From: Pseudomonas sp.
GTDB taxonomy: Bacteria > Pseudomonadota > Gammaproteobacteria > Pseudomonadales > Pseudomonadaceae
Direction: 5' to 3'
DNA length: 64,000 bases
NCBI RefSeq assembly: GCF_030698175.1
Contig: NZ_JAUYNT010000002.1
Coordinates: forward strand, 1 to 64,000
The notes beneath the pieces were generated by a model. That model made no database searches and was not told the origin of the DNA. It was given only the letters and a program-made list of their open reading frames with translations. Positions 1-64,000 of the stretch are shown in pieces. Position 1 is the first letter of the stretch. Every line of letters begins with the position of its first letter. The position numbers were made by a program, and so were the translations under genes.

Positions 1-141
1 TGCGCCAAGCGGTAGCTCTTTGTAGGAGGGGCTTTAGCCGCGACCCGCATCCCACAGGGCGCGCTGGCACACTGCAAAGCATCGCGGCTAAAGCCCCTCC
101 CACGAGTTTTGCGGCGCTCAACAGTTAATGGGCACATAGCC
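1..141. repeat. 3' part of a MITE-like element with a REP-type hairpin core (copy A)
   Basis: The segment 21-43 (GTAGGAGGGGCTTTAGCCGC) is repeated in inverted orientation at 82-102, a REP-like hairpin of the kind common in Pseudomonas. The right edge, about 119-141, reads CAACAGTTAATGGGCACATA then GCC and matches the terminal repeat of the elements ending at 19999, 52757 and 61973. The left terminus lies before the window. The element abuts and apparently interrupts the MCP gene remnant that follows. Confidence 0.7.
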
Positions 142-372
142 ATTAATAACGTGCTGGTTGATCTGCAGTTTCAGGACCGGGTCAGCCAGATCACCTGCCA
201 TGTGACCGATGACATGCAGCGCCTGCAGGGGCATTTGCGCGACCCAGTGCCGCCGCAGGCCAAGCAATGGTTGCAGCAACTTGAATCCAGCTATACCACC
301 CTAGAACAAAAACGCGTTCATTCAGGAGCCGGTGGGGGCAAGGTCGAGCAATCGTCCGTGACTTTCTTCTGA
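142..372 (+). pseudogene. 3' remnant of a methyl-accepting chemotaxis protein gene
   Basis: The reading frame downstream of the repeat encodes VLVDLQFQDRVSQI, then a helical segment and a C-terminus ending SVTFF. From memory this resembles the tail of MCPs that stand before cheY in Pseudomonas Che2-type clusters (CttP/PA0180-like). The frame is open from base 16 because it runs through the repeat, with a stop at 13-15, and no plausible start lies inside the gene part. About 76 codons of MCP-like sequence remain. The 5' part may lie before the window on the other side of the element, giving a split gene, or may be lost. Function is unlikely unless the element is read through. Confidence 0.55.
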
Positions 373-401
373 GGCAATGAACCACGTGGAGGGCGTTATT
401 A

Positions 402-770
402 ATGAGTAAGACCGTGCTGATTGTTGACGACTCAACGAGCTTTCGTCAGGTCGTGGGGATCGCCTTGAAAGGGGCTGGTTACACCGTGGTGGAGGCGTGC
501 GACGGACGCGATGCACTGGGCAAGTTGGATGGCCGAAAAATCAATCTGATCGTCTCTGACGTGAATATGCCGGTTATGGATGGCATCAGTTTCGTCAAGG
601 CGGCCAAGTTGTTACCCGCTTACAAGTTCACCCCGGTGATCATGCTGACCACCGAGGCAGGCGAGGCGATGAAGAGTGCCGGCAAGGCTGCCGGTGTCCG
701 CGCCTGGGTGGTTAAGCCGTTCCAGCCGCCGGTGTTGCTGGATGCAGTGGCCAAATTAATCCTGCCCTAG
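402..770 (+). CDS. cheY: CheY-type single-domain response regulator
   Basis: This 122-residue protein is a receiver domain only. The acidic pair D9-D10, phospho-acceptor D53 in SDVNMPVMDG, T83/T84 and K105 in VVKPF are all present, so it should be phosphorylated by the CheA encoded downstream. An RBS (GGAGGG, 389-394) precedes the ATG. It is the first intact gene of the chemosensory operon and probably carries the output to a motor or another target. The STAS gene follows after 44 bases. Confidence 0.93.
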   Translation: MSKTVLIVDDSTSFRQVVGIALKGAGYTVVEACDGRDALGKLDGRKINLIVSDVNMPVMDGISFVKAAKLLPAYKFTPVIMLTTEAGEAMKSAGKAAGVRAWVVKPFQPPVLLDAVAKLILP

Positions 771-814
771 GGGTGTTGCCGATCTGTTTATCCAGTTGTG
801 AACAGGAGTCATCG

Positions 815-1153
815 ATGGCGGACATCACACAGCATGACGAGGCCGGACGGCACAGCTTGAGCATTGCCGGCGATTTGAATATCTATGCTGCCGCGTCGGC
901 TAAGCAAGAGCTGTTGCAGGCGCTGGAGGCGGTCGATCAGTTGCAGGTCGATCTGAGCGGGGTTGAGGATTTCGACAGCAGTGGCGTGCAATTGCTGTTG
1001 CTGCTCAAACGCGAGGCGGGCCGGCAGCACAAACCGTTGCAGTTTGTCGGCCATTCATTCGTGGTCCGTGAGGTCATCGACCTGCTCAATCTGGGTGCGC
1101 AGTTAGGTGATCCGCTGGTGATCCCCAAACATGAAGAGGGAGCCAGATCGTGA
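815..1153 (+). CDS. STAS-domain protein (anti-sigma-factor-antagonist-like)
   Basis: The product is a single STAS domain of 112 residues. The conserved DSSG (residues 54-57) sits where SpoIIAA-type proteins carry their phosphorylatable serine. The start at 815 follows a CAGGAG RBS at 803-808; an upstream in-frame TTG-type start would add 14 residues without a good RBS. Its stop overlaps the GTG start of cheA (GTGA), which implies translational coupling. STAS proteins beside cheA are known in some chemosensory operons but their role is not established. It could sequester or modulate CheA or relay to a partner encoded elsewhere. Confidence 0.85.
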   Translation: MADITQHDEAGRHSLSIAGDLNIYAAASAKQELLQALEAVDQLQVDLSGVEDFDSSGVQLLLLLKREAGRQHKPLQFVGHSFVVREVIDLLNLGAQLGDPLVIPKHEEGARS

Positions 1154-3345
1154 GCATGGATATGGCGAGTGCGCGCGCGATCTTGGTGCAAGAAGCTCGT
1201 GAGTTACTGGCGGCCATGGAGGAGGCGCTGTTGGCGATCGAGAGCGAGGGTTATACGGCCGAACGGATCAACTCAATATTTCGCGCCGCGCATACCATCA
1301 AAGGCTCGGCGGGATTGTTTGCCCTCGACTCGCTGGTGAGCTTTACCCATGTGGTGGAAAGCCTGCTGGATAAAGTGCGCAATGGCGAGTTGCCGCTCGA
1401 TGGCATCATGTTGTCGTTGCTGCTGACCTGCGGTGACTATATCGGCAGCCTGATTGATGCGGTCGAAAACGACAGCGAAGCGCAGGAGCCAAATGCCGAG
1501 CTGCGCGGTTTTTTGTTGGCGCAGTTGGCCGAGTATTTGGTCGATGCCAGCAGCCCCGCTGAGCCTGCGGCGGCCAGCAATGTGGCGTTGATAGCGGAGC
1601 CCGAGCCGCTGATAGAGGTGCTGGAAGGCGAGACGGTCAGTAGCAATATCTGGCATATATCCCTGCGCATGCCTGCAGATGCGTTGCGCAATGGTATGGA
1701 TCCACTGTCATTTTTGCGCTATCTGGGCAAGTTGGGGCGGATTGTCTATGTCCATACCCTGATCGATAAACTGCCCGAGTTGTCTGAGTTCGATCCAGAA
1801 ACCTGCTATTTAGGTTTCGAGTTGGAGCTTGAGTCGCAGGCCAGTAAGCAATCGATTGAGGATGTGTTTGAATTTATCCGCGACGATGCACAACTGCACA
1901 TTCTGGCGCCGCACAGTCGCATCGATGAATACCTGCAGCTGATCGAAGTCTTGGCGGAAAACCCGCAACGCCTCGGCGAAATTCTCCAGCAATGCGGCGC
2001 CCTGACCCATCACGAACTTGAGCGAGTGTTGGCGCGCCAGCGTGAGCAGCGCCAACCCGGGCTACCGCTGGGTATTTTGCTGGTTGAGGAACAGATGGTG
2101 CCGCCGACCGTGATCGCGGCGGCGCTGGGTAAACAGAAGCAGCATGAGGAAAAGCGTAATCAAGAACAGACCTTTATTAAGGTCGAGGTCGGCAAGCTGG
2201 ATGAGCTGATCAATCTGGTCGGCGAACTGGTGATTGCCGGCGCTACGGCCAACCTGCTGGTGCATAAAGGTGAGCCTGCCGAGATGCAAGAGGCCAGCCA
2301 GGGGGTGGCCGATCTAGTTGAACGTATCCGTGATGCCGCCTTAACCCTGCGCATGGTCGCTATTGGTGAGGTATTCCAACGCTTTCCGCGGGTGGTGCGC
2401 GACGTCTCCAAAGAGATCGGTAAAGACATCCAACTGCTTATCTCCGGCGCCGATGCCGAGTTGGACAAATCGATGGTGGAGAAACTCGCCGATCCGCTGA
2501 TGCATATCGTGCGCAACTCCATGGATCATGGCATCGAGCCGGCCGGTGAGCGCATCGGCCTGGGCAAGAGCGGCACCGGCACCTTGCGACTGAACGCCTA
2601 TCACGACTCCGGCAGCATCGTTATTGAGGTGATCGACGATGGTCGCGGGCTCAACCGCGAGCGAATTTTGGCCAAGGCGCTCGAGCGCGGCCTGATTGCT
2701 GCGGAACAGCAACTCAGTGACAAAGAAGTCTATCGACTGATCTTTGAACCTGGCTTCTCCACCGCCGAACAGATCACCAACCTCTCTGGTCGCGGCGTTG
2801 GTATGGATGTGGTGCGACGTAATATTGAGCAGTTGCGCGGTGAGGTCGAGGTGCTTAGTGAGTTTGGCTCTGGCACCACGGTGCGCATCCGCCTGCCGCT
2901 GACCTTGGCAATTATCGATGGCTTTCAAGTGCAGGTTGGCGCCGAGATGTTCGTGCTGCCGCTGGAACAAGTGATCGAGTGCGTTGATCAGGTGCCACAA
3001 GACAGTCGTCACTATCTGGTCAATTTACGTGGCGAGCCGTTGCCCTTTATCCGCCTGCGTGAGCTGTTTGGCATCACCGGTGAGCCGGCCGTGCGGGAAA
3101 GCCTGGTGGTGCTGCAATGTGGTTTAGGTCGTGCAGGCGTGGTGGTCGACCAGTTGGTTGGCGAGTTCCAGGCGGTGATTAAACCGCTGGGGCCGTTGTT
3201 TCAAAAAAATCGTGGGCTCAGTGGCTCGACCATTCTCGGCAATGGCAGCGTCGCCTTGATTCTCGATGTCGCCCATCTGATTCAACAGGCCGGGCGTAAC
3301 GCCGCCGATCAACCGGTGCGGGCGCCGGCCAGTGTGGCCTCATGA
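1150..3345 (+). CDS. cheA: Chemotaxis histidine kinase CheA
   Basis: The protein has 731 residues with the CheA layout. An N-terminal HPt domain has phospho-histidine H48 in AAHTIKGSAG. A long linker of roughly 130-340 follows, then a dimerisation segment and an HATPase domain with N-box HIVRNSMDHGIEP, G1 box VIDDGRGL and G2 box GRGVGMDVVRRN. It ends in a CheW-like P5 domain (about 585-725). No C-terminal receiver is present. GTG at 1150 overlaps the STAS stop; ATG at 1156 is an alternative start. It autophosphorylates in response to the MCP/CheW array and phosphorylates CheY, CheB and possibly the REC-EAL protein. Confidence 0.95.
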   Translation: MSMDMASARAILVQEARELLAAMEEALLAIESEGYTAERINSIFRAAHTIKGSAGLFALDSLVSFTHVVESLLDKVRNGELPLDGIMLSLLLTCGDYIGSLIDAVENDSEAQEPNAELRGFLLAQLAEYLVDASSPAEPAAASNVALIAEPEPLIEVLEGETVSSNIWHISLRMPADALRNGMDPLSFLRYLGKLGRIVYVHTLIDKLPELSEFDPETCYLGFELELESQASKQSIEDVFEFIRDDAQLHILAPHSRIDEYLQLIEVLAENPQRLGEILQQCGALTHHELERVLARQREQRQPGLPLGILLVEEQMVPPTVIAAALGKQKQHEEKRNQEQTFIKVEVGKLDELINLVGELVIAGATANLLVHKGEPAEMQEASQGVADLVERIRDAALTLRMVAIGEVFQRFPRVVRDVSKEIGKDIQLLISGADAELDKSMVEKLADPLMHIVRNSMDHGIEPAGERIGLGKSGTGTLRLNAYHDSGSIVIEVIDDGRGLNRERILAKALERGLIAAEQQLSDKEVYRLIFEPGFSTAEQITNLSGRGVGMDVVRRNIEQLRGEVEVLSEFGSGTTVRIRLPLTLAIIDGFQVQVGAEMFVLPLEQVIECVDQVPQDSRHYLVNLRGEPLPFIRLRELFGITGEPAVRESLVVLQCGLGRAGVVVDQLVGEFQAVIKPLGPLFQKNRGLSGSTILGNGSVALILDVAHLIQQAGRNAADQPVRAPASVAS

Positions 3346-3417
3346 ACAGTCTAAATAAGCAGCAACCCCAGACAACAAGCAATAACTATGCAGGCTACAG
3401 CGGTCGAGGAGACAGAC

Positions 3418-5067
3418 ATGTTTGATAAAATGAAGGTGGTGACTCGGCTAGCCATATTGGCTGGTGTGTTGATCCTGTTGCTGGTGAGTATCGGGGTGCT
3501 CGGTCTCAAGGGCATGCAGGACACCAAAGCCGGCATAGACACGGTGTACAACGACCGCGTAGTGCCCTTGAAAGACCTCAAGGTGATCGCCGATATGTAT
3601 GCGGTCAATGTGGTCGATACCGCCCATAAAGTGCGCAATGGCAATATTGTCTGGCAGGACGGGGTGAGCAATGTGCAGCAGGCCAGTAAGCTGATCGCCG
3701 AGAAATGGAAGGCTTACACCTCGACCTTTCTGGTCGATGACGAGAAAAAACTCATCGAAGAGTTGCGCCCATTATTAAGCGGCGCCGATGCAGCAGTGTT
3801 GAAACTTGAGCAGATCTTGCAAAAGCAAGATGGGGCTGCGCTGGATGCATTTGTGAAGCAAGAGTTGTATCAGGTGATTGATCCGGTCTCGGATCGGTTC
3901 TCCAAGCTGGTTGATGTGCAATTGGCGGTGGCCAAGCAGGAGTATGACTTGGCCCATGTCCGCTATGAGTGGCTGTTGCTTGTCAGTCTTGGGGTCATGC
4001 TCAGCAGTGTGGTGTTGGCGCTGCTGCTGGGCATGATGATTACCCGCAGCTTGATGCGCCAATTGGGCGGCGAGCCTGGCGATGCGGTGGATACCTTGCA
4101 ACAAGTGGCGGCCGGTGACTTAACGGTTGAAGTTCAGCTGCGCGCAGGTGATCAGGTGAGCCTGCTCTACAGTCTGCAACAGATGGTATTGCGTTTGCGT
4201 TCGGTGATGAGTGACGTGCGCAGCAATGCCGAAGCACTGGCCTCGGCCTCGGAACAAATCTCGGCCTCGGCCCAGTCACTCAGTCAGACCACCTCTGAGC
4301 AGGCGGCTAACGTTGAGGAAACCAGTGCCTCAGTGGAGGAGATTGCCTCTACCGTTTCGCAAAATACCGAAAATGCCAAGATCACCGACAGCATGGCCAG
4401 TCAGTCGGCCAAGGATGCCGTGGAGGGCGGTGACGCAGTACGCGACATGGTCAGCGCCATGCGCAAAATTGCCGAAAAAATCGGCATCATTGACGACATC
4501 GCCTACCAAACCAATCTGCTCGCGCTGAATGCCGCGATTGAAGCCGCGCGGGCTGGCGATCATGGCAAGGGCTTTGCTGTGGTGGCGGCGGAAGTGCGCA
4601 AGTTGGCTGAGCGCAGCCAGGTGGCGTCGCAGGAAATCGGTTCGGTGGCCAGCAGTAGTGTCACTCTGGCCGAGCGCGCCGGCAATTTGCTCAATCAGAT
4701 GGTGCCGTCAATTCGCAAAACCGCCGACTTGGTACAGGAGATTTCGTCGGCGTCCCGCGAGCAAAACACGGGGCTGGAGCAAATCAATCTGGCCGTTGGC
4801 CAGTTGGCCCAAACAACTCAAATCAATGCATCGGCCTCTGAGGAGCTGTCCTCCACCGCCGAAGAAATGAGTGCGCAAGCGATTGAGTTGCAAGAAATGA
4901 TTCAGTTCTTTCGCATTGATGTCGTGCCCCAGCAGCGCGCTACCAGGCGTGAGCCAAACGCTCGGGTTGCACCTTCGAAGCTGGCAAGTGATGGCCGCAG
5001 TAGCAGTAAGAGTGCTGGGCGCGGGCATGGCGAACTTCCCGATGAGTCGCAATTCACTCGTTTCTAG
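3418..5067 (+). CDS. Methyl-accepting chemotaxis protein with four-helix-bundle sensor
   Basis: The protein has 549 residues. TM1 is at about 8-28, a periplasmic four-helix-bundle-type region (4HB_MCP) follows to about 180, TM2 is at about 185-208, then HAMP and a cytoplasmic signalling domain with the hairpin tip [20 protein letters not shown]. The start at 3418 has a GGAG-type RBS; ATG at 3388 would add 10 residues. The C-terminus ends QFTRF after a flexible Ser-rich linker and fits the x-F/W-x-x-F/W pentapeptide that tethers CheR in some receptors. It sits between cheA and cheW, the place of Aer2 or CheW in P. aeruginosa Che2. The ligand is unknown. Confidence 0.92.
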
Positions 5068-5076
5068 GAGGCGCTA

Positions 5077-5610
5077 ATGTCCTTTCCCCAACCCTATGCC
5101 GGCGCCAGTCGGGCGCCGGCGCAGACTGACACACCGCTGACTCAGCAGTTTCTGACCTTGACCCTTGGCGATGAGTTGTTTGCGTTACCGATTGAGCATA
5201 TCCGCGAGATCATCGAGTTTGGCGGGCTGACCGCGATACCGATGATGCCGATCTTTCTGCGTGGAGTGATTAACCTGCGCGGCGCCGTGGTGCCGGTGCT
5301 GGATCTGGCGGTGCGTTTCGGCCGTGAGCAAACCACCATTGCCCGGCGAACCTGCATCATCATTGTCGAGGTTGAGCAGGATGGCACGACCCAGTTGCTG
5401 GGCATTATTGTCGATGCGGTGAATGCCGTACTGACTGTTGAACCGCGCCAGGTTGAACCGCGGCCAGCATTTGGTGCGCGTATTCGCGCCGATTTTATTG
5501 CCGGCATTCTTAATCAAAACGAACAGTTTATTGTCATTCTGGAAATCCAGCAGGTGCTTTCAGTCAGCGAAATTGCTGACTTGATTGGTGTCTCGGCGCA
5601 AGCAGAATAG
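5077..5610 (+). CDS. cheW: Chemotaxis coupling protein CheW
   Basis: This 177-residue protein is mainly a CheW domain, with FALPIEHIREII and GVINLRGAVVPVLDL as the characteristic strands. It couples the MCP to the P5 domain of CheA. The N-terminal 20 residues are a Pro/Ala-rich extension. An AGGAGG-like RBS overlaps the end of the MCP gene, nine bases upstream, consistent with one transcript. Confidence 0.95.
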   Translation: MSFPQPYAGASRAPAQTDTPLTQQFLTLTLGDELFALPIEHIREIIEFGGLTAIPMMPIFLRGVINLRGAVVPVLDLAVRFGREQTTIARRTCIIIVEVEQDGTTQLLGIIVDAVNAVLTVEPRQVEPRPAFGARIRADFIAGILNQNEQFIVILEIQQVLSVSEIADLIGVSAQAE

Positions 5611-5620
5611 GGCATGAACA

Positions 5621-6457
5621 ATGGCCGATGGCGGCGTGGCTATGGCATATAACCTGACCCTCAGTGATGCCGAGTTCGAGCTGTTTCGGCAGTTTTTTGC
5701 CAAGCACATTGGTATTTACCTGGCTCCGGCCAAGAAGTCGCTGTTGTTTGGTCGGTTGGCCAAGCGCCTGACTGCGCTCGGGCTGGACAGCTATAGCGAC
5801 TATTACCAATTGCTGCAGTCACCTGCCGGTAGCAAGGAGCGGGAGACGGCGATCGATCTGATCACCACCCACGAGACCTATTTCTTTCGTGAACCCAAGC
5901 ATTTTGAATTTCTGCAGAACCGTATCCTGCCGGCGTTTTCCGGGGCCAGTGAACTACGGGTTTGGAGTGCGGCAAGTTCCACCGGCGAGGAGGCCTACAC
6001 CCTGGCGATGTTACTGGACAGCTTTCGCAGCCCCAAACCTTGGTCTGTGGTAGGTACTGATATTAGCCAGCTGGTGCTGGAAAATGCTCGCATGGGACTG
6101 TTTCCGATGACGCGGGGCGAGGGGATTCCTGCGCCTTATTTAAAACGCTATTGCCTCAAGGGTACGGGGCGCTATCAAGGTGCGTTTTTGATTGAACGCA
6201 GCTTGCGTGAGCGGGTGGAGTTCCGCCTTGGCAATCTCACCAAGTCGCAACCGGAATTAGGTCAGTTTGACCTGATCTTGTTGCGCAATGTGCTGATCTA
6301 TTTTAATGAGCCGACCAAGTTCAAGGTGCTGGGGCATGTGCTTGAGCGCCTCGTGCCAGGCGGTTGGCTGATGTTGGGACATTCGGAAACCTTGCATGGC
6401 AGTGACTTGCCGTTGGAGACGCTGGCGCCGTCGATCTACCGCAAGGTTGAGCGATGA
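5621..6457 (+). CDS. cheR: Chemotaxis protein methyltransferase CheR
   Basis: The protein uses S-adenosylmethionine to methylate glutamates of the MCP. It has the N-terminal helical CheR domain and a C-terminal methyltransferase domain with TTHETYFFRE and the SAM-binding stretch VWSAASSTGEEAYTLAM. At 278 residues it has the usual size. The start is uncertain: ATG at 5621 has no strong RBS and ATG at 5642 would remove seven residues. No TPR extension is visible, so docking to the MCP pentapeptide would use the beta-subdomain. The stop overlaps cheD (ATGA). Confidence 0.94.
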   Translation: MADGGVAMAYNLTLSDAEFELFRQFFAKHIGIYLAPAKKSLLFGRLAKRLTALGLDSYSDYYQLLQSPAGSKERETAIDLITTHETYFFREPKHFEFLQNRILPAFSGASELRVWSAASSTGEEAYTLAMLLDSFRSPKPWSVVGTDISQLVLENARMGLFPMTRGEGIPAPYLKRYCLKGTGRYQGAFLIERSLRERVEFRLGNLTKSQPELGQFDLILLRNVLIYFNEPTKFKVLGHVLERLVPGGWLMLGHSETLHGSDLPLETLAPSIYRKVER

Positions 6458-6957
6458 GCTCGCGGGTATTTCTCAATCCGGGAGAGTGGTTTTTCGGTGG
6501 TGAGGGTGTACGGGTGGAAACCTTGCTCGGCTCCTGTGTCAGCGTCACTCTCTGGTCACCGCAATTACAGGTGGGTGGCATGTGCCATTTTCTGTTGCCA
6601 GGTAATCAGAAGCGCGCGGCCGCAGGTTTCCTCGATGGTCGTTATGGCGAAGATGCGTTGGCTTGGCTGGTGCAGCAGGTGCGCCAGAGTGGTATCGATA
6701 TCCGCCAGTACGAAGTTAAATTATTTGGCGGTTCGCGCACGCCGCAAGCTGGCAGCGGCACCAGTTTTGCCATTGGCGAGAAGAATATTCAATTTGCCCA
6801 TGCGGCTTTGGCCCGGCTCGGGCTAGTCCCCAGCAGTTGTGATGTCGGTGGGGATGTACACCGTTATTTGCGTTTTGAACTGACAACCGGCGATGTTTGG
6901 GGGCGCTACGGCGAAGCCTTGCCGGTGTCGATGGCCAAGCAGGAGTTACGCGAATGA
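6454..6957 (+). CDS. cheD: Chemoreceptor glutamine deamidase CheD
   Basis: CheD converts specific receptor glutamines to glutamates, creating methylation sites. The 167-residue product has the catalytic Cys-His pair expected for the family: C28 in LLGSCVSV and H45 in GGMCHFLLP, with T23 close by. It overlaps cheR by four bases upstream and cheB downstream, so cheR-cheD-cheB are translationally coupled. The same order occurs in P. aeruginosa Che2. Confidence 0.93.
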
Positions 6958-8015
6958 CCATCAAGGTAATGATTGTTGATGACTCGGCCGTGATGCGTGA
7001 AGTTATGCAGGGGTTACTGCAGGCGCATCAGGATATCGAGGTAATAGGTTCGGCCATGGATCCTTTGCTGGCGCTACAGAAGATGGAGCGCAACTGGCCT
7101 GATGTAATTTTGCTGGATGTTGAAATGCCGCGCATGGACGGTATTACTTTTCTGCGTCAGATCATGGCGACCCGGCCAACGCCGGTGGTGATTTGTTCAA
7201 CCCTGACCCAGCGCGGCTCGGATATCGCCATCGATGCCCTGTCGGCGGGTGCCGTTGAGGTGATCGCCAAGCCGACCATTGGCTTGCGCGATTTTCTTCA
7301 GGAAAGTGGTCATGAACTGGTCAGTGCCATTCGCTCGGCGGCCCAGGCGCGCGTGCGTAAATCGGTGCCAGTGGCAGACCGCAAACCGCTGGAGAAACTC
7401 TCGGCCGATGCCTTGCTGCAAGCGCCGGTGGGCTTGAAGAACCAGAAAACCACAGAAAGAATTGTTGTTATAGGTACCTCCACGGGCGGTACCCAGGCGT
7501 TGGAACAGGTGCTTTGCCAGCTGCCGGCCAATAGTCCGGGGATTGCCATCGTCCAGCACATGCCCGAGAAATTCACCCAGAGCTTCGCACAGCGCTTGAA
7601 CGGCTTGTGTGTGATTGAGGTGCGTGAGGCCTGCGACGGTGACCGAATTATTCGTGGTCTCGCGCTGATTGCGCCGGGTGGTAAGCATATGTTGGTCAAG
7701 CGCAGCGGTGCACAGTATTACGTGGAGGTGAAAGATGGCCCGTTGGTTAGCCGGCATCGACCCTCGGTGGATGTGTTGTTTCGCTCCGCGGCAGTGCATG
7801 CCGGCCCCAATGCTCTGGGGGTGATCATGACCGGCATGGGCGATGACGGTGCTCGCGGCCTTAAAGAAATGCGCGACGTCGGAGCGCGGACCTGGGCGCA
7901 AGATGAGGAGAGTTGCGTGGTCTTTGGCATGCCTAAAGAGGCGATCAAGCTGGGCGGAGTAGAGCAGATAGTCGCGCTCGACGGGATACCGGCAGTAGTC
8001 ATGAGCTGGCGCTGA
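6954..8015 (+). CDS. cheB: Chemotaxis response regulator methylesterase/deamidase CheB
   Basis: The 353-residue protein has an N-terminal receiver with D10 and phospho-acceptor D55 ([12 protein letters not shown]), a linker, and a CheB methylesterase domain. The catalytic triad is visible: S176 in IGTSTGGT, H202 in VQHMPEKFT and D297 in [10 protein letters not shown]. It demethylates and deamidates receptors when phosphorylated by CheA. ATG at 6954 overlaps the cheD stop (ATGA); an upstream in-frame start at 6897 inside cheD is less likely. Confidence 0.95.
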
Positions 8016-8030
8016 AATTAGGAGGTAGAA

Positions 8031-9248
8031 ATGAGCGAGCATGGCTTGCCGAAAAACTTGCTGGTGGTTGATGACAGTCTGTTGCAGCGTGAATTTGCCA
8101 TGAGCCTGTGCCAGCAAATAGGTATTTCCATAATCGCCCAGGCCGAGGACGGCCAGCAGGCAATTGCCTTTTTGCTTGAGCATCCACAGTTTGAGTTGGT
8201 CATTCTTGATCTGGAAATGCCCGGCCTGGACGGTGTGCAAGTCATGCAGGAAATGGTTCGGCTGGGTTTGACTCAGGCAGTGATAGTCGCCAGTTCGCGC
8301 GAAAACACGTTGTTGTCGGTGGTCGAGAGCATGGGCCAGAGTTTGGGTGTCAAGTTGCTGGGCGTGCTGCAAAAGCCTGTGACGTTGATCCAGTTGAGTG
8401 CCTGCCTAAGCCGTTTTGGTGATTTACAGCAGGCTGATGTGGTCAATGTGCGCGTTGATCGGGGGGCGCAATTAACCATCGAAGATATCGCCACGGCCCT
8501 GCGCGCCCGGCAGTTTGTGGCGTATTTTCAGCCCAAGGTGAGCTTGCTCGACGGCCAGTTGTGTGGGGTCGAAGCATTAATCCGTTGGCAGCATCCGCAG
8601 CACGGCTTGCTGATGCCGGGGCAGTTTATCGAGCTGATTGAGCGCAGCCCCCATATGGCTGAGGTGACCCTGGCAATGCTCGACATGTCTTTGCAGCATT
8701 GCCAGCATTGGCATGCGGAGGGCTTGCCTTTGCACGTTTCGATTAACCTGGCAGCGAGCACGTTGGCCGATTCGACGCTGGCCGATGCGATTATCGAACG
8801 GGTAAAGGCGAGTGGCATTGAGTCGAGCTTTATTATTCTGGAAATCACCGAGGGCGAGATCATGACTGACTTCGGTGTCACTCTGGGTACGCTTGCGCGC
8901 TTGCGGCTAAATGGTTTTGCTTTGTCGATCGATGACTACGGCACCGGTTTCTCAGGCATGTTGCAACTCTCAAGAGTGCCGTGCTCGGAGCTGAAGGTCG
9001 ATCGGGCGTTTGTGAATGGCGCCAGTCAGAAGCTGCACCTGCGCATCATGCTTGAGAGTGCGCTGGATATCGCCCGCAAGCTCAACCTTAAAGTGGTGGC
9101 TGAGGGCGTGGAGACGCGTGAAGATTGGATGTTGTTACGCACGCTGCAATGCGATGTGGCGCAGGGTTACTTTATTGCCAAACCGATGCCGGGCGGGGCG
9201 TTGTTGGCATGGTGGCGGGCCAATCGAGTGCGCCTGCAGGGGCTGTAA
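8031..9248 (+). CDS. REC-EAL response regulator, probable c-di-GMP phosphodiesterase
   Basis: The 405-residue protein has a receiver domain (about 9-125; phospho-acceptor D60 in ILDLEMPGLDG, K115) fused to an EAL domain (about 145-400). EAL catalytic motifs are present: E181-A-L in GVEALIRW, ITEGE, the DDY motif in SIDDYGTGFSG, KVDRAFV, VAEGVET and QGYFIAKPMP. Active hydrolysis of c-di-GMP is therefore expected. An AGGAGG RBS lies eight bases upstream. As the last gene of the che operon it is a good candidate for a second CheA target, linking chemosensing to c-di-GMP. Confidence 0.9.
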   Translation: MSEHGLPKNLLVVDDSLLQREFAMSLCQQIGISIIAQAEDGQQAIAFLLEHPQFELVILDLEMPGLDGVQVMQEMVRLGLTQAVIVASSRENTLLSVVESMGQSLGVKLLGVLQKPVTLIQLSACLSRFGDLQQADVVNVRVDRGAQLTIEDIATALRARQFVAYFQPKVSLLDGQLCGVEALIRWQHPQHGLLMPGQFIELIERSPHMAEVTLAMLDMSLQHCQHWHAEGLPLHVSINLAASTLADSTLADAIIERVKASGIESSFIILEITEGEIMTDFGVTLGTLARLRLNGFALSIDDYGTGFSGMLQLSRVPCSELKVDRAFVNGASQKLHLRIMLESALDIARKLNLKVVAEGVETREDWMLLRTLQCDVAQGYFIAKPMPGGALLAWWRANRVRLQGL

Positions 9249-9281
9249 CTAGCCCTGCTGTAGGCGCTTATAAGTGGGGGG

Positions 9282-10007
9282 CTATTCCTGCGGACCTTTA
9301 ACGGTTTTGCCGTCGACTTTGCCGTCTTTGAGCATGATTTGGTATTCCTTACCGTCGGTTTCGACCTGGTGCAGGCGCACCAGTAAGTAGTCCCAATCTT
9401 TGGCAAACCAGAGCACGGTCTTGCGGTTGCTCTTGGTCGGATCGCGCACCCGTTCAACTTTAATCGCATCGATCAAGCCGGCTTGAGTGCGCACGCGCTC
9501 GGGGCCGAGCACGCGAAAGTCATAGGTTTCGATCTCGTCGCCGTTAACCACCTGGTAGCTCATGCTTTGTTTGCCGGCGGCCACGTCGAACTGCAACTCC
9601 AGCTGATAGGTCGACTTGTCTTGCAGGCCGCGGTTTAACGGCAAGCGTACCGAGTCACCGCGATCACTGCCGATAACTTGTTTCTCGGTCCAGTCAAAAT
9701 CCTGCTCAACCTTCTTGCTCTTGCCCAGGCCGCCACGATTAAGGCGGTAGGTCAGCGGCAGAAAGCTGTTGTTCTCGATGCGAAAGGTGCTGACTTCACT
9801 GAGGCTGGCCACCAGCATGGCGGCTTCGAAGTTGAGCTGCCAGCGGTTATCCGGCAGGCGCTCGAGGCTGCGCTCCGCCGTGCCACTGACCGGCAACTGC
9901 TTCCAGTCGGCGGTGTAACTGGCGGTGAAGGGTTTCAGCTCGAGGGCTTGGGCTGAGAGGCTGATTAGGCTAAAAGCGCTAACAAGCAACAATAAGACGC
10001 GCCGCAT
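9282..10007 (-). CDS. DUF3108-family periplasmic protein
   Basis: This 241-residue protein starts with a cleavable signal peptide (MRRVLLLLVSAFSLISLSAQ, probable cut near AQA-LE). The remainder is beta-rich with no cysteines and no catalytic motif that I recognise. Size and position directly downstream of purN match the conserved Pseudomonas DUF3108 protein (PA0943-like). It starts 13 bases after purN and is probably co-transcribed with purM-purN. Function is unknown. Confidence 0.8.
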   Translation of the reverse strand: MRRVLLLLVSAFSLISLSAQALELKPFTASYTADWKQLPVSGTAERSLERLPDNRWQLNFEAAMLVASLSEVSTFRIENNSFLPLTYRLNRGGLGKSKKVEQDFDWTEKQVIGSDRGDSVRLPLNRGLQDKSTYQLELQFDVAAGKQSMSYQVVNGDEIETYDFRVLGPERVRTQAGLIDAIKVERVRDPTKSNRKTVLWFAKDWDYLLVRLHQVETDGKEYQIMLKDGKVDGKTVKGPQE

Positions 10008-10020
10008 AAGGTCTCCTGGA

Positions 10021-10683
10021 TTAGGTGTCGAGGGGGTGGAGTACTTTACCGCTGGCCGCTAATAACTGGCCATCAAGGCTTGCACCTTGTTCGTTAAGAC
10101 GTACCCGGCCCTCGGCAAACCAGCGTACCGCCAGTGGATAGATACGGTGTTCTTGGGCATGAACGCGCTGCGCCAAGTCGTCTGGCGTATCGCCTTGGGT
10201 TATCGGGACTACCGCTTGTACGACCAGCGGTCCGCCATCAAGTTCCTCGGTGACGAAGTGCACACTGCAGCCGTGCTCATGCTCGCCGTCGGCTAGCGCC
10301 CGCTGATGGGTGTGCAGACCTTTGTACTTGGGTAATAAGGACGGGTGGATATTCAGCAGGCGGCCCTGGTAGTGACGGACAAAGTCGCCACTGAGGATGC
10401 GCATAAAGCCGGCCAGCACCACCAGTTGCGGATCGAAGCCATCGATGGCCTCGATCAGCGCCCGATCAAAACTCTCGCGGTCGCTAAAAGCTTTGTGGTC
10501 GAGCACCCGAGTGGTAATCCCGGCCGCTTGGGCGCGTTGCAAGCCGTAGGCATCGCCGCGGTTGGAGATCACCGCGGCGATGTTGGCCGGATTCTCACCG
10601 GCGGCGATATTGTCGATCAGCGCCTGCAAGTTGCTGCCGGAGCCTGAGATCAGCACCACCACCTTGCAGGCGGCTGCTGGCAT
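10021..10683 (-). CDS. purN: Phosphoribosylglycinamide formyltransferase (GAR transformylase)
   Basis: PurN transfers a formyl group from 10-formyl-THF to GAR in step 3 of purine synthesis. The 220-residue product opens with the nucleotide-binding GSGSNLQALID and carries the catalytic segment NIHPSLLPKYKGLHTHQRAL. The ATG overlaps the purM stop by one base (TGATG), so the genes are coupled; longer in-frame extensions into purM have no family support. Confidence 0.96.
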   Translation of the reverse strand: MPAAACKVVVLISGSGSNLQALIDNIAAGENPANIAAVISNRGDAYGLQRAQAAGITTRVLDHKAFSDRESFDRALIEAIDGFDPQLVVLAGFMRILSGDFVRHYQGRLLNIHPSLLPKYKGLHTHQRALADGEHEHGCSVHFVTEELDGGPLVVQAVVPITQGDTPDDLAQRVHAQEHRIYPLAVRWFAEGRVRLNEQGASLDGQLLAASGKVLHPLDT

Positions 10684-11741
10684 CAGTGGGTTTTCAGGTT
10701 GTTCAGCACCACGCGCTCGCTGCCTTCGGCAGCGTTGGCGATAGAACCGATCACCCACGGTTGCTCGCCGGCGGCGCGCAGGCAGGCCAGTGCAGCTTCG
10801 GCATCTTCTGGGGCCACGCAGATCATCATGCCCACGCCGCAGTTGAGTACGCGGTGCATTTCGATCTCGTTGACGTTGCCTTGCGCTTGCAGCCAGTCGA
10901 ATACCGCCGGGCGCTGCCAGCTGTTGATGTCGATGATCGCTTGGGTGCCTTCTGGCAGTACCCGCGGAATGTTTTCGATCAAGCCGCCACCGGTGATGTG
11001 GGCCATGGCTTTAACCGCGCCGGTTTCCTTGATCAGTTGCAGCAGCGGTTTAACGTAGATGCGGGTCGGCGCCATCAGCAGCTCGGTCAGCGGCTTGCCG
11101 TCGAGTTCGATGGTTTCGATCTTGGCGCCAGCCACTTCGATGATCTTGCGGATCAGCGAGTAACCGTTGGAGTGCGGACCGGAAGACGGCAGGGCCAACA
11201 GGGTGTCGCCGGCGGCTACTTTAGTGCCGTCGATGATCTCGGATTTTTCCACTACGCCAACGCAGAACCCGGCCAGGTCGTAATCTTCGCCTTCATACAT
11301 ACCTGGCATTTCGGCGGTTTCACCGCCCACCAGGGAGCAGCCGGCCAGTTCACAGCCTGCGCCGATGCCGGTAACCACCTGGGTGGCGACCTCAACATTG
11401 AGCTTGCCGGTGGCGTAGTAGTCGAGGAAGAACAACGGCTCGGCGCCGCAGACGATCAGGTCGTTGACGCACATGGCGACCAGGTCGATGCCGATGCTGT
11501 CGTGCTGATTGAGGTTTAAGGCCAGGCGCAGTTTGGTGCCGACGCCGTCGGTGCCCGAGACCAGCACCGGTTGCTTGTAGCCGGCCGGGATTTCGCACAG
11601 GGCGCCGAAGCCGCCCAGGCCGCCCATGACTTCCGGCCGTTTGGTGCGCTTGGCCACGCTCTTGATGCGTTCGACCAGGGCTTCGCCGGCATCGATATCG
11701 ACGCCTGCGTCCTTGTAGCTGATGGAAGGTTGCTTGCTCAT
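10683..11741 (-). CDS. purM: Phosphoribosylformylglycinamidine cyclo-ligase (AIR synthetase)
   Basis: PurM catalyses ATP-dependent ring closure of FGAM to AIR, step 5 of purine synthesis. The 352-residue product has the family N-terminus [20 protein letters not shown], the Gly-rich segment [12 protein letters not shown] and [16 protein letters not shown] chose ATG at 11741 because the family begins just before ISYKDAGV; a longer frame upstream encodes no conserved sequence. It heads a purM-purN-DUF3108 operon. Confidence 0.97.
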
Positions 11742-12103
11742 AGGTCCAGGCCTTTTGAAAGGGATGTGCGGGGCGCGACCGGGTTGGCTTGAGTGAGTAG
11801 CGTTGCACTCGAACTCGGCCAGTGCCGAAGCCGGTCTGCGAAGGCGCGCGATTTTATCAGGCTTGCACGTCAGCGGCCATCGGCGCATGCCGTTCGACCC
11901 GCAGTAGTCAGTGCGGTTGACGTCTGACCCGACGAATAACCCTGAATTGCCGGGTCTTTACCGGCGCAAGTGCGCCACCGAGGCGGCTAACGGGGCAGTT
12001 TGTCGCCTGCCGATTGGGGCGTTTAGGCGGCAATGGTTGCCGGTCTGCGGGTGGCTGTTTAAGGTAGAGGTCTATTTCTAACCTTATCCTTGCCGAGAAT
12101 TCG
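11742..12103. promoter_or_regulatory. Divergent intergenic region between purM and the DUF2066 gene
   Basis: This 362-base region separates two divergent genes and has no convincing ORF. On the minus strand TGATAAAATCG contains a possible -10 (TAAAAT, complement of 11851-11856), but no matching -35 is clear. On the + strand nothing better than scattered AT-rich stretches is visible. No riboswitch-like architecture or known operator was recognised. Confidence 0.4.
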
Positions 12104-13129
12104 ATGCGCGTTATCGCCCGTTTGTTGGTTATGAGTCTGTCGCTGCTGTGCCTGCCGCTGGCCGCGCAAACCGTCAGTGGTCTTTATCAAGTGCGTGAGG
12201 CGGTTGCCAGCCAGCAGCCGGATGAGCGCAATGCGGCGCTTAATCGCGCCCTGGATACCTTGGTGCTGCGCCTTACCGGCGACCCGCAGGCATTGCAAAA
12301 CCCAGGCTTGACCGCGCTACGTGCCGATCCGCAGCAGTTGATCAGTCGTTATGCCTACGAGGTGGGTCCTCCGCAGGTGCTGTTGGTCGAGTTTGACCCG
12401 GTCAGTACCGAGCGCAGCTTGCGCCAAGTTGGCTTGGCCTTGTGGGGCGCAAATCGGCCAGTGATTTTGGCCTGGTGGTTAAACAGTTCTAGCGATGGCA
12501 GTGCGCTGGTGGGTGATGCCCAGCCAGCCGCCGCAGTGCTGCGCAACGCCGCGACATTGCGGGGCTTGCCGCTGAGTTTGCCGTTGGCTGATCTGGATGA
12601 GCAGTTACTGGCGACCCCAGAAAATTTATCCGCCAACCAGCCCGAGGCCTTGCAGCCCGCCTCGGCGCGCTATGGCGCCGATGCTTTGCTCGCCGTGCAA
12701 GCGCGCGAGGCCGACGGCCAGTGGCAGGCGCAATGGCGACTGTGGTTGGGTGATACGCGTGAGCAGGGCAGCGTCCAGGGCGCCGATCAGCAGGCGCTGG
12801 CCGATGCCGTGTTGCTGGCGGTGAGCCAGCGTCTAGCGCCGCGCTTTGTCAGCCGGCCGGGCGCCGCGCAAGCGCTGCAGTTACAGGTGCAGGGCGCCAA
12901 TCTGCAGCGTTATGCCCAATTGCAGGGGCTGCTGGCGCCCTTCGGTGCGCGGTTACTGCGGGCGACGGGCGAACAGTTGCTCTATTCGGTGAATGCCAGC
13001 CCCGAGCAGTTGCGCGCACAGTTAGCCTTGGCGCGCTTAGAAGAAGGCCCGGCGCCAGCCGATGCACTTGCCCCGGCGTTGGCTGTGCCGACTGTAGCAA
13101 ACCCTGCAGTGTTGCAGTTTCACTGGTAG
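12104..13129 (+). CDS. DUF2066 domain-containing exported protein
   Basis: The 341-residue protein begins with a signal peptide (about 1-21, ending LAAQT). The first part, VSGLYQVREAV...RNAALNRALDTLVLRLTG, is typical of DUF2066 proteins that sit between purM and hda in Pseudomonas. The C-terminal third is Ala/Leu-rich. No catalytic motif is seen. It is divergent from purM and upstream of hda; function is unknown. Confidence 0.8.
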   Translation: MRVIARLLVMSLSLLCLPLAAQTVSGLYQVREAVASQQPDERNAALNRALDTLVLRLTGDPQALQNPGLTALRADPQQLISRYAYEVGPPQVLLVEFDPVSTERSLRQVGLALWGANRPVILAWWLNSSSDGSALVGDAQPAAAVLRNAATLRGLPLSLPLADLDEQLLATPENLSANQPEALQPASARYGADALLAVQAREADGQWQAQWRLWLGDTREQGSVQGADQQALADAVLLAVSQRLAPRFVSRPGAAQALQLQVQGANLQRYAQLQGLLAPFGARLLRATGEQLLYSVNASPEQLRAQLALARLEEGPAPADALAPALAVPTVANPAVLQFHW

Positions 13130-13279
13130 TGATTGCGCGCAGTGGCCGCCTTAGTTGCCTCGGTTGCTGCGCCATCTGCCTGATTTGTATAAACTTTGCA
13201 GCTGCATGGGCAACTGTCCCGTGGCCAACTCACTATTTAACGAGTGTATCGACGGCGCTATAACGCCGTTCTGCCTGCC

Positions 13280-13984
13280 ATGACCCCGATCCAACTGCCC
13301 CTGGGTGTGCGTCTGCGTGATGACGCCACCTTTGCCAACTATTACCCCGGCGCTAACGCGGCGGCGCTCGGCTATGTCGAGCGCCTGTGCGAACCTGAGG
13401 CAGGTTGGACGGAAAGTCTGATTTACCTCTGGGGCGGCGCGGGCGTGGGTTGCAGTCATCTATTGCAAGCCGCCTGCCTGCGTTTTGAACAACGCGACGA
13501 GCCGGCGGTGTACCTGCCGCTGCGTGAGGTGGTGGATTACGGCCCGCAGTTGCTGGACAACCTTGAGCAGTTCGAGCTGGTTTGTCTGGATGATCTGGAT
13601 GCGGTGGTCGGGCGCAGCGATTGGGAAGAGGCCTTGTTTCACCTGTTTAATCGCTTGCGCGACAGTGGCCGGCGCCTGCTGCTGTCGGCCGCCTGCTCGC
13701 CGCGCGAACTGCCGGTGGGTTTGCCAGATCTGCAGTCGCGCCTGACCTTGGCGCTGGTGTTTCAACTGCAGTCGTTGTCCGATGAAGACAAGCTGCGCGC
13801 CCTGCAATTGCGCGCCTCGCGCCGCGGCTTGCAACTGTCCGATGAAGTCGGCCGCTTTATCCTCACCCGCGGCACGCGCAGCATGAGCGCGCTGTTTGAA
13901 CTGCTCGAACGCCTCGACCAAGCCTCCCTGCAGGCCCAGCGCAAGCTGACCATCCCCTTCCTAAAAGAAACCCTCGGCTGGTAA
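13280..13984 (+). CDS. hda: DnaA regulatory inactivator Hda
   Basis: Hda is a AAA+ DnaA homologue that, with the beta clamp, stimulates ATP hydrolysis by DnaA and so limits re-initiation of replication. The 234-residue product has the N-terminal clamp-binding-type segment TPIQLPLGVRL, a P-loop-like WGGAGVGCSHLLQAA, and LVCLDDLDAV as Walker B. Start 13280 is chosen from family length; no good RBS precedes it, and an upstream ATG-type start at 13244 would add 12 residues. DUF2066 upstream and wrbA downstream match the Pseudomonas order. Confidence 0.93.
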   Translation: MTPIQLPLGVRLRDDATFANYYPGANAAALGYVERLCEPEAGWTESLIYLWGGAGVGCSHLLQAACLRFEQRDEPAVYLPLREVVDYGPQLLDNLEQFELVCLDDLDAVVGRSDWEEALFHLFNRLRDSGRRLLLSAACSPRELPVGLPDLQSRLTLALVFQLQSLSDEDKLRALQLRASRRGLQLSDEVGRFILTRGTRSMSALFELLERLDQASLQAQRKLTIPFLKETLGW

Positions 13985-13992
13985 AAATCCGC

Positions 13993-14030
13993 TCGTAGGA
14001 TGTGGTTGAGCGTAGCGATACCCATCTCTG
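13993..14030. repeat. Short GTAGGATG...CGATACCCATC hairpin repeat
   Basis: The segment CGTAGGATGTGGTTGAGCGT followed by AGCGATACCCATC resembles, in part and in inverted halves, the core of the element at 19873-19999 (GTAGGATGGGTATCGCTTCG). It lies between the convergent hda and DUF2069 genes and has no terminal repeats of the larger element. Confidence 0.55.
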
Positions 14031-14046
14031 CGCCGCGATGCCCTGA

Positions 14047-15402
<1,356 letters not shown>

Positions 15403-15522
15403 TTGCGGGTCGCTTCTTGGTTAGGCGGGCGGCTATTCTAACCGCGTCTGCGCAGCCAGCTGAACTCAGTGTGTAAAGTCAGGGCGGCGGGGCATCAATC
15501 GATCACCTACCAAGGAGCAGGA

Positions 15523-16743
15523 ATGCGCCAACGTCTTCACGATGCGATGGATTTTTGGCGATTTTTATTTCGACGTTTCCATGCCGATCGCGGTATCAGC
15601 AGTGCCGCAGCACTGACCTACACCAGCCTGTTTGCGGTAGTGCCGATGATGACGGTGACCTTCGCCATGCTGTCGGCCGTACCGGTGTTTCAGGGGGTTG
15701 GCGAACAGATTCAGAGCTTTGTGTTTCGTAACTTCGTGCCCTCGACCGGGGAGGCCGTGCAGGAGTATCTCAAGGCGTTTACCGTGCAGGCGCGGCAACT
15801 GACCTGGGTGGGCGTGTTGGCGTTGGCTGTCACCGCTTTTATGATGCTGGTGAATATCGAACAGGCCTTTAATACCATCTGGCGAGTGCGCCAGAGCCGG
15901 CATGGGGTTGCCAGCTTTTTGCTGTATTGGGCGATTCTCAGCCTCGGCCCGCTGTTGCTGGGCAGCGGCTTTGCGGTCAGCACCTATCTGACCTCCACCT
16001 CATTGTTGTCGGGCCCGCACGCACTGGTGGGGGCGAAAACCCTGCTCGGTTTTACCCCGCTAATTTTTAGCGTGGCGGCCTTTACGCTGATCTACGCCAC
16101 TGTCCCCAATGCCCGCGTGCCGCTTAAGCATGCCTTGATCGGTGGGGTATTTACCGCCGTATTGTTTGAGGTGGCCAAGGCCTTATTTGGCCTGTACGTG
16201 AGCTTCTTTCCGGGTTATCAGCTGATCTACGGCGCCTTTGCCACTGTGCCGCTGTTTTTGCTGTGGTTGTATCTGTCCTGGTTGATCGTGCTGTTTGGCG
16301 CCGAATTGGTGTGTAATTTGTCGGCTCCGCATCACTGGCGCCGTCGCGCCTTGCCAAGGCTGCTGGTGTTGCTGGGGATTCTGCGGGTGTTTCATGAACG
16401 TCAGCAGCGCGGTTTGGCGGTGCGCCACAGCAGTGTGCAGCGCGCCGGCTGGCTGTTGCCGGGCGATGAATGGCTGGAAATGATTGATTTTCTCGAAAGT
16501 GAGCAGCTGATTTGCGCCACCGGTGGCGATGCCTGGGTGCTGTGTCGCGACCTGTCGAATTACCCGCTACAGCAATTAATCAGCCACAGCCCTTGGCCAT
16601 TGCCACGCCATGCGCAGTTGCCGACGCAGTTGGACGAGCCTTGGTATCCGGCGCTGCGTGGTGCTTTGGAAGGGCTTTATCAGCAACAGGCCGAACTGTT
16701 TGATGGCAGCTTGGCGCAATGGCTGCAACCGCCGGCACAGTGA
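15523..16743 (+). CDS. YihY/BrkB-family inner-membrane protein
   Basis: The 406-residue protein has about six transmembrane segments in its first 285 residues, with the family N-terminus [20 protein letters not shown], followed by a soluble winged-helix-like tail of about 120 residues. The start at 15523 follows an AAGGAGCAGGA RBS. The family was once called RNase BN (rbn), a name now known to be wrong for these membrane proteins; the actual role is unknown. It is divergent from arsC. Confidence 0.88.
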
Positions 16744-16829
16744 CGCAAATGGTCAGTTTGCGGCGCGCTGCAGACCAGGGCTTGGTTTGTTTGGGCGGTT
16801 AGGGCCCTGTAATTGTTTGGATTGGAGGC

Positions 16830-16845
16830 TGGCACGCTTCTGGCA
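16830..16845 (+). promoter_or_regulatory. Candidate sigma-54 (RpoN) promoter
   Basis: TGGCACGCTTCTGGCA matches the -24/-12 consensus TGGCACG-N4-TTGCW except for one base (TGGCA for TTGCA). The invariant GG and GC are exactly 10 bases apart. It lies 64 bases before the ATG of the small gene at 16910, a plausible leader length. No enhancer-binding-protein site was recognised. Confidence 0.5.
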
Positions 16846-16909
16846 ATCACTGGATTAGAGTGTTGTTTAATTGCCAGCAAGTCATGGATTGACTAGGAAG
16901 TAGTCGCTT

Positions 16910-17158
16910 ATGAGTAGCAAGGCCAAGGTTATCTATCTGCATCAGCTCGATCCACAGGCGGCACTGGAGCGGCTTAATCGGCTTACCGGTTTGCAGTTCA
17001 CCAGCTGGCCGAAAAGTTTAAAGCCTGCGCAGCAAGAGCGGGTGTCGGCGGCGTGTGGGCTGGCAGAAGGTGTGGCGATTAGCCAGGGGGTAGGCGAGGG
17101 CTTAGCGGCCGCTGAGTCGCTTGATTTTGTTGCTCTGGATGCATCGGCGCTGCTTTAG
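16910..17158 (+). CDS. Small hypothetical protein
   Basis: The 82-residue protein (MSSKAKVIYLHQLDPQAALE...) has no signal peptide, membrane segment or recognised domain. It reads as a soluble alpha-helical protein with a WPKSLKP motif. Its stop overlaps the stop of the convergent gene at 17155 by four bases. A good-looking sigma-54 promoter lies upstream. I do not recognise the family. Confidence 0.6.
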   Translation: MSSKAKVIYLHQLDPQAALERLNRLTGLQFTSWPKSLKPAQQERVSAACGLAEGVAISQGVGEGLAAAESLDFVALDASALL

Positions 17159-17547
17159 ACCAGCGCTTGACGCTTGTCGCTATTGACCTGCTCGACGGCC
17201 TGCACAAACAACTCCTCGACCAGCAGGCTTTGCGCTGGTACTGCACTGCGCAGAAATACCTCGGCTTGCTGGATTTTTTGTTTGACCGTCAAACGGGCAA
17301 TGCCCGACAGCAATACCTTGCCGTGGGCACCAACGTTACCGTGGTCGACGGCCACCTCTCGGCGTTGCTCACCATCCAGGTAGCGAATCATCAGCGACAC
17401 CGGTAAGCGTTCCAGTCCCGACAGTTGTAGCCAGGCGGCAATATTGAACTCGGCAACGCGGCCGTCATAGGCGGTTACGAGGGGGCGGGCGAGGTTAATA
17501 ATTTGCGCGGGAACTGGGCCAATCAGACGGTCGTTGGCAGTAGGCAT
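17155..17547 (-). CDS. Hypothetical protein
   Basis: The 130-residue soluble protein has alternating hydrophobic patterns (LPVSLMIRYLDGEQRREVAV, VDHGNVGAHGKVLLSGIARL) suggestive of a beta-rich fold followed by a helical end. No signal peptide, membrane helix or catalytic motif is recognised. It lies about 110 bases downstream of the PilZ-like gene on the same strand and could be co-transcribed with it. Confidence 0.6.
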   Translation of the reverse strand: MPTANDRLIGPVPAQIINLARPLVTAYDGRVAEFNIAAWLQLSGLERLPVSLMIRYLDGEQRREVAVDHGNVGAHGKVLLSGIARLTVKQKIQQAEVFLRSAVPAQSLLVEELFVQAVEQVNSDKRQALV

Positions 17548-17661
17548 GGCGGTGTTCGCTCGAATAGGTAACTGACCGGCGAATTTTAAACTGACTGCCC
17601 AGTTAAAAACTGTGCAGTCAGGCGTGCATCTATGTGACTGCCTTTGCAGAAACAGTCAGGC

Positions 17662-19071
17662 TCAGGCCAAGCGCAGGGGGTAACGCGATACCGACGAGGT
17701 GAACAGGTTGCAGGCCGGTAACTGCACCACGGTTTGATTGGGCATATTGCTCAGTTGCAGCCAGAGGCTTTCACCCTCCACAAACTGTCCATTGGGCAGC
17801 CATAAGCCGTGATGCCAACCGTTGCCGGGCTCTGGTGTGCTTTGCAATACCCCTGGGTGGGTCTGTGAGCTGGGCGAGCGGCGCAGCCAAACCGGCCGTG
17901 GCAGCCCTTTTAGATAACGCAGTCCCAAGTGCAGGCCTTCGTTGTTTTGGTGGCGCCAACGCACCAGCGCCAGGCTTGGTGTGCCGCTGTCAGCCAGGAG
18001 CAGCACCAGTTGACCTACGGGTAAGTGCGCGCCTTGGTCGCTGTTGCACAGCAGTCGTGCGCCGCCGGCGCTGCCGTCGAGCATCTGGGTGGCGCAGTGG
18101 CTGGGGCGTTTTTCCAGCAGCTGGGCGTGAATATCGGCAAGGCCGATGATCAGGTTGCATGGGCCTTCGTATTCACTGCGCGCGTGTCGGCGCTGCTGGC
18201 GGCCTAGCCAGTTAATCCGTACCCGTTCGAGTAGTTGCCGCTCAGCCGGGGTTTGCAGGGGCGCCGGCTCATGCAAACCAATCAGCAAGGCGCCTAACTC
18301 GAAACGGCGCAAGTCACTCGGTTGCCCTTGTGGTGCTTCATCAAAGGCCAGGCAGGGTTGTGATGCGGTCAGGTCGACGGTTTGGCCGTCAGCTTCTTCT
18401 TCATCGTCCCACGGCAGTAAGCGGGCGAGGCTGGCCAGGGGCGCCAGCGCGGCAAATAACTGGGTGCATTCGCCTTGAGCCAGGTGAAAGGGATTGCTCA
18501 GCGCCAGCAGCAAGGCCTGTTGATAGAGGCCGCGCAAGGTGCTGGCTGGCGCGGGCATAAAAGCGGCGGCGATGTGCTCGTCAAGGCAGTCCTGGTGTTC
18601 GCCGATCCAGTACAGCAAGTGGCTGTCACGCCATAGGCTCGGTGGCGGCTCTTGGTAGACTTGATAGTGGCGCAGCAAGCTTTGCGCAAGGTAATACTGG
18701 GCCTTATACAGGCACCAAGCCAGGTGCGGGCGTGACGGCTGGCGGCCTTGCAGAATTTGCAGCAGCAAACGTTTAAAGCCGGCGGCCATCTCGCTGCACA
18801 GGTGTAAAAACAGCGGCGGTGGCGCGGCTTGCCCGGCGTAAGCTTGGGCGTAATAACGATAAGCATCGCTGAAGCTTTGCAGGCTGCGCTGTCTTTCAAG
18901 TAAGGTCATGGCGCTGCGGTTACAGCGAAACAACAGGCTCAGCACTTCTTGTAGGGCATTTTCAGGCAGCAACAGGCGCGCTGCGACGAGTTGCTCGGTC
19001 AGCTCGGTCAGCGTCAGAGCCTGCTCATTGAGAATGTCCGGAACTTCCAGGCGCAAGGCATCCAGCGTCAT
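17662..19071 (-). CDS. Hypothetical protein with PilZ-like C-terminal domain
   Basis: The product has 469 residues. The first 300 are Leu-rich and helical with no known motif. The C-terminal part has RQQRRHARSEYEG followed about 40 residues later by LDGSAGGARLL, which fit the RxxxR and D/N-x-S-x-x-G motifs of PilZ c-di-GMP-binding domains, though the spacing is longer than usual. A role as c-di-GMP effector is inferred, not shown. The start at 19071 is chosen because upstream in-frame codons overlap the divergent thioredoxin gene. Confidence 0.65.
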   Translation of the reverse strand: MTLDALRLEVPDILNEQALTLTELTEQLVAARLLLPENALQEVLSLLFRCNRSAMTLLERQRSLQSFSDAYRYYAQAYAGQAAPPPLFLHLCSEMAAGFKRLLLQILQGRQPSRPHLAWCLYKAQYYLAQSLLRHYQVYQEPPPSLWRDSHLLYWIGEHQDCLDEHIAAAFMPAPASTLRGLYQQALLLALSNPFHLAQGECTQLFAALAPLASLARLLPWDDEEEADGQTVDLTASQPCLAFDEAPQGQPSDLRRFELGALLIGLHEPAPLQTPAERQLLERVRINWLGRQQRRHARSEYEGPCNLIIGLADIHAQLLEKRPSHCATQMLDGSAGGARLLCNSDQGAHLPVGQLVLLLADSGTPSLALVRWRHQNNEGLHLGLRYLKGLPRPVWLRRSPSSQTHPGVLQSTPEPGNGWHHGLWLPNGQFVEGESLWLQLSNMPNQTVVQLPACNLFTSSVSRYPLRLA

Positions 19072-19101
19072 AACAATCCTGCAAATACGAGGCTCGACGG
19101 C

Positions 19102-19593
19102 ATGGCAATGCAACACCACTGGTATGGGTTCAGGGGGCGGGTGCTCATGGTGATCCTTGTTAGCCTGGTGCTGGGCGGCTGTAGTGAAGACTACGGGGTT
19201 GATCAGTATGGACGAAAGGTAACGGCTGAGCAGCTAGAAGGCCAGTGGTTGCTGATTAATTACTGGGCGCAATGGTGCGGCCCTTGCCGTGGCGAAATCG
19301 TCGAGCTGAATAAGCTGGCGCAGCAATCCAGTGATCAGTCGGTGACGGTGCTGGGGGTTAATTTTGACCAGTTGCAGGGCGCCGATTTAACTAAAGCCAG
19401 CATGGAGCTGGGGATTAATTACCGGGTCTTGGCGCAAGACCCAGCTGCGCGTTGGCAGTTGCCGCGCAGTGAAGTGCTGCCGGTGACTTATATTATTGAT
19501 GCCCGCGGCAAGCTGCGTGAGCGTTTGCTCGGTGAGCAAACCGCCGCCGGTTTAACCGCGCGCTTGGCGCAGTTACAAAAAGGAGCGCAGTAA
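19102..19593 (+). CDS. Thioredoxin-like (TlpA/ResA-type) lipoprotein
   Basis: The 163-residue protein has an N-terminal hydrophobic stretch ending in a lipobox (SLVLGGC), so it is probably an anchored periplasmic lipoprotein. The redox motif WCGPC lies in LLINYWAQWCGPCRGEIVE, and VLPVTYIIDARGKL contains the cis-proline. It may reduce periplasmic disulfides or serve cytochrome maturation. Start is uncertain: 19102, 19108 or 19147 all keep the lipobox. Its stop overlaps acyP (TAATG). Confidence 0.88.
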   Translation: MAMQHHWYGFRGRVLMVILVSLVLGGCSEDYGVDQYGRKVTAEQLEGQWLLINYWAQWCGPCRGEIVELNKLAQQSSDQSVTVLGVNFDQLQGADLTKASMELGINYRVLAQDPAARWQLPRSEVLPVTYIIDARGKLRERLLGEQTAAGLTARLAQLQKGAQ

Positions 19594-19868
19594 TGCCACG
19601 TATTTGTTTGCATGCCATCGTCAGCGGCCGGGTGCAGGGCGTCGGCTTTCGCCAGCACACCGATGAGCAGGCGCAGCGCTTAGAGCTTGATGGTTGGGTG
19701 CGTAACCTGGCTGATGGTCGAGTTGAGGTGCTGATTGAAGGCGAGGAGGCGGCTGTGCGTGAGCTGGCGGACTGGCTAGCGCAAGGTCCGCAGGTGGCGC
19801 AGGTGACTGGCGTGGCATTGAGCGAGCAGCCGCTGCAAGGCGTGGTCGGTTTTATTGTACGGAGTTGA
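19593..19868 (+). CDS. acyP: Acylphosphatase
   Basis: This 91-residue enzyme hydrolyses acyl phosphates. The catalytic arginine (R20 in GRVQGVGFR) and asparagine (N38 in GWVRNLADG) are both in place. It is coupled to the thioredoxin gene by a TAATG overlap. The stop codon TGA is part of the 7-bp sequence TGATTAA that is repeated on the far side of the repeat element immediately downstream. Confidence 0.95.
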   Translation: MPRICLHAIVSGRVQGVGFRQHTDEQAQRLELDGWVRNLADGRVEVLIEGEEAAVRELADWLAQGPQVAQVTGVALSEQPLQGVVGFIVRS

Positions 19869-19872
19869 TTAA

Positions 19873-19999
19873 GACTATGTGCCCGTTAACTGTTGCAGCG
19901 TGGTGGCCCTTTGTAGGATGGGTATCGCTTCGCTCCACCACATCCTACGGCCGTCTTTTCAGCGGTTAAGGGGTATCAACACATAACGGGTACATAGCC
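19873..19999. repeat. MITE-like element with 7-bp flanking duplication (copy B)
   Basis: The 127-base element begins GACTATGTGCCCGTTAACTG (continuing TTG) and ends CAACACATAACGGGTACATA then GCC; these are inverted repeats matching at about 19 of 23 bases. TGATTAA occurs directly at both edges (19866-19872 and 20000-20006), as expected for a target-site duplication. The core holds the hairpin GTAGGATGGGTATCGCTTCG...CATCCTAC. No ORF is inside, so movement would need a transposase in trans. Confidence 0.75.
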
Positions 20000-20039
20000 T
20001 GATTAAGCCAGCTGCCGCGCGTAGGCGGCAGCTGAGCAC

Positions 20040-20996
20040 TTAGTCGTTGGCGCCAGGGTCGGCCGCCAGACGGCCGGCATGCTTTTGCAGCGATTGCAGA
20101 AACTCCTGCTGCAGCTCTGGGTCGTTGCGGGTGAGTTCGATCAGGCTTTGCTCCAGCTCGCTGGCTTCTTCTTCCAGGCCTAAATCGGCCAAGCGCTTAA
20201 CCCTATGCACCCATTGGGCGACGTCATCGCCTTCTAAATCGTCAAATATCAACCTATGGGCTTCCACCAGCTTGCCGCGCAGTGAGCGACTAACCAGCAA
20301 GGTCGCTTGGGCCTGGGTGTCGTCTTGTGGGTCGATAACGCTGAGCTGCAATTTGCCGATACGGCTGATATTGGCTTGTTCGGCGAACGGGCTGTCGAGC
20401 AGGTTCAGGCGCAGTATGCCCTTGCTGTCGGTGCTGAGTTCGTGGTGCTGCTTGCCGGCAATGACGCTGACCGGACGATCCGCCCAGGGCAGGCTGGAAT
20501 ACTCTTTGCGCGTAGCCAGTTGGTTTTCATCGGTGCCGGCCAGGTTTTGCTGTGAGCGACCGTGGGACTCGACGTTTATGGCTGGGTTGAGCCCAGCGAA
20601 ACCGTAGTCAAACCAGCCCTTGGTGGCGCTGTCTGGCACGCTGCCAAAGGTCACGATGTTGGCCACGTTGGCGCCCACGCCGGCCACTACCGCGCCGGCG
20701 CCCAGCGGCACCTCATACAGCTCGCGCCAGCCTTGGTAAGGGGTATAGCGGTCGTAATGACGGCTCACCTCGAATTCGGTGACCTCGAAGGTTTTTTGTT
20801 CGAGGATGCGCACCCGGCGTTGCGGCAGCTCCAGCAGTGGCGGCTCGCCCACGTCAATCTGCAGACTGTGCTCGAGTAATTTGCGCTCGATGCGTTGCTC
20901 GTGCTCGCTGCGCTGCCCCAGTTGGTTGGCGCAGCCGCTCAGCAGTAGTGCGCCACACAGGGCGGCGACGGTTTGAACTGCATTTGGGCGGAACAT
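20040..20996 (-). CDS. Hypothetical outer-membrane lipoprotein
   Basis: The 318-residue protein has a lipoprotein signal (VAALCGALLLSGC, Cys about 21) and a soluble body with a Gly/Ala-rich hydrophobic patch (GAGAVVAGVGANVANIV) and an acidic, helical C-terminus. Position directly downstream of proS and upstream of acyP matches PA0955-type genes. No function is recognised. The start at 20996 gives a normal lipoprotein signal; the longer open frame overlaps proS. Confidence 0.75.
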   Translation of the reverse strand: MFRPNAVQTVAALCGALLLSGCANQLGQRSEHEQRIERKLLEHSLQIDVGEPPLLELPQRRVRILEQKTFEVTEFEVSRHYDRYTPYQGWRELYEVPLGAGAVVAGVGANVANIVTFGSVPDSATKGWFDYGFAGLNPAINVESHGRSQQNLAGTDENQLATRKEYSSLPWADRPVSVIAGKQHHELSTDSKGILRLNLLDSPFAEQANISRIGKLQLSVIDPQDDTQAQATLLVSRSLRGKLVEAHRLIFDDLEGDDVAQWVHRVKRLADLGLEEEASELEQSLIELTRNDPELQQEFLQSLQKHAGRLAADPGAND

Positions 20997-21006
20997 GTAG
21001 CCTCGC

Positions 21007-22722
<1,716 letters not shown>

Positions 22723-22753
22723 GATTGGCCGTTTTGTCAGTTGCGAAGGCTTG

Positions 22754-22822
22754 GAATCTGTTCAATATCGGCGCCAGTGCGGGTATTGCAGCCCCGCGCG
22801 TAACGATATTGAGCAGCTGCTT
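22754..22822. repeat. Inverted-repeat hairpin upstream of proS
   Basis: GAATCTGTTCAATATCG at 22754-22770 and CGATATTGAGCAGCTGCTT at 22804-22822 form an imperfect inverted repeat (about 12 of 13 bases at the inner stem). The GAATCTGTTCAA end is shared with a segment at 46284-46295, and the ATATTGA end with 29970s, suggesting a small dispersed hairpin family. It lies in the divergent proS/thioesterase intergenic region. Confidence 0.45.
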
Positions 22823-22890
22823 GGAATAGCTGGCCATTGTACGGTGCCTGTACAGTCGCGTACAGGCGGCCAGCCTGATAGCGAGGGGGA

Positions 22891-23310
22891 ATGCCGGTGA
22901 GTGTGTTAACCGCAGAACAGGTGCAAAGTTTGATTCGTCTGGGCGTGCCCATGGCGGACGATATCGACCTGAAAATTGATCATCTGGATATGGATAAGGC
23001 CGTGGCGCGGGTGCCGTTTCACGGCAAATTGGTGCGCCCGGGCGGCACGCTGTCGGGGCCGGTCATTATGTCGCTGGCCGATGCGGCCATGTATGCGGTG
23101 GTGTTGGGGCGCTTGGGGCGGGTCGAGATGGCGGTCACCGCCAACTTGAATATCAATTTCTTGACCAGGCCTAAGCCGATTGATCTGGTCGCCGAGGCGC
23201 GCATCTTGCGGCTGTCGCGCCGGCAAGCGGTGTGCGAGGTGTCTCTGTATTCGCAGGGTGAAGATGAGTTGGTCGCCCATGTGACCGGTACTTACGCCTT
23301 ACCGCTGTAG
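22891..23310 (+). CDS. PaaI-type (hotdog fold) thioesterase
   Basis: The 139-residue protein is a single hotdog domain. The helix and loop RPGGTLSGPVIMSLADAAMY and the strand AVTANLNINFLTRPKP are typical of PaaI/YigI-like acyl-CoA thioesterases. The substrate is unknown. It is divergent from proS, and a bidirectional terminator separates it from the convergent oprD. Confidence 0.82.
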   Translation: MPVSVLTAEQVQSLIRLGVPMADDIDLKIDHLDMDKAVARVPFHGKLVRPGGTLSGPVIMSLADAAMYAVVLGRLGRVEMAVTANLNINFLTRPKPIDLVAEARILRLSRRQAVCEVSLYSQGEDELVAHVTGTYALPL

Positions 23311-23340
23311 TGTTTGCTGCAAGGTTTTGCAGGCAAAGAA

Positions 23341-23364
23341 AAGCCCGGCGAACCGGGCTTTTTT
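23341..23364. terminator. Bidirectional rho-independent terminator
   Basis: AAGCCCGGCGAACCGGGCTT followed by TTTT forms a GC-rich 8-bp stem flanked by A-rich and T-rich tracts, so it can serve the thioesterase gene and the convergent oprD gene. Confidence 0.88.
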
Positions 23365-23388
23365 ATGCTGCTACGAATTACCGCTGAG

Positions 23389-24699
23389 TTACAGAATGCT
23401 TAGCGGGTATTCGGCGATCAGACGTACTTCGTTTACGTCGGGGCCGTAAACGCCGTTGGCTTGCTCGTTGCCACGGTACACAGCTTCACGCAGACGCAGG
23501 GACAGGTCTTTGGCTACGCCGTCTTGAACCACATACTTGGCTTCGAAGTTCTGCTCCCACTCCTTGCCACCTTTGGAACTGCCTGGAGTGCCGGTGTAGA
23601 CGCCGCTGTTGTCGTGGCTGTTGTCCATTTCCGAGCCGCGAACATAACGGGTCATGAAGCTCAGGCCAGGAACGCCGAAGCTGGTCATGTCGATGTCGTA
23701 ACGAGCTTGGTAGGATTTCTCGCCAGCGGCGTTGAAGTCGCCGTACTGAACCGAGTTGGCCACGAAGATCGAGTCGCCACCAACGTAGTCAAACGGAGTG
23801 TCGCCACGTACTTGCTGGTAAGCCACGGTGAACTTGTGTGCGCCGAGGGTATAGGACGGAGCCAGGGAGAAAGTGGTGTTGCCGATTTCGCCAGAGCGCG
23901 CATCACCGTACTCGTTGGTGCGGTAGATGTTGAAGTCCACTGCAAGCTTTTGGTCGTCTGCCAACTCAACGGCGTAGTTGACGTTGGCGTAGTACTGGCG
24001 CCAGTTATCTTCAACTTCCGAGGCGTAGAAACTGGTGCTCAGCTCGTCGGTTACGCCGTAAGTGGCGCCGAAGTAGGAGATAGAGTCAGCGGTGGCGCCT
24101 GAGTAGTTAGTCGCCAGATCGTCGTCGAAGTTGGTTTCATTGCGATTGCTATAGGCGGTGAAGTGGCCGGCTTCGGCAACCAGGCCGCTGATTTCTTCGC
24201 TCATCACGTTGAAACCGGTAGCGGTTTCTGGCAGCAGGCGCGAGTCAGAGGTGGCGAATACTGGAGCAGCGGTGCGCTGATCGCCGTACTTCAGTACGGT
24301 TTCAGATACGCGCAGTTTTACCGCGCCGCTGGCTTTGGCGTATTCGTCGTGAGCACGGCCATCATCATCGTCCAGAGACAGCAGGCCAGTACCGCTGGTG
24401 CCTTTGCCGCTGTTCAGTTTCAAGCCAAGGTAGCCAAAAGCGTCAACGCCAAAACCAACGGTGCCTTGGGTAAAGCCCGAGGAGTAGGTGAGCATTTCGC
24501 CCTGAGCCCACTCATTGGTCATATTTTTGCCAGGAGCGTTGTTTTTGAAGTCGCGTTGAAATGCGAAGTTACGGCTCAGCAGGTCAAGGGTGCTGTCTTC
24601 AACGAAGCCCTTGGAATCGGATTGGCTAGATGCCACGGCCAGTTGGGTCGTTGCCGCGGCGATTGCCAGGGCCATTACGCTCCACTTCATCATTTGCAT
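23389..24699 (-). CDS. oprD: OprD-family outer membrane porin
   Basis: The 436-residue protein has a signal peptide (about 1-24) and the OprD fold with SGFTQGTVGFGVDAFGYLGL, the arginine ladder region RLLPETATGFNV and the terminal strand RLIAEYPLSIL ending in a hydrophobic residue. Its position beside the thioesterase gene matches PAO1 oprD (PA0958), the basic amino acid and imipenem channel. Substrate specificity here is inferred from that. A GGAG RBS precedes the ATG. Confidence 0.9.
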   Translation of the reverse strand: MQMMKWSVMALAIAAATTQLAVASSQSDSKGFVEDSTLDLLSRNFAFQRDFKNNAPGKNMTNEWAQGEMLTYSSGFTQGTVGFGVDAFGYLGLKLNSGKGTSGTGLLSLDDDDGRAHDEYAKASGAVKLRVSETVLKYGDQRTAAPVFATSDSRLLPETATGFNVMSEEISGLVAEAGHFTAYSNRNETNFDDDLATNYSGATADSISYFGATYGVTDELSTSFYASEVEDNWRQYYANVNYAVELADDQKLAVDFNIYRTNEYGDARSGEIGNTTFSLAPSYTLGAHKFTVAYQQVRGDTPFDYVGGDSIFVANSVQYGDFNAAGEKSYQARYDIDMTSFGVPGLSFMTRYVRGSEMDNSHDNSGVYTGTPGSSKGGKEWEQNFEAKYVVQDGVAKDLSLRLREAVYRGNEQANGVYGPDVNEVRLIAEYPLSIL

Positions 24700-24988
24700 T
24701 GGGTTTGCTCCTTTGGTTTTAAAATTTTCAGTCCAGCTTATGTGTACGTGTGGACGGGTGTTCTTGTTGTGTCGGCGTCGAATTTATAACACGCAGGCAC
24801 TTGTGGCGATAGTTGCGGTCTTAGTGCCCGACATTTTTCGGCGGGGTGTCGCATTTGTATAAGTTGAGTGTCGCAAGAGTCTTGGTTTAACTGCCGATCT
24901 GTGCTTTTGCCCGTGTTGCTTAAACCTTGGTTAAGGTTGATTGCTGAAAATCCATCCCAGGCAGTCATAACGGCTAGGGCTGGATGGT
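24700..24988. promoter_or_regulatory. oprD upstream region
   Basis: The 289 bases upstream of oprD are AT-richer than their surroundings. On the minus strand TATAAA (complement of 24783-24788) is a possible -10 for oprD, but no good -35 is seen. No regulator site was recognised. Confidence 0.35.
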
Positions 24989-25490
24989 ATGCAGTTGCCT
25001 TGGGAACATCATGCAGGGGTGTTGTCCCGGATCGGGCACGACCCCGCATTGTCGCTGCATTTACTTAAGCATAATCCGTGCACAAAGCGTCGAAGCGAGA
25101 TAGAAAACTTTATTCGTGTGCGTTTTGCTGAACACTGCGGGGCGAAAATTGAGCACTGCATGCCCTGTCTGCTGGGGCTGGAGAATGCGGCCGGGCAATT
25201 ACAGGCGGCCGTGGGCATTTGTGGTGCGGATGTTGGGGAGCGGTTTTTAGAGCGTTACCTCGCCCGCCCCATCGCGCAAGAGATTACCGCCGGTAACGGT
25301 CGTTACCTTCGTAGGCACGAAATCGTTGCGGTGGGCAGCCTGGCCGCAGTGGGCGTGGGGCATGCACGCCTATTAATAGTGGCGCTGGCTGACGTGCTGC
25401 TAGGGTTTCGATGGGTGACGTTTATACCGGCACTACGACCTTGCCTCCGGCCAGTCCAAAGCTGTGTGTCTGGATGCGGCGCTGCAGTTG
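24989..25490 (+). pseudogene. Thermostable-hemolysin-family protein gene, degraded
   Basis: Residues encoded from about 25055 (SLHLLKHN...ENFIRVRFAEHCGAKIEH) through FLERYLARPIAQEI, RHEIVAVGSLAAV and GHARLLIVALADVLLGFRWV follow the thermostable hemolysin (T_hemolysin, GNAT-like) family closely. After WVTF near 25422 the expected FTGT-type continuation appears in the next frame (YTGTTTLPP), and the C-terminal half is lost. The start is unclear. The gene appears decayed; in Pseudomonas relatives this family usually lies in an intact multigene locus. Confidence 0.6.
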
Positions 25491-25499
25491 CGAGTGGCG

Positions 25500-25656
25500 C
25501 AGAGTCTTTGACCGGTCAGCGCGCCCGATGAGGTCGAGCACCGGCCTCGGTTTGTCGATTGTGCAGCGGGTGGTTGAGCTGCATGCGGGTTCGATTGAGC
25601 TGCGGACTCACCCTTTGCTGGCCTTGGGGTGCTGGTGGCTTTGCCGCAGCAGCTCT
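25500..25656 (+). pseudogene. C-terminal fragment of a sensor histidine kinase gene
   Basis: STGLGLSIVQRVVELHAGSI is the G2-box end of an HATPase domain of a two-component kinase. About 15 codons later the family ending GLGVLVALPQQL-stop is in the +1 frame (stop near 25654), so a frameshift is also present. Nothing upstream encodes the rest of the kinase. This remnant follows directly on the degraded hemolysin-family gene. Confidence 0.6.
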
Positions 25657-25763
25657 GAGCGGGCGCTGGGCGGCACAAGCGGGTATCCTGAGCGGCATTT
25701 TCGCGGTGGCGGCGCTTGGCCCGCTACGCTGCAATTACTTGACGTTAATGGGGAGCCGTCGGC

Positions 25764-26195
25764 ATGTTTAGTCTCGATCCACGCTTGCAACAGGACACCT
25801 TGGTGGTCGGCGATTTTGCCCTGTGCCGCTTATTGCTGATGAACGATGCGCAGTTTCCCTGGTTTATTTTGGTGCCGCGCCGCGAGGAAATCAGCGAGCT
25901 GTTTCAACTGGATGCCGATGATCAGCGGCTGCTGTGGCAAGAAACCACGGCGCTGGCAGAAACCCTCAAAGACACCTTTGCCGCCGACAAGATGAATGTT
26001 GCGACCCTGGGCAATATGGTCAGCCAGCTGCACATGCATGTGATAGTGCGCCGCCGTGAGGATGCCGCCTGGCCGGCACCGGTCTGGGGTAAATTGCCGG
26101 CACAACCCTACAACGCCGAGCAACTGGCGCCAGTCTTGGCCAAGTTGCGGATGGTGTTGACCGATGATTTTAATTTTCTGCCGGGTGAGCTATGA
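25764..26195 (+). CDS. HIT-family hydrolase
   Basis: The 143-residue protein has the HIT domain with the motif [10 protein letters not shown]: the catalytic and following histidines are kept, while the first histidine of HxHxH is replaced by glutamine, as in some proteobacterial members. FILVPRRE and WPAPVWG are typical of this subgroup. It probably hydrolyses a nucleotidyl conjugate; the substrate is unknown. Its stop overlaps the slyX start. Confidence 0.85.
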
Positions 26196-26398
26196 GTGTG
26201 GAGGCGCGGATCAACGAGCTGGAATGCCGTTTGACCTTTCAAGACGACACCCTTCAAAGCCTCAACGATGTGGTGGTGAGTCAGCAGCGACAAATCGATC
26301 ACCTGCAACAGCAAATAGCCGCTCTGATTAAGCGCCAGGAAGAGCAGCAAAGCCAATTTGGCCTGGAAGACAACCACACACCGCCGCCGCATTACTAG
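26192..26398 (+). CDS. slyX: SlyX family protein
   Basis: The 68-residue coiled-coil protein ([20 protein letters not shown]...[12 protein letters not shown], ending PPPHY) is a typical SlyX. Function is unknown. It overlaps the HIT gene by four bases and ends just before a strong terminator. Confidence 0.9.
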
Positions 26399-26406
26399 GC
26401 GGGCAT

Positions 26407-26440
26407 AAAAAAGCCCGCATCCATGGATGCGGGCTTTTTC
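26407..26440. terminator. Bidirectional rho-independent terminator
   Basis: AAAAAAGCCCGCATCCATGG continuing ATGCGGGCTTTTTC is an 8- to 10-bp GC-rich palindrome with A and T tracts on its sides, serving slyX and the convergent cold-shock fusion gene. Confidence 0.93.
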
Positions 26441-26470
26441 GTTTTAGCTGGCTAAATCAGCATGCGTTAC

Positions 26471-27064
26471 TCAGCGGCGGCTGGGCAGTGCGGCGATCAC
26501 GTCTTCAGCTTGCAGGCCTTTGTCGCGTTGCATCACGGCGAACTCGACGCGCTGGCCTTCAACCAAGACCCGGTGACCTTCGCCACGGATAGCGCGAAAG
26601 TGCACGAAAATATCGTCGCCGGAATCGCGCGAGATAAAGCCAAAACCCTTGGAGGTGTTGAACCACTTCACGGTGCCGGTTTCGCGGTCGCCCAAGTCTT
26701 GCGGCGCTGGCTGACTGTAAGCACGATTTTGCCGCAGGTTAAGGGTTAGATTTAAAGCAACGGCGGCGGTGATGGCCAAAAATGCAAAGAGCGCTGCTGG
26801 TTGGGTGCCGATCAATGGCATTGGGGCTAGCAGAATCATGGTTTGCAGGGCGACGGCAAATACCAGCAGTACCGACACCAGGTTTTGCAGACGCTCGCGG
26901 CTTTGCGTGACTTCTGGGGCGTAGAGCAGGTTAAACAGGCCGAATAGGCCTAGATAGAGCGCGTCAGGTTGTTGCAAGTAGGGTAGGGCTTCATTGCGCA
27001 GGCTGGGGATAAAGGACAGCAGCAACGCAGCTGCGCCGGTTAACAGGTGGACAATTTTCAACAT
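26471..27064 (-). CDS. Membrane protein with C-terminal cold-shock domain
   Basis: The 197-residue protein has about four hydrophobic helices in residues 1-108 and, after a short linker, a full cold-shock domain (about 128-194) with both RNA-binding motifs, KGFGFISR and DIFVHF, in [20 protein letters not shown] form. It would hold a nucleic-acid-binding domain at the inner membrane. Similar proteins lie beside slyX in Pseudomonas (PA0961-like). Role unknown. Confidence 0.88.
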
Positions 27065-27239
27065 GTTTAATTAGCTCACTTCAAGATGGATAACGAGGAA
27101 GAGCAGAGCTTGCGTGGTTCGCCATGTAGGCAAAAATGGCGTTGGACAGGCACACAGCATCGGCCTATGCGCAAATGGCGAAGAGCTCGCCGTTTGCAGC
27201 ACGGGGCGTATTTAACAGCAAAGTGCGAGGGTACTCAAA

Positions 27240-28307
27240 TCAAGCGCTTAAAGCCGCTGGAGGGGAGGTGGGTTGCACCTGATTGCGACCACTGTGCTTG
27301 GCCTTGTAAAGCTGGTCATCGGCGCGGGTGATCAGGCCTTCAGGGTCATCACCAGCTTGGGCGAGGGCCAGGCCAAAGGAGGCGGTAATGCTGTCGATGA
27401 CCTTGTCGGTGCTGCGTATTTTGACCCGTAGTGCTTGGATTTTTAGGCGCAAGCTCTCGGCAAAGGCATAGGCGGTTTGCAGGTCGTTACAGTCGCGCAT
27501 GATCACGCAAAACTCTTCGCCACCGTAGCGTGCCGCCATGGCTCTGGCGGGGAGAAGGTCGCGCAGCAGTTGACCGACATGCTGCAGTACTCGGTCGCCG
27601 AGCGGATGGCCATATTGGTCGTTGAAGTTTTTGAAGTGATCAATGTCCATCATTACCAGTGCCAGACCGCGATAATCGCTTTTCAAGGCTTTGCTCAGTA
27701 GATGAGTAAAGGCGTTGCGATTGAATATTTGCGTCAGGTGGTCGAGGGTGGCAGCCATGTGCGCGCGGTCTAGCTGGGTGCGCAAATGCTGAATTTCAGT
27801 TTGCGCGGTACGCAGGCGATAGAGGAATTTCTCTTGCTGTGCCTGCATTTGTTGGGTGCTTTCGTGTAACTCGCTAAGCACGTTCGGCAGGTTTTCATCC
27901 TGTGGATCGCGCAACGCTTGCAGACCAAAGATCAGGCTTTCGTTGTAGGCAGCACTGCCCTCGACGTTACGGGCGACATCGCCTTCGATATCATCGACCA
28001 GTTCAACCACTTGCTGTTGGTTGATCCGCGCGTCGTCTAACTCATTGCAGATGATGTATTCGCGAAACAGCTTAAGCGCGGTTTCTGGCGGGAATACGTC
28101 AAAATCACCGACGATTTTCTCCAGCCGCTTGTTTAGGTCGGGATTTTTCCCTTGGCTGTAGGTGTACCAGAGTGCGTAGTGCACCGGATTCGGCGCAATT
28201 TGATGGCGCATCATCAGCGGAACGGCCTGCTTGAGCAGGTCGGCTGACTCGCGCGACTCCTCTGGATACTGGTCGAGGACCGAGGGTGTTTTAGGTGGTT
28301 GGCTCAT
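27240..28307 (-). CDS. Diguanylate cyclase (GGDEF)
   Basis: The 355-residue cytosolic protein has an N-terminal helical region (about 20-120), a coiled coil (about 145-185) and a GGDEF domain with the active motif GGEEF at 262-266 and MMDIDHFKNFND. The allosteric RxxD inhibitory site is missing: P253 and A256 stand in its place. It should synthesise c-di-GMP without product inhibition at the primary I-site. No membrane or sensor domain is recognised. Start 28307 follows family-like spacing; the frame opens 11 codons earlier. Confidence 0.9.
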   Translation of the reverse strand: MSQPPKTPSVLDQYPEESRESADLLKQAVPLMMRHQIAPNPVHYALWYTYSQGKNPDLNKRLEKIVGDFDVFPPETALKLFREYIICNELDDARINQQQVVELVDDIEGDVARNVEGSAAYNESLIFGLQALRDPQDENLPNVLSELHESTQQMQAQQEKFLYRLRTAQTEIQHLRTQLDRAHMAATLDHLTQIFNRNAFTHLLSKALKSDYRGLALVMMDIDHFKNFNDQYGHPLGDRVLQHVGQLLRDLLPARAMAARYGGEEFCVIMRDCNDLQTAYAFAESLRLKIQALRVKIRSTDKVIDSITASFGLALAQAGDDPEGLITRADDQLYKAKHSGRNQVQPTSPPAALSA

Positions 28308-28412
28308 GCTGTCACTGCGGTCAAAGATCTGTATTGGCACAGAATAGAGTAGTCAGACGGCCAGTGACTAGCTGAGGCCACAGATTGACTTGAGTTATTG
28401 CACCGGCGCCGA

Positions 28413-29531
28413 TCATGGGTGGGCCAAATTTGGGCTGGTTTGCAGGGCGCGATTAAACACGTCAACCCAATGGCTACTGAATTGACTGCCAGCGAGGTCG
28501 TTGATCTCCAAGATGGCGCGCATTAACGGGCGTTTACTTAAGGTTTGGTGGGCGCGCTCATGGGTGCGGGCGTCGAAGGTGTCGACGATATTGAGAATTA
28601 ATGCGCCGGGGCAGATTTCGGCTTCGGTCAGCCCTTTCGGGTAACCCGAGCCGTCGGCGTGCTCCTGGTGTTGCAAGATGATTTCACTGGCGGCGGCCCA
28701 GCTGGGCATTTTGCGCAGCAGGTCAAAGCCCATGCGTGGATGCGACTGCATTTGCCGGCGCTCTTCGCGACTTAGACGTTGTTCTTTATGCAGCAGGTCC
28801 AGCGGTAGAAATGCCATGCCCAGATCGTGCAGGCACACCGCGGCGGCCAGTTGTGCCGGTGCCACTGGGCTGCCGCCAAGCGCATTGATTGTCAGGGTCA
28901 GGCTTAGCAGGCGCTGGCCGCGCCCCGCCCAGAAGTGTGAGCGTTGTTCACTGGCCTGCATCAGCTCGGCAAAAAACAGCAGGTCGGCATCGCCACCGAT
29001 ACCATGCTGATTGAGCAAGTGCTGCACGTGCGACTGCTCGCGCTCCGGCGGTAATTGCAGCTGGGTGCTGGGGTCGAGTTGCTGCAGCAGGTTACGCCGC
29101 TGCTCGGTTTGCCGGGCGGGCGGGCTGTGGGCGAGGGCATGCAGGGCTTGGCAAAGATCCTGTAACTGGCCGGCATTCAGTCGCGCTTCGGCGCCGCCCA
29201 AGGCTTCGCGAATCAACTCGCGCAAGTGGTCGAAGCTCAGTAGCAGCACGTCGCCGAGCAAGCTGTCGAAACTCAGGCGGCTCTCCCGCAGGCCGTCGAG
29301 GATGTCTTCAATGGCCTGGGGTAGCGGCGCCAAAGCGTCGAGGCCAACAAAACTGAGGTTGCCCTTGAGGGTGTGCACCACGCGAAACAACTCATGCAGG
29401 CGCTGCTCATCGGTGGGGAAGTGCTCAAGTTCAATCAGCAATTGCTCGCAGCGCGGGAATTGCTCGGCGGCGTCTAAGCGGAAGTCTTCGACCAGATCAT
29501 TGGACAGGTCGGCGGGGCAGGGGATGGTCAT
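28413..29531 (-). CDS. HPt-HD-GYP protein, probable c-di-GMP phosphodiesterase
   Basis: The 372-residue protein has an N-terminal HPt domain with phospho-histidine H53 (VVHTLKGNLSFVGLDAL) and a C-terminal HD-GYP domain: HD at 235-236 (CLHDLGMAF), HP at 264-265, H288/H291 in LQHQEHADGSGYPKG and late IVDTFDART. The metal ligands and GYP are kept, so hydrolysis of c-di-GMP is likely. The HPt suggests control by phosphorelay. It stands upstream of the diguanylate cyclase on the same strand with a 105-base gap. Confidence 0.88.
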   Translation of the reverse strand: MTIPCPADLSNDLVEDFRLDAAEQFPRCEQLLIELEHFPTDEQRLHELFRVVHTLKGNLSFVGLDALAPLPQAIEDILDGLRESRLSFDSLLGDVLLLSFDHLRELIREALGGAEARLNAGQLQDLCQALHALAHSPPARQTEQRRNLLQQLDPSTQLQLPPEREQSHVQHLLNQHGIGGDADLLFFAELMQASEQRSHFWAGRGQRLLSLTLTINALGGSPVAPAQLAAAVCLHDLGMAFLPLDLLHKEQRLSREERRQMQSHPRMGFDLLRKMPSWAAASEIILQHQEHADGSGYPKGLTEAEICPGALILNIVDTFDARTHERAHQTLSKRPLMRAILEINDLAGSQFSSHWVDVFNRALQTSPNLAHP

Positions 29532-29632
29532 GGCGGCTCTCCGCAAGGTAACAAACCAAGGCAGCTGAAACAGTATAGATGGCCCTGAGCAGGTGAATGG
29601 GTCAGGCGGCTGCGCGGGGTCGATTAACCATA

Positions 29633-29638
29633 TATAAT
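29633..29638 (+). promoter_or_regulatory. Candidate -10 element for fmdB-like gene/aspS
   Basis: A perfect TATAAT lies in CATATATAATCGCGCC, 62 bases before the FmdB-family gene. The -35 position 17 bases upstream has no good match, so only the -10 is supported. Confidence 0.5.
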
Positions 29639-29700
29639 CGCGCCCCTTGCCTTTGGACGCGGTCTTGCGCTGCTGTTTTTTTGCTTATTGAGAAGAGCCA

Positions 29701-29922
29701 ATGCCGATTTACGATTACCAATGCACAAGCTGTAATCACCAGCTGGAAGCCATTCAGAAATTTAGCGATGCGCCGCTGCTCGAGTGCCCGAGCTGTAAGG
29801 CGCCTGAGTTGAAAAAGCTGTTGTCCATGCCCGGTTTTCGCCTGAAAGGCAGCGGCTGGTATGAAACTGACTTTAAAACCGGCGCGAAAAAGAACCTGGC
29901 TGGTGGCGATAAATCCGAGTAG
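29701..29922 (+). CDS. FmdB-family zinc-ribbon protein
   Basis: The 73-residue protein has the Zn-ribbon pattern CTSC...CPSC within MPIYDYQCTSCNHQLEAIQK, followed by KLLSMPGFRLKGSGWYETDF. FmdB/Zn-ribbon regulators of this kind usually precede aspS in proteobacteria, as here. The exact role is not known. Confidence 0.88.
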   Translation: MPIYDYQCTSCNHQLEAIQKFSDAPLLECPSCKAPELKKLLSMPGFRLKGSGWYETDFKTGAKKNLAGGDKSE

Positions 29923-29945
29923 AGCCCGCTCAAAATGGTCGCAAA

Positions 29946-29987
29946 CGCAGCATGATCAAGTGCAGCAGATATTGAAGCGGCTCTTAA
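29946..29987. repeat. Copy of a small dispersed repeat
   Basis: CGCAGCATGATCAAGTGCAG continues CAGATATTGAAGCGGCTCTTAA and agrees at about 31 of 42 bases with 46296-46337. It fills most of the gap between the FmdB gene and aspS. Function unknown; it may be an mRNA hairpin or a decayed mobile repeat. Confidence 0.4.
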
Positions 29988-30026
29988 GCAAAACCCCGAA
30001 TTCTAGAATGACGAGAACCTAAAATC

Positions 30027-31802
30027 ATGATGCGCAGCCATTATTGCGGCCAGTTGAACGAAGCCCTGGACGGCCAGGAAATCACCCTTTGCGGTTGGGT
30101 CCACCGTCGTCGTGACCATGGTGGGGTGATTTTTCTCGATATTCGCGACCGTGAAGGTTTGGCCCAGGTGGTGTTCGACCCTGATCGCGCCGAAACCTTT
30201 GCCATCGCGGACCGCGTGCGCAGTGAATATGTGGTCAAAATCACCGGCAAGGTGCGCTTGCGCCCAGCCGGTGCCGGCAACGCCAACATGGCTTCCGGCG
30301 CGATTGAAGTGCTGGGCTATGAGCTGGAAGTGCTGAACGAGTCGGAAACTCCGCCGTTCCCACTGAATGAATACACCGACGTTGGCGAAGAGACCCGCCT
30401 GCGTTATCGCTTTATCGACCTGCGCCGCCCGGAAATGGCCGCCAAGTTGAAGCTGCGCTCCAGAGTCACCACCAGCATTCGTCGCTACCTGGACGAAAAT
30501 GGCTTCCTCGATGTGGAAACGCCGATCCTCACCCGCGCCACCCCAGAAGGCGCGCGTGACTATCTAGTACCGAGCCGCACCCACGCCGGCAGCTTCTTCG
30601 CCCTGCCGCAGTCGCCACAACTGTTTAAGCAGTTGTTGATGGTGGCCGGTTTCGACCGTTACTACCAGATTGCCAAGTGCTTCCGCGATGAAGACCTGCG
30701 CGCCGACCGCCAGCCGGAATTCACCCAGATCGACATCGAAACCAGCTTCCTCGATGAAGCCGAGATCATGGCGATCACCGAAAAAATGATCCGCCAGCTG
30801 TTCAAGGAAGTGCTAAACGTCGAGTTCGGCGAGCTGCCGCACATGACCCTGGCCGAAGCCATGCGCCGCTACGGTTCGGACAAGCCAGACCTGCGTAATC
30901 CGCTGGAATTGGTGGATGTTGCCGATCAGCTGCAAGAAGTCGACTTCAAGGTCTTCAGTGGCCCGGCCAACGACCCTAAGTGCCGCGTAACGGCCCTGCG
31001 CGTACCGGGCGGCGCCAGCATGCCGCGCAAGCAGATCGACGATTACACCAAGTTTGTCGGCATCTACGGCGCTCGCGGCTTGGCTTACATCAAGGTCAAC
31101 GAGCGCGCCAAAGGCGTCGAAGGCCTGCAGTCGCCAATCGTAAAAAACATCCCGCTGGATAATCTCAACGTGATCCTTGATCGGGTTGGCGCGGTAGACG
31201 GCGATATCGTGTTCTTTGGCGCCGACAAATTCAAAGTGGTCAGCGAAGCGCTGGGCGCACTGCGGATCAAACTCGGTCACGACCTGAATCTGCTGACCTG
31301 CGAATGGGCGCCGCTGTGGGTCGTAGATTTTCCGATGTTCGAGGAAAGCGACGACGGCAGCCTGACCGCCATGCACCACCCGTTCACCGCGCCGAGCTGC
31401 AGCCCAGAAGAGCTGGAGGCCAATCCGGCGGCCGCCCTGTCGCGCGCCTACGACATGGTGCTGAACGGCACCGAGTTGGGTGGCGGTTCGATTCGTATCC
31501 ACGACAAGTGCATGCAGCAGACCGTGTTCCGCGTGCTGGGCATCAGCGAAGAAGAGCAGCAAGAGAAGTTCGGCTTCCTGCTCGATGCGTTGAAGTACGG
31601 CGCACCGCCCCACGGTGGCCTGGCCTTTGGTCTGGACCGTCTGGTGATGCTGATGACCGGCGCCCAGTCGATTCGTGAAGTGATCGCCTTCCCGAAAACC
31701 CAGAGCGCCGCCTGCGTCATGACCCAGGCACCGGGTGCGGTGGATAACAAGGCGTTGCGTGAGTTGCACATCCGCTTGCGCGAGCAGCCGAAAGCCGAGT
31801 AA
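30027..31802 (+). CDS. aspS: Aspartyl-tRNA synthetase
   Basis: This 591-residue class IIb enzyme has an N-terminal OB anticodon-binding domain (about 1-110), motif 2 [18 protein letters not shown], a bacterial GAD insertion (about 285-420) and motif 3 [15 protein letters not shown]. The Pseudomonas enzyme is known to be non-discriminating, aspartylating tRNA-Asn for GatCAB; that is inferred here from family only. Two consecutive ATGs (30027, 30030) can start it. Confidence 0.97.
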
Positions 31803-31823
31803 CGGCTTGGCGGTGTTGCGTCG

Positions 31824-31860
31824 AACCCGCTTGCTAGATGCTGTCTACAAGCGGGTTCCT
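31824..31860 (+). terminator. Hairpin, possible terminator after aspS
   Basis: AACCCGCTTG (31824-31833) pairs with CAAGCGGGTT (31848-31857), giving a 10-bp stem. The following CCTTGT is not a strong T tract, so it may act as a weak terminator or processing hairpin before yebC. Confidence 0.5.
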
Positions 31861-31906
31861 TGTATCTGCATGAGTTGATATTTAATCGTTAAGAATGGGG
31901 TGAGTT

Positions 31907-32653
31907 ATGGCTGGTCATTCCAAATGGGCCAACATCAAGCACCGCAAAGGGCGCCAAGACGCCAAGCGCGGCAAGATTTTCACCAAGCTGATTCGTGAGC
32001 TGACGGTCGCGGCCAAGGGCGGTGCGCTGGTGGCGGAAAATCCGCGCCTGCGATTGGCGGTGGATAAAGCCCTGACCGCCAACATGACCCGCGACACCAT
32101 CGACCGTGCCGTCGCCCGTGGCGCCGGCAACACCGATGGCGATAACGTCGAAGAGCTCAGTTACGAGGGTTACGCGCCCAATGGCGTCGCGGTGTTTGTC
32201 GAAACCATGACCGACAACCGCAATCGCACCGCAGCCGCGGTGCGGCATGCCTTTGTTAAGTGTGGCGGTAATCTGGGTACCGACGGTTCGGTGGCCTATA
32301 TGTTCGACCGTAAAGGCCAGATCAGCTTCGCCCCGGGCGTGAATGAAGATGCCTTGCTGGAAGCGGCGTTGGAGGCGGGTGCCGATGACGTGGTGGTGGC
32401 CGATGATGGCTCGGCAGAGGTGTACACCTCCTTTAGCGACTTTCACTCGGTCAACGAGGCGCTGGCAGCGGCGGGTTTCAAAGGTGATGAGGCCGAAATG
32501 GCGATGATTCCATCGATCATGACCCCGATTACCGAGCTTGAGGTCGCCCAAAAGGTGCTCAGGCTGATTGACATGCTGGAAGACCTGGATGACGTGCAGA
32601 GCGTCTACCACAACGCCGAAATTGCCGATGAGCTGATAGATCAGTTGGACTGA
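31907..32653 (+). CDS. yebC: YebC/PmpR-family (TACO1-like) regulator
   Basis: The 248-residue protein has the family N-terminus [20 protein letters not shown] and three-domain layout. Homologues bind DNA or act in translation of proline-rich or stalling sequences; the P. aeruginosa member (PmpR) represses pqsR. Which role applies here is not visible. It lies between aspS and ruvC as in PAO1. Confidence 0.93.
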
Positions 32654-32670
32654 TACTGCTGGCGGTGCAC

Positions 32671-32707
32671 AAACCGGAAGTTGCCTTAGGCGCTTCCGGT
32701 TTTTTTA
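32671..32707 (+). terminator. Rho-independent terminator after yebC
   Basis: AAACCGGAAG (32671-32680) pairs with CTTCCGGT ending at 32700 and is followed by TTTTTTT. It separates yebC from the ruvC promoter. Confidence 0.88.
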
Positions 32708-32719
32708 TGCTTGCTGCGA

Positions 32720-32748
32720 GTGACGCCGTCGCCGGGACTCCCTATACT
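32720..32748 (+). promoter_or_regulatory. Candidate sigma-70 promoter for ruvC
   Basis: GTGACG (32720-32725) and TATACT (32743-32748) are separated by 17 bases. The LexA box begins seven bases after the -10, over the probable transcription start. Confidence 0.5.
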
Positions 32749-32754
32749 CGCAAG

Positions 32755-32770
32755 CTGGATATATAAACAG
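32755..32770 (+). promoter_or_regulatory. LexA (SOS) box upstream of ruvC
   Basis: CTGGATATATAAACAG fits CTG-N10-CAG with an alternating AT interior, close to the consensus CTGTATATATATACAG. It lies 28 bases before the ruvC ATG and just downstream of a plausible -10, where bound LexA would block transcription. It implies SOS control of ruvC and probably ruvAB. Confidence 0.75.
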
Positions 32771-32797
32771 TATGGCGCTTTAAGTGAGTGAACGGGC

Positions 32798-33322
32798 ATG
32801 ACGCTGATTTTGGGTATAGACCCTGGCTCGCGGATCACCGGTTACGGCGTGGTCCGGGATCTTGGGCGTGGTTGCGAATACGTGGCTTCTGGCTGCATTC
32901 GCACGGGCAGCGGGCCGCTGCCGGAGCGCTTGCAGATCGTCTTTCGCGGCGTGCGCGAGGTGATTCAAAGCTTTGAGCCGATCACCATGGGCATTGAGCA
33001 GGTGTTTATGGCCAAGAACGCCGACTCGGCGCTCAAGCTCGGTCAGGCCCGTGGCGCGGCCATAGTGGCGGCGGCCGAAGCTGGTCTGGAGATTGCCGAA
33101 TACACTGCCACCCAGGTGAAGCAGGCAGTCACCGGCAGCGGCGGGGCGGCCAAGGAACAGGTGCAGTTAATGGTCATGCACCTGCTAAAGCTCACGCAAA
33201 AGCCGCAAATCGATGCCTCCGACGCCTTGGCGATTGCCCTTTGTCATGCCCATAGCCGGCAAAGTCTGCTGGCCCATGGCCTGCTCGGCGCGCGCAGCCG
33301 AGGCGGGCGCCTGCGTTTATAA
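32798..33322 (+). CDS. ruvC: Holliday junction resolvase RuvC
   Basis: The 174-residue endonuclease resolves Holliday junctions with RuvAB. The first catalytic aspartate is D7 in [10 protein letters not shown], the glutamate is in [11 protein letters not shown], and the C-terminal aspartates are in [14 protein letters not shown]. It leads a ruvC-ruvA-ruvB cluster. Confidence 0.97.
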
Positions 33323-33367
33323 ACCCCGCATTCAAGTTATGGCTGTCTTTAAGTTAAGGAAATCTCT

Positions 33368-33973
33368 GTGATTGGACGCTTGCGTGGCACCCTGGTGGAG
33401 AAACAGCCACCGCACCTGATACTGGATGTAAACGGCGTTGGCTATGAGCTGGAAGTGCCGATGACCACCCTATATCGCTTGCCGGCGGTCGGCGAGGCGT
33501 TGATTTTGCATACCCATCTGGTGGTGCGCGAAGATGCCCAGCTGCTCTATGGCTTCGCCGATAAACGTGATCGGCAGCTGTTTCGTGAGCTGATTCGGCT
33601 CAATGGCGTCGGTCCGAAGCTGGCGCTGGCGCTGATGTCCAGCCTTACGGTGGATGAGTTGGTGCGTTGCGTGCAGGCGCAAGACACCTCGGTGCTGGTG
33701 AAAATCCCTGGGGTCGGCAAGAAAACCGCCGAGCGCCTGCTGGTCGAACTTAAGGACCGCTTCAATGCCTGGGAGACTTTGCCCGGCATGGGCGATCTGG
33801 GGATTGAACCTAGTGCTGGCGCGCCAGTCTCAAATGCGGAGAATGATGCCCTGAGTGCGTTACTCTCGCTGGGCTACAAGCCGCAGGAAGCCAGTCGCGC
33901 CGTGGCTGCAGTCAAGGAAGATGGCCTGTCCAGTGAAGACTTAATCCGCCGTGCTCTTAAAGGTATGGGCTAG
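33368..33973 (+). CDS. ruvA: Holliday junction DNA helicase subunit RuvA
   Basis: RuvA tetramers bind the four-way junction and load RuvB. The 201-residue product starts with GTG (33368; [16 protein letters not shown]), has helix-hairpin-helix motifs [12 protein letters not shown] and [12 protein letters not shown], and a C-terminal RuvB-contacting domain. It lies 45 bases after ruvC. Confidence 0.97.
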
Positions 33974-34020
33974 CCCCTCATCTATGACTCTTTATATGTG
34001 CCTTTTATGTGTAAGCAGCC

Positions 34021-35076
34021 ATGCTAGACGCTGATCGTCTGATTACCGCGACCGCCAACCCGCGCGAGCGCGAAGAGCAGCAAGACCGCGCTATTCGCCC
34101 GCTCAAGCTGGCCGAATACATTGGTCAGCCGGCTGTGCGCGAACAAATGGAGTTGTTTATCCAAGCGGCGCGCGGACGTAACGAGGCGCTCGATCACACC
34201 CTGATTTTCGGCCCGCCTGGGCTGGGTAAGACCACTCTGGCCAATATCATTGCCCAGGAGCTGGGCGTGTCGATCAAAAGCACCTCGGGCCCGGTGCTGG
34301 AGCGCCCCGGCGACTTGGCGGCGATGCTGACCAACCTGGAGTCGGGCGATGTGCTCTTTATCGATGAAATCCATCGCCTGTCGCCAATAGTCGAAGAAAT
34401 CCTCTATCCGGCCATGGAGGATTTCCAGCTCGACATCATGATCGGTGAAGGCCCTGCGGCGCGTTCGATCAAGCTGGACCTGCCGCCCTTCACCCTGGTT
34501 GGCGCCACCACCCGCGCCGGCATGCTGACCAATCCGCTGCGTGACCGCTTCGGCATTGTGCAGCGGCTGGAGTTTTACAGCGTGGTCGACTTGACCACCA
34601 TCGTCACCCGCTCGGCGCGCATTCTGGGCTTGCCGATTGATCAGGCTGGCGCCTTTGAAATTGCCCGGCGTGCCCGCGGCACGCCGCGAATCGCCAACCG
34701 CTTGTTGCGCCGCGTGCGTGATTACGCCCAGGTGCGCGCCCAAGGCGAGATTACCCAGATAATTGCCAACCTGGCGCTGAACTTGCTGGCCGTTGATGAG
34801 CACGGCTTCGACCAGCAAGATCGGCGCTTGCTGCTGACCATGATCGAGAAGTTCGATGGTGGCCCGGTCGGCATCGATAGCTTGGCAGCGGCGATTAGCG
34901 AGGAACGCCACACCATTGAAGATGTGTTGGAACCCTATTTGATCCAGCAGGGGTATATCATGCGCACCCCGCGCGGTCGGGTGGTCACCCGTCATGCGTA
35001 TTTGCACTTTGGCTTGAATATTCCAGCGCGATTGGGCGATTTGCCGTCCGTCGAGCTGGCCGCGGATGAGCAGTAA
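34021..35076 (+). CDS. ruvB: Holliday junction branch-migration motor RuvB
   Basis: RuvB is the AAA+ motor of branch migration. The 351-residue product has Walker [10 protein letters not shown], Walker [11 protein letters not shown], sensor 1 GATTRAG and a C-terminal winged helix with [14 protein letters not shown]. It is 47 bases after ruvA. Confidence 0.97.
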
Positions 35077-35132
35077 CGGGACACAATCAGTTGCAGATGC
35101 CGATTGGCAAGCCGGGGAGTAAGCACTAGAGT

Positions 35133-35585
35133 ATGCGCGCGCAAAACCAAGGGCAGCCATTTGCCCATCGCTGTCGGGTGTATTTCGAAGATACCGATGC
35201 CGGTGGCATCGTTTACTACGTCAATTACCTCAAGTTTATGGAGCGGGCGCGCACCGAATTGCTGCGCGCCAGTGGTTTTGCTCAGTCGCAATTGGCCGAT
35301 CAAGGTATTTTGTTTGTGGTGCATTCGTGCGAGGCGCGTTATTTCGTGCCGGCGCGTTTGGATGATGAGCTGTTAGTCAGTGCCGATGTAATCGAATTAA
35401 ACCGTGCCAGCCTGCGCTTTCGTCAACAGGTAAGGCGGGCTGCGGATAACGTACTGCTCTGCGAAGGGCAGTTTCTGGTGGCCTGTGTGCGCGCCGATAG
35501 TTTCAAACCCCGGGCCATTCCGGCGACGCTGAATGCGGCATTTGCCAGCAACAGCGGCGCCGGTCAGCCCAGTGCAGGAGAGTAA
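35133..35585 (+). CDS. ybgC: Tol-Pal-associated acyl-CoA thioesterase YbgC
   Basis: The hotdog-fold protein of 150 residues has the 4HBT catalytic motif [16 protein letters not shown] with its aspartate. YbgC hydrolyses acyl-CoA and sits at the head of the tol operon in many proteobacteria. Its stop is two bases from the tolQ GTG. Confidence 0.94.
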
Positions 35586-35587
35586 GC

Positions 35588-36283
35588 GTGGAAGCCAACG
35601 CCGTAGACCATTCCTCCATGTGGAGCCTGATCAGCAACGCCAGTGTGGTGGTGCAATTGGTCATGCTGATTCTGGTGGCTGCATCGGTCACCTCATGGGT
35701 GATGATTTTTCAGCGCAGCAATATGCTGCGCGCCGCCAAGCGTGCGCTGGACAACTTCGACGAGCGCTTCTGGTCGGGTATCGATCTGTCCAAACTGTAT
35801 CGCCAGGCAGGCAGCAATCCAGACCCGGATTCGGGCGTTGAGCAGATTTTTCGCGCCGGCTTTAAAGAGTTCTCCCGTCTGCGTCAGCAGGCGGGTGTTG
35901 ATCCTGCGGCGGTGATGGAGGGTGTGGCGCGGGCCATGCGCGTGGCCATCTCGCGCGAAGAAGAAAAGCTCGATCAAGGTTTGCCATTTTTGGCCACGGT
36001 AGGTTCCACCAGTCCCTATATCGGCCTGTTTGGTACCGTGTGGGGGATCATGAATTCCTTCCGTGGTTTAGCCACAGCCCAGCAAGCTACCTTGGCCACT
36101 GTCGCGCCGGGTATTGCCGAGGCCTTGATTGCTACGGCAATCGGTCTGTTTGCGGCCATTCCGGCGGTAATCGCCTACAACCGCTTCGCCGCCCAAAGCG
36201 AAATGCTGATCGGTCGTTATTACACCTTTGCCGACGAATTCCAGGCGATTCTGCATCGCAAGGTTCACACCAGTGATGAGTAG
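35588..36283 (+). CDS. tolQ: TolQ inner-membrane channel-like protein
   Basis: TolQ (231 residues, GTG start) is the MotA/ExbB-type subunit of the Tol-Pal proton-driven complex. Three membrane segments lie at about 17-37, 137-157 and 172-192. The conserved segment TVGSTSPYIGLFGTVWGIMN is present. The 3' end is partly duplicated downstream (see 36235-36355). Confidence 0.96.
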   Translation: MEANAVDHSSMWSLISNASVVVQLVMLILVAASVTSWVMIFQRSNMLRAAKRALDNFDERFWSGIDLSKLYRQAGSNPDPDSGVEQIFRAGFKEFSRLRQQAGVDPAAVMEGVARAMRVAISREEEKLDQGLPFLATVGSTSPYIGLFGTVWGIMNSFRGLATAQQATLATVAPGIAEALIATAIGLFAAIPAVIAYNRFAAQSEMLIGRYYTFADEFQAILHRKVHTSDE

Positions 36284-36355
36284 GTGCGTTGTGGCGGGCG
36301 ATGAGTTCCAGGGCAATATGTTCCGCACGGCAAGGTTCACACCAGCGATGAATAA
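36235..36355 (+). repeat. Partial duplication of the tolQ 3' end
   Basis: The tolQ end GCAAGGTTCACACCAGTGAT (followed by GAGTAG, 36258-36283) recurs as GCAAGGTTCACACCAGCGAT (followed by GAATAA, 36330-36355), and sequence up to 25 bases upstream of each is also alike. The second copy is noncoding spacer before tolR. It looks like a short tandem duplication that has diverged. Confidence 0.8.
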
Positions 36356-36404
36356 CAACGCTGCTGTTTCTATCGGCCTGCAACCTATGGGTAAGTGCTA
36401 AGTC

Positions 36405-36863
36405 ATGGCCAGAGTTCGCCAGAAACGTAAACCCCACGCGGAAATGAACGTGGTGCCTTACATCGACGTGATGTTGGTGCTGCTGGTTATTTTCATGGTG
36501 ACTGCGCCGATGATGAACCAAGGCGTGAAAGTCGATCTGCCCAAGGTCGGTAGCGAGGCTTTGCAGCAGGATAACAACGCGCAAGTGCTGACGATCTCGA
36601 TCAAGGCCGACAAAACTTTTTACTGGAATTTCGGTAAGGAAGTCGACACTGACGCCAAGAGCGCGCTGGATAAGGCGCTGACGCTACCGCAAATGACCGC
36701 TGCGGTTAAAGGGATCATGGGCGAGAACAGCCGCCAAGGTAAACCGGTGCAGGTCATGCTGCGTGGCGATAAAACCCTCGCCTACGAAACGGTGATGGCG
36801 GCCATGGGTGGCTTGCAACAGGCTGGCGTCGGCAACGTCGGGCTGATTACCGAGGCTCCTTGA
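36405..36863 (+). CDS. tolR: TolR inner-membrane protein
   Basis: TolR (152 residues) is the ExbD/MotB-type subunit. The single membrane helix contains the proton-path aspartate in VPYIDVMLVLLVIFMVTAP. A periplasmic domain follows. Its stop overlaps the tolA ATG (TGATG). Confidence 0.96.
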   Translation: MARVRQKRKPHAEMNVVPYIDVMLVLLVIFMVTAPMMNQGVKVDLPKVGSEALQQDNNAQVLTISIKADKTFYWNFGKEVDTDAKSALDKALTLPQMTAAVKGIMGENSRQGKPVQVMLRGDKTLAYETVMAAMGGLQQAGVGNVGLITEAP

Positions 36864-37897
36864 TGCGTTGGCAGCCCGAACGGTCACCCGCAGAGAACTA
36901 TTTTTGGCCGATTATCTGGGCCGTAGCTTTTCATGTGCTGATGTTTGCCATGTTGTTTGTCAGTTTTGCCATGACCCCTGATCTGCCGCCCGCGCGGCCA
37001 GTGGTGCAGGCGACCCTGTATAAACTCAAGTCGCAGAGCAAGGCGACGGTGCAAACCAATCAGAAAATTGCTGGTGAGGCGGTCAAGACCAAAGCGCCGA
37101 CCAATCAAACCGAGCAACTTGAACAAAAGAAAAACGAACAAGAAAAACTCGAAGTGGCCAAGGCTGCAGAAGAGGCTAAAGCCGACGCCAAGGCTGAGGC
37201 GGTGAAAGAGGCTGCGGCCGCCAAGCAAGAAGCGGCCGAGACGAAGAAGGTCGAAGAAGCTGCCAAGGCGGCCGAAGTCAAAGAATTAGCCGACGTCGCC
37301 AAGAAAAAGACCGAAGAAGAAAAGAAAAAAGCCGAAGCCGAAGCGCAGAAGAAAAAAGCCGCCGACGACGCCAAGAAGAAAAAGACCGAAGACGACGCCA
37401 AAAAGAAGGCCGCAGAAGAGGCCAAGAAGAAATCCACCGAGGCCGACAAAAAGAAAGCTGCCGACGCCGCGAAGAAGAAAACCGCCGCCGAGGCGGCCAA
37501 GCGCAAGGCTGCAGAAGACAAGAAGGCCCAGGCCTTGGCCGAGTTGCTTTCCGAAAGTACCGATTACCAGCAGGCCATCGCCGACACACAAGGAGATGAA
37601 GTTGCCGGCAGTTTGGATGACTTGATTGTTAAACTGGTTAGCGATAACTGGACCCGTCCGCCTTCTGCCCGTAATGGTATGAGCGTAGAAGTACAGATAG
37701 AGATGCTCCCCGATGGCACCATTACCGGTGCCAGCGTGACCCGCTCCAGCGGTGATGCGGCTTTCGATGGCTCGGCCGTGTCGGCCGTGCGTAAAGTGGG
37801 TCGTGTCCCTGAAATGCAGCAATTAGACCGTGCAACTTTTGATCAGCTGTATCGCCAACGGCGTGCGGTCTTTAAACCGGAGGATTTGAGCCTGTGA
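36863..37897 (+). CDS. tolA: TolA envelope-spanning protein
   Basis: TolA (344 residues) links the TolQR motor to TolB/Pal. It has one membrane helix (about 12-34), a long Ala/Lys/Glu-rich helical domain II (about 70-225) built from repeats such as [11 protein letters not shown], and a globular C-terminal domain (about 230-344; [19 protein letters not shown], then LPDGTI). The A-rich purine composition of domain II is normal for tolA. The stop overlaps the tolB GTG. Confidence 0.95.
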
Positions 37898-39195
37898 CTA
37901 CCCTGATTCGTATCGCCTTGCTGGGCCTGCTGTTGCTGGCGAGCGCCGTGCAAGCGGCAGACCCGCTGGTTATTTCCGGCGGTAATGACCGCGCCATCCC
38001 GATCGCGGTAGTGCCCTTCGGCTGGCAAGGCGGCACCGTGTTGCCAGAAAACATGGCCGAGATCATCGGCAATGACCTGCGCAACTCCGGCACTTTCGAG
38101 CCGATTCCCGCGCAAAACATGATCAGCTTGCCGACCCAAGCCTCCGAGGTGATTTTCCGCGACTGGAAGGCTTTGGGTGCGCAGTTCGTTATGGTCGGCA
38201 GCATAGTGCCGGATGGTGGGCGTTTGCAGGTGCAATTTGCGCTGTTTAACGTGGCTACCGAGCAGCAAGTGATGGCCGGCAATGTCAGCGGCAGCGTCGA
38301 GCAATTGCGCGATATGGCGCACTTTGTCTCCGATCAGGCGTTTGAGAAGCTGACCGGCATTAAAGGCGCGTTCTCAACTCGTTTGCTGTTCGTTACTGCC
38401 GAGCGTTTCTCGGTGGATAACACTCGTTACAGCTTGCAACGCGCCGACTACGACGGTGCCCGTGCAGTCACCCTGCTGCAATCGCGTGAGCCCATCTTGT
38501 CGCCGAGTTTTGCTGCCGACGGTAAGCGCATTGCCTATGTGTCTTTCGAGCAGAAGCGCCCGCGGATCTTTATTCAGTACATCGATACCGGTCGGCGCGA
38601 GCAGATTACCAACTTTGAAGGCTTGAACGGCGCCCCCGCCTGGTCGCCGGATGGTTCGCGCCTGGCGTTCGTGCTGTCCAAAGACGGTAACCCGGAGATT
38701 TACGTGATGAATCTGGCCAGCCGCCAGTTGCAGCGCGTGACCAATCACTTTGGTATCGATACCGAACCTTTTTGGGGTAAAGATGGCCAGACCATCTACT
38801 TCACCTCGGATCGCGCCGGCAAGCCGCAAATCTACAAGATGAATATCGCCAGCGGCGCAGTTGAACGGGTGACCTTTATCGGTAACTACAACGCCAATCC
38901 AAAGCTGTCGGCCGATGAGAAAACCCTGGTAATGGTGCACCGCCAAGAGGGTTATGCAGTATTCCGCGTGGCTGCGCAGGATCTGACCCGTGGCACGGTG
39001 AAGATTCTGACTCAGACCAGTCTGGATGAGTCGCCCACTGTCGCCCCTAATGGCACCATGGTAATCTACGCCACCCGCCAAGAAGGCCGCGGCGTAGTGG
39101 TTCTAGCGTCGATCAATGGCCGCGTGAAAATACCGCTGCCAATTGCCGCCCAAGGTGAAATCCGCGAACCTTCGTGGTCCCCCTATCTCAAATGA
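37894..39195 (+). CDS. tolB: Periplasmic Tol-Pal protein TolB
   Basis: TolB (433 residues) has a signal peptide (about 1-22, ending VQAAD), an N-terminal alpha/beta domain and a six-bladed beta-propeller with [15 protein letters not shown] repeats. It binds Pal and TolA. GTG at 37894 overlaps the tolA stop (GTGA). Confidence 0.96.
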
Positions 39196-39244
39196 AACAA
39201 CCAGCCTTTGGGCTTATTAACTAAAACTCACAAGGAGTTAAACG

Positions 39245-39745
39245 ATGGAAATGCTGAAATTTGGCAAACTTGCTGCACTGGCTTTGACTCTGGCAGTAGC
39301 TGCTGGTTGCTCGTCGAAAGGCGCTGAAAACACTGGCGAAGGTACCAATCCTAACAATGGCTACGACGCCAGCACACAAGGTTCGGGCACCGACGGCATG
39401 CTGGCTGATGAAGCTGCTCTGCGCGCTATCACCACTTTCTATTTTGCTTATGACAGCTCGGATCTGCTGCCAGAAGCCATGCGCGCCCTTGATGTGCACG
39501 CTAAAGACTTGAAAGGCGACGGTTCGCGCGTTGTTCTGCAAGGCAACACCGATGAGCGCGGCACCCGTGAATACAACATGGCTCTGGGCGAGCGTCGTGG
39601 TATGGCCGTACAGCGCTACCTAGTGCTGCAAGGCGTTTCGCCAGCTCAGCTGGAAGTGGTTTCTTACGGTGAAGAGCGTCCAGCTGCCACCGGTAGCGAC
39701 GAAGAAAGCATGGCGCAAAACCGCCGTGTAAACCTGGTTAAGTAA
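39245..39745 (+). CDS. pal: Peptidoglycan-associated lipoprotein Pal (OprL)
   Basis: The 166-residue lipoprotein has lipobox LAVAAGC and an OmpA-like peptidoglycan-binding domain with [29 protein letters not shown] and [10 protein letters not shown]. It anchors the outer membrane to peptidoglycan. An AAGGAG RBS precedes it. Confidence 0.97.
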
Positions 39746-39751
39746 TTAGCC

Positions 39752-40564
39752 ATGTTTAAGTGTCAGCGTGCTTTAGCTGTTTTGGTCCTTAGCTTGCCGC
39801 TTGCGGCATTGGCTGAGATCCCCGTGGGCGATAACTCTGCAGCCTCTGGCAGCAGTGGTTATCCGCCCGCAGGTTATGGCACGTCTGGCGCCTATGCAGA
39901 GGGCGGGGCAGCAGCCCCGGCCTCAGCGCAAGGCCAGCTGTTTCTGCAGTTGCAACAGATGCAGCAAGAACTCGGTCAGCTGCGTGGCATGCTGGAAGAG
40001 CAGCAAAACGAGATTCAACGTTTAAAACAAGAAGGTCTGGAGCGTTATCAGTCTCTCGATCAGCGGTTGTCCGGCGGTGCTATAGGCGCCCCAGCAACGC
40101 AAAATTCCCCGGCTGCTGGCGCGATTAACGCCGCTGGCAGCCCCGCTGCACCGGTGGCTAATGCACCTGCTAGCAACGAACCTGGCGATCCAGCCAAAGA
40201 AAAGCTCTATTACGACGCCTCCTTTGAGCTGATCAAAACCAAGGACTTCGACAAAGCCAGTCAGGCCTTTGAGGCCTTCCTGCGCAAATACCCAAGCAGT
40301 CAGTACGCCGGTAATGCCCAGTATTGGTTGGGTGAGGTGAATGTCGCTCAGGGCCGTTTGCAGGCCGCCGGGCAAGCCTTTGCCAAGGTCAGCCAGAACT
40401 ATCCAAGCCACACCAAAGTGCCGGACTCGTTATACAAACTGGGCGATGTCGAACTGCGCTTGGGCAACCTGGATAAAGCCAAGGGGATATTCCAGCAAGT
40501 GATTGCGCAGTATCCAACCAGTTCGGCGGCGCAGTTGGCGCAGCGTGAGTTGAAGCGTTTGTAA
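39752..40564 (+). CDS. cpoB: Cell division coordinator CpoB (YbgF)
   Basis: CpoB (270 residues) has a signal peptide (about 1-21), a coiled coil (about 68-105), a low-complexity linker and three TPR motifs at the C-terminus (SFELIKTKDFDKASQAFEAF...). It coordinates PBP1B activity with Tol during division in E. coli. It ends the tol-pal operon six bases after pal. Confidence 0.93.
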   Translation: MFKCQRALAVLVLSLPLAALAEIPVGDNSAASGSSGYPPAGYGTSGAYAEGGAAAPASAQGQLFLQLQQMQQELGQLRGMLEEQQNEIQRLKQEGLERYQSLDQRLSGGAIGAPATQNSPAAGAINAAGSPAAPVANAPASNEPGDPAKEKLYYDASFELIKTKDFDKASQAFEAFLRKYPSSQYAGNAQYWLGEVNVAQGRLQAAGQAFAKVSQNYPSHTKVPDSLYKLGDVELRLGNLDKAKGIFQQVIAQYPTSSAAQLAQRELKRL

Positions 40565-40614
40565 TCAAGACGCCTTACGGGGCTGGCCAGATGATCAAGA
40601 AAGCCCGCGCCTGT

Positions 40615-40754
40615 CAGACTGTGTGAAAACTACTGCGCTCGGTTATGCCGCGTTAAAAACAGGCTCGGACTGCTCATTTACAACTCGTAAACTCCGCGTC
40701 CTCGCCTGTTTTTGCCTTGCCTAACCTTCGCTCGCTACGTTTTCACACGGTCTG
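40615..40754. repeat. MITE-like imperfect palindrome
   Basis: The 140-base segment has terminal inverted repeats CAGACTGTGTGAAAAC (40615-40630) and GTTTTCACACGGTCTG (40739-40754), matching at 15 of 16 bases. An inner inverted repeat AAAAACAGGC / GCCTGTTTTT lies at 40655-40664 and 40704-40713. It has no ORF and differs from the GGCTATGT family. It occupies the gap between cpoB and queE. Confidence 0.7.
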
Positions 40755-40820
40755 CTGTCGCGGGTTTTTTATGGCCCGCCATCTCTGGCGGCCACCCTGC
40801 GGGCCGTCGCTGCGCGACGT

Positions 40821-40846
40821 GAAAAATCTCTCCTGGAGATTTTTTC
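40821..40846 (+). terminator. Hairpin with T tract before queE
   Basis: AAAAATCTC and GAGATTTTT form a 9-bp stem with a TCCTG loop and run into TTTTTT. It could terminate tol-pal transcription. A possible -10 for queE (TACAAT, 40850-40855) follows at once. Confidence 0.65.
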
Positions 40847-40931
40847 GTATACAATCCACGCCCCCCATTTTTCCTCTCAAGAGGCGCAACGGAGGCGGAT
40901 GGCCTGTGTCGCTGTCACGCCCGTGGCTGAT

Positions 40932-41579
40932 ATGCAAGAAACCCTGCGCATTACCGAAATTTTTTATTCGCTGCAGGGCGAAACGCGCACCGCCGGTTTA
41001 CCGACTGTGTTCGTTCGCCTGACCGGCTGCCCGCTGCGTTGCCAGTACTGCGACACCGCCTACGCCTTCAGCGGTGGCGAGTTGCAATCGTTGGACGCCA
41101 TCCTCGAACAAGTTGCCGGCTATAAGCCGCGCTACGTTTGTGTGACCGGCGGCGAGCCACTGGCTCAGCCCAATTGCATTCCTTTACTCAAGCAACTGTG
41201 CGACGCAGGTTACGAGGTCTCGCTGGAAACCAGCGGCGCGCTGGATATCGCGGCGGTCGATCCGCGGGTCAGTCGCGTGGTCGATCTGAAAACTCCAGGT
41301 TCGGCCGAGGTTGGTCGTAATCGCTACGACAACATTGGCCACTTAACCGTGAATGATCAGGTCAAGTTTGTCATCTGCTCCCGTGAAGACTACGACTGGG
41401 CGGTTTCCAAGCTGATCGAATATCGCCTCGAGCAGCGTGCCGGCGAGGTGTTGTTCTCGCCGAGCCATCATCAGGTTGCCGCACGCACCTTGGCCGAGTG
41501 GATCATTGCCGACAACTTGCCGGTACGCCTGCAAATGCAGCTGCACAAAATTCTTTGGGATGACGCGCCGGGACACTGA
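40932..41579 (+). CDS. queE: 7-carboxy-7-deazaguanine synthase QueE
   Basis: QueE is a radical-SAM enzyme converting CPH4 to CDG on the way to preQ0 and queuosine. The 215-residue product begins [20 protein letters not shown] and has the cluster motif CPLRCQYC and [10 protein letters not shown]. The start at 40932 matches the family; an upstream in-frame ATG-type start at 40899 adds 11 nonconserved residues. Confidence 0.95.
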
Positions 41580-41593
41580 GGCGGGAGACGAAT

Positions 41594-42268
41594 ATGACAG
41601 ATAAAAAAGCGGTAATTCTGCTCTCCGGCGGCCTCGATTCCGCCACCGTAGTGGCCATGGCGCGCGCCGACGGTTATGCCTGCTACACCATGAGTTTCGA
41701 CTATGGCCAACGCCATCGCTCTGAACTGCAGGCCGCCGAGTTGGTGGCCAAGCAGTTGGGGGTGGTCGAGCACAAAGTCATCGGCATGAACCTCAATGGT
41801 ATCGGCGGCTCGGCGCTGACCGATGCCTCGATTGCGGTGCCCGAGCACCTGGCCGAAGGGATTCCGGTCACCTATGTGCCGGCGCGCAATACCTTGTTTC
41901 TGTCCTTGGCCCTGGGTTGGGCCGAGGTGCTGGGCGCCCGCGACATCTTTATCGGGGTCAATGCGGTGGATTACTCCGGCTATCCGGATTGCCGTCCGGA
42001 ATTTATTGCCGCCTTTGAAACCCTGGCCAATCTGGCCACCAAGGCTGGGGTCGAAGGCCAAGGCTTTCGGATTCAGGCGCCACTGCAGGCCATGAGCAAG
42101 GGTGAGATCGTTCAGGCTGGGTTGCGTCTGGGCGTTGATTACGCCTTGACGGTGTCTTGTTATCAGGCCGATCAGCAGGGCCGTGCCTGTGGTAAGTGCG
42201 ACAGTTGCCGGCTGCGCGCGGCAGGTTTTAGCCAGGCGGGCGTAGTAGATCCAACCCGTTATTTCTAA
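41594..42268 (+). CDS. queC: 7-cyano-7-deazaguanine (preQ0) synthase QueC
   Basis: QueC makes preQ0 from CDG, ATP and ammonia. The 224-residue product has the PP-loop [11 protein letters not shown] and a zinc site formed by [17 protein letters not shown]. It follows queE by 14 bases, giving two consecutive queuosine-precursor steps in one transcript. Confidence 0.96.
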
Positions 42269-42286
42269 AAGGTTACTTGCTTGTTA

Positions 42287-42314
42287 TTGATTTTGTTCAA
42301 TAAATCAGTATTAT
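42287..42314 (+). promoter_or_regulatory. Promoter of tRNA-Lys
   Basis: TTGATT (42287-42292) and TATTAT (42309-42314) are 16 bases apart, and the expected start point is followed by a GC-rich discriminator (CGCCCCCGA) typical of stringently controlled stable-RNA promoters. Confidence 0.65.
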
Positions 42315-42325
42315 ACGCCCCCGAT

Positions 42326-42401
42326 GGGTCGTTAGCTCAGTTGGTAGAGCAGTTGGCTTTTAACCAATTGGTCGTAGGTTCGAATCCCACACGACCCACC
42401 A
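42326..42401 (+). tRNA. tRNA-Lys (TTT anticodon)
   Basis: The 76-base gene has acceptor GGGTCGT/ACGACCC, a D arm GCTCAGTTGGTAGAGC, anticodon loop CTTTTAA with anticodon TTT, T arm GGTTCGAATCC and encoded CCA. Its PAO1 counterpart (PA0976.1) is a known attachment site of PAPI-1/pKLC102-type islands; here no island follows. Confidence 0.96.
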
Positions 42402-42481
42402 TCATTTTCAATATGTAATCGTCTAGCGATTAGTTACACGCCATACGATTGCAGCATGCGCCGGCTTGCCGTTGCATAAAT

Positions 42482-42558
42482 CGGGGTATAGCGCAGTCCG
42501 GTAGCGCGCCTGCTTTGGGAGCAGGATGTCAGGAGTTCGAATCCCCTTACCCCGACCA
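42482..42558 (+). tRNA. tRNA-Pro (TGG anticodon)
   Basis: The 77-base gene has acceptor CGGGGTA/TACCCCG, D arm GCGCAGTCCGGTAGCGC, anticodon stem-loop CCTGCTTTGGGAGCAGG (anticodon TGG), T arm GAGTTCGAATCC and encoded CCA. It is 80 bases after tRNA-Lys. Confidence 0.96.
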
Positions 42559-42742
42559 TATATCAAGTCAAAGGCGCCCTAGGGCGCTTTTTTCGTTTCT
42601 GGCTCGACAGAACGCTTTTCTCATCCTGGGTGGCTCTGGTTGTATCGCACAGACGCTAGTGGAAGTGTTTAGCCGGTGCGGTTGCACGGCTCGCGGCTGG
42701 TATACTTGGCAGTCGCGCCCCACGCTTACAGGTCCAAAGAAC

Positions 42743-43801
42743 ATGACGCAGATTGCCGAACGCCTGCTTGTTCAAGCTCATCTCGATGCCCAGCAACCCA
42801 AGCCTTTGACTGCTGCTGAAGAAGCGCATTATCGCGCCGCCATTGCGGCCGAGCTGAAGGCCCAGAATGCCGTGCTGGTGGCGCATTATTATTGCGATCC
42901 GGTGATTCAGGCCTTGGCCGAAGAAACCGGTGGTTGCGTGTCCGACTCGCTGGAGATGGCTCGCTTTGGTAGCCAAAGCTCAGCGCAGACTGTGCTGGTG
43001 GCCGGCGTTAAGTTTATGGGCGAGACGGCGAAGATCCTTAACCCGGAAAAACGCATCCTGATGCCGACTCTGGAGGCGACCTGCTCCCTGGACCTGGGTT
43101 GCCCGGTCGAGGAATTCGCGGCTTTTTGCGATCAGCATCCTGAGCGCACCGTGGTGGTCTACGCCAACACCTCGGCGGCGGTCAAAGCTCGCGCCGATTG
43201 GGTGGTGACCTCCAGCTGCGCGCTGGAAATCGTCGAAAGCCTGATGGATAACGGCGAGAAAATCATCTGGGCGCCAGACAAGCATCTGGGTCGCTATATC
43301 CAAAAGCAAACCGGCGCCGACATGCTGCTCTGGGACGGTGCCTGCATCGTCCACGAAGAGTTCAAGGCCAAGCAGCTGCAAGACATGAAGGCGCTGTACC
43401 CGGAGGCGGCGATTCTGGTGCACCCGGAGTCGCCCGAGGCGGTGATTGATCTGGCTGATGCGGTGGGTTCCACCAGTCAGCTGATCAAGGCGGCGCAAAC
43501 CCTGCCGAATAAGACCTTTATCGTCGCCACCGACCGCGGCATCTTCTACAAGATGCAGCAGTTGTGTCCGGACAAGGTCTTTATCGAGGCACCTACCGCC
43601 GGTAATGGCGCGGCGTGCCGCAGTTGCGCGCACTGCCCTTGGATGGCGATGAACACCCTGGAGCGCACCCTGCAGTGCCTGCGCGAGGGCAGTAACGAGA
43701 TTCTGGTTGACCCGGCCTTGATACCGCGGGCGGTGCAGCCGCTCAAGCGGATGTTGGATTTCACCCAGGCCGCGCGGTTGCAGTCGTTGGGTAACGCTTA
43801 G
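42743..43801 (+). CDS. nadA: Quinolinate synthase NadA
   Basis: NadA condenses iminoaspartate and DHAP to quinolinate in de novo NAD synthesis, using a 4Fe-4S cluster. The 352-residue product has [15 protein letters not shown], the [14 protein letters not shown] motif and the cluster cysteines, including C-terminal [10 protein letters not shown]. Start 42743 is chosen from family length; the frame is open back through the tRNA-Pro gene but that part is not protein coding. Confidence 0.96.
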
Positions 43802-43819
43802 GGTCATCTCGCTCAGGCA

Positions 43820-43853
43820 ATAAAAAACCGGTTTTTTGGCCGGTTTTTTATTG
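43820..43853. terminator. Bidirectional terminator between nadA and bepA
   Basis: TAAAAAACCGG (43821-43831) pairs with CCGGTTTTTTA (43841-43851); A and T tracts flank the stem, so it can terminate nadA and the convergent bepA-like gene. Confidence 0.85.
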
Positions 43854-43876
43854 CGCGTCTAATGCTCGATAGAGCT

Positions 43877-45310
43877 TCAGCGCAGCATTTGCTTAACCAT
43901 TTGCTGCTCTTGGATAAAAATCTGCTGGCGGGCGTCAATTCGCGAGGCCAGCTGGAAGTTGTTGCTGGCGCGGCGCTTGGCCAACTCTAACTGCTGGATG
44001 GCCTGGTCGAAGTCGCCGACCAATGCAAAGTACTCGCCGCGCGCCTGGTGCAAGCCAATGATATTGCCGGACAGGCCACGGGTTTCCGCCACCTGATACC
44101 AGATGTCCGGATCGTAGGGGCGCTCCTTCACCAGCATGTCGAGAATTTTCTCGGCTTCGGCTGCGCGGTTTTGCTTGAGCAGCAGATCAACCTGGCTTTG
44201 ATTGAGCGGGTAATCCTTGGGGTAGAGCTTGAGCAGCCGTTGGACTCGCTCTTGGGCTTCTTTGAGGCGATTGGCGGTGGTGTCCAGCTCAATCAGTACC
44301 AGATTGTAGACCAGCTCATTCGGCGCTTTGTCTAGCAGGGGTTTTAGGCTCTCCCGGGCTTCATCCAGCAGGCCGCCTTTAAGCTGCGCCAAGGTCAGGC
44401 CGTAACGGGCGATATCCTGCTTGGGGCTTTCATCGAGAATGCTGCGATAACGCTTGGCGGCCAGCCCTGGGGTTTCTTCGAAAGCAATTTGCACCCGCAC
44501 GCGCATCATTTGATAGCGCAGGCTGTCTTCGATGCCGGCGGCTGGGAACTGTTCGGCGCGGTTGCGGGTGTCGGCAATGCGCGACTCGCTCACCGGGTGA
44601 CTGAGCAGAAATTCCGGTGGCTTGCGGTCGTAGCGGTACTGGCGCATCAGGCGCTCGAACATGCTGGGCATGGCGCGCGGGTCGTAACCGGCTTTTTCCA
44701 GGTTAAGAATGCCGATGCGGTCGGCTTCTTGCTCGTTTTGCCGGGAGAAGCGTTGCCGCTCTTGCATGGCCGCCGCTTGGGTGCCGATTATTGCGGCCAT
44801 GCCGGCATCGCCAGCGCCGGCAGCGGCGGCGATGATGCCACCCAGCAGGGCGGCCATCATTGGCAGCTGCATGCGTTGCTGGGCTTCTTGGCCGCGGGCA
44901 AAGTGGCGTTGGGATAAGTGGGCTAATTCGTGAGCCATTACCGAGGCGTATTCGGCTTCGGTTTGCGCATACAGAAACAGGCCGCCGTTGACCCCGATAA
45001 TGCCGCCTGGTGCGGCGAAGGCGTTCAGCTGTGAGCTTTTGATCAGCACAAACTCTAAGCGTCGGTCTTGGACTTGGCTGGTTTCAACCAGTCGATACAC
45101 GCTGTTTTCGACAAAGCTCTTGAGCTGCGGATCGTTAAGCTGTGCCACCTGGCCGCGCAATAAACTTAACCAGGCGCGGCCGAGCAGGTGCTCTTGCTGG
45201 GGGGAGACCACCGAGGAGCTGGAGTCGCCGAGCGAGGGCAGATCGCTGGCAATCCCTGGAGTGGCGAGCAGGCAGGCCAGTGTCAGCAGCGTGGGGCGCA
45301 AAAAATTCAT
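43877..45310 (-). CDS. bepA: Periplasmic M48 metalloprotease, BepA-like
   Basis: The 477-residue protein has a signal peptide (about 1-21), an M48 protease domain with zinc motif HELAH in VMAHELAHLSQRHF and a TPR-rich C-terminus from about 300. BepA assists or degrades misassembled LptD and other outer-membrane proteins. The start at 45310 gives a normal signal peptide; the longer frame overlaps the divergent TusA-like gene region. Confidence 0.9.
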   Translation of the reverse strand: MNFLRPTLLTLACLLATPGIASDLPSLGDSSSSVVSPQQEHLLGRAWLSLLRGQVAQLNDPQLKSFVENSVYRLVETSQVQDRRLEFVLIKSSQLNAFAAPGGIIGVNGGLFLYAQTEAEYASVMAHELAHLSQRHFARGQEAQQRMQLPMMAALLGGIIAAAAGAGDAGMAAIIGTQAAAMQERQRFSRQNEQEADRIGILNLEKAGYDPRAMPSMFERLMRQYRYDRKPPEFLLSHPVSESRIADTRNRAEQFPAAGIEDSLRYQMMRVRVQIAFEETPGLAAKRYRSILDESPKQDIARYGLTLAQLKGGLLDEARESLKPLLDKAPNELVYNLVLIELDTTANRLKEAQERVQRLLKLYPKDYPLNQSQVDLLLKQNRAAEAEKILDMLVKERPYDPDIWYQVAETRGLSGNIIGLHQARGEYFALVGDFDQAIQQLELAKRRASNNFQLASRIDARQQIFIQEQQMVKQMLR

Positions 45311-45415
45311 GCACAGAGCTCTTGGCGATAAAGACGCTACTGTAGCCGTCTGCTTGGGTGGCTGGCCAGAGCTGCGCGGCATCGCTATCCTGCGGGCCCA
45401 TGAAAAGGTGCTGGT

Positions 45416-45667
45416 ATGACTGACGAATTTGATGAGTTAACGGCCTGCGCGGGCGAAGTGGATGCCAGCGGCTTGAGCTGCCCATTGCCGCTGCTGAAGG
45501 CCAAACTGGCCCTGAATGGCTTGGCCAGCGGTGAGCTACTGAAAGTGACGGCCACCGATGCCGGCTCGCAACGAGACTTTCGCGCCTTCGCCCGCCTAGC
45601 CGGACATGAGTTGCTGCACGAAGATGAAGCGGACGGGGTGTATCGCTACTGGCTGCGCAAAGCCTGA
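45416..45667 (+). CDS. TusA/SirA-family sulfurtransferase-like protein
   Basis: The 83-residue protein has the family motif LSCPLPLLKAK with the CPxP cysteine. It corresponds by position to PA1006, which is reported to affect molybdenum homeostasis and nitrate use in P. aeruginosa. That function is inferred for this protein from synteny only. A sulfur-carrier role in molybdenum cofactor or Fe-S chemistry would suit a denitrifier. Confidence 0.85.
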   Translation: MTDEFDELTACAGEVDASGLSCPLPLLKAKLALNGLASGELLKVTATDAGSQRDFRAFARLAGHELLHEDEADGVYRYWLRKA

Positions 45668-45696
45668 GGGATAATTGCCCGCTGGTTGGTTGGACT

Positions 45697-45764
45697 TGTA
45701 GGGTGGGCTTCAGCCCACCGCCGCAGAACGTCGCAATTTTGGTGGGCTAAAAGCCCACCCTACG
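45697..45764. repeat. GTAGGGTGGGCTTCAGCCCACC hairpin repeat pair
   Basis: GTAGGGTGGGCTTCAGCCCA (45698-45717, then CC) and GGTGGGCTAAAAGCCCACCC (45741-45760, then TACG) are inverted copies with internal palindromes. It is related to the GTAGGGTGGGTTA cores of the elements at 61.7 and 63.6 kb but has no GGCTATGT termini. Confidence 0.75.
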
Positions 45765-45796
45765 CCCAGATCCTCTCCCGGCAATCCAGTCGGCCC

Positions 45797-46270
45797 TTAG
45801 CGCTGCTGCAGCGCCTGCGCCGCCGCCAGCACGGCGTCGACATGCCCTGGCACTTTAACGCCACGCCATTCTTGGCGCAGTACGCCGTGCTGATCGAGCA
45901 AAAAAGTGCTGCGCTCGATGCCGAGGTATTCCTTGCCGTAGAGCTTTTTCAGCTTGATCACCTCAAACAGCTGGCATAAGGCTTCGTCGCCATCGCTGAT
46001 CAGCTCGAAGGGGAACTGCTGCTTGCCCTTGAAGTTTTCGTGGGCCTTTAAGCTGTCGCGTGACACGCCAAAAATCTGCGTATTGGCCGCCTGAAATTCG
46101 GCATAACGGTCGCGAAAGCCTTGGCCTTCGGTGGTGCAGCCCGGTGTGCTGTCTTTGGGGTAGAAGTAAATCACCACCTGCTGACCCTGCAGCGCGCTCA
46201 GCGAAATCTGCTGGCCGCTGGTGGCTTGGGCCTGGAAGTCAGTAATCGGCTGGTCGAGTGCAACGGCCAT
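45797..46270 (-). CDS. bcp: Thiol peroxidase BCP (peroxiredoxin Q type)
   Basis: The 157-residue peroxiredoxin has the peroxidatic cysteine C45 in PKDSTPGCTTEG. The usual partner five residues later is absent (glutamine-type residues follow); the only other cysteine is near 98 (EALCQLF), so it may be a 1-Cys form or use that distant cysteine. It reduces peroxides with thioredoxin or glutaredoxin. A GGAGCTCC stretch precedes the start. Confidence 0.93.
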   Translation of the reverse strand: MAVALDQPITDFQAQATSGQQISLSALQGQQVVIYFYPKDSTPGCTTEGQGFRDRYAEFQAANTQIFGVSRDSLKAHENFKGKQQFPFELISDGDEALCQLFEVIKLKKLYGKEYLGIERSTFLLDQHGVLRQEWRGVKVPGHVDAVLAAAQALQQR

Positions 46271-46295
46271 CTGGAGCTCCGTAGAATCTGTTCAA

Positions 46296-46337
46296 CGCCG
46301 CATGAGCAAGCGCAGTAAGTATTGAGCGGGTTCTTAT
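46296..46337. repeat. Copy of a small dispersed repeat
   Basis: CGCCGCATGAGCAAGCGCAG continues TAAGTATTGAGCGGGTTCTTAT and resembles 29946-29987. The preceding GAATCTGTTCAA (46284-46295) also occurs upstream of proS at 22754. It lies between gcvR and bcp. Confidence 0.4.
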
Positions 46338-46891
46338 GGATTTTGCGGGCGCCAAGGCTCGATCAGCGAATCCAGATTCAACGCATCGGAGAAATCCAGG
46401 AACTGATCGCGCAGCCAGCTGATCTGCGTGCCGGCTGGCAGCGTCACGGTCAGGGTGGCGTTGAGCATGGTGCCGCCGGTTTGTGGCGCCAGGTAGGTTT
46501 CGCAGGTCATCGATTCGAGCTCAACCTTATGGTCGATAAAGAACTGGCACAGCTCGTTGAGGATGTCCGGGCGATACACCGAACTGACGTAAGCCACGTA
46601 GGGCAGCGCTTGCGGGCGCACCTCTTGGGCGGCGCTACGGGTCACGCTGATAATAAAGTCGTGCTTCTTGGCAAGGCCCGGCAAGCTGGTTTCTAGCCGT
46701 GCCAGAGCGTCCCAGCTACCGGCTAGTTGCAATACCAAGGCGCTGTATTCGCCGTGTCGGCTTAGGCGGGTGCTGACCACGGAACAACGGTTTTCATGGC
46801 TGGCGCGGCTGAGAATGTTGGTCAACTCCATGGAGTTGGTGCCAAGGGCGCTAATGACAAGAAATTGTTCGCGAGCGGTAGGGGTGGACAT
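46334..46891 (-). CDS. gcvR: Glycine cleavage system regulator GcvR
   Basis: The 185-residue protein has two ACT-type domains (about 8-85 and 95-170). GcvR binds glycine and antagonises GcvA in E. coli. Position between bcp and dapA matches Pseudomonas (PA1009). It is divergent from dapA and 63 bases upstream of bcp. Confidence 0.88.
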   Translation of the reverse strand: MSTPTAREQFLVISALGTNSMELTNILSRASHENRCSVVSTRLSRHGEYSALVLQLAGSWDALARLETSLPGLAKKHDFIISVTRSAAQEVRPQALPYVAYVSSVYRPDILNELCQFFIDHKVELESMTCETYLAPQTGGTMLNATLTVTLPAGTQISWLRDQFLDFSDALNLDSLIEPWRPQNP

Positions 46892-47121
46892 GCAGCATTC
46901 CTAAGACAAGTGAAGATTTGGCCGATGCCGGCAAACTGGCCTGCAGGTTAGCGAAAAGCAGCGGCGAGGGGAATGCTTGACTGCCGCTCGGTTGCGCTAA
47001 GTTGGGCTGGCGGCTGGATCGATTAAGCCGTGCTTGGCGCAAGACAGCCGAGTCCTTCGCTTGTGCAAGGAGGGTGGCGACAGTACCATTGCGCCTCTCT
47101 TTTTACGGCAGGAGCGGTGGC

Positions 47122-48000
47122 ATGATTGCGGGCAGTATGGTGGCATTGGTCACGCCAATGGATGCGCAGGGCGGCCTGGACTGGGACAGCCTGAGCAAAC
47201 TGGTGGACTTCCACCTGCAAGAAGGCACCAACGCCATCGTTGCCGTCGGTACCACTGGTGAGTCGGCGACCCTCGATGTGCATGAGCATGTTGAAGTCAT
47301 TCGTCGGGTAGTTGCCCAGGTAAACGGCCGCATTCCGGTCATCGCCGGCACCGGTGGTAACTCCACTCGTGAGTCGGTCGAACTGACCCGCGCCGCCAAA
47401 GAAGTCGGCGCCGACGCCTGCCTGCTGGTGACCCCGTACTACAACAAGCCGACCCAGGAAGGCTTGTACCTGCATTTTCGGCATATCGCCGAATCCGTGG
47501 CCATACCGCAGATTCTTTACAACGTACCGGGCCGCACCGTCTGCGACATGCTGCCGGAAACCGTTGAGCGGCTATCGACGGTGCCGAACATTATCGGCAT
47601 CAAAGAAGCCACCGGTGATCTGCAGCGCGCTCGGGAAGTGCTCGACCGCGTCAGCAAGGACTTCTTGGTCTATTCCGGTGACGACGCCACCGCCGTTGAG
47701 CTGATGCTGATGGGCGGCAAGGGCAATATCTCGGTTACCGCCAACGTCGCGCCACGCCTGATGAGTGAGCTGTGCGCCGCCGCCATGCGCGGTGATGCCG
47801 AGGTGGCCCGGGCCATTAACGACCGCCTGATGCCGCTGCACAAGGCGCTGTTTATTGAGTCCAACCCGATTCCGGTGAAGTGGGCTTTGCATGAAATGGG
47901 CATGATGCCAGAGGGCATTCGCTTGCCGCTGACGTGGCTCACCCCACGCTGTCAAGAACCGCTGCGTCTGGCTCTGCGCCAGACCGGCGTATTGGTTTAA
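47122..48000 (+). CDS. dapA: 4-hydroxy-tetrahydrodipicolinate synthase DapA
   Basis: DapA condenses pyruvate and aspartate semialdehyde in the lysine/DAP pathway. The 292-residue product begins [14 protein letters not shown] and has [10 protein letters not shown], the active-site tyrosine in LYNVPGRT and the Schiff-base lysine in [10 protein letters not shown]. An AGGAGCGG RBS precedes 47122; longer upstream frames have no family support. Confidence 0.97.
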
Positions 48001-48035
48001 TCGAGGAATTGCTTTTGTTTGAGGAATCGTTGCGC

Positions 48036-49166
48036 ATGAAGCGACTGGCCGGACTCTCCGTACTAGCTCTGATGATCTCCAGCACCAGCGGTTGTGGCTG
48101 GCTTTGGGGCGAGGACGGCTACTTCCGTGATCGTGGCAATGATTACCTGGAAGCGCGGGAAACCGCGCCCATGCAATTGCCGGCCGGGGTTAAGGCCAAG
48201 CGTCTCGACCCGCTGCTGCCGATTCCGGGCAATGTGGCCGGGGTGCGGGTCGCCGAAGGCGCTGCCGAGTTTGAAGTGCCGCGTCCGCCAGTGCTGAAAG
48301 ATACCTTGGTCGCCAGCGACTTTAGCCTGCAAAAAAGTGGCGATTCGCGCTGGATAGTGGCTCAGCGCCCGCCCGCTGAAGTGTGGCCGGTGGCCCGCCA
48401 GTTCTTCGAAGATAACGGTTTTAAGGTGGTTGACGAGCGCCCGCAAACGGGCGAATTCAGCACCGCCTGGCAGCCGATTGAACAAATATCATCGACTTTG
48501 GCACGGCGCCTGAGCAGTCGTGTGGCCTTCTCCGAAGCCGGCGGCGAAACCCGCGTGCGGGTGCGGGTCGAACCTGGCGTGCAGCGCAATACCAGCGAAG
48601 TCTTTGTCGTGAGCGCTGAGCGCGCGGCAGGCAGCACCGCAGATCTGCCATGGCCGAGCACGACCGGTAATCCGGGTTTGGAAGCGGCGTTGCTGGATGA
48701 AATGCTGGCTAATCTGTCGCGCAGTGCCGAGCAGGGTGGTTCGGTGTCGTTGCTGGCCGGTCAATCCTTCGATACGCCAAGCCGCATCAGCATGATCGCC
48801 GACGGTAATGGCAACCCAATCCTTAGCCTTGGTGCCGACCTTGACCGCTCCTGGTCCAGTGTTGGCCGCTCGTTGGACTTGGCGCAAATCCATATCGACG
48901 ACCTTAACCGCAGCCTCGGTGTGTACTACATCAACCTCGATCCAAGAGCGGGTGCGGATAAAAAACCTGGAATGTTCTCCTGGTTGCCCTTCGTCGGCGG
49001 CGCGGCTGATCCGGCTGAAATTGAAGCCAGCGCCGAGCGTTACCAGGTGCGTTTGACCAAGGTGGGCGACAGCGTGCAAGTCTCGGTTGAGAAAGACGCC
49101 AACACCATCGCACCTGCCGATGTGGCGCGCAGCATCCTCGGCCGGATTCAAGAAAACCTCGGTTAA
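48036..49166 (+). CDS. bamC: Outer membrane assembly lipoprotein BamC
   Basis: BamC (376 residues; old name NlpB) is a lipoprotein of the BAM complex. The lipobox is ISSTSGC, followed by the unstructured N-terminal BamA/BamD-contacting segment and two helix-grip domains. The start at 48036 gives a proper lipoprotein signal. It is 35 bases after dapA, the usual pairing. Confidence 0.93.
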
Positions 49167-49226
49167 CCAGCCTGGCGCGGCGCAGTTGTCGCGCCCAGTG
49201 AAGGTTTAATTGAGTCAGCAAGCAAT

Positions 49227-49253
49227 AGGCGAAACCCTCGGGTTTCGCCTGTT
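49227..49253 (+). terminator. Terminator-like hairpin after bamC
   Basis: AGGCGAAACCC (49227-49237) pairs with GGGTTTCGCCT (49240-49250), an 11-bp stem followed by GTTTCG. The T tract is weak. Confidence 0.6.
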
Positions 49254-49280
49254 TCGTTAGATAGCAGCGGAATTTGACCC

Positions 49281-50150
49281 ATGACCAGCCCGACCTCCCT
49301 AAGTCTGAAGAAAATCTACTCCGGCAAGGTGCGCGATCTGTACGAAATCGACGCCCAGCGCATGCTGATTGTGGCCACCGACAGATTGTCGGCTTTCGAT
49401 GTGATCCTCAACGAGCCGATTCCGGAGAAGGGCAAAATCCTCACCGCCATCTCCAATTTCTGGTTCGCCAAGCTGGCCGATCTGGTGCCTAACCACTTCA
49501 CCGGCGACAAGGTTGAAGACGTGGTCAGCGCCGCCGAGTTGCCCCTAGTCGAAGGTCGCGCCGTGGTCGCCAAGCGTTTGCAGCCAGTGGCCGTCGAGGC
49601 GATTGTGCGCGGCTACATCGTCGGTTCGGGCTGGAAGGAATACCAAAAAAGCGGCACCGTCTGCGGCATCCAATTGCCGGCGGGCTTGAAAGAAGCGGCC
49701 AAGTTGCCGCAGCCGATCTTTACCCCCTCGACCAAGGCCGCAGTCGGTGATCACGACGAGAACATCTCCTTTGCCCAGTGCGAGGCGATCATCGGTAGCG
49801 AGCTGGCCGCCAAGGTCCGTGATACCTCGATTGCCCTGTACAGCGCTGCCGTCGAGTACGCGGCCACGCGCGGCATCATTATCGCCGACACCAAGTTCGA
49901 ATTCGGTCTGGATGAGCACGGCACCCTGACCCTGATGGACGAGGCACTGACTCCGGATTCCAGCCGCTTCTGGCCGGCCGACAGCTACGCCGAAGGCAGC
50001 AACCCGCCGAGCTTCGACAAGCAGTTCGTGCGCGACTGGCTGGAGTCCACCGGCTGGAACAAAGAGCCGCCGGCGCCCGCCGTACCCGCCGATGTCGCGC
50101 AGAAAACCGCCGACAAATACCGCGAGGCCCTGACCCGCTTAATGGGTTAA
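49281..50150 (+). CDS. purC: SAICAR synthetase, long ADE1-like form
   Basis: PurC joins aspartate to CAIR in purine synthesis. The 289-residue product begins [16 protein letters not shown] and has [34 protein letters not shown] and [12 protein letters not shown]. This is the longer type seen in yeast and many beta-proteobacteria, whereas the PurC I associate with Pseudomonas is about 236 residues and starts differently. The locus (after bamC, before tRNA-Ser) is nevertheless that of PAO1 purC. Confidence 0.95.
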
Positions 50151-50323
50151 CCGCCAACAGCGGTACACAACAAAGGGCAGCTGCGGCTGCCCTTTGGCGT
50201 TTTAAGCGGGCGAGTTGACCCGCAACAATTCAGGTTGTTTTCGCCAAGCAATTGATATCAGAAGAAAACTCCGGCAAAAGGGCTTTCGTCTGCACCCTGC
50301 GAGCTGTTATCATGCGCGCCGCT

Positions 50324-50413
50324 GGAGAGATGCCGGAGTGGCCGAACGGGACGGATTCGAAATCCGTTGTACTGGCGACAGTACCTAGGGTTCAAATCCC
50401 TATCTCTCCGCCA
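50324..50413 (+). tRNA. tRNA-Ser (CGA anticodon)
   Basis: The 90-base class II tRNA has acceptor GGAGAGA/TCTCTCC, anticodon arm ACGGATTCGAAATCCGT (anticodon CGA), a long variable arm, T arm GGTTCAAATCC and encoded CCA. It marks the point after which PAO1-like gene order is lost. Confidence 0.95.
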
Positions 50414-50423
50414 CTAATCATAC

Positions 50424-50459
50424 AAAAACCCCTGAAGCTTTCGAGCTTCAGGGGTTTTT
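50424..50459 (+). terminator. Terminator after tRNA-Ser
   Basis: AACCCCTGAAGCT (50428-50440) and AGCTTCAGGGGTT form a perfect stem of about 13 bp and run into TTTTTG. Confidence 0.92.
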
Positions 50460-50584
50460 GCGTTATGGGGCCTTCGGGCGGTTGCGTGTTCGGGGCGGAG
50501 CCGGGCGAGCTAAAGCGCGGCCTTTAGTGACTGGCTGCTGGTAGCATGAGCGACTGCAGCTATTTCACGCTTTGAGGGATTGAG

Positions 50585-51973
50585 ATGAACCAACCGTTGA
50601 ATTTCAATCGCGCGCTAGTCGAGAAGTATGATCGTCCGGGGCCGCGCTACACCTCCTATCCGACTGCGCCGCAGTTCCATCAGGCGTTTGCGGTGGACGA
50701 TTATCACGCGGCCGCCCTGGCCAGTAATCAGGCCGTCGAACCCAAAGCGCTGTCGCTGTATATCCATATCCCGTTCTGCAAGAGCCTTTGCTACTACTGC
50801 GCTTGCAATAAGATCATTACCCAGAAGACCCATCGTGCAGTCGAGTACCTGAACTACCTCAAGCGTGAGATCGCCATGCAGGCGGCGCTGTTCGACCCCA
50901 GCCGCAAGCTCAGACAATTGCATCTGGGTGGCGGCACGCCGACCTACCTGACTCGCGAGCAGCTGGCCGAGTTGATGGACTGCCTGCATCAGGCGTTCAA
51001 CCTGGATGACAGCGACGAACACGAGTTCTCCATCGAGGTCGACCCGCGCACCATCAACACCGAGCAGATCGAGCACCTGCGCGAGCTGGGCTTCAATCGC
51101 CTGAGTTTCGGCGTGCAGGACTTCGACCCGGATGTGCAGGCCGCGGTTAATCGCCTGCAGAGCGAAGAGCAGATCTACGCCCTGGTGGCCGCTGCCCGTG
51201 GGGCCAAATTCAAGTCGGTGAGTGTCGATCTGATCTACGGCTTGCCGCTGCAAACCGTGGCCAGTTTCGACGTGACCCTGAGCAAGATCATCGCCCTGCG
51301 TCCGGACCGAATCGCCGCTTATAGCTATGCGCATTTACCGGAACTGGTGCGGGCCCAACGGCTGATCCGCCGCGAGGACATGCCGCCGCCCGAGCGCAAG
51401 CTGGAGTTGCTGGAGCTGACCATCAGCCGCCTGACCGCCGCCGGTTATGTGTATATCGGCATGGACCACTTCGCCTTGCCGGATGACGAGCTGGCCCTGG
51501 CCCGCGCCAACGGCACCCTGCAGCGCAATTTTCAGGGCTATTCGACCTTCGCCGAGTGCGACCTGATTGGCCTTGGCGTGTCGGCCATCGGCAAGGTTGG
51601 CGACACCTACAGTCAGAGCGTCAAGGAGCTTTCGCAGTACTACGCGCGCCTCGATCAGGGCCTGTTGCCGGTGCATCGCGGCTATCGCCTGAATGCCGAC
51701 GACCAGCTGCGCCGCGAGGTGATCAGCGACCTGATGTGCCATGGCCGGATCGACTTTTCCAGCATCGAGGCGCGCCACAACATTCGCTTCAAAGACTACT
51801 TTGCCGAGGCCTTGGGCAAGCTTGATGAGCAGGTGGCCGACCAGTTGTTGGAAATTCACGACGACGCGCTGGTGCTGTTGCCCCAGGGGCATTTGCTGAT
51901 GCGCAGCGTGGCCATGGCCTTCGATGCCTATATCGGCGGCGAGCAAAAAGGCCGCTTCTCACGCACGGTTTGA
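50585..51973 (+). CDS. hemN: Oxygen-independent coproporphyrinogen III oxidase HemN
   Basis: HemN is the radical-SAM enzyme that makes protoporphyrinogen without oxygen. The 462-residue product has the motif CKSLCYYCAC (CxxxCxxC plus the extra cysteine of HemN), HLGGGTPTYL and the N-terminal trip-wire region YDRPGPRYTSYPTA. It would supply heme for anaerobic respiration beside the nos genes. No FNR/ANR box was found in the 60 bases upstream of the start. Confidence 0.96.
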   Translation: MNQPLNFNRALVEKYDRPGPRYTSYPTAPQFHQAFAVDDYHAAALASNQAVEPKALSLYIHIPFCKSLCYYCACNKIITQKTHRAVEYLNYLKREIAMQAALFDPSRKLRQLHLGGGTPTYLTREQLAELMDCLHQAFNLDDSDEHEFSIEVDPRTINTEQIEHLRELGFNRLSFGVQDFDPDVQAAVNRLQSEEQIYALVAAARGAKFKSVSVDLIYGLPLQTVASFDVTLSKIIALRPDRIAAYSYAHLPELVRAQRLIRREDMPPPERKLELLELTISRLTAAGYVYIGMDHFALPDDELALARANGTLQRNFQGYSTFAECDLIGLGVSAIGKVGDTYSQSVKELSQYYARLDQGLLPVHRGYRLNADDQLRREVISDLMCHGRIDFSSIEARHNIRFKDYFAEALGKLDEQVADQLLEIHDDALVLLPQGHLLMRSVAMAFDAYIGGEQKGRFSRTV

Positions 51974-51983
51974 GGAGGTTTGG

Positions 51984-52427
51984 GTGAGCAGTTACGCACT
52001 GTTGCACATGCTGCATTTGCTGGGCGCCATCGGCTTTATCGGCACGCTGTTCTACGAGGTGCTGATCCTCGCCAAGGTCAAGCCGCAGCTCGATCCTGCG
52101 CAGCTGGGCACTCTGGAACGTGCGCTCGGTGCCCGTACCCGCACGGTGCTGCATTGGCTGGTGCTGCTGGTGTATGGCGCCGGCTTTGGCTTGGCTTGGC
52201 AGCATCGGCAGGCGCTCAGTGCGCCTTTCGCCAGCAGTTTTGCCACCTTGCTGACGCTGAAAATCACCCTGGCGCTGAGCGTGTTTATCAGCTTCGGCGC
52301 GGTGGCCATGCTGCTGCGCAGCGGGCGCATGACGCCGGCACTGTATCGCCAACTGCACTGGGCCGTGCTGGCGCAGATGCTGGCCATAGTGCTGCTGGCC
52401 AAGGCGATGTTCTATCTGCACTGGTAG
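51984..52427 (+). CDS. Small four-helix membrane protein, CopD-like
   Basis: The 147-residue protein has four membrane helices with histidines in the first (YALLHMLHLLGAIGFIG) and further histidines in helices 2 and 4 (TVLHWLVLLV; RQLHWAVLAQ). GTG at 51984 follows a perfect AGGAGG (51973-51978) that overlaps the hemN stop, so it is coupled to hemN. Such hemN-adjacent proteins occur in Pseudomonas; a heme or metal role is suggested only by the histidines. Confidence 0.75.
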   Translation: MSSYALLHMLHLLGAIGFIGTLFYEVLILAKVKPQLDPAQLGTLERALGARTRTVLHWLVLLVYGAGFGLAWQHRQALSAPFASSFATLLTLKITLALSVFISFGAVAMLLRSGRMTPALYRQLHWAVLAQMLAIVLLAKAMFYLHW

Positions 52428-52454
52428 GCATGCTGGTGGCGGGGGCTTTGCCTT

Positions 52455-52757
52455 GGGGATGTCCCCGTTATGTGTTGCAAAGCGCAAGCCCCTAGCCTCT
52501 GGTTTCTGACCCATATGACGTGGGGGGAAATAACGATTGTGGCCCAGTCGAATTGCAGGTGTCACGCCTGCTTCGCGGTGCCCTTTGTTACCAAAAACCG
52601 CTCCTACACAAGCCCGGCACCTGCAATAATTTCATCGGCTGTCTCCCTGTAGGAGCGGATTTATCCGCGATTGGTCAGTGCTGACAGCACAAGTATCAAG
52701 GCTGATCCCCCCAAGAGAAAGGTTCGGCCCCTCGCAACGCATAACTGGTACATAGCC
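52455..52757. repeat. MITE-like element with REP core (copy C)
   Basis: The left end GGGGATGTCCCCGTTATGTG then TTGCA and right end CGCAACGCATAACTGGTACA then TAGCC are the family terminal repeats, 303 bases apart. Inside are inverted REP sequences AACCGCTCCTACA and GTAGGAGCGGATTTATCCGC. No clear target duplication is seen. It fills the gap between the CopD-like gene and the acyl-CoA dehydrogenase. Confidence 0.7.
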
Positions 52758-52775
52758 TTTATGGCCGGATTGGCG

Positions 52776-52789
52776 ATGACCTGGGTCAA
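52776..52789 (+). promoter_or_regulatory. Candidate FNR/ANR/DNR-type box
   Basis: ATGACCTGGGTCAA matches the dyad TTGAC-N4-GTCAA at nine of ten informative bases. It lies 124 bases before the acyl-CoA dehydrogenase start and just outside repeat copy C. Confidence 0.4.
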
Positions 52790-52913
52790 GTTTCAGCGTG
52801 TTTGCGTGCGCCGTGATAGGCGCTGATTCAGCCCCTCGAACATCCTCGGTTTTACCTGCGGAGCTGGCTATGGTGATGCTTCAGTCATCGCCCAGACCGA
52901 CCCGAGGTTCGCC

Positions 52914-54164
52914 ATGCATTTTGCCTACAGTCCCCGCACCGAAGCACTGCGTCAGCAAGTACGGAGCTTTCTCGATACCCATATAGTGCCGCGCATCGGC
53001 GCCTGGCAGGCGGAGGTGGCGGCTGGGCATTTCCCGGTGTCGTTTATGGCCGATTTGAAGGCCCTGGCCCGCAGCGAGGGACTGTGGAATCTGTTTCTGC
53101 CGGCGCTGCAGGCGGATGAGCCGGGCACCGCCTTGAGCAATCTGGAATACGCGCCCCTGGCGGAAATCATGGGGCGGGTGTCCTGGGCCTCCGAGGTGTT
53201 CAACTGCAGCGCGCCGGACACCGGCAATATGGAGCTGCTGCACCTGTTTGCCACGCCCGAGCAACGCCAGCGCTGGTTGTTGCCGTTGCTGGACGGCGCG
53301 ATGCGTTCGGCCTTTGCCATGACCGAGCCGGACGTCGCGTCCTCCGATGCCAGCAATATCCAGACCCTGATCCGCCGTGACGGTGACCAGTATGTGATCA
53401 ACGGCCGCAAATGGTTTATCACCAACGCCGCGCACCCCGATTGCAAGTTGCTGATAGTGATGGGCAAGACCGCCCCGGACGCCGAGGCCCACCAGCAACA
53501 GAGCATGCTGCTGGTGCCGTTCGACACGCCGGGGGTGGAGCTGCTGCGCAATATCCCGGTGCTCAATCACCTGGCGCCCGAAGGCCACAGTGAGTTGCTG
53601 CTGCGCAATGTGCGGGTGCCGCTGGCCAATCTGCTGGGCGCCGAGGGCGAGGGTTTTATGATGGCCCAGGCGCGCCTTGGACCTGGGCGCATCCACCACT
53701 GCATGCGCTCGATCGGCATGGCCGAGCTGGCGCTGGAACTGATGGTCGAGCGCTGTCAGGAGCGCAAGGCGTTCGGCAAATACCTGCACCAGTACGCCAA
53801 TATCGGCGATTGGATCGCCGAGTCGCGCATCGAGATCGAGCAGGCGCGGCTGCTGGTGCTGAAGGCCGCCTGGATGATAGACGCAGTCGGCGCCAAGGCC
53901 GCGCGCAAGGAAATCGCCATGATCAAGGCGCTGGTGCCGGCCATGCACTGCCGGGTGGTCGACCGCGCGATCCAAGTGTACGGCGCCATGGGCCTGACCC
54001 CGGATACGCCGCTGGCCGATATGTGGACCGCTGGCCGCGCCTTGCGCTTTGCCGATGGTCCGGACCAGGTGCACCTGCGCGGCATTGCCCACCTGGAGCT
54101 CAAAGCCAGTGCCGCGCAACGCGGTGCTACTGCGGCTTATCTGACTCCACCCGGTCGAGATTAA
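52914..54164 (+). CDS. Acyl-CoA dehydrogenase family protein
   Basis: The 416-residue flavoprotein has the three-part ACAD fold. AFAMTEPDVASSDASNIQT and WFITNAAH are FAD/substrate-binding segments; RCQERKAFGKYLHQYANI and QVYGAMGLTPDTPLADMW are typical of the C-terminal helical domain. The sequence resembles the ACAD11/FadE-like branch acting on long or branched acyl-CoA. A substrate cannot be assigned. Its position before nosR with a possible ANR-type box may be incidental. Confidence 0.88.
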   Translation: MHFAYSPRTEALRQQVRSFLDTHIVPRIGAWQAEVAAGHFPVSFMADLKALARSEGLWNLFLPALQADEPGTALSNLEYAPLAEIMGRVSWASEVFNCSAPDTGNMELLHLFATPEQRQRWLLPLLDGAMRSAFAMTEPDVASSDASNIQTLIRRDGDQYVINGRKWFITNAAHPDCKLLIVMGKTAPDAEAHQQQSMLLVPFDTPGVELLRNIPVLNHLAPEGHSELLLRNVRVPLANLLGAEGEGFMMAQARLGPGRIHHCMRSIGMAELALELMVERCQERKAFGKYLHQYANIGDWIAESRIEIEQARLLVLKAAWMIDAVGAKAARKEIAMIKALVPAMHCRVVDRAIQVYGAMGLTPDTPLADMWTAGRALRFADGPDQVHLRGIAHLELKASAAQRGATAAYLTPPGRD

Positions 54165-54207
54165 CCTCGCGCCGCGTGCGCCGGCGCGCCTCTGGTTTTT
54201 GCATTAC

Positions 54208-54221
54208 TTGATTCGTATCAA
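54208..54221 (+). promoter_or_regulatory. FNR/ANR/DNR box of the nos operon
   Basis: TTGATTCGTATCAA is a perfect TTGAT-N4-ATCAA dyad, 159 bases before the nosR ATG used here. In pseudomonads nos genes are activated by DNR (with NO) and sometimes ANR, so this is very likely the operator of nosRZDFY. Confidence 0.85.
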
Positions 54222-54248
54222 GGGGAGGGCGAATGGGTATCCCCTAGC

Positions 54249-54376
54249 ATGCCCATACGTTCTAGCCGCCTAAGGCGGATATTCCATATGCAAACCTGTC
54301 AGCTGCAGAATGAAATCCCCTGTCGTTCACCTGCCAGCACTACGGTGCCCATTCGATCCAGCCGCCAAAGCCGCTC
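54249..54376 (+). repeat. Direct repeat in the nosR leader
   Basis: ATGCCCATACGTTCTAGCCG (54249 onward, then CCTAAGGCGG) and GTGCCCATTCGATCCAGCCG (54345 onward, then CCAAAGCCGC) are about 80% alike over 30 bases. Both lie between the DNR box and the nosR start. They create in-frame but probably untranslated codons. Confidence 0.55.
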
Positions 54377-54380
54377 AATC

Positions 54381-56570
54381 ATGAACAACCCGCCCTCCCT
54401 GCACAGTGCCTGGCGCTCATGGGGGCTGGCGGTCGCGGTGTTGTTCGCGCTCCTGTTCGCAACCTTCCAGGGGGCACAGGCCAAGCCTTACGGTGACATC
54501 GAACAGCAACGCATCGACTCGATCTTCCCAGGTGCCGATGCGCCTTCCGAGCCGCAAGGCGAATTCAAGGTGCGCACCCTGTCCAGTGGCGGCAAGGTGC
54601 TCGGCTATGTATTCCAGAGCCTGGATGTGGTCGATATTCCGGCCTACTCCGGCAAGCCGATCAATATGCAGGTGATCCTCGACACCGCCGGCGTGATTCA
54701 GGACGCCTATGTGCTTGAGCACCACGAGCCGATTCTGCTGATCGGCATCCCCGAAGCCAAGTTGCACGCCTTCAACGCCAAGTACCGAGGGATCAAGGTC
54801 AACCAGCGGGTGGTGGTCGGCCGTTCCAGTGACCCGGATGCGGTGACTGTCGATGCGGTCACCGGCGCCACTGTGACGGTGATGGTGGTCAACGAGGTGG
54901 TGATGCGCGCTGCGCACAAGGTGGCGGTGTCGCTCGGTTTGATCGAAGACGCTGCGAGCCTGGCGCAGAAACCCGCCAGCGTGCGCCTGGATAACTACCA
55001 GAGCGCCGATTGGGCTCAGCTCACCGGCAGCGGCGCGATCCGCCGCCTGCACCTGACCCGTGGCCAGGTCGATACGGCCTTCAAGGGCACCGAGGCCGAA
55101 GGGGTGGACGTGGCCGCGCCCGAGCAGGTGGATGAGACCTTTATCGATCTCTACAGCGCGCACCTGAATGCGCCGACCATCGGCCGCAATCTGCTCGGCG
55201 ACAACCAGTACCGTCTGCTTATGGCGGCGCTCAAGCCCGGCGAGCAGGCGATTGCCGTGCTGGGCAGCGGCAGCTATTCGTTCAAAGGTTCGGGCTATGT
55301 GCGCGGTGGCATTTTCGACCGGGTGCAGCTGCGCCAGTTTGGCGAAACCATCAGTTTTCGTGACCGCGATTTCGAGCGGCTGAGCGATGTGTATGCCAAG
55401 GGCATGCCGGACTTCAGCGAGATGGCGATCTTTATCGTGCGTGCGCCGGCCGGTTTCGATCCGGGCTCGCCCTGGGTTCTGGAGCTGTTGGTGAAGCGGC
55501 AGACCGGGCCGACCAGCGGCATGTTCAGCAGTTTCGAACTTGCTTACCAGCTGCCCGAGGAATACCTCGATCGGCCGCTGCCCAGCGCCGCCGAGCTCGC
55601 CGCCATCGACGAAGCCAATCGCCCGTTGTGGCTGAATATCTGGTACCAGAAGAGCTTCCAGATCGGCGTGATACTGGTCGCCTTGTTGCTGCTCACGCTG
55701 ATCCTGTTCCTGCAGGACAAGTTCACCCGGCGCCCGCACTTCCTGCATTGGTTGCGCCGTGGTTACCTGATTTTTACCGTGGTGTTTATCGGTTGGTACG
55801 CCCTGGGCCAGTTGTCGGTGGTCAATGTGCTGACCTTCGTGCATGCGCTGGTGCAGGATTTTCGCTGGGAGCTGTTTCTCACCGATCCGGTGATCTTCAT
55901 TCTCTGGACCTTCACCGCCGCCAGCATCCTGCTCTGGGGGCGCGGCGTGTTCTGTGGCTGGCTGTGCCCGTTCGGCGCCCTGCAGGAGCTGATCAACGAG
56001 GCTGCGCGCAAGCTCAAGGTGCCGCAGTACGAACTGCCCTTCGCGGTGCATGAGCGGCTGTGGGCGATTAAATACATCATCCTCTTGCTGCTGTTCGGCC
56101 TGTCGCTGGAGTCGCTGTCCAGCGCCGAGCGCTTCGCCGAAGTAGAGCCGTTCAAGACTGCCATCACCCTCAAGTTCGACCGCCAATGGTGGTTCGTGCT
56201 CTACGCGGTGATCTTGCTGGTGATCAATATTTTCACCCGCAAGGTCTACTGCCGTTACGTCTGCCCGCTGGGCGCGGCGCTGGCCATTCCAAGCAAGTTT
56301 CGCCTGTTCGACTGGCTCAAGCGCCGTAAGGAATGTGGCAACCCTTGCCAGCTATGCGCCAAGGAATGCGAGATCCAGGCGATCCACCCGGACGGCCATA
56401 TCAATCACAACGAGTGCCATTACTGCCTCGATTGCCAGATGACCTACCACAACGACGACAAGTGCCCGCCGCTGCTTCTCAAGCAGAAGAAACGCAACAA
56501 GCTGGCGCCCCTGCAACCCGGTTCGACAGCCCCAGATTTGATTCCAGTAGTGCAAGTGGTTGTGCCCTGA
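54381..56570 (+). CDS. nosR: NosR, membrane flavo-iron-sulfur protein for N2O reduction
   Basis: NosR is needed for nosZ expression and electron supply in vivo. The 729-residue product has a signal segment, a periplasmic FMN-binding domain with the flavinylation motif DAVTGATVT, several membrane helices (from about 425), the CxxxCP motifs FCGWLCPFGALQE and CRYVCPLGAAL, and a polyferredoxin end with CGNPCQLCAKEC and CHYCLDC. ATG 54381 is chosen because the hydrophobic signal follows at once; the frame opens 44 codons earlier within a repeated leader. Confidence 0.95.
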   Translation: MNNPPSLHSAWRSWGLAVAVLFALLFATFQGAQAKPYGDIEQQRIDSIFPGADAPSEPQGEFKVRTLSSGGKVLGYVFQSLDVVDIPAYSGKPINMQVILDTAGVIQDAYVLEHHEPILLIGIPEAKLHAFNAKYRGIKVNQRVVVGRSSDPDAVTVDAVTGATVTVMVVNEVVMRAAHKVAVSLGLIEDAASLAQKPASVRLDNYQSADWAQLTGSGAIRRLHLTRGQVDTAFKGTEAEGVDVAAPEQVDETFIDLYSAHLNAPTIGRNLLGDNQYRLLMAALKPGEQAIAVLGSGSYSFKGSGYVRGGIFDRVQLRQFGETISFRDRDFERLSDVYAKGMPDFSEMAIFIVRAPAGFDPGSPWVLELLVKRQTGPTSGMFSSFELAYQLPEEYLDRPLPSAAELAAIDEANRPLWLNIWYQKSFQIGVILVALLLLTLILFLQDKFTRRPHFLHWLRRGYLIFTVVFIGWYALGQLSVVNVLTFVHALVQDFRWELFLTDPVIFILWTFTAASILLWGRGVFCGWLCPFGALQELINEAARKLKVPQYELPFAVHERLWAIKYIILLLLFGLSLESLSSAERFAEVEPFKTAITLKFDRQWWFVLYAVILLVINIFTRKVYCRYVCPLGAALAIPSKFRLFDWLKRRKECGNPCQLCAKECEIQAIHPDGHINHNECHYCLDCQMTYHNDDKCPPLLLKQKKRNKLAPLQPGSTAPDLIPVVQVVVP

Positions 56571-56636
56571 ACCAGCCCTGTAGGGCTTGCGTGGTTCGCT
56601 CGACAACCGACTTTTCCCATCCAAGGAGCAGAACCT

Positions 56637-58568
56637 ATGAGCGATAAAGAGTCGAAGAACAGCCCGCAACTCGATGCCCAGCAGCAAGCCGAATTGCTGG
56701 AGAAATCCGGCTTTAGCCGGCGCGGCTTCCTCGGTGTCGGCGCGGTGACCGGCGCTGCCCTGGTTGGCGCCACTGCGCTGGGTAGCGCGGTAATGACCCG
56801 CGAGTCCTGGGCGGCGGCGGTCAAGGAGTCGAAGTCGAAGATTCATGTCGGCCCTGGCGAGCTGGATGAGTACTACGGCTTCTGGAGCGGCGGCCATCAG
56901 GGCGAAGTACGGGTGATGGGCGTGCCCTCGATGCGTGAATTAATGCGCATCCCGGTATTCAACGTGGATTCGGCCACCGGTTGGGGGCTGACCAACGAAA
57001 GCAAACACATCATGGGCGAGAGCGCCAAGTTCCAGAACGGCGATTGCCACCACCCGCATATCTCCATGACTGACGGCCAGTACGACGGCAAATACCTGTT
57101 CATCAACGACAAGGCCAATAGCCGGGTCGCGCGCATCCGTCTGGACATCATGAAGTGCGACAAGATGCTCACCGTGCCCAACGTGCAGGCCATCCACGGC
57201 CTGCGCCTGCAGAAGGTGCCGCATACCAAGTACGTGTTCGCCAACGCCGAGTTCGTCATTCCACACCCTAACGATGGCATCAATTTCGATCTGCAGGACA
57301 AGAACGCCTACACCATGTTCAACGCCATCGATGCCGAGAAGATGGAGATGGCCTTTCAGGTCATAGTCGACGGCAACCTGGACAACACCGACGCCGACTA
57401 CACCGGCAAGTACGCCGCCTCCACCTGTTACAACTCCGAGAAGGCCTACGACCTCGGCGGCATGATGCGCAACGAGCGTGATTGGGTGGTGGTGTTCAAC
57501 ATCAAGCGCATCGAAGCGGCGATCAAGGCCGGCAAGTTCACCACCCTCGGCGACTCCAAGACCCCGGTGGTCGACGGCCGTGCTGGCTCGCAACTGACCC
57601 GCTATATCCCGGTGCCGAAGAACCCCCACGGCTGCAACACCTCGTCGGATGGCAAGTACTTTATCGCCAACGGCAAGCTGTCGCCGACCTGCTCGATGAT
57701 TGAAATCGCCAAGCTCGACGACCTGTTCGACGACAAACTCAAGGACCCGCGCGACACCATCGTCGGTGAGCCCGAACTGGGCCTGGGGCCGCTGCACACC
57801 ACCTTCGACGGTCGCGGCAACGCCTACACCACCCTGTTTATCGACAGCCAGGTGGTCAAGTGGAACATGGACGAGGCCGTGCGCGCCTACAAGGGCGAGA
57901 AGGTCAACTACATCAAGCAGAAGCTCGATGTGCACTACAACCCAGGGCATAACCACGCGTCGCTCTGCGAAACCCGCGACGCCGACGGCAAGTGGCTGAT
58001 AGTGCTGAGCAAGTTCTCCAAGGACCGCTTCCTGCCGACCGGCCCGCTGCACCCGGAAAACGATCAGTTGATCGACATCTCCGGCGACGAAATGAAGCTG
58101 GTACACGATGGCCCGGCCTTCGCCGAACCCCACGATTGCATCCTGGCGCGCCGCGACCAGATCAAAACCAAGAAGATCTGGGATCGCAACGATGCCTTCT
58201 TCGCGCCGACCGTCGAACGGGCGAAAAAGGATGGCATCAAGCTGGAGGCCGATAACAAGGTTATCCGCGAGGGCAACAAGGTCCGCGTGTACATGACCTC
58301 GATGGCGCCAGCCTTCGGCCTGACCGAGTTTAAGGTCAAGCAGGGCGATGAAGTCACAGTGACCATCACCAACATCGATCAGATCGAGGACGTGTCTCAC
58401 GGTTTCGTCATGACCAATCACGGCGCCAGCATGGAGATCAGCCCGCAGCAGACCTCGTCGATCACCTTTATCGCCGACAAGCCCGGCCTGCATTGGTACT
58501 ACTGCAGCTGGTTCTGCCATGCCCTGCACATGGAAATGGTCGGCCGCATGCTGGTCGAACCGGCGTAA
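56637..58568 (+). CDS. nosZ: Nitrous-oxide reductase NosZ (clade I, Tat-exported)
   Basis: NosZ reduces N2O to N2 in the periplasm. The 643-residue product has a Tat signal SRRGFLGVGAVTGAA, a seven-bladed propeller with CuZ histidines (GDCHHPH and others) and a C-terminal cupredoxin domain with the CuA motif YYCSWFCHALHMEM. The Tat signal and length place it in the classical (clade I) group. An AAGGAG RBS precedes the start, 66 bases after nosR. Confidence 0.98.
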   Translation: MSDKESKNSPQLDAQQQAELLEKSGFSRRGFLGVGAVTGAALVGATALGSAVMTRESWAAAVKESKSKIHVGPGELDEYYGFWSGGHQGEVRVMGVPSMRELMRIPVFNVDSATGWGLTNESKHIMGESAKFQNGDCHHPHISMTDGQYDGKYLFINDKANSRVARIRLDIMKCDKMLTVPNVQAIHGLRLQKVPHTKYVFANAEFVIPHPNDGINFDLQDKNAYTMFNAIDAEKMEMAFQVIVDGNLDNTDADYTGKYAASTCYNSEKAYDLGGMMRNERDWVVVFNIKRIEAAIKAGKFTTLGDSKTPVVDGRAGSQLTRYIPVPKNPHGCNTSSDGKYFIANGKLSPTCSMIEIAKLDDLFDDKLKDPRDTIVGEPELGLGPLHTTFDGRGNAYTTLFIDSQVVKWNMDEAVRAYKGEKVNYIKQKLDVHYNPGHNHASLCETRDADGKWLIVLSKFSKDRFLPTGPLHPENDQLIDISGDEMKLVHDGPAFAEPHDCILARRDQIKTKKIWDRNDAFFAPTVERAKKDGIKLEADNKVIREGNKVRVYMTSMAPAFGLTEFKVKQGDEVTVTITNIDQIEDVSHGFVMTNHGASMEISPQQTSSITFIADKPGLHWYYCSWFCHALHMEMVGRMLVEPA

Positions 58569-58577
58569 GGGCACAGC

Positions 58578-58609
58578 CCCGTAGCCCGGATTGCATCCGG
58601 GTTACGGGC
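58578..58609. repeat. GTAGCCCGGATTGCATCCGGGTTACGGGC hairpin
   Basis: CCCGTAGCCCGGATTGCATC and the following CGGGTTACGGGC make a strong palindrome of a dispersed type. It lies nine bases after nosZ and before nosD and could stabilise nosZ mRNA or attenuate transcription into nosDFY. There is no T tract. Confidence 0.7.
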
Positions 58610-58639
58610 TAACCGCTAAATGGCTCAAGGTAAACCGCA

Positions 58640-59950
58640 GTGTTAAACACCCAGGCAATAGCATGGCTGCACGCCAGCACACTGTTGCTGCTGATTTTCT
58701 GTGGCGCTGCCCAGGCGGCGCCGCAACCCATCACCACGCTGCCGCTGCAGGCCGAGGGTGACAATCGCTGGCGGCTGCCCGCCGGCGAATACCGAGGCTC
58801 GTTCAGCGTCGATCAGCCGATGCACATTTTTTGCGAACCCGGCGCCGTGTTGCAGGGCCAGGGGCAGGGCAACGGCCTGATCATCAGTGCGCCCGAGGTG
58901 ACCGTCGAAGGCTGCACGCTGCTCGACTGGGGCCGCGACATGACCGCCATGAACGCCGCCGTGTTTATCCAGCCCAAGGCGCGTGGCGCGGTGATCAAGG
59001 GCAACCGCCTGCAGGGTCCGGGCTTTGGCATCTGGGTCGATGGCACGGCGGATGTCAGCCTGATCGGCAACAGCATTCAGGGCGATGCCAGCATCCGCTC
59101 CCAGGATCGCGGCAACGGCATTCACCTGTATGGGGTGCGCGGCGCCAAGGTCATCGGCAACCAGGTGCGCGATGCCCGCGACGGCATCTATATCGACACC
59201 TCCAACGGCAACCTGCTTGAAGGCAACACCCTGGAAGACCTGCGCTACGGCGTGCACTACATGTTCGCCAACGACAACCAGCTGCTCGGCAACACCACCC
59301 GCCGCACCCGCACCGGCTATGCGCTGATGCAGAGCCGCAAGCTGACGGTGATCGGCAATCGCTCCGAGCAGGACGAGAACTACGGCATCCTGATGAACTA
59401 CATCACCTATTCGACCATTCGCGACAACGTCGTCAGTGATGTGCGCAGCGGCAGTGGCTCGACCGGTGACAGCATGATTGCCGGCGCCGAGGGCAAGGCG
59501 CTGTTTATCTACAACTCGCTGTTCAACAGTATCGAGCACAACCATTTTCAAGGCAGCGCCCTGGGCATTCACCTGACCGCCGGCTCCGAGGACAACCGCA
59601 TCGTCGGCAATGCTTTTGTCGATAACCAGCAGCAGGTCAAGTACGTCGCGGTGCGCACCCAGGAGTGGTCGGTGGCGGGGCGCGGCAACTACTGGAGCGA
59701 TTACCTGGGCTGGGATCGCAACGACGATGGCCTGGGCGATATTGCCTACGAACCCAACGACAACGTCGACCGCCTGCTGTGGCTGTACCCGCAGGTGCGC
59801 CTGTTGATGAACAGTCCGGGCATCGAGTTGCTGCGTTGGGTGCAGCGCGCCTTCCCGGTACTGAAATCCCCAGGCGTGCAGGACAGCCATCCGCTGATGC
59901 GCTTGCCGACCACCGATCTGCTGCCAGCCAGCCAGGAGCCAACGCCATGA
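58640..59950 (+). CDS. nosD: NosD, periplasmic CuZ maturation protein
   Basis: NosD (436 residues) has a signal peptide (about 1-26) and a right-handed beta-helix made of CASH/parallel-beta repeats such as [15 protein letters not shown] and [15 protein letters not shown]. With NosF and NosY it forms the ABC-type complex that supplies sulfur/copper for CuZ assembly. GTG at 58640 is the start that gives the signal peptide. It overlaps nosF by ATGA. Confidence 0.95.
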
Positions 59951-60873
59951 ATGCCGTCGAAATCGAAGGCGTCAGCCAGCACTACGGCAACCTGACCGTG
60001 CTGCACGACTTGCACCTGAACCTGGGCGAAGGCGAAGTGCTCGGTCTGTTCGGCCACAACGGCGCCGGCAAGACCACCAGCATGAAGCTGATTCTCGGCC
60101 TGTTGCAGGCCAGCAGCGGTCGGGTGCAGGTGCTCGGGCGCAGCCCGAATGATTCGCTGGTACGCCAGCAACTCGGCTATCTGCCGGAGAACGTGACCTT
60201 CTACGCCCAGCTCAGCGGCCGCGAGACCTTGCGCCATTTCGCCCGCCTCAAGGGCGCCGCGCTGGCGCAGGTGGACGAGTTGCTGGAGCAAGTCGGTCTG
60301 GCCGCTGCCATGGATCGGCGGGTCAAGACCTATTCCAAGGGCATGCGTCAGCGCTTGGGTTTGGCCCAGGCGCTGCTCGGCGCGCCGCGCCTGTTATTGC
60401 TTGATGAACCCACGGTGGGCCTCGACCCAATCGCCACCCAGGATCTCTACCAGTTGGTTGATCGCCTGCGTCAGCAGGGCACCAGCATCATCCTCTGCTC
60501 CCATGTGTTGCCGGGAGTCGAGGCGCATATCAACCGCGCGGCGATTCTCGCCCATGGTCGTCTGCAGGCGGTCGGCAGCTTGGCCTGCCTGCGCGAAGAT
60601 GCTGGCTTGCCGGCGGTGATCCGCGCCAGTGGGCTGCAACACCGCGCGCAGTTGCTGCAACGCTGGCACGCCGACGGGCATCAGGCCCGCTCGCTGGGCG
60701 TCGACGGCATCGAAGTGGTGGCGATCAACGGCGACAAACTCGACCTGCTCCGCGAACTGCTCGGCGCAGGCGGCGCCCAGGACATCGACATTCATCAACC
60801 GTCGCTGGAGGACCTCTACCGGCACTACATGGATCACGCCCAAGCGGCTCAGCCAGGGGAGGGCGCACGATGA
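59947..60873 (+). CDS. nosF: NosF, ABC transporter ATPase for CuZ maturation
   Basis: NosF (308 residues) has Walker [14 protein letters not shown], signature [16 protein letters not shown], Walker [14 protein letters not shown] and the H-loop in ILCSHVLPG. It energises NosDY. Starts and stops overlap those of nosD and nosY by four bases, so the three are co-translated. Confidence 0.96.
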
Positions 60874-61700
60874 ACACGGTCTGGAATATTGCCCGCAAGG
60901 AACTCAGCGACGGCCTGCGCAACCGCTGGTTGCTGGCCATCAGCCTGCTGTTCGCGGTGTTGGCGGTGGGCATCGCCTGGCTTGGCGCGGCGGCGTCCGG
61001 GCAACTGGGCTTCACCTCGATCCCGGCGACCATCGCCAGCCTGGCCAGCCTGGCGACTTTTCTGGTGCCGCTGATCGCCTTGCTGCTGGCCTACGACGCC
61101 ATAGTCGGCGAGGACGAGGGCGGCACCCTGATGCTGTTGCTGACCTATCCCCTGGGGCGCGGCCAGCTGCTGTTGGGCAAGTTCGTCGGCCACGGCCTGA
61201 TCCTGGCGCTGGCCACCTTGATCGGCTTCGGCTGCGCGGCCCTGGCCATCGGCGTGCTGGTCGAGGATGTCGAGCTGGGCCTGCTGGCCTGGGCCTTCGG
61301 CCGCTTTATGTTGTCTTCGACCTTGCTCGGTTGGGTATTCCTGGCCATGGCTTATGTGCTGAGCAGCGCCGTCAGTGAAAAATCCAGCGCCGCCGGGCTG
61401 GCCCTGGGCGTGTGGTTCCTCTTCGTGCTGGTGTTCGATCTGGCCTTGCTGGCGCTGCTGGTGCTGAGCGAAGGCAAGTTCAACCCCGAGCTGCTGCCCT
61501 GGTTGCTGTTGCTCAACCCGACGGATGTCTACCGCTTGATCAACCTGTCCGGTTTCGAAGGCGGCGGCAGCGCCGTCGGTGTCATGGCCCTGGGCGGCGA
61601 CCTGCCGGTGGACGGCCGGCTGCTGTGGCTGTGCCTGCTGTTATGGGTCGGCGCACCGCTGCTGTTGGCCTATGGGGTGTTTCTGCGCCGGCCGACGTGA
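60870..61700 (+). CDS. nosY: NosY, ABC transporter permease for CuZ maturation
   Basis: NosY (276 residues) has six membrane segments and the family N-terminus [20 protein letters not shown], with the loop [20 protein letters not shown]. It is the membrane subunit of NosDFY. Repeat copy D begins eight bases after its stop. Confidence 0.95.
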
Positions 61701-61707
61701 TGTTTAA

Positions 61708-61973
61708 GGCTCTGTCCCCATTACCTGTTGCAGGCAAAACGTAGGGTGGGTTAGTGGCGCGGGACAGGGATTGAAAATCAACTGCGCAATGTGTGCGCCA
61801 CGTAACCCACCATGGCGCTCGACCGGCAAACCGCATGGTGGGTTACGCGGCGCCTTGCTTGCGCGGTGATGCAAACAACCACCGCCCGCGCCGCTAACCC
61901 ACCCTACGAATTACCGCGCACCAGGCATCGCCTAACCGACCCACACACCTCAACACTTAACGGGTACATAGCC
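61708..61973. repeat. MITE-like element with GTAGGGTGGGTTA core (copy D)
   Basis: The left end GGCTCTGTCCCCATTACCTG then TTGCA and right end CAACACTTAACGGGTACATA then GCC are family terminal repeats. The 266-base element holds several GTAGGGTGGGTTA/TAACCCACC inverted motifs, and 61801-61945 is about 95% identical to 63701-63845. It lies between nosY and nosL. Short in-frame ORFs inside are repeat artefacts. Confidence 0.75.
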
Positions 61974-61998
61974 ATTTTTAACCTATCGAGGAGAGCCA

Positions 61999-62538
61999 AT
62001 GAAACGCTTGTTAAAAAGCGCTGAGCTATGCCTGCTGGCGCTGCTGCTTGGGCTTGGGTTGCTGGCCTGTAGCAAACCCGAGGAGGCGCAACTGAGCTTT
62101 ATTCCGCAGGCCTTCCACGCCACTGACGAGTGCCATGTGTGCGGCATGATTATCGGCGACTTTGCCGGCCCCAAAGGCCAGGCGGTGAGCAAGGCGGGGG
62201 TGAAGAAATTCTGTTCCGCCGCCGAGATGCTCGGCTGGTGGTTGCAGCCGGAAAACCGTATCGGCGCTGCCAAGCTCTATGTCCACGACATGGGCCGTAG
62301 CGATTGGGCCAAGCCCGCTGACAGCCACCTGATCGACGCCACCCAGGCGTTCTACGTGGTCGATCTGGCCGACAGTGGGCTCAGCGGCGCCATGGGCGCG
62401 GTGTTGGCCTCGTTCGCCGACGAACAGGCCGCGCGCAAACTCGCCGCCACCCATCACGCTCGGGTGCTGCGGTTCGCCGAAATCGACCAGACGGTCTTGC
62501 AACAGGCGGCCGCCATGCAACATGGCCAGGCCCATTAG
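61999..62538 (+). CDS. nosL: NosL, copper chaperone lipoprotein
   Basis: NosL (179 residues) delivers Cu(I) to apo-NosZ or NosDFY. It has a lipobox (LGLGLLAC) and the copper-binding segment DECHVCGMIIG; YVHDM and other Met/His residues follow. A GAGGAGAG RBS precedes it. Unlike nosDFY it is separated from the operon by repeat copy D, so its transcription depends on read-through or an unseen promoter. Confidence 0.95.
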   Translation: MKRLLKSAELCLLALLLGLGLLACSKPEEAQLSFIPQAFHATDECHVCGMIIGDFAGPKGQAVSKAGVKKFCSAAEMLGWWLQPENRIGAAKLYVHDMGRSDWAKPADSHLIDATQAFYVVDLADSGLSGAMGAVLASFADEQAARKLAATHHARVLRFAEIDQTVLQQAAAMQHGQAH

Positions 62539-62588
62539 CGCCAAGGCCGCGCCTCGATAATCCTCGCTCCACACCACGCGCGGCAAAG

Positions 62589-62602
62589 CTGATTGCGATC
62601 AA
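62589..62602 (+). promoter_or_regulatory. Candidate FNR/ANR/DNR box upstream of SDR gene
   Basis: CTGATTGCGATCAA differs from TTGAT-N4-ATCAA by one base. It lies 138 bases before the SDR start and suggests that the SDR is co-regulated with denitrification. Confidence 0.55.
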
Positions 62603-62739
62603 GTCGCCAACCCTCTCCCTCGCTGTAAAAAGGCCTTATCGGGGGCAGCGTCCGCTGCTCTGGATCGGAAACCGGTCGCCCATGATTGTCTCTCTGGGTG
62701 ACCCTGCCGCTCGGCGTTGCCGGGCATCGGAGAGCATCG

Positions 62740-63483
62740 ATGAAAAACGAATTCCAGGACCGCCTGGCCGTGGTCACCGGCGCCAGTTCGGGAATCGGTT
62801 TGGCGCTGTGTGCGGCCTTGTTGCAACGCGGCGCCCAGGTGGTGGCCATGTCCCGCACGCTCGGCGAGTTGCCGGTGCTGCTGGAGACTTACGGCGAGCG
62901 TTTGCACTGGCAGGCCGGCGACGTCACCTGCCAGGCCGACCTCGACAGCCTGGCCGAGCGGGCTGCCCGTCTGGGGCCGGTGGATTATCTGGTGCCCAAC
63001 GCCGGCATTGCCGAACTGGCCGATTGCCTGGATCTCGGCGCCTTCGACCGGCAATGGGCGGTCAATGGTGCGGGGGCTTTGAACACCTTGGCGGCGCTGC
63101 TCGACACCCTGGCCAAGCCGGCCTCCGTGGTGTTCGTCAGCACCTTTCTGAGCCATTTGACCTTTCCCGGCCTGGCCGCCTATATCGCCAGCAAAGCGGC
63201 CTTGGCCGCCCAGGTGAAAACCATCGCCGTGGAGCTAGCGGCCTTGGATCTGCGCATCAACCTGGTCTCGCCAGGCCCTACCGCGACGGCGATCTGGGGC
63301 ACCCTGGGGTTGACCGACGAGCAGTTGGGCGACGTCGCCGATACGGTGGCCAAACGGCTGTTGCCCGGTCATTTTCTCGAAGCGGCGGCGGTGGCTAACG
63401 TCATCTTGTTCCAGCTGTCCCAGGGCGCCCGCGGCGTCTATGGCCAGGATTGGGTGGTCGACAACGGCTATACGCTGGGCTGA
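62740..63483 (+). CDS. Short-chain dehydrogenase/reductase (247 residues)
   Basis: A classical SDR with NAD(P)-binding GASSGIG, the structural motif NAGIAE, catalytic serine in VVFVSTFLSHL and YxxxK in AAYIASKAALAA. From memory an SDR of the same length (ORF247) was described in the P. stutzeri denitrification cluster, so it may be the same accessory gene. Substrate is unknown. The start at 62740 lies close to the SDR fold start; a longer frame opens at 62686. Confidence 0.88.
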   Translation: MKNEFQDRLAVVTGASSGIGLALCAALLQRGAQVVAMSRTLGELPVLLETYGERLHWQAGDVTCQADLDSLAERAARLGPVDYLVPNAGIAELADCLDLGAFDRQWAVNGAGALNTLAALLDTLAKPASVVFVSTFLSHLTFPGLAAYIASKAALAAQVKTIAVELAALDLRINLVSPGPTATAIWGTLGLTDEQLGDVADTVAKRLLPGHFLEAAAVANVILFQLSQGARGVYGQDWVVDNGYTLG

Positions 63484-63578
63484 AAACTCTCGCCTGCGGC
63501 GGTGGAGGCACCCGTTTGTGACTGTACGGTTTGCGCTGATTCTGATGATCTTTCCTGCAAAGCGCTCGGCGCAAATCG

Positions 63579-63880
63579 TGCAATCCATAGCTGGGACACC
63601 GGCAAAAAAAGGCTCTATCCAGTTACGTGTTGCACACAGCTTTTGTAGGGTGGGTTAGGCGCGAACCATGGCTTGCCAACAACGCAAAACCCGACCGCGC
63701 CGTAACCCACCATGGCGCTCGACCGGCAAACCGCATGGTGGGTTACGCGGCGCCCGGCTTGCGCGGCGATGCAAGCAACCACCGCCCGCGCCGCTAACCC
63801 ACCCTACGAATTACCGCGCACTAGGCATCGACTAACCGACCCGCACGCTGCAACTCATGGCTGGGAAACAGGCAAAAAAA
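63579..63880. repeat. Degenerate MITE-like copy E between 32-bp direct repeats
   Basis: The left family end GGCTCTATCCAGTTACGTGT then TGCA is at 63611. The right end is degenerate. The core 63701-63845 nearly equals 61801-61945. Outside it, TGCAATCCATAGCTGGGACA (63579-63610) and TGCAACTCATGGCTGGGAAA (63849-63880), each ending GGCAAAAAAA, are direct repeats at 27 of 32 bases. The noncoding gap 63484-63925 is otherwise empty. Confidence 0.65.
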
Positions 63881-63908
63881 AGCCGCTCACTTGGTTTGCG
63901 TGAACGGC
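63873..63908 (-). terminator. Terminator of the minus-strand cytochrome gene
   Basis: Read on the minus strand, GCCGTTCAC pairs with GTGAGCGGC (one G-T pair) and is followed by TTTTTTTT, directly after the cytochrome stop codon. Confidence 0.8.
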
Positions 63909-63925
63909 ATCTGCAACCTGCTTGG

Positions 63926-64000
63926 TTACTTGAGGCTCAACACCCATTCGGCGAGGATCTTGGCTTCTGCGTCGGTGACTGGGTTGGCCGGCATCGGCAT
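63926..64000 (-). CDS. C-terminus of a c-type cytochrome (c551-like), partial
   Basis: The last 24 codons encode MPMPANPVTDAEAKILAEWV followed by LSLK and a stop. This fits the C-terminal helix of cytochrome c551/NirM-type proteins, with the axial methionine just before the Pro-Asn segment. The rest lies beyond the window. Such a cytochrome could feed NirS or another periplasmic reductase; which one cannot be told. Confidence 0.7.
   Translation of the reverse strand: MPMPANPVTDAEAKILAEWVLSLK

Follow-up and report, generated by a model that had tools for sequence, protein, structure and literature searches.

The window, a 64,000-nucleotide stretch of a Pseudomonas genome, contains four copies (A through D) of a repeat family with constant ends and variable interiors (Table 1). 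These copies had been described in an earlier note made from the letters alone, and our analysis bears out their positions, their ends, and the differences among their interiors. Copy B adjoins a reading frame that the note called acyP, a name used here as a label only. A fifth, decayed copy lies beyond copy D, and a single GTAGGATGTGGTTGAGC REP without a surrounding element is present at window positions 13995-14026. Below, an element bounded by two facing ends is called a shell, the sequence that it carries is its core, and its arms are the short stretches that separate the ends from the first GTAG.

Table 1. Repeat copies and associated features in the window
Feature	Position	Strand	Remarks
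Copy A	1-141		162-bp shell minus its first 21 bp, truncated by contig edge
Copy A, right TIR	119-141		
Copy A, TSD ATTAATAA	142-149		
Copy A, REPs of class GTRGGAGGGGCTTTAGCCGCGA	22-43 and 82-103	+ and -	
Reading frame labelled acyP	19593-19868	+	TGA stop inside the copy B duplication
Copy B with flanking duplication	19866-20007		8-bp reading TGATTAAG; 7-bp reading TGATTAA
Copy B, probable 8-bp duplication TGATTAAG	19866-19873 and 20000-20007		
Copy B, left TIR	19873-19895	+	One mismatch to family pattern
Copy B, right TIR	19977-19999	-	Exact
Copy B, core	19913-19949		Single GTAGGATGGG...CCACATCCTACG hairpin
Copy C	52455-52757		TIRs at 52455-52477 and 52735-52757
Copy C, REP GTAGGAGCGGATTTATCCGCGA	52649-52670	+	
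Copy D	61708-61973		TIRs at 61708-61730 and 61951-61973
Copy D, core GTAGGGTGGGTTA...TAACCCACCCTAC	61741-61907		
Copy D, TSD ATGTTTAA/ATTTTTAA			7/8 match
Fifth, decayed copy	63611-63852		Right TIR lost
Fifth copy, left TIR	63611-63632		1-bp deletion
Fifth copy, core GTAGGGTGGGTTA	63645-63807		Complete

The sequence at 1-141 is a true copy, as the earlier note had it, but only part of the element is present there: because the window begins at base 1 of contig C26, copy A is truncated by the contig edge. The remaining 21 bases are found at the start of contig C1, and the element joined from C26 and C1 measures 162 bp and is flanked by ATTAATAA on both sides. The edges of the two contigs overlap by 118 bases (L013 and L030); these shared bases of copy A, together with the matching flanks, indicate that C26 and C1 adjoin.

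The ends conform to a 23-bp family pattern, GGCTMTGTVCCCRTTANSTGTTG. One end variant gave four matches at up to three mismatches in the window and none in 100 shuffles, and the family pattern recovers seven ends of copies A through D in the window at up to two mismatches. Across the 4.55-Mb genome, 170 ends were detected at up to three mismatches, compared with 0 for a reversed-pattern control. The GTTAAC within the ends may resemble integron attC sites. The sequence searched, 342 kb including the window, surrounds listed ends and contig starts; it yielded 172 ends at up to four mismatches, and a partner was accepted at up to six mismatches within 420 bp. This rule gives 58 paired elements of 72-374 bp, in which 110 of the 172 ends take part. 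The other 62 lack a partner under these limits, some of them because contigs break inside the IS.

The flanks of the shells carry a target site duplication of 8 bp. Identity is 8/8 in 16 of the 58 shells and 7/8 in another nine, for which mismatched flanks give chance rates of 0.42% and 1.57%, respectively; in 14 shells, identity is 4/8 or less. Copy C belongs to a site with no recognizable duplication, its flanking 8-mers agreeing at 3/8. Among the 34 elements with at least 6/8 identity, the target is an 8-bp A+T block flanked by G/C on either side. A 7-bp duplication, as proposed in the earlier note, was rejected as the family rule because lengths other than 8 give few exact matches (only 0-3 each for lengths 5-7 and 9-11). 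At eight places, two ends face outward with 7-9 bp between them, and a second element seems to have inserted there into the duplication made by a first. Such back-to-back tandem elements are located at C12:17170, C16:131205, C19:17856, C19:34463, C21:3223, C32:34618, C32:141174, and C40:127849 of the same genome (G000), and others are present at L300 and L334.

The TGATTAA that had been noticed on both sides of copy B does match at 7/7 in the frame used by the earlier note, but the flanks agree at only 3/8 when measured from the end pattern. We infer that the duplication is the 8-bp TGATTAAG and that the left end of copy B has lost one base. As the earlier note stated of TGATTAA, this duplication includes the TGA stop codon that ends the acyP-labelled frame.

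Shells are not confined to this genome. At a threshold of one mismatch, 33 of the 348 genomes sampled from the genus have ends (own genome included; control, 0), or about a tenth, with 1 to 98 ends per positive genome. We read 40 intervals from other genomes, 19 in G054 and 21 in 20 further genomes, a number that is a slight overcount given that the nearest-partner rule divided a single 305-bp element in L292. The duplication is 8/8 in 21 and 7/8 in six of these 40 intervals. Facing pairs of ends, which the earlier note proposed to look for elsewhere, are thus found both in the same genome and across the genus. The split element (L292, positions 198-502) has outer flanks that match at 8/8 and more end-like sequences inside, as if one shell lay within another.

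Sites without the element were sought by searching 46 genomes with the flanks of 13 sites joined together, considering the best six candidates per genome, and 11 site-genome pairs were read. In G343, the closest relative among the matches listed, the element is absent from the sites corresponding to C6:22061 and C12:155652, and the duplicated 8-mer (ATGAAAAT and CAGCAAAA, respectively) is present once, so that an empty orthologous site with a single copy of the duplication was found for two elements. The C37:171939 site is also without the element in G343, with 28 other bases in its place, and in G106 and G131 it has diverged; at C18:46508, the element is missing and the site diverged in G297, G235, and G200. 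The copy B site is empty as well in G001, G013, G014, G131, G207, and G343, but neither TGATTAAG nor TGATTAA was found there in any of these six relatives because the short spacer has diverged. Therefore, the single copy that the earlier note expected at empty sites was observed at two other elements but not at copy B.

For several ends the distance to a contig edge is 117-141 bp, as could be the case if the family were a product of chance similarity or of genome assembly. We give this explanation practically no credence in view of the 170 ends against 0 control matches, the duplications, the empty sites, and the presence of ends in 33 of 348 genomes.

The earlier note could match the ends to no named family and suggested looking for a full-length IS with the same ends. 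Such an element exists in this genome. An intact IS of 1034 bp at C40:47338-48371 (L025) has both 23-bp ends and, between these facing ends, one ORF for a 321-aa transposase. The protein matches the NCBIfam model NF033547 (IS1595) with E=1.3e-55, above the cut-off, as well as NF050000, the IS1/IS1595 zinc-binding domain, and Pfam PF12762 (DDE_Tnp_IS1595). The ends of the repeats are therefore those of an IS1595-family IS. Flanks of the IS also carry 8-bp duplications: 10 of 11 IS ends sort by flank into five pairs, each with a perfect 8-bp duplication, and the unpaired one is that in L008. Many contigs break just within the IS. The two ends of the assembled complete copy (L025, positions 1501-2534) each pair by flank with an end on another contig, and these are two different broken IS ends; the join in L025 either arose as IS copies recombined or was introduced by the assembly. 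We fetched 80 relatives of the IS and examined 12 named ones for ends. Both ends are present within two mismatches in nine of them, and for the other three (L124, L160, and L171), which match over only part of the transposase, a single side showed an end. Among named relatives of the transposase, those with the highest identity come from Pseudomonas, at 88% (over part of the protein) and 85%.

On these findings, we class the shells as IS1595-type MITEs. At 72-374 bp, shells are small, and they have no transposase because they are too short for the 321-aa ORF; an autonomous IS1595-family element has matching ends, and the duplications of the shells are 8 bp long and A+T-rich. We consider it highly probable that the repeats are MITEs with IS1595-family ends, predicted to be mobilized in trans, that carry REP or REPIN hairpins. 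The IS1595-family transposase would be the enzyme that moves them. Internal deletion of an IS is one common origin of MITEs and is not part of their definition. A simple internal deletion of the IS in this genome was rejected as the source of the shells, since the arms lack a match to the IS interior (one of 60 arms scores better than all its shuffles).

The cargo of the shells is the second component of the system. REP-type palindromes are present in 56 of 58 cores of this genome and nameable ones in 39 of 40 cores of other genomes; two and one cores, respectively, are without any nameable REP type. The suggestion that one shell carries different palindromes is thus supported here and across the genus. 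By type, we counted 18 cores with GTAGGGTGGGTTA, 12 with GTAGGATG, seven with GTRGGAGGGGCTTTA, and 21 with GTAGGAGCGGATTTATCC, along with two further types seen in single cases, and some cores carry two kinds; these tallies are descriptive because the type patterns were written after the cores had been read. Both tags (GTRGG and CCYAC) occur in 53 of 58 cores, compared with 8.0 in shuffles, and 46 of 58 cores fold as DNA with z<-3 relative to shuffles. Most cores have the REPIN form, an inverted GTAG/CTAC REP pair that folds as a hairpin; REP pairs of class IV are arranged tail-to-tail, and copy B has one hairpin. The copy B core corresponds at 36 of 37 bases to the two-REP core type of C12:155652 with a deletion between two GATGGGT words. 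To judge from this alignment, such deletions would be a further source of core variety.

Core types also vary by genome. G054 has GTGGGAGCGG REPs and GTCATTCCCGCG-type palindromes, and cores of the other genomes include GTAGGGTGGGCTTTAGCCC, GTAGGGTGCGC, GTAGGAGCCAGCTTGCTGG, and more. Shells with CCCTCTCCC-type palindromes are present at L318 and L314 (G279 and G301), and the L314 shell has a GTAG REP in addition. At C7:4248-4406 (L003, G000), the core joins a GTAGGAGGGGCTTTAGCC REP to a GTAGGGTGGGCTTCAGCC hairpin, making it a two-class hybrid.

The same REPs are also found outside shells. Genome totals are 103 matches for the class II pattern, 121 for class I exact words, and 159 for the class III/IV pattern. 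Among 100 listed class II matches, 11 are in paired shells, four are within 400 bp of an unpaired end, and the remaining 85 have neither a paired shell around them nor a listed end close by. We read 40 class II loci picked without a listed end nearby, which, because they were chosen away from ends, establish the existence of shell-free copies and not their frequency. The best end match at these loci has five mismatches in one case (L262, possibly a decayed shell) and 6-10 in all others. A further 20 loci have REPs from classes I, III, and IV. Several of these are cleanly bounded by GTAG and CTAC and lack an end, and L273, L276, L282, and L285 retain decayed ends with two to five mismatches. 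Some class I copies outside shells have the same GTAG/CTAC limits as shell cores. The idea that the 23-bp ends form part of the REP repeat was rejected, given that most of the listed class II REPs occur without ends.

The genome encodes two Y1 transposases (PF01797). One gene is flanked by class IV REPs and the other by class II REPs, and we call both RAYT-like because of these flanks; REPs of classes I, III, and V were not seen beside the two genes found. Thus, the genome's own RAYT-linked REPs account for at least two of the core classes. The REP-type cores and these flanked genes would also fit a RAYT that moves the whole unit as one large REPIN or BIME, with the 23-bp ends as the outer part of the REP. 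However, a REPIN is limited by GTAG and CTAC and has no duplication, whereas the whole unit here has 23-bp TIRs and 8-bp duplications. A single-strand IS200/IS605-like enzyme is not known to leave such duplications and empty sites. The ends, moreover, belong to a DDE-type IS, and the 85 class II matches mentioned above lie outside shells and away from ends. Thus, movement of the entire unit by a RAYT is very improbable, and it is likely that one kind of mobile DNA, the IS1595-type MITE, spreads another.

With the MITE interpretation as a basis, we considered how shells obtain their cores. A founding shell would arise once a REPIN has come to lie between two ends, and the shell so founded would then multiply. 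At C30:248890-249021 (L019, G000), a class II REPIN has a shell end on one side only, 17 bp away, and this is possibly a founding intermediate or a decayed shell. Each core class may represent an independent founding event of this kind, with cores never exchanged in an existing shell. The one-ended REPIN, the unrelatedness of the arms to the IS interior, and the class-specific appearance of long arms all agree with this account, to which we assign slightly below an even chance, since some arms are common to shells of different classes. Both arms of C7:43830, with a class I core, align with those of C12:17180, with a class II core, at z values of 6.1 and 4.6 relative to shuffles. The value of 6.1 is the highest scored in 1,528 cross-class comparisons, which covered 69 arms of up to 70 nt from classes other than IV, and the pair is a single case picked from these comparisons. 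Shells of classes II and III also have in common a 17-nt arm pattern ending in GCAGCTTTT. This likeness is weak evidence for exchange because TTTT before GTAGG also precedes some REPs outside shells, and the argument for exchange therefore leans on the pair C7:43830 and C12:17180.

Arms common to different classes, and core limits at GTAG/CTAC like those of shell-free units, are likewise what one would see if REP-free shells came first and RAYTs inserted REPINs into them as favored landing places. This order of events is rather unlikely in our estimation: cores without a nameable REP are rare (2/58 and 1/40), and no shell running from arm to arm without a core was found among the cores read. 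In our main reading, the REPIN of a multiplying shell could be replaced by one of another class, through a RAYT or through recombination at short GTAGG stems. Tentatively, and with somewhat less than even confidence, we propose a two-tier system in which the DDE-type shell acts as a general carrier for host REP families, lands in terminator T-tracts while leaving the terminators whole, and has its cargo exchanged in place. If this is true, two unrelated transposition systems jointly spread and recombine REP families.

The landing sites of shells also point to a preference. We folded the 28 nt that precede T-rich duplications of elements with at least a 6/8 match, excluding flanks that contain ends, and compared them with 61 comparable A+T blocks in the same genome away from ends, which served as control for the other genomes as well. 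Folds of -8 kcal/mol or below were found for 10 of 24 flanks in this genome and 20 of 24 in other genomes, as opposed to 23% of the 61 control sites and 24% of shuffles. Relative to this own-genome control, enrichment is moderate for the genome of the window (p=0.002) and stronger in the other genomes (p=6e-7). Many target flanks resemble bidirectional terminators. Many insertions are located in a T-tract directly past a terminator-like hairpin. Because the T-tract is the duplicated part, the stem and T-tract would stay in place after insertion, and terminator function would probably be kept. Insertion in the T-tract past a terminator-like hairpin would in this way leave an intact terminator and make such sites cheap to occupy. 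A preference of this kind would allow a transposon to reach high copy number at little damage.

REPs are among the commonest bacterial repeats, and RAYTs are usually held responsible for spreading them. The presence of the same REPs in units with the signature of a double-strand transposon suggests a second route by which REP families spread, and the shells offer a testable cause for different hairpins having one surround. IS1595-type MITEs with REPINs inside them are nested mobile DNA, for which we infer movement by the IS transposase, founding by capture, and later exchange of the core. In a literature search that covered few subscription papers, we found no description of REP-carrying IS1595-type MITEs and none of such terminator targeting.

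Members of the IS1595 family usually generate 8-bp duplications and have a DDE domain, with a zinc finger in most groups, according to the portion of PMC8101967 consulted, which cites Siguier 2009; similarly, the ISApl4 element of this family makes 8-bp repeats, preferably A/T-rich, in the part of PMC12561309 available to us. Shells resemble these elements in their 8-bp duplications and inverted ends, and the IS of this genome has the transposase domains. They differ from the IS1595 elements as described in those portions in that the window repeats are gene-free and contain REP hairpins, and in that many targets look like terminator T-tracts. The cores, for their part, resemble the REPINs and RAYTs in the sections consulted of PMC3116915: many consist of GTAG...CTAC REPs paired in inverted order, the Y1 genes are flanked by two of the classes, and most listed class II copies are outside shells. 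Unlike the REPINs of those sections, some REPINs here are inside a DDE-type MITE with 8-bp duplications, and class IV pairs are arranged tail-to-tail. Pseudomonas MITEs and TIMEs are likewise short, have inverted ends, and depend on a partner transposase, and their abstract-level descriptions (PMC3189936 and PMC4133298) mention no REP cargo, which sets the shells apart.

A precedent exists in palindromes of A. variabilis, T. roseum, and H. neapolitanus that, in the excerpt consulted of PMC3733652, contain GTAG and CGTC REP dimers; there, as in the shells, REP dimers are regularly within a longer inverted repeat. Section 7 of that paper names no IS or duplication and describes a single REP family for each palindrome, whereas in the shells many REP classes share one set of ends, for which the genome also has an autonomous partner. 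Finally, an association of IS and REP is common to the shells and to the IS elements that target REPs, as presented in the part of PMC1525189 consulted. In that case, the IS inserts into the REP, whereas in the shells the REP sits between the ends of an IS.
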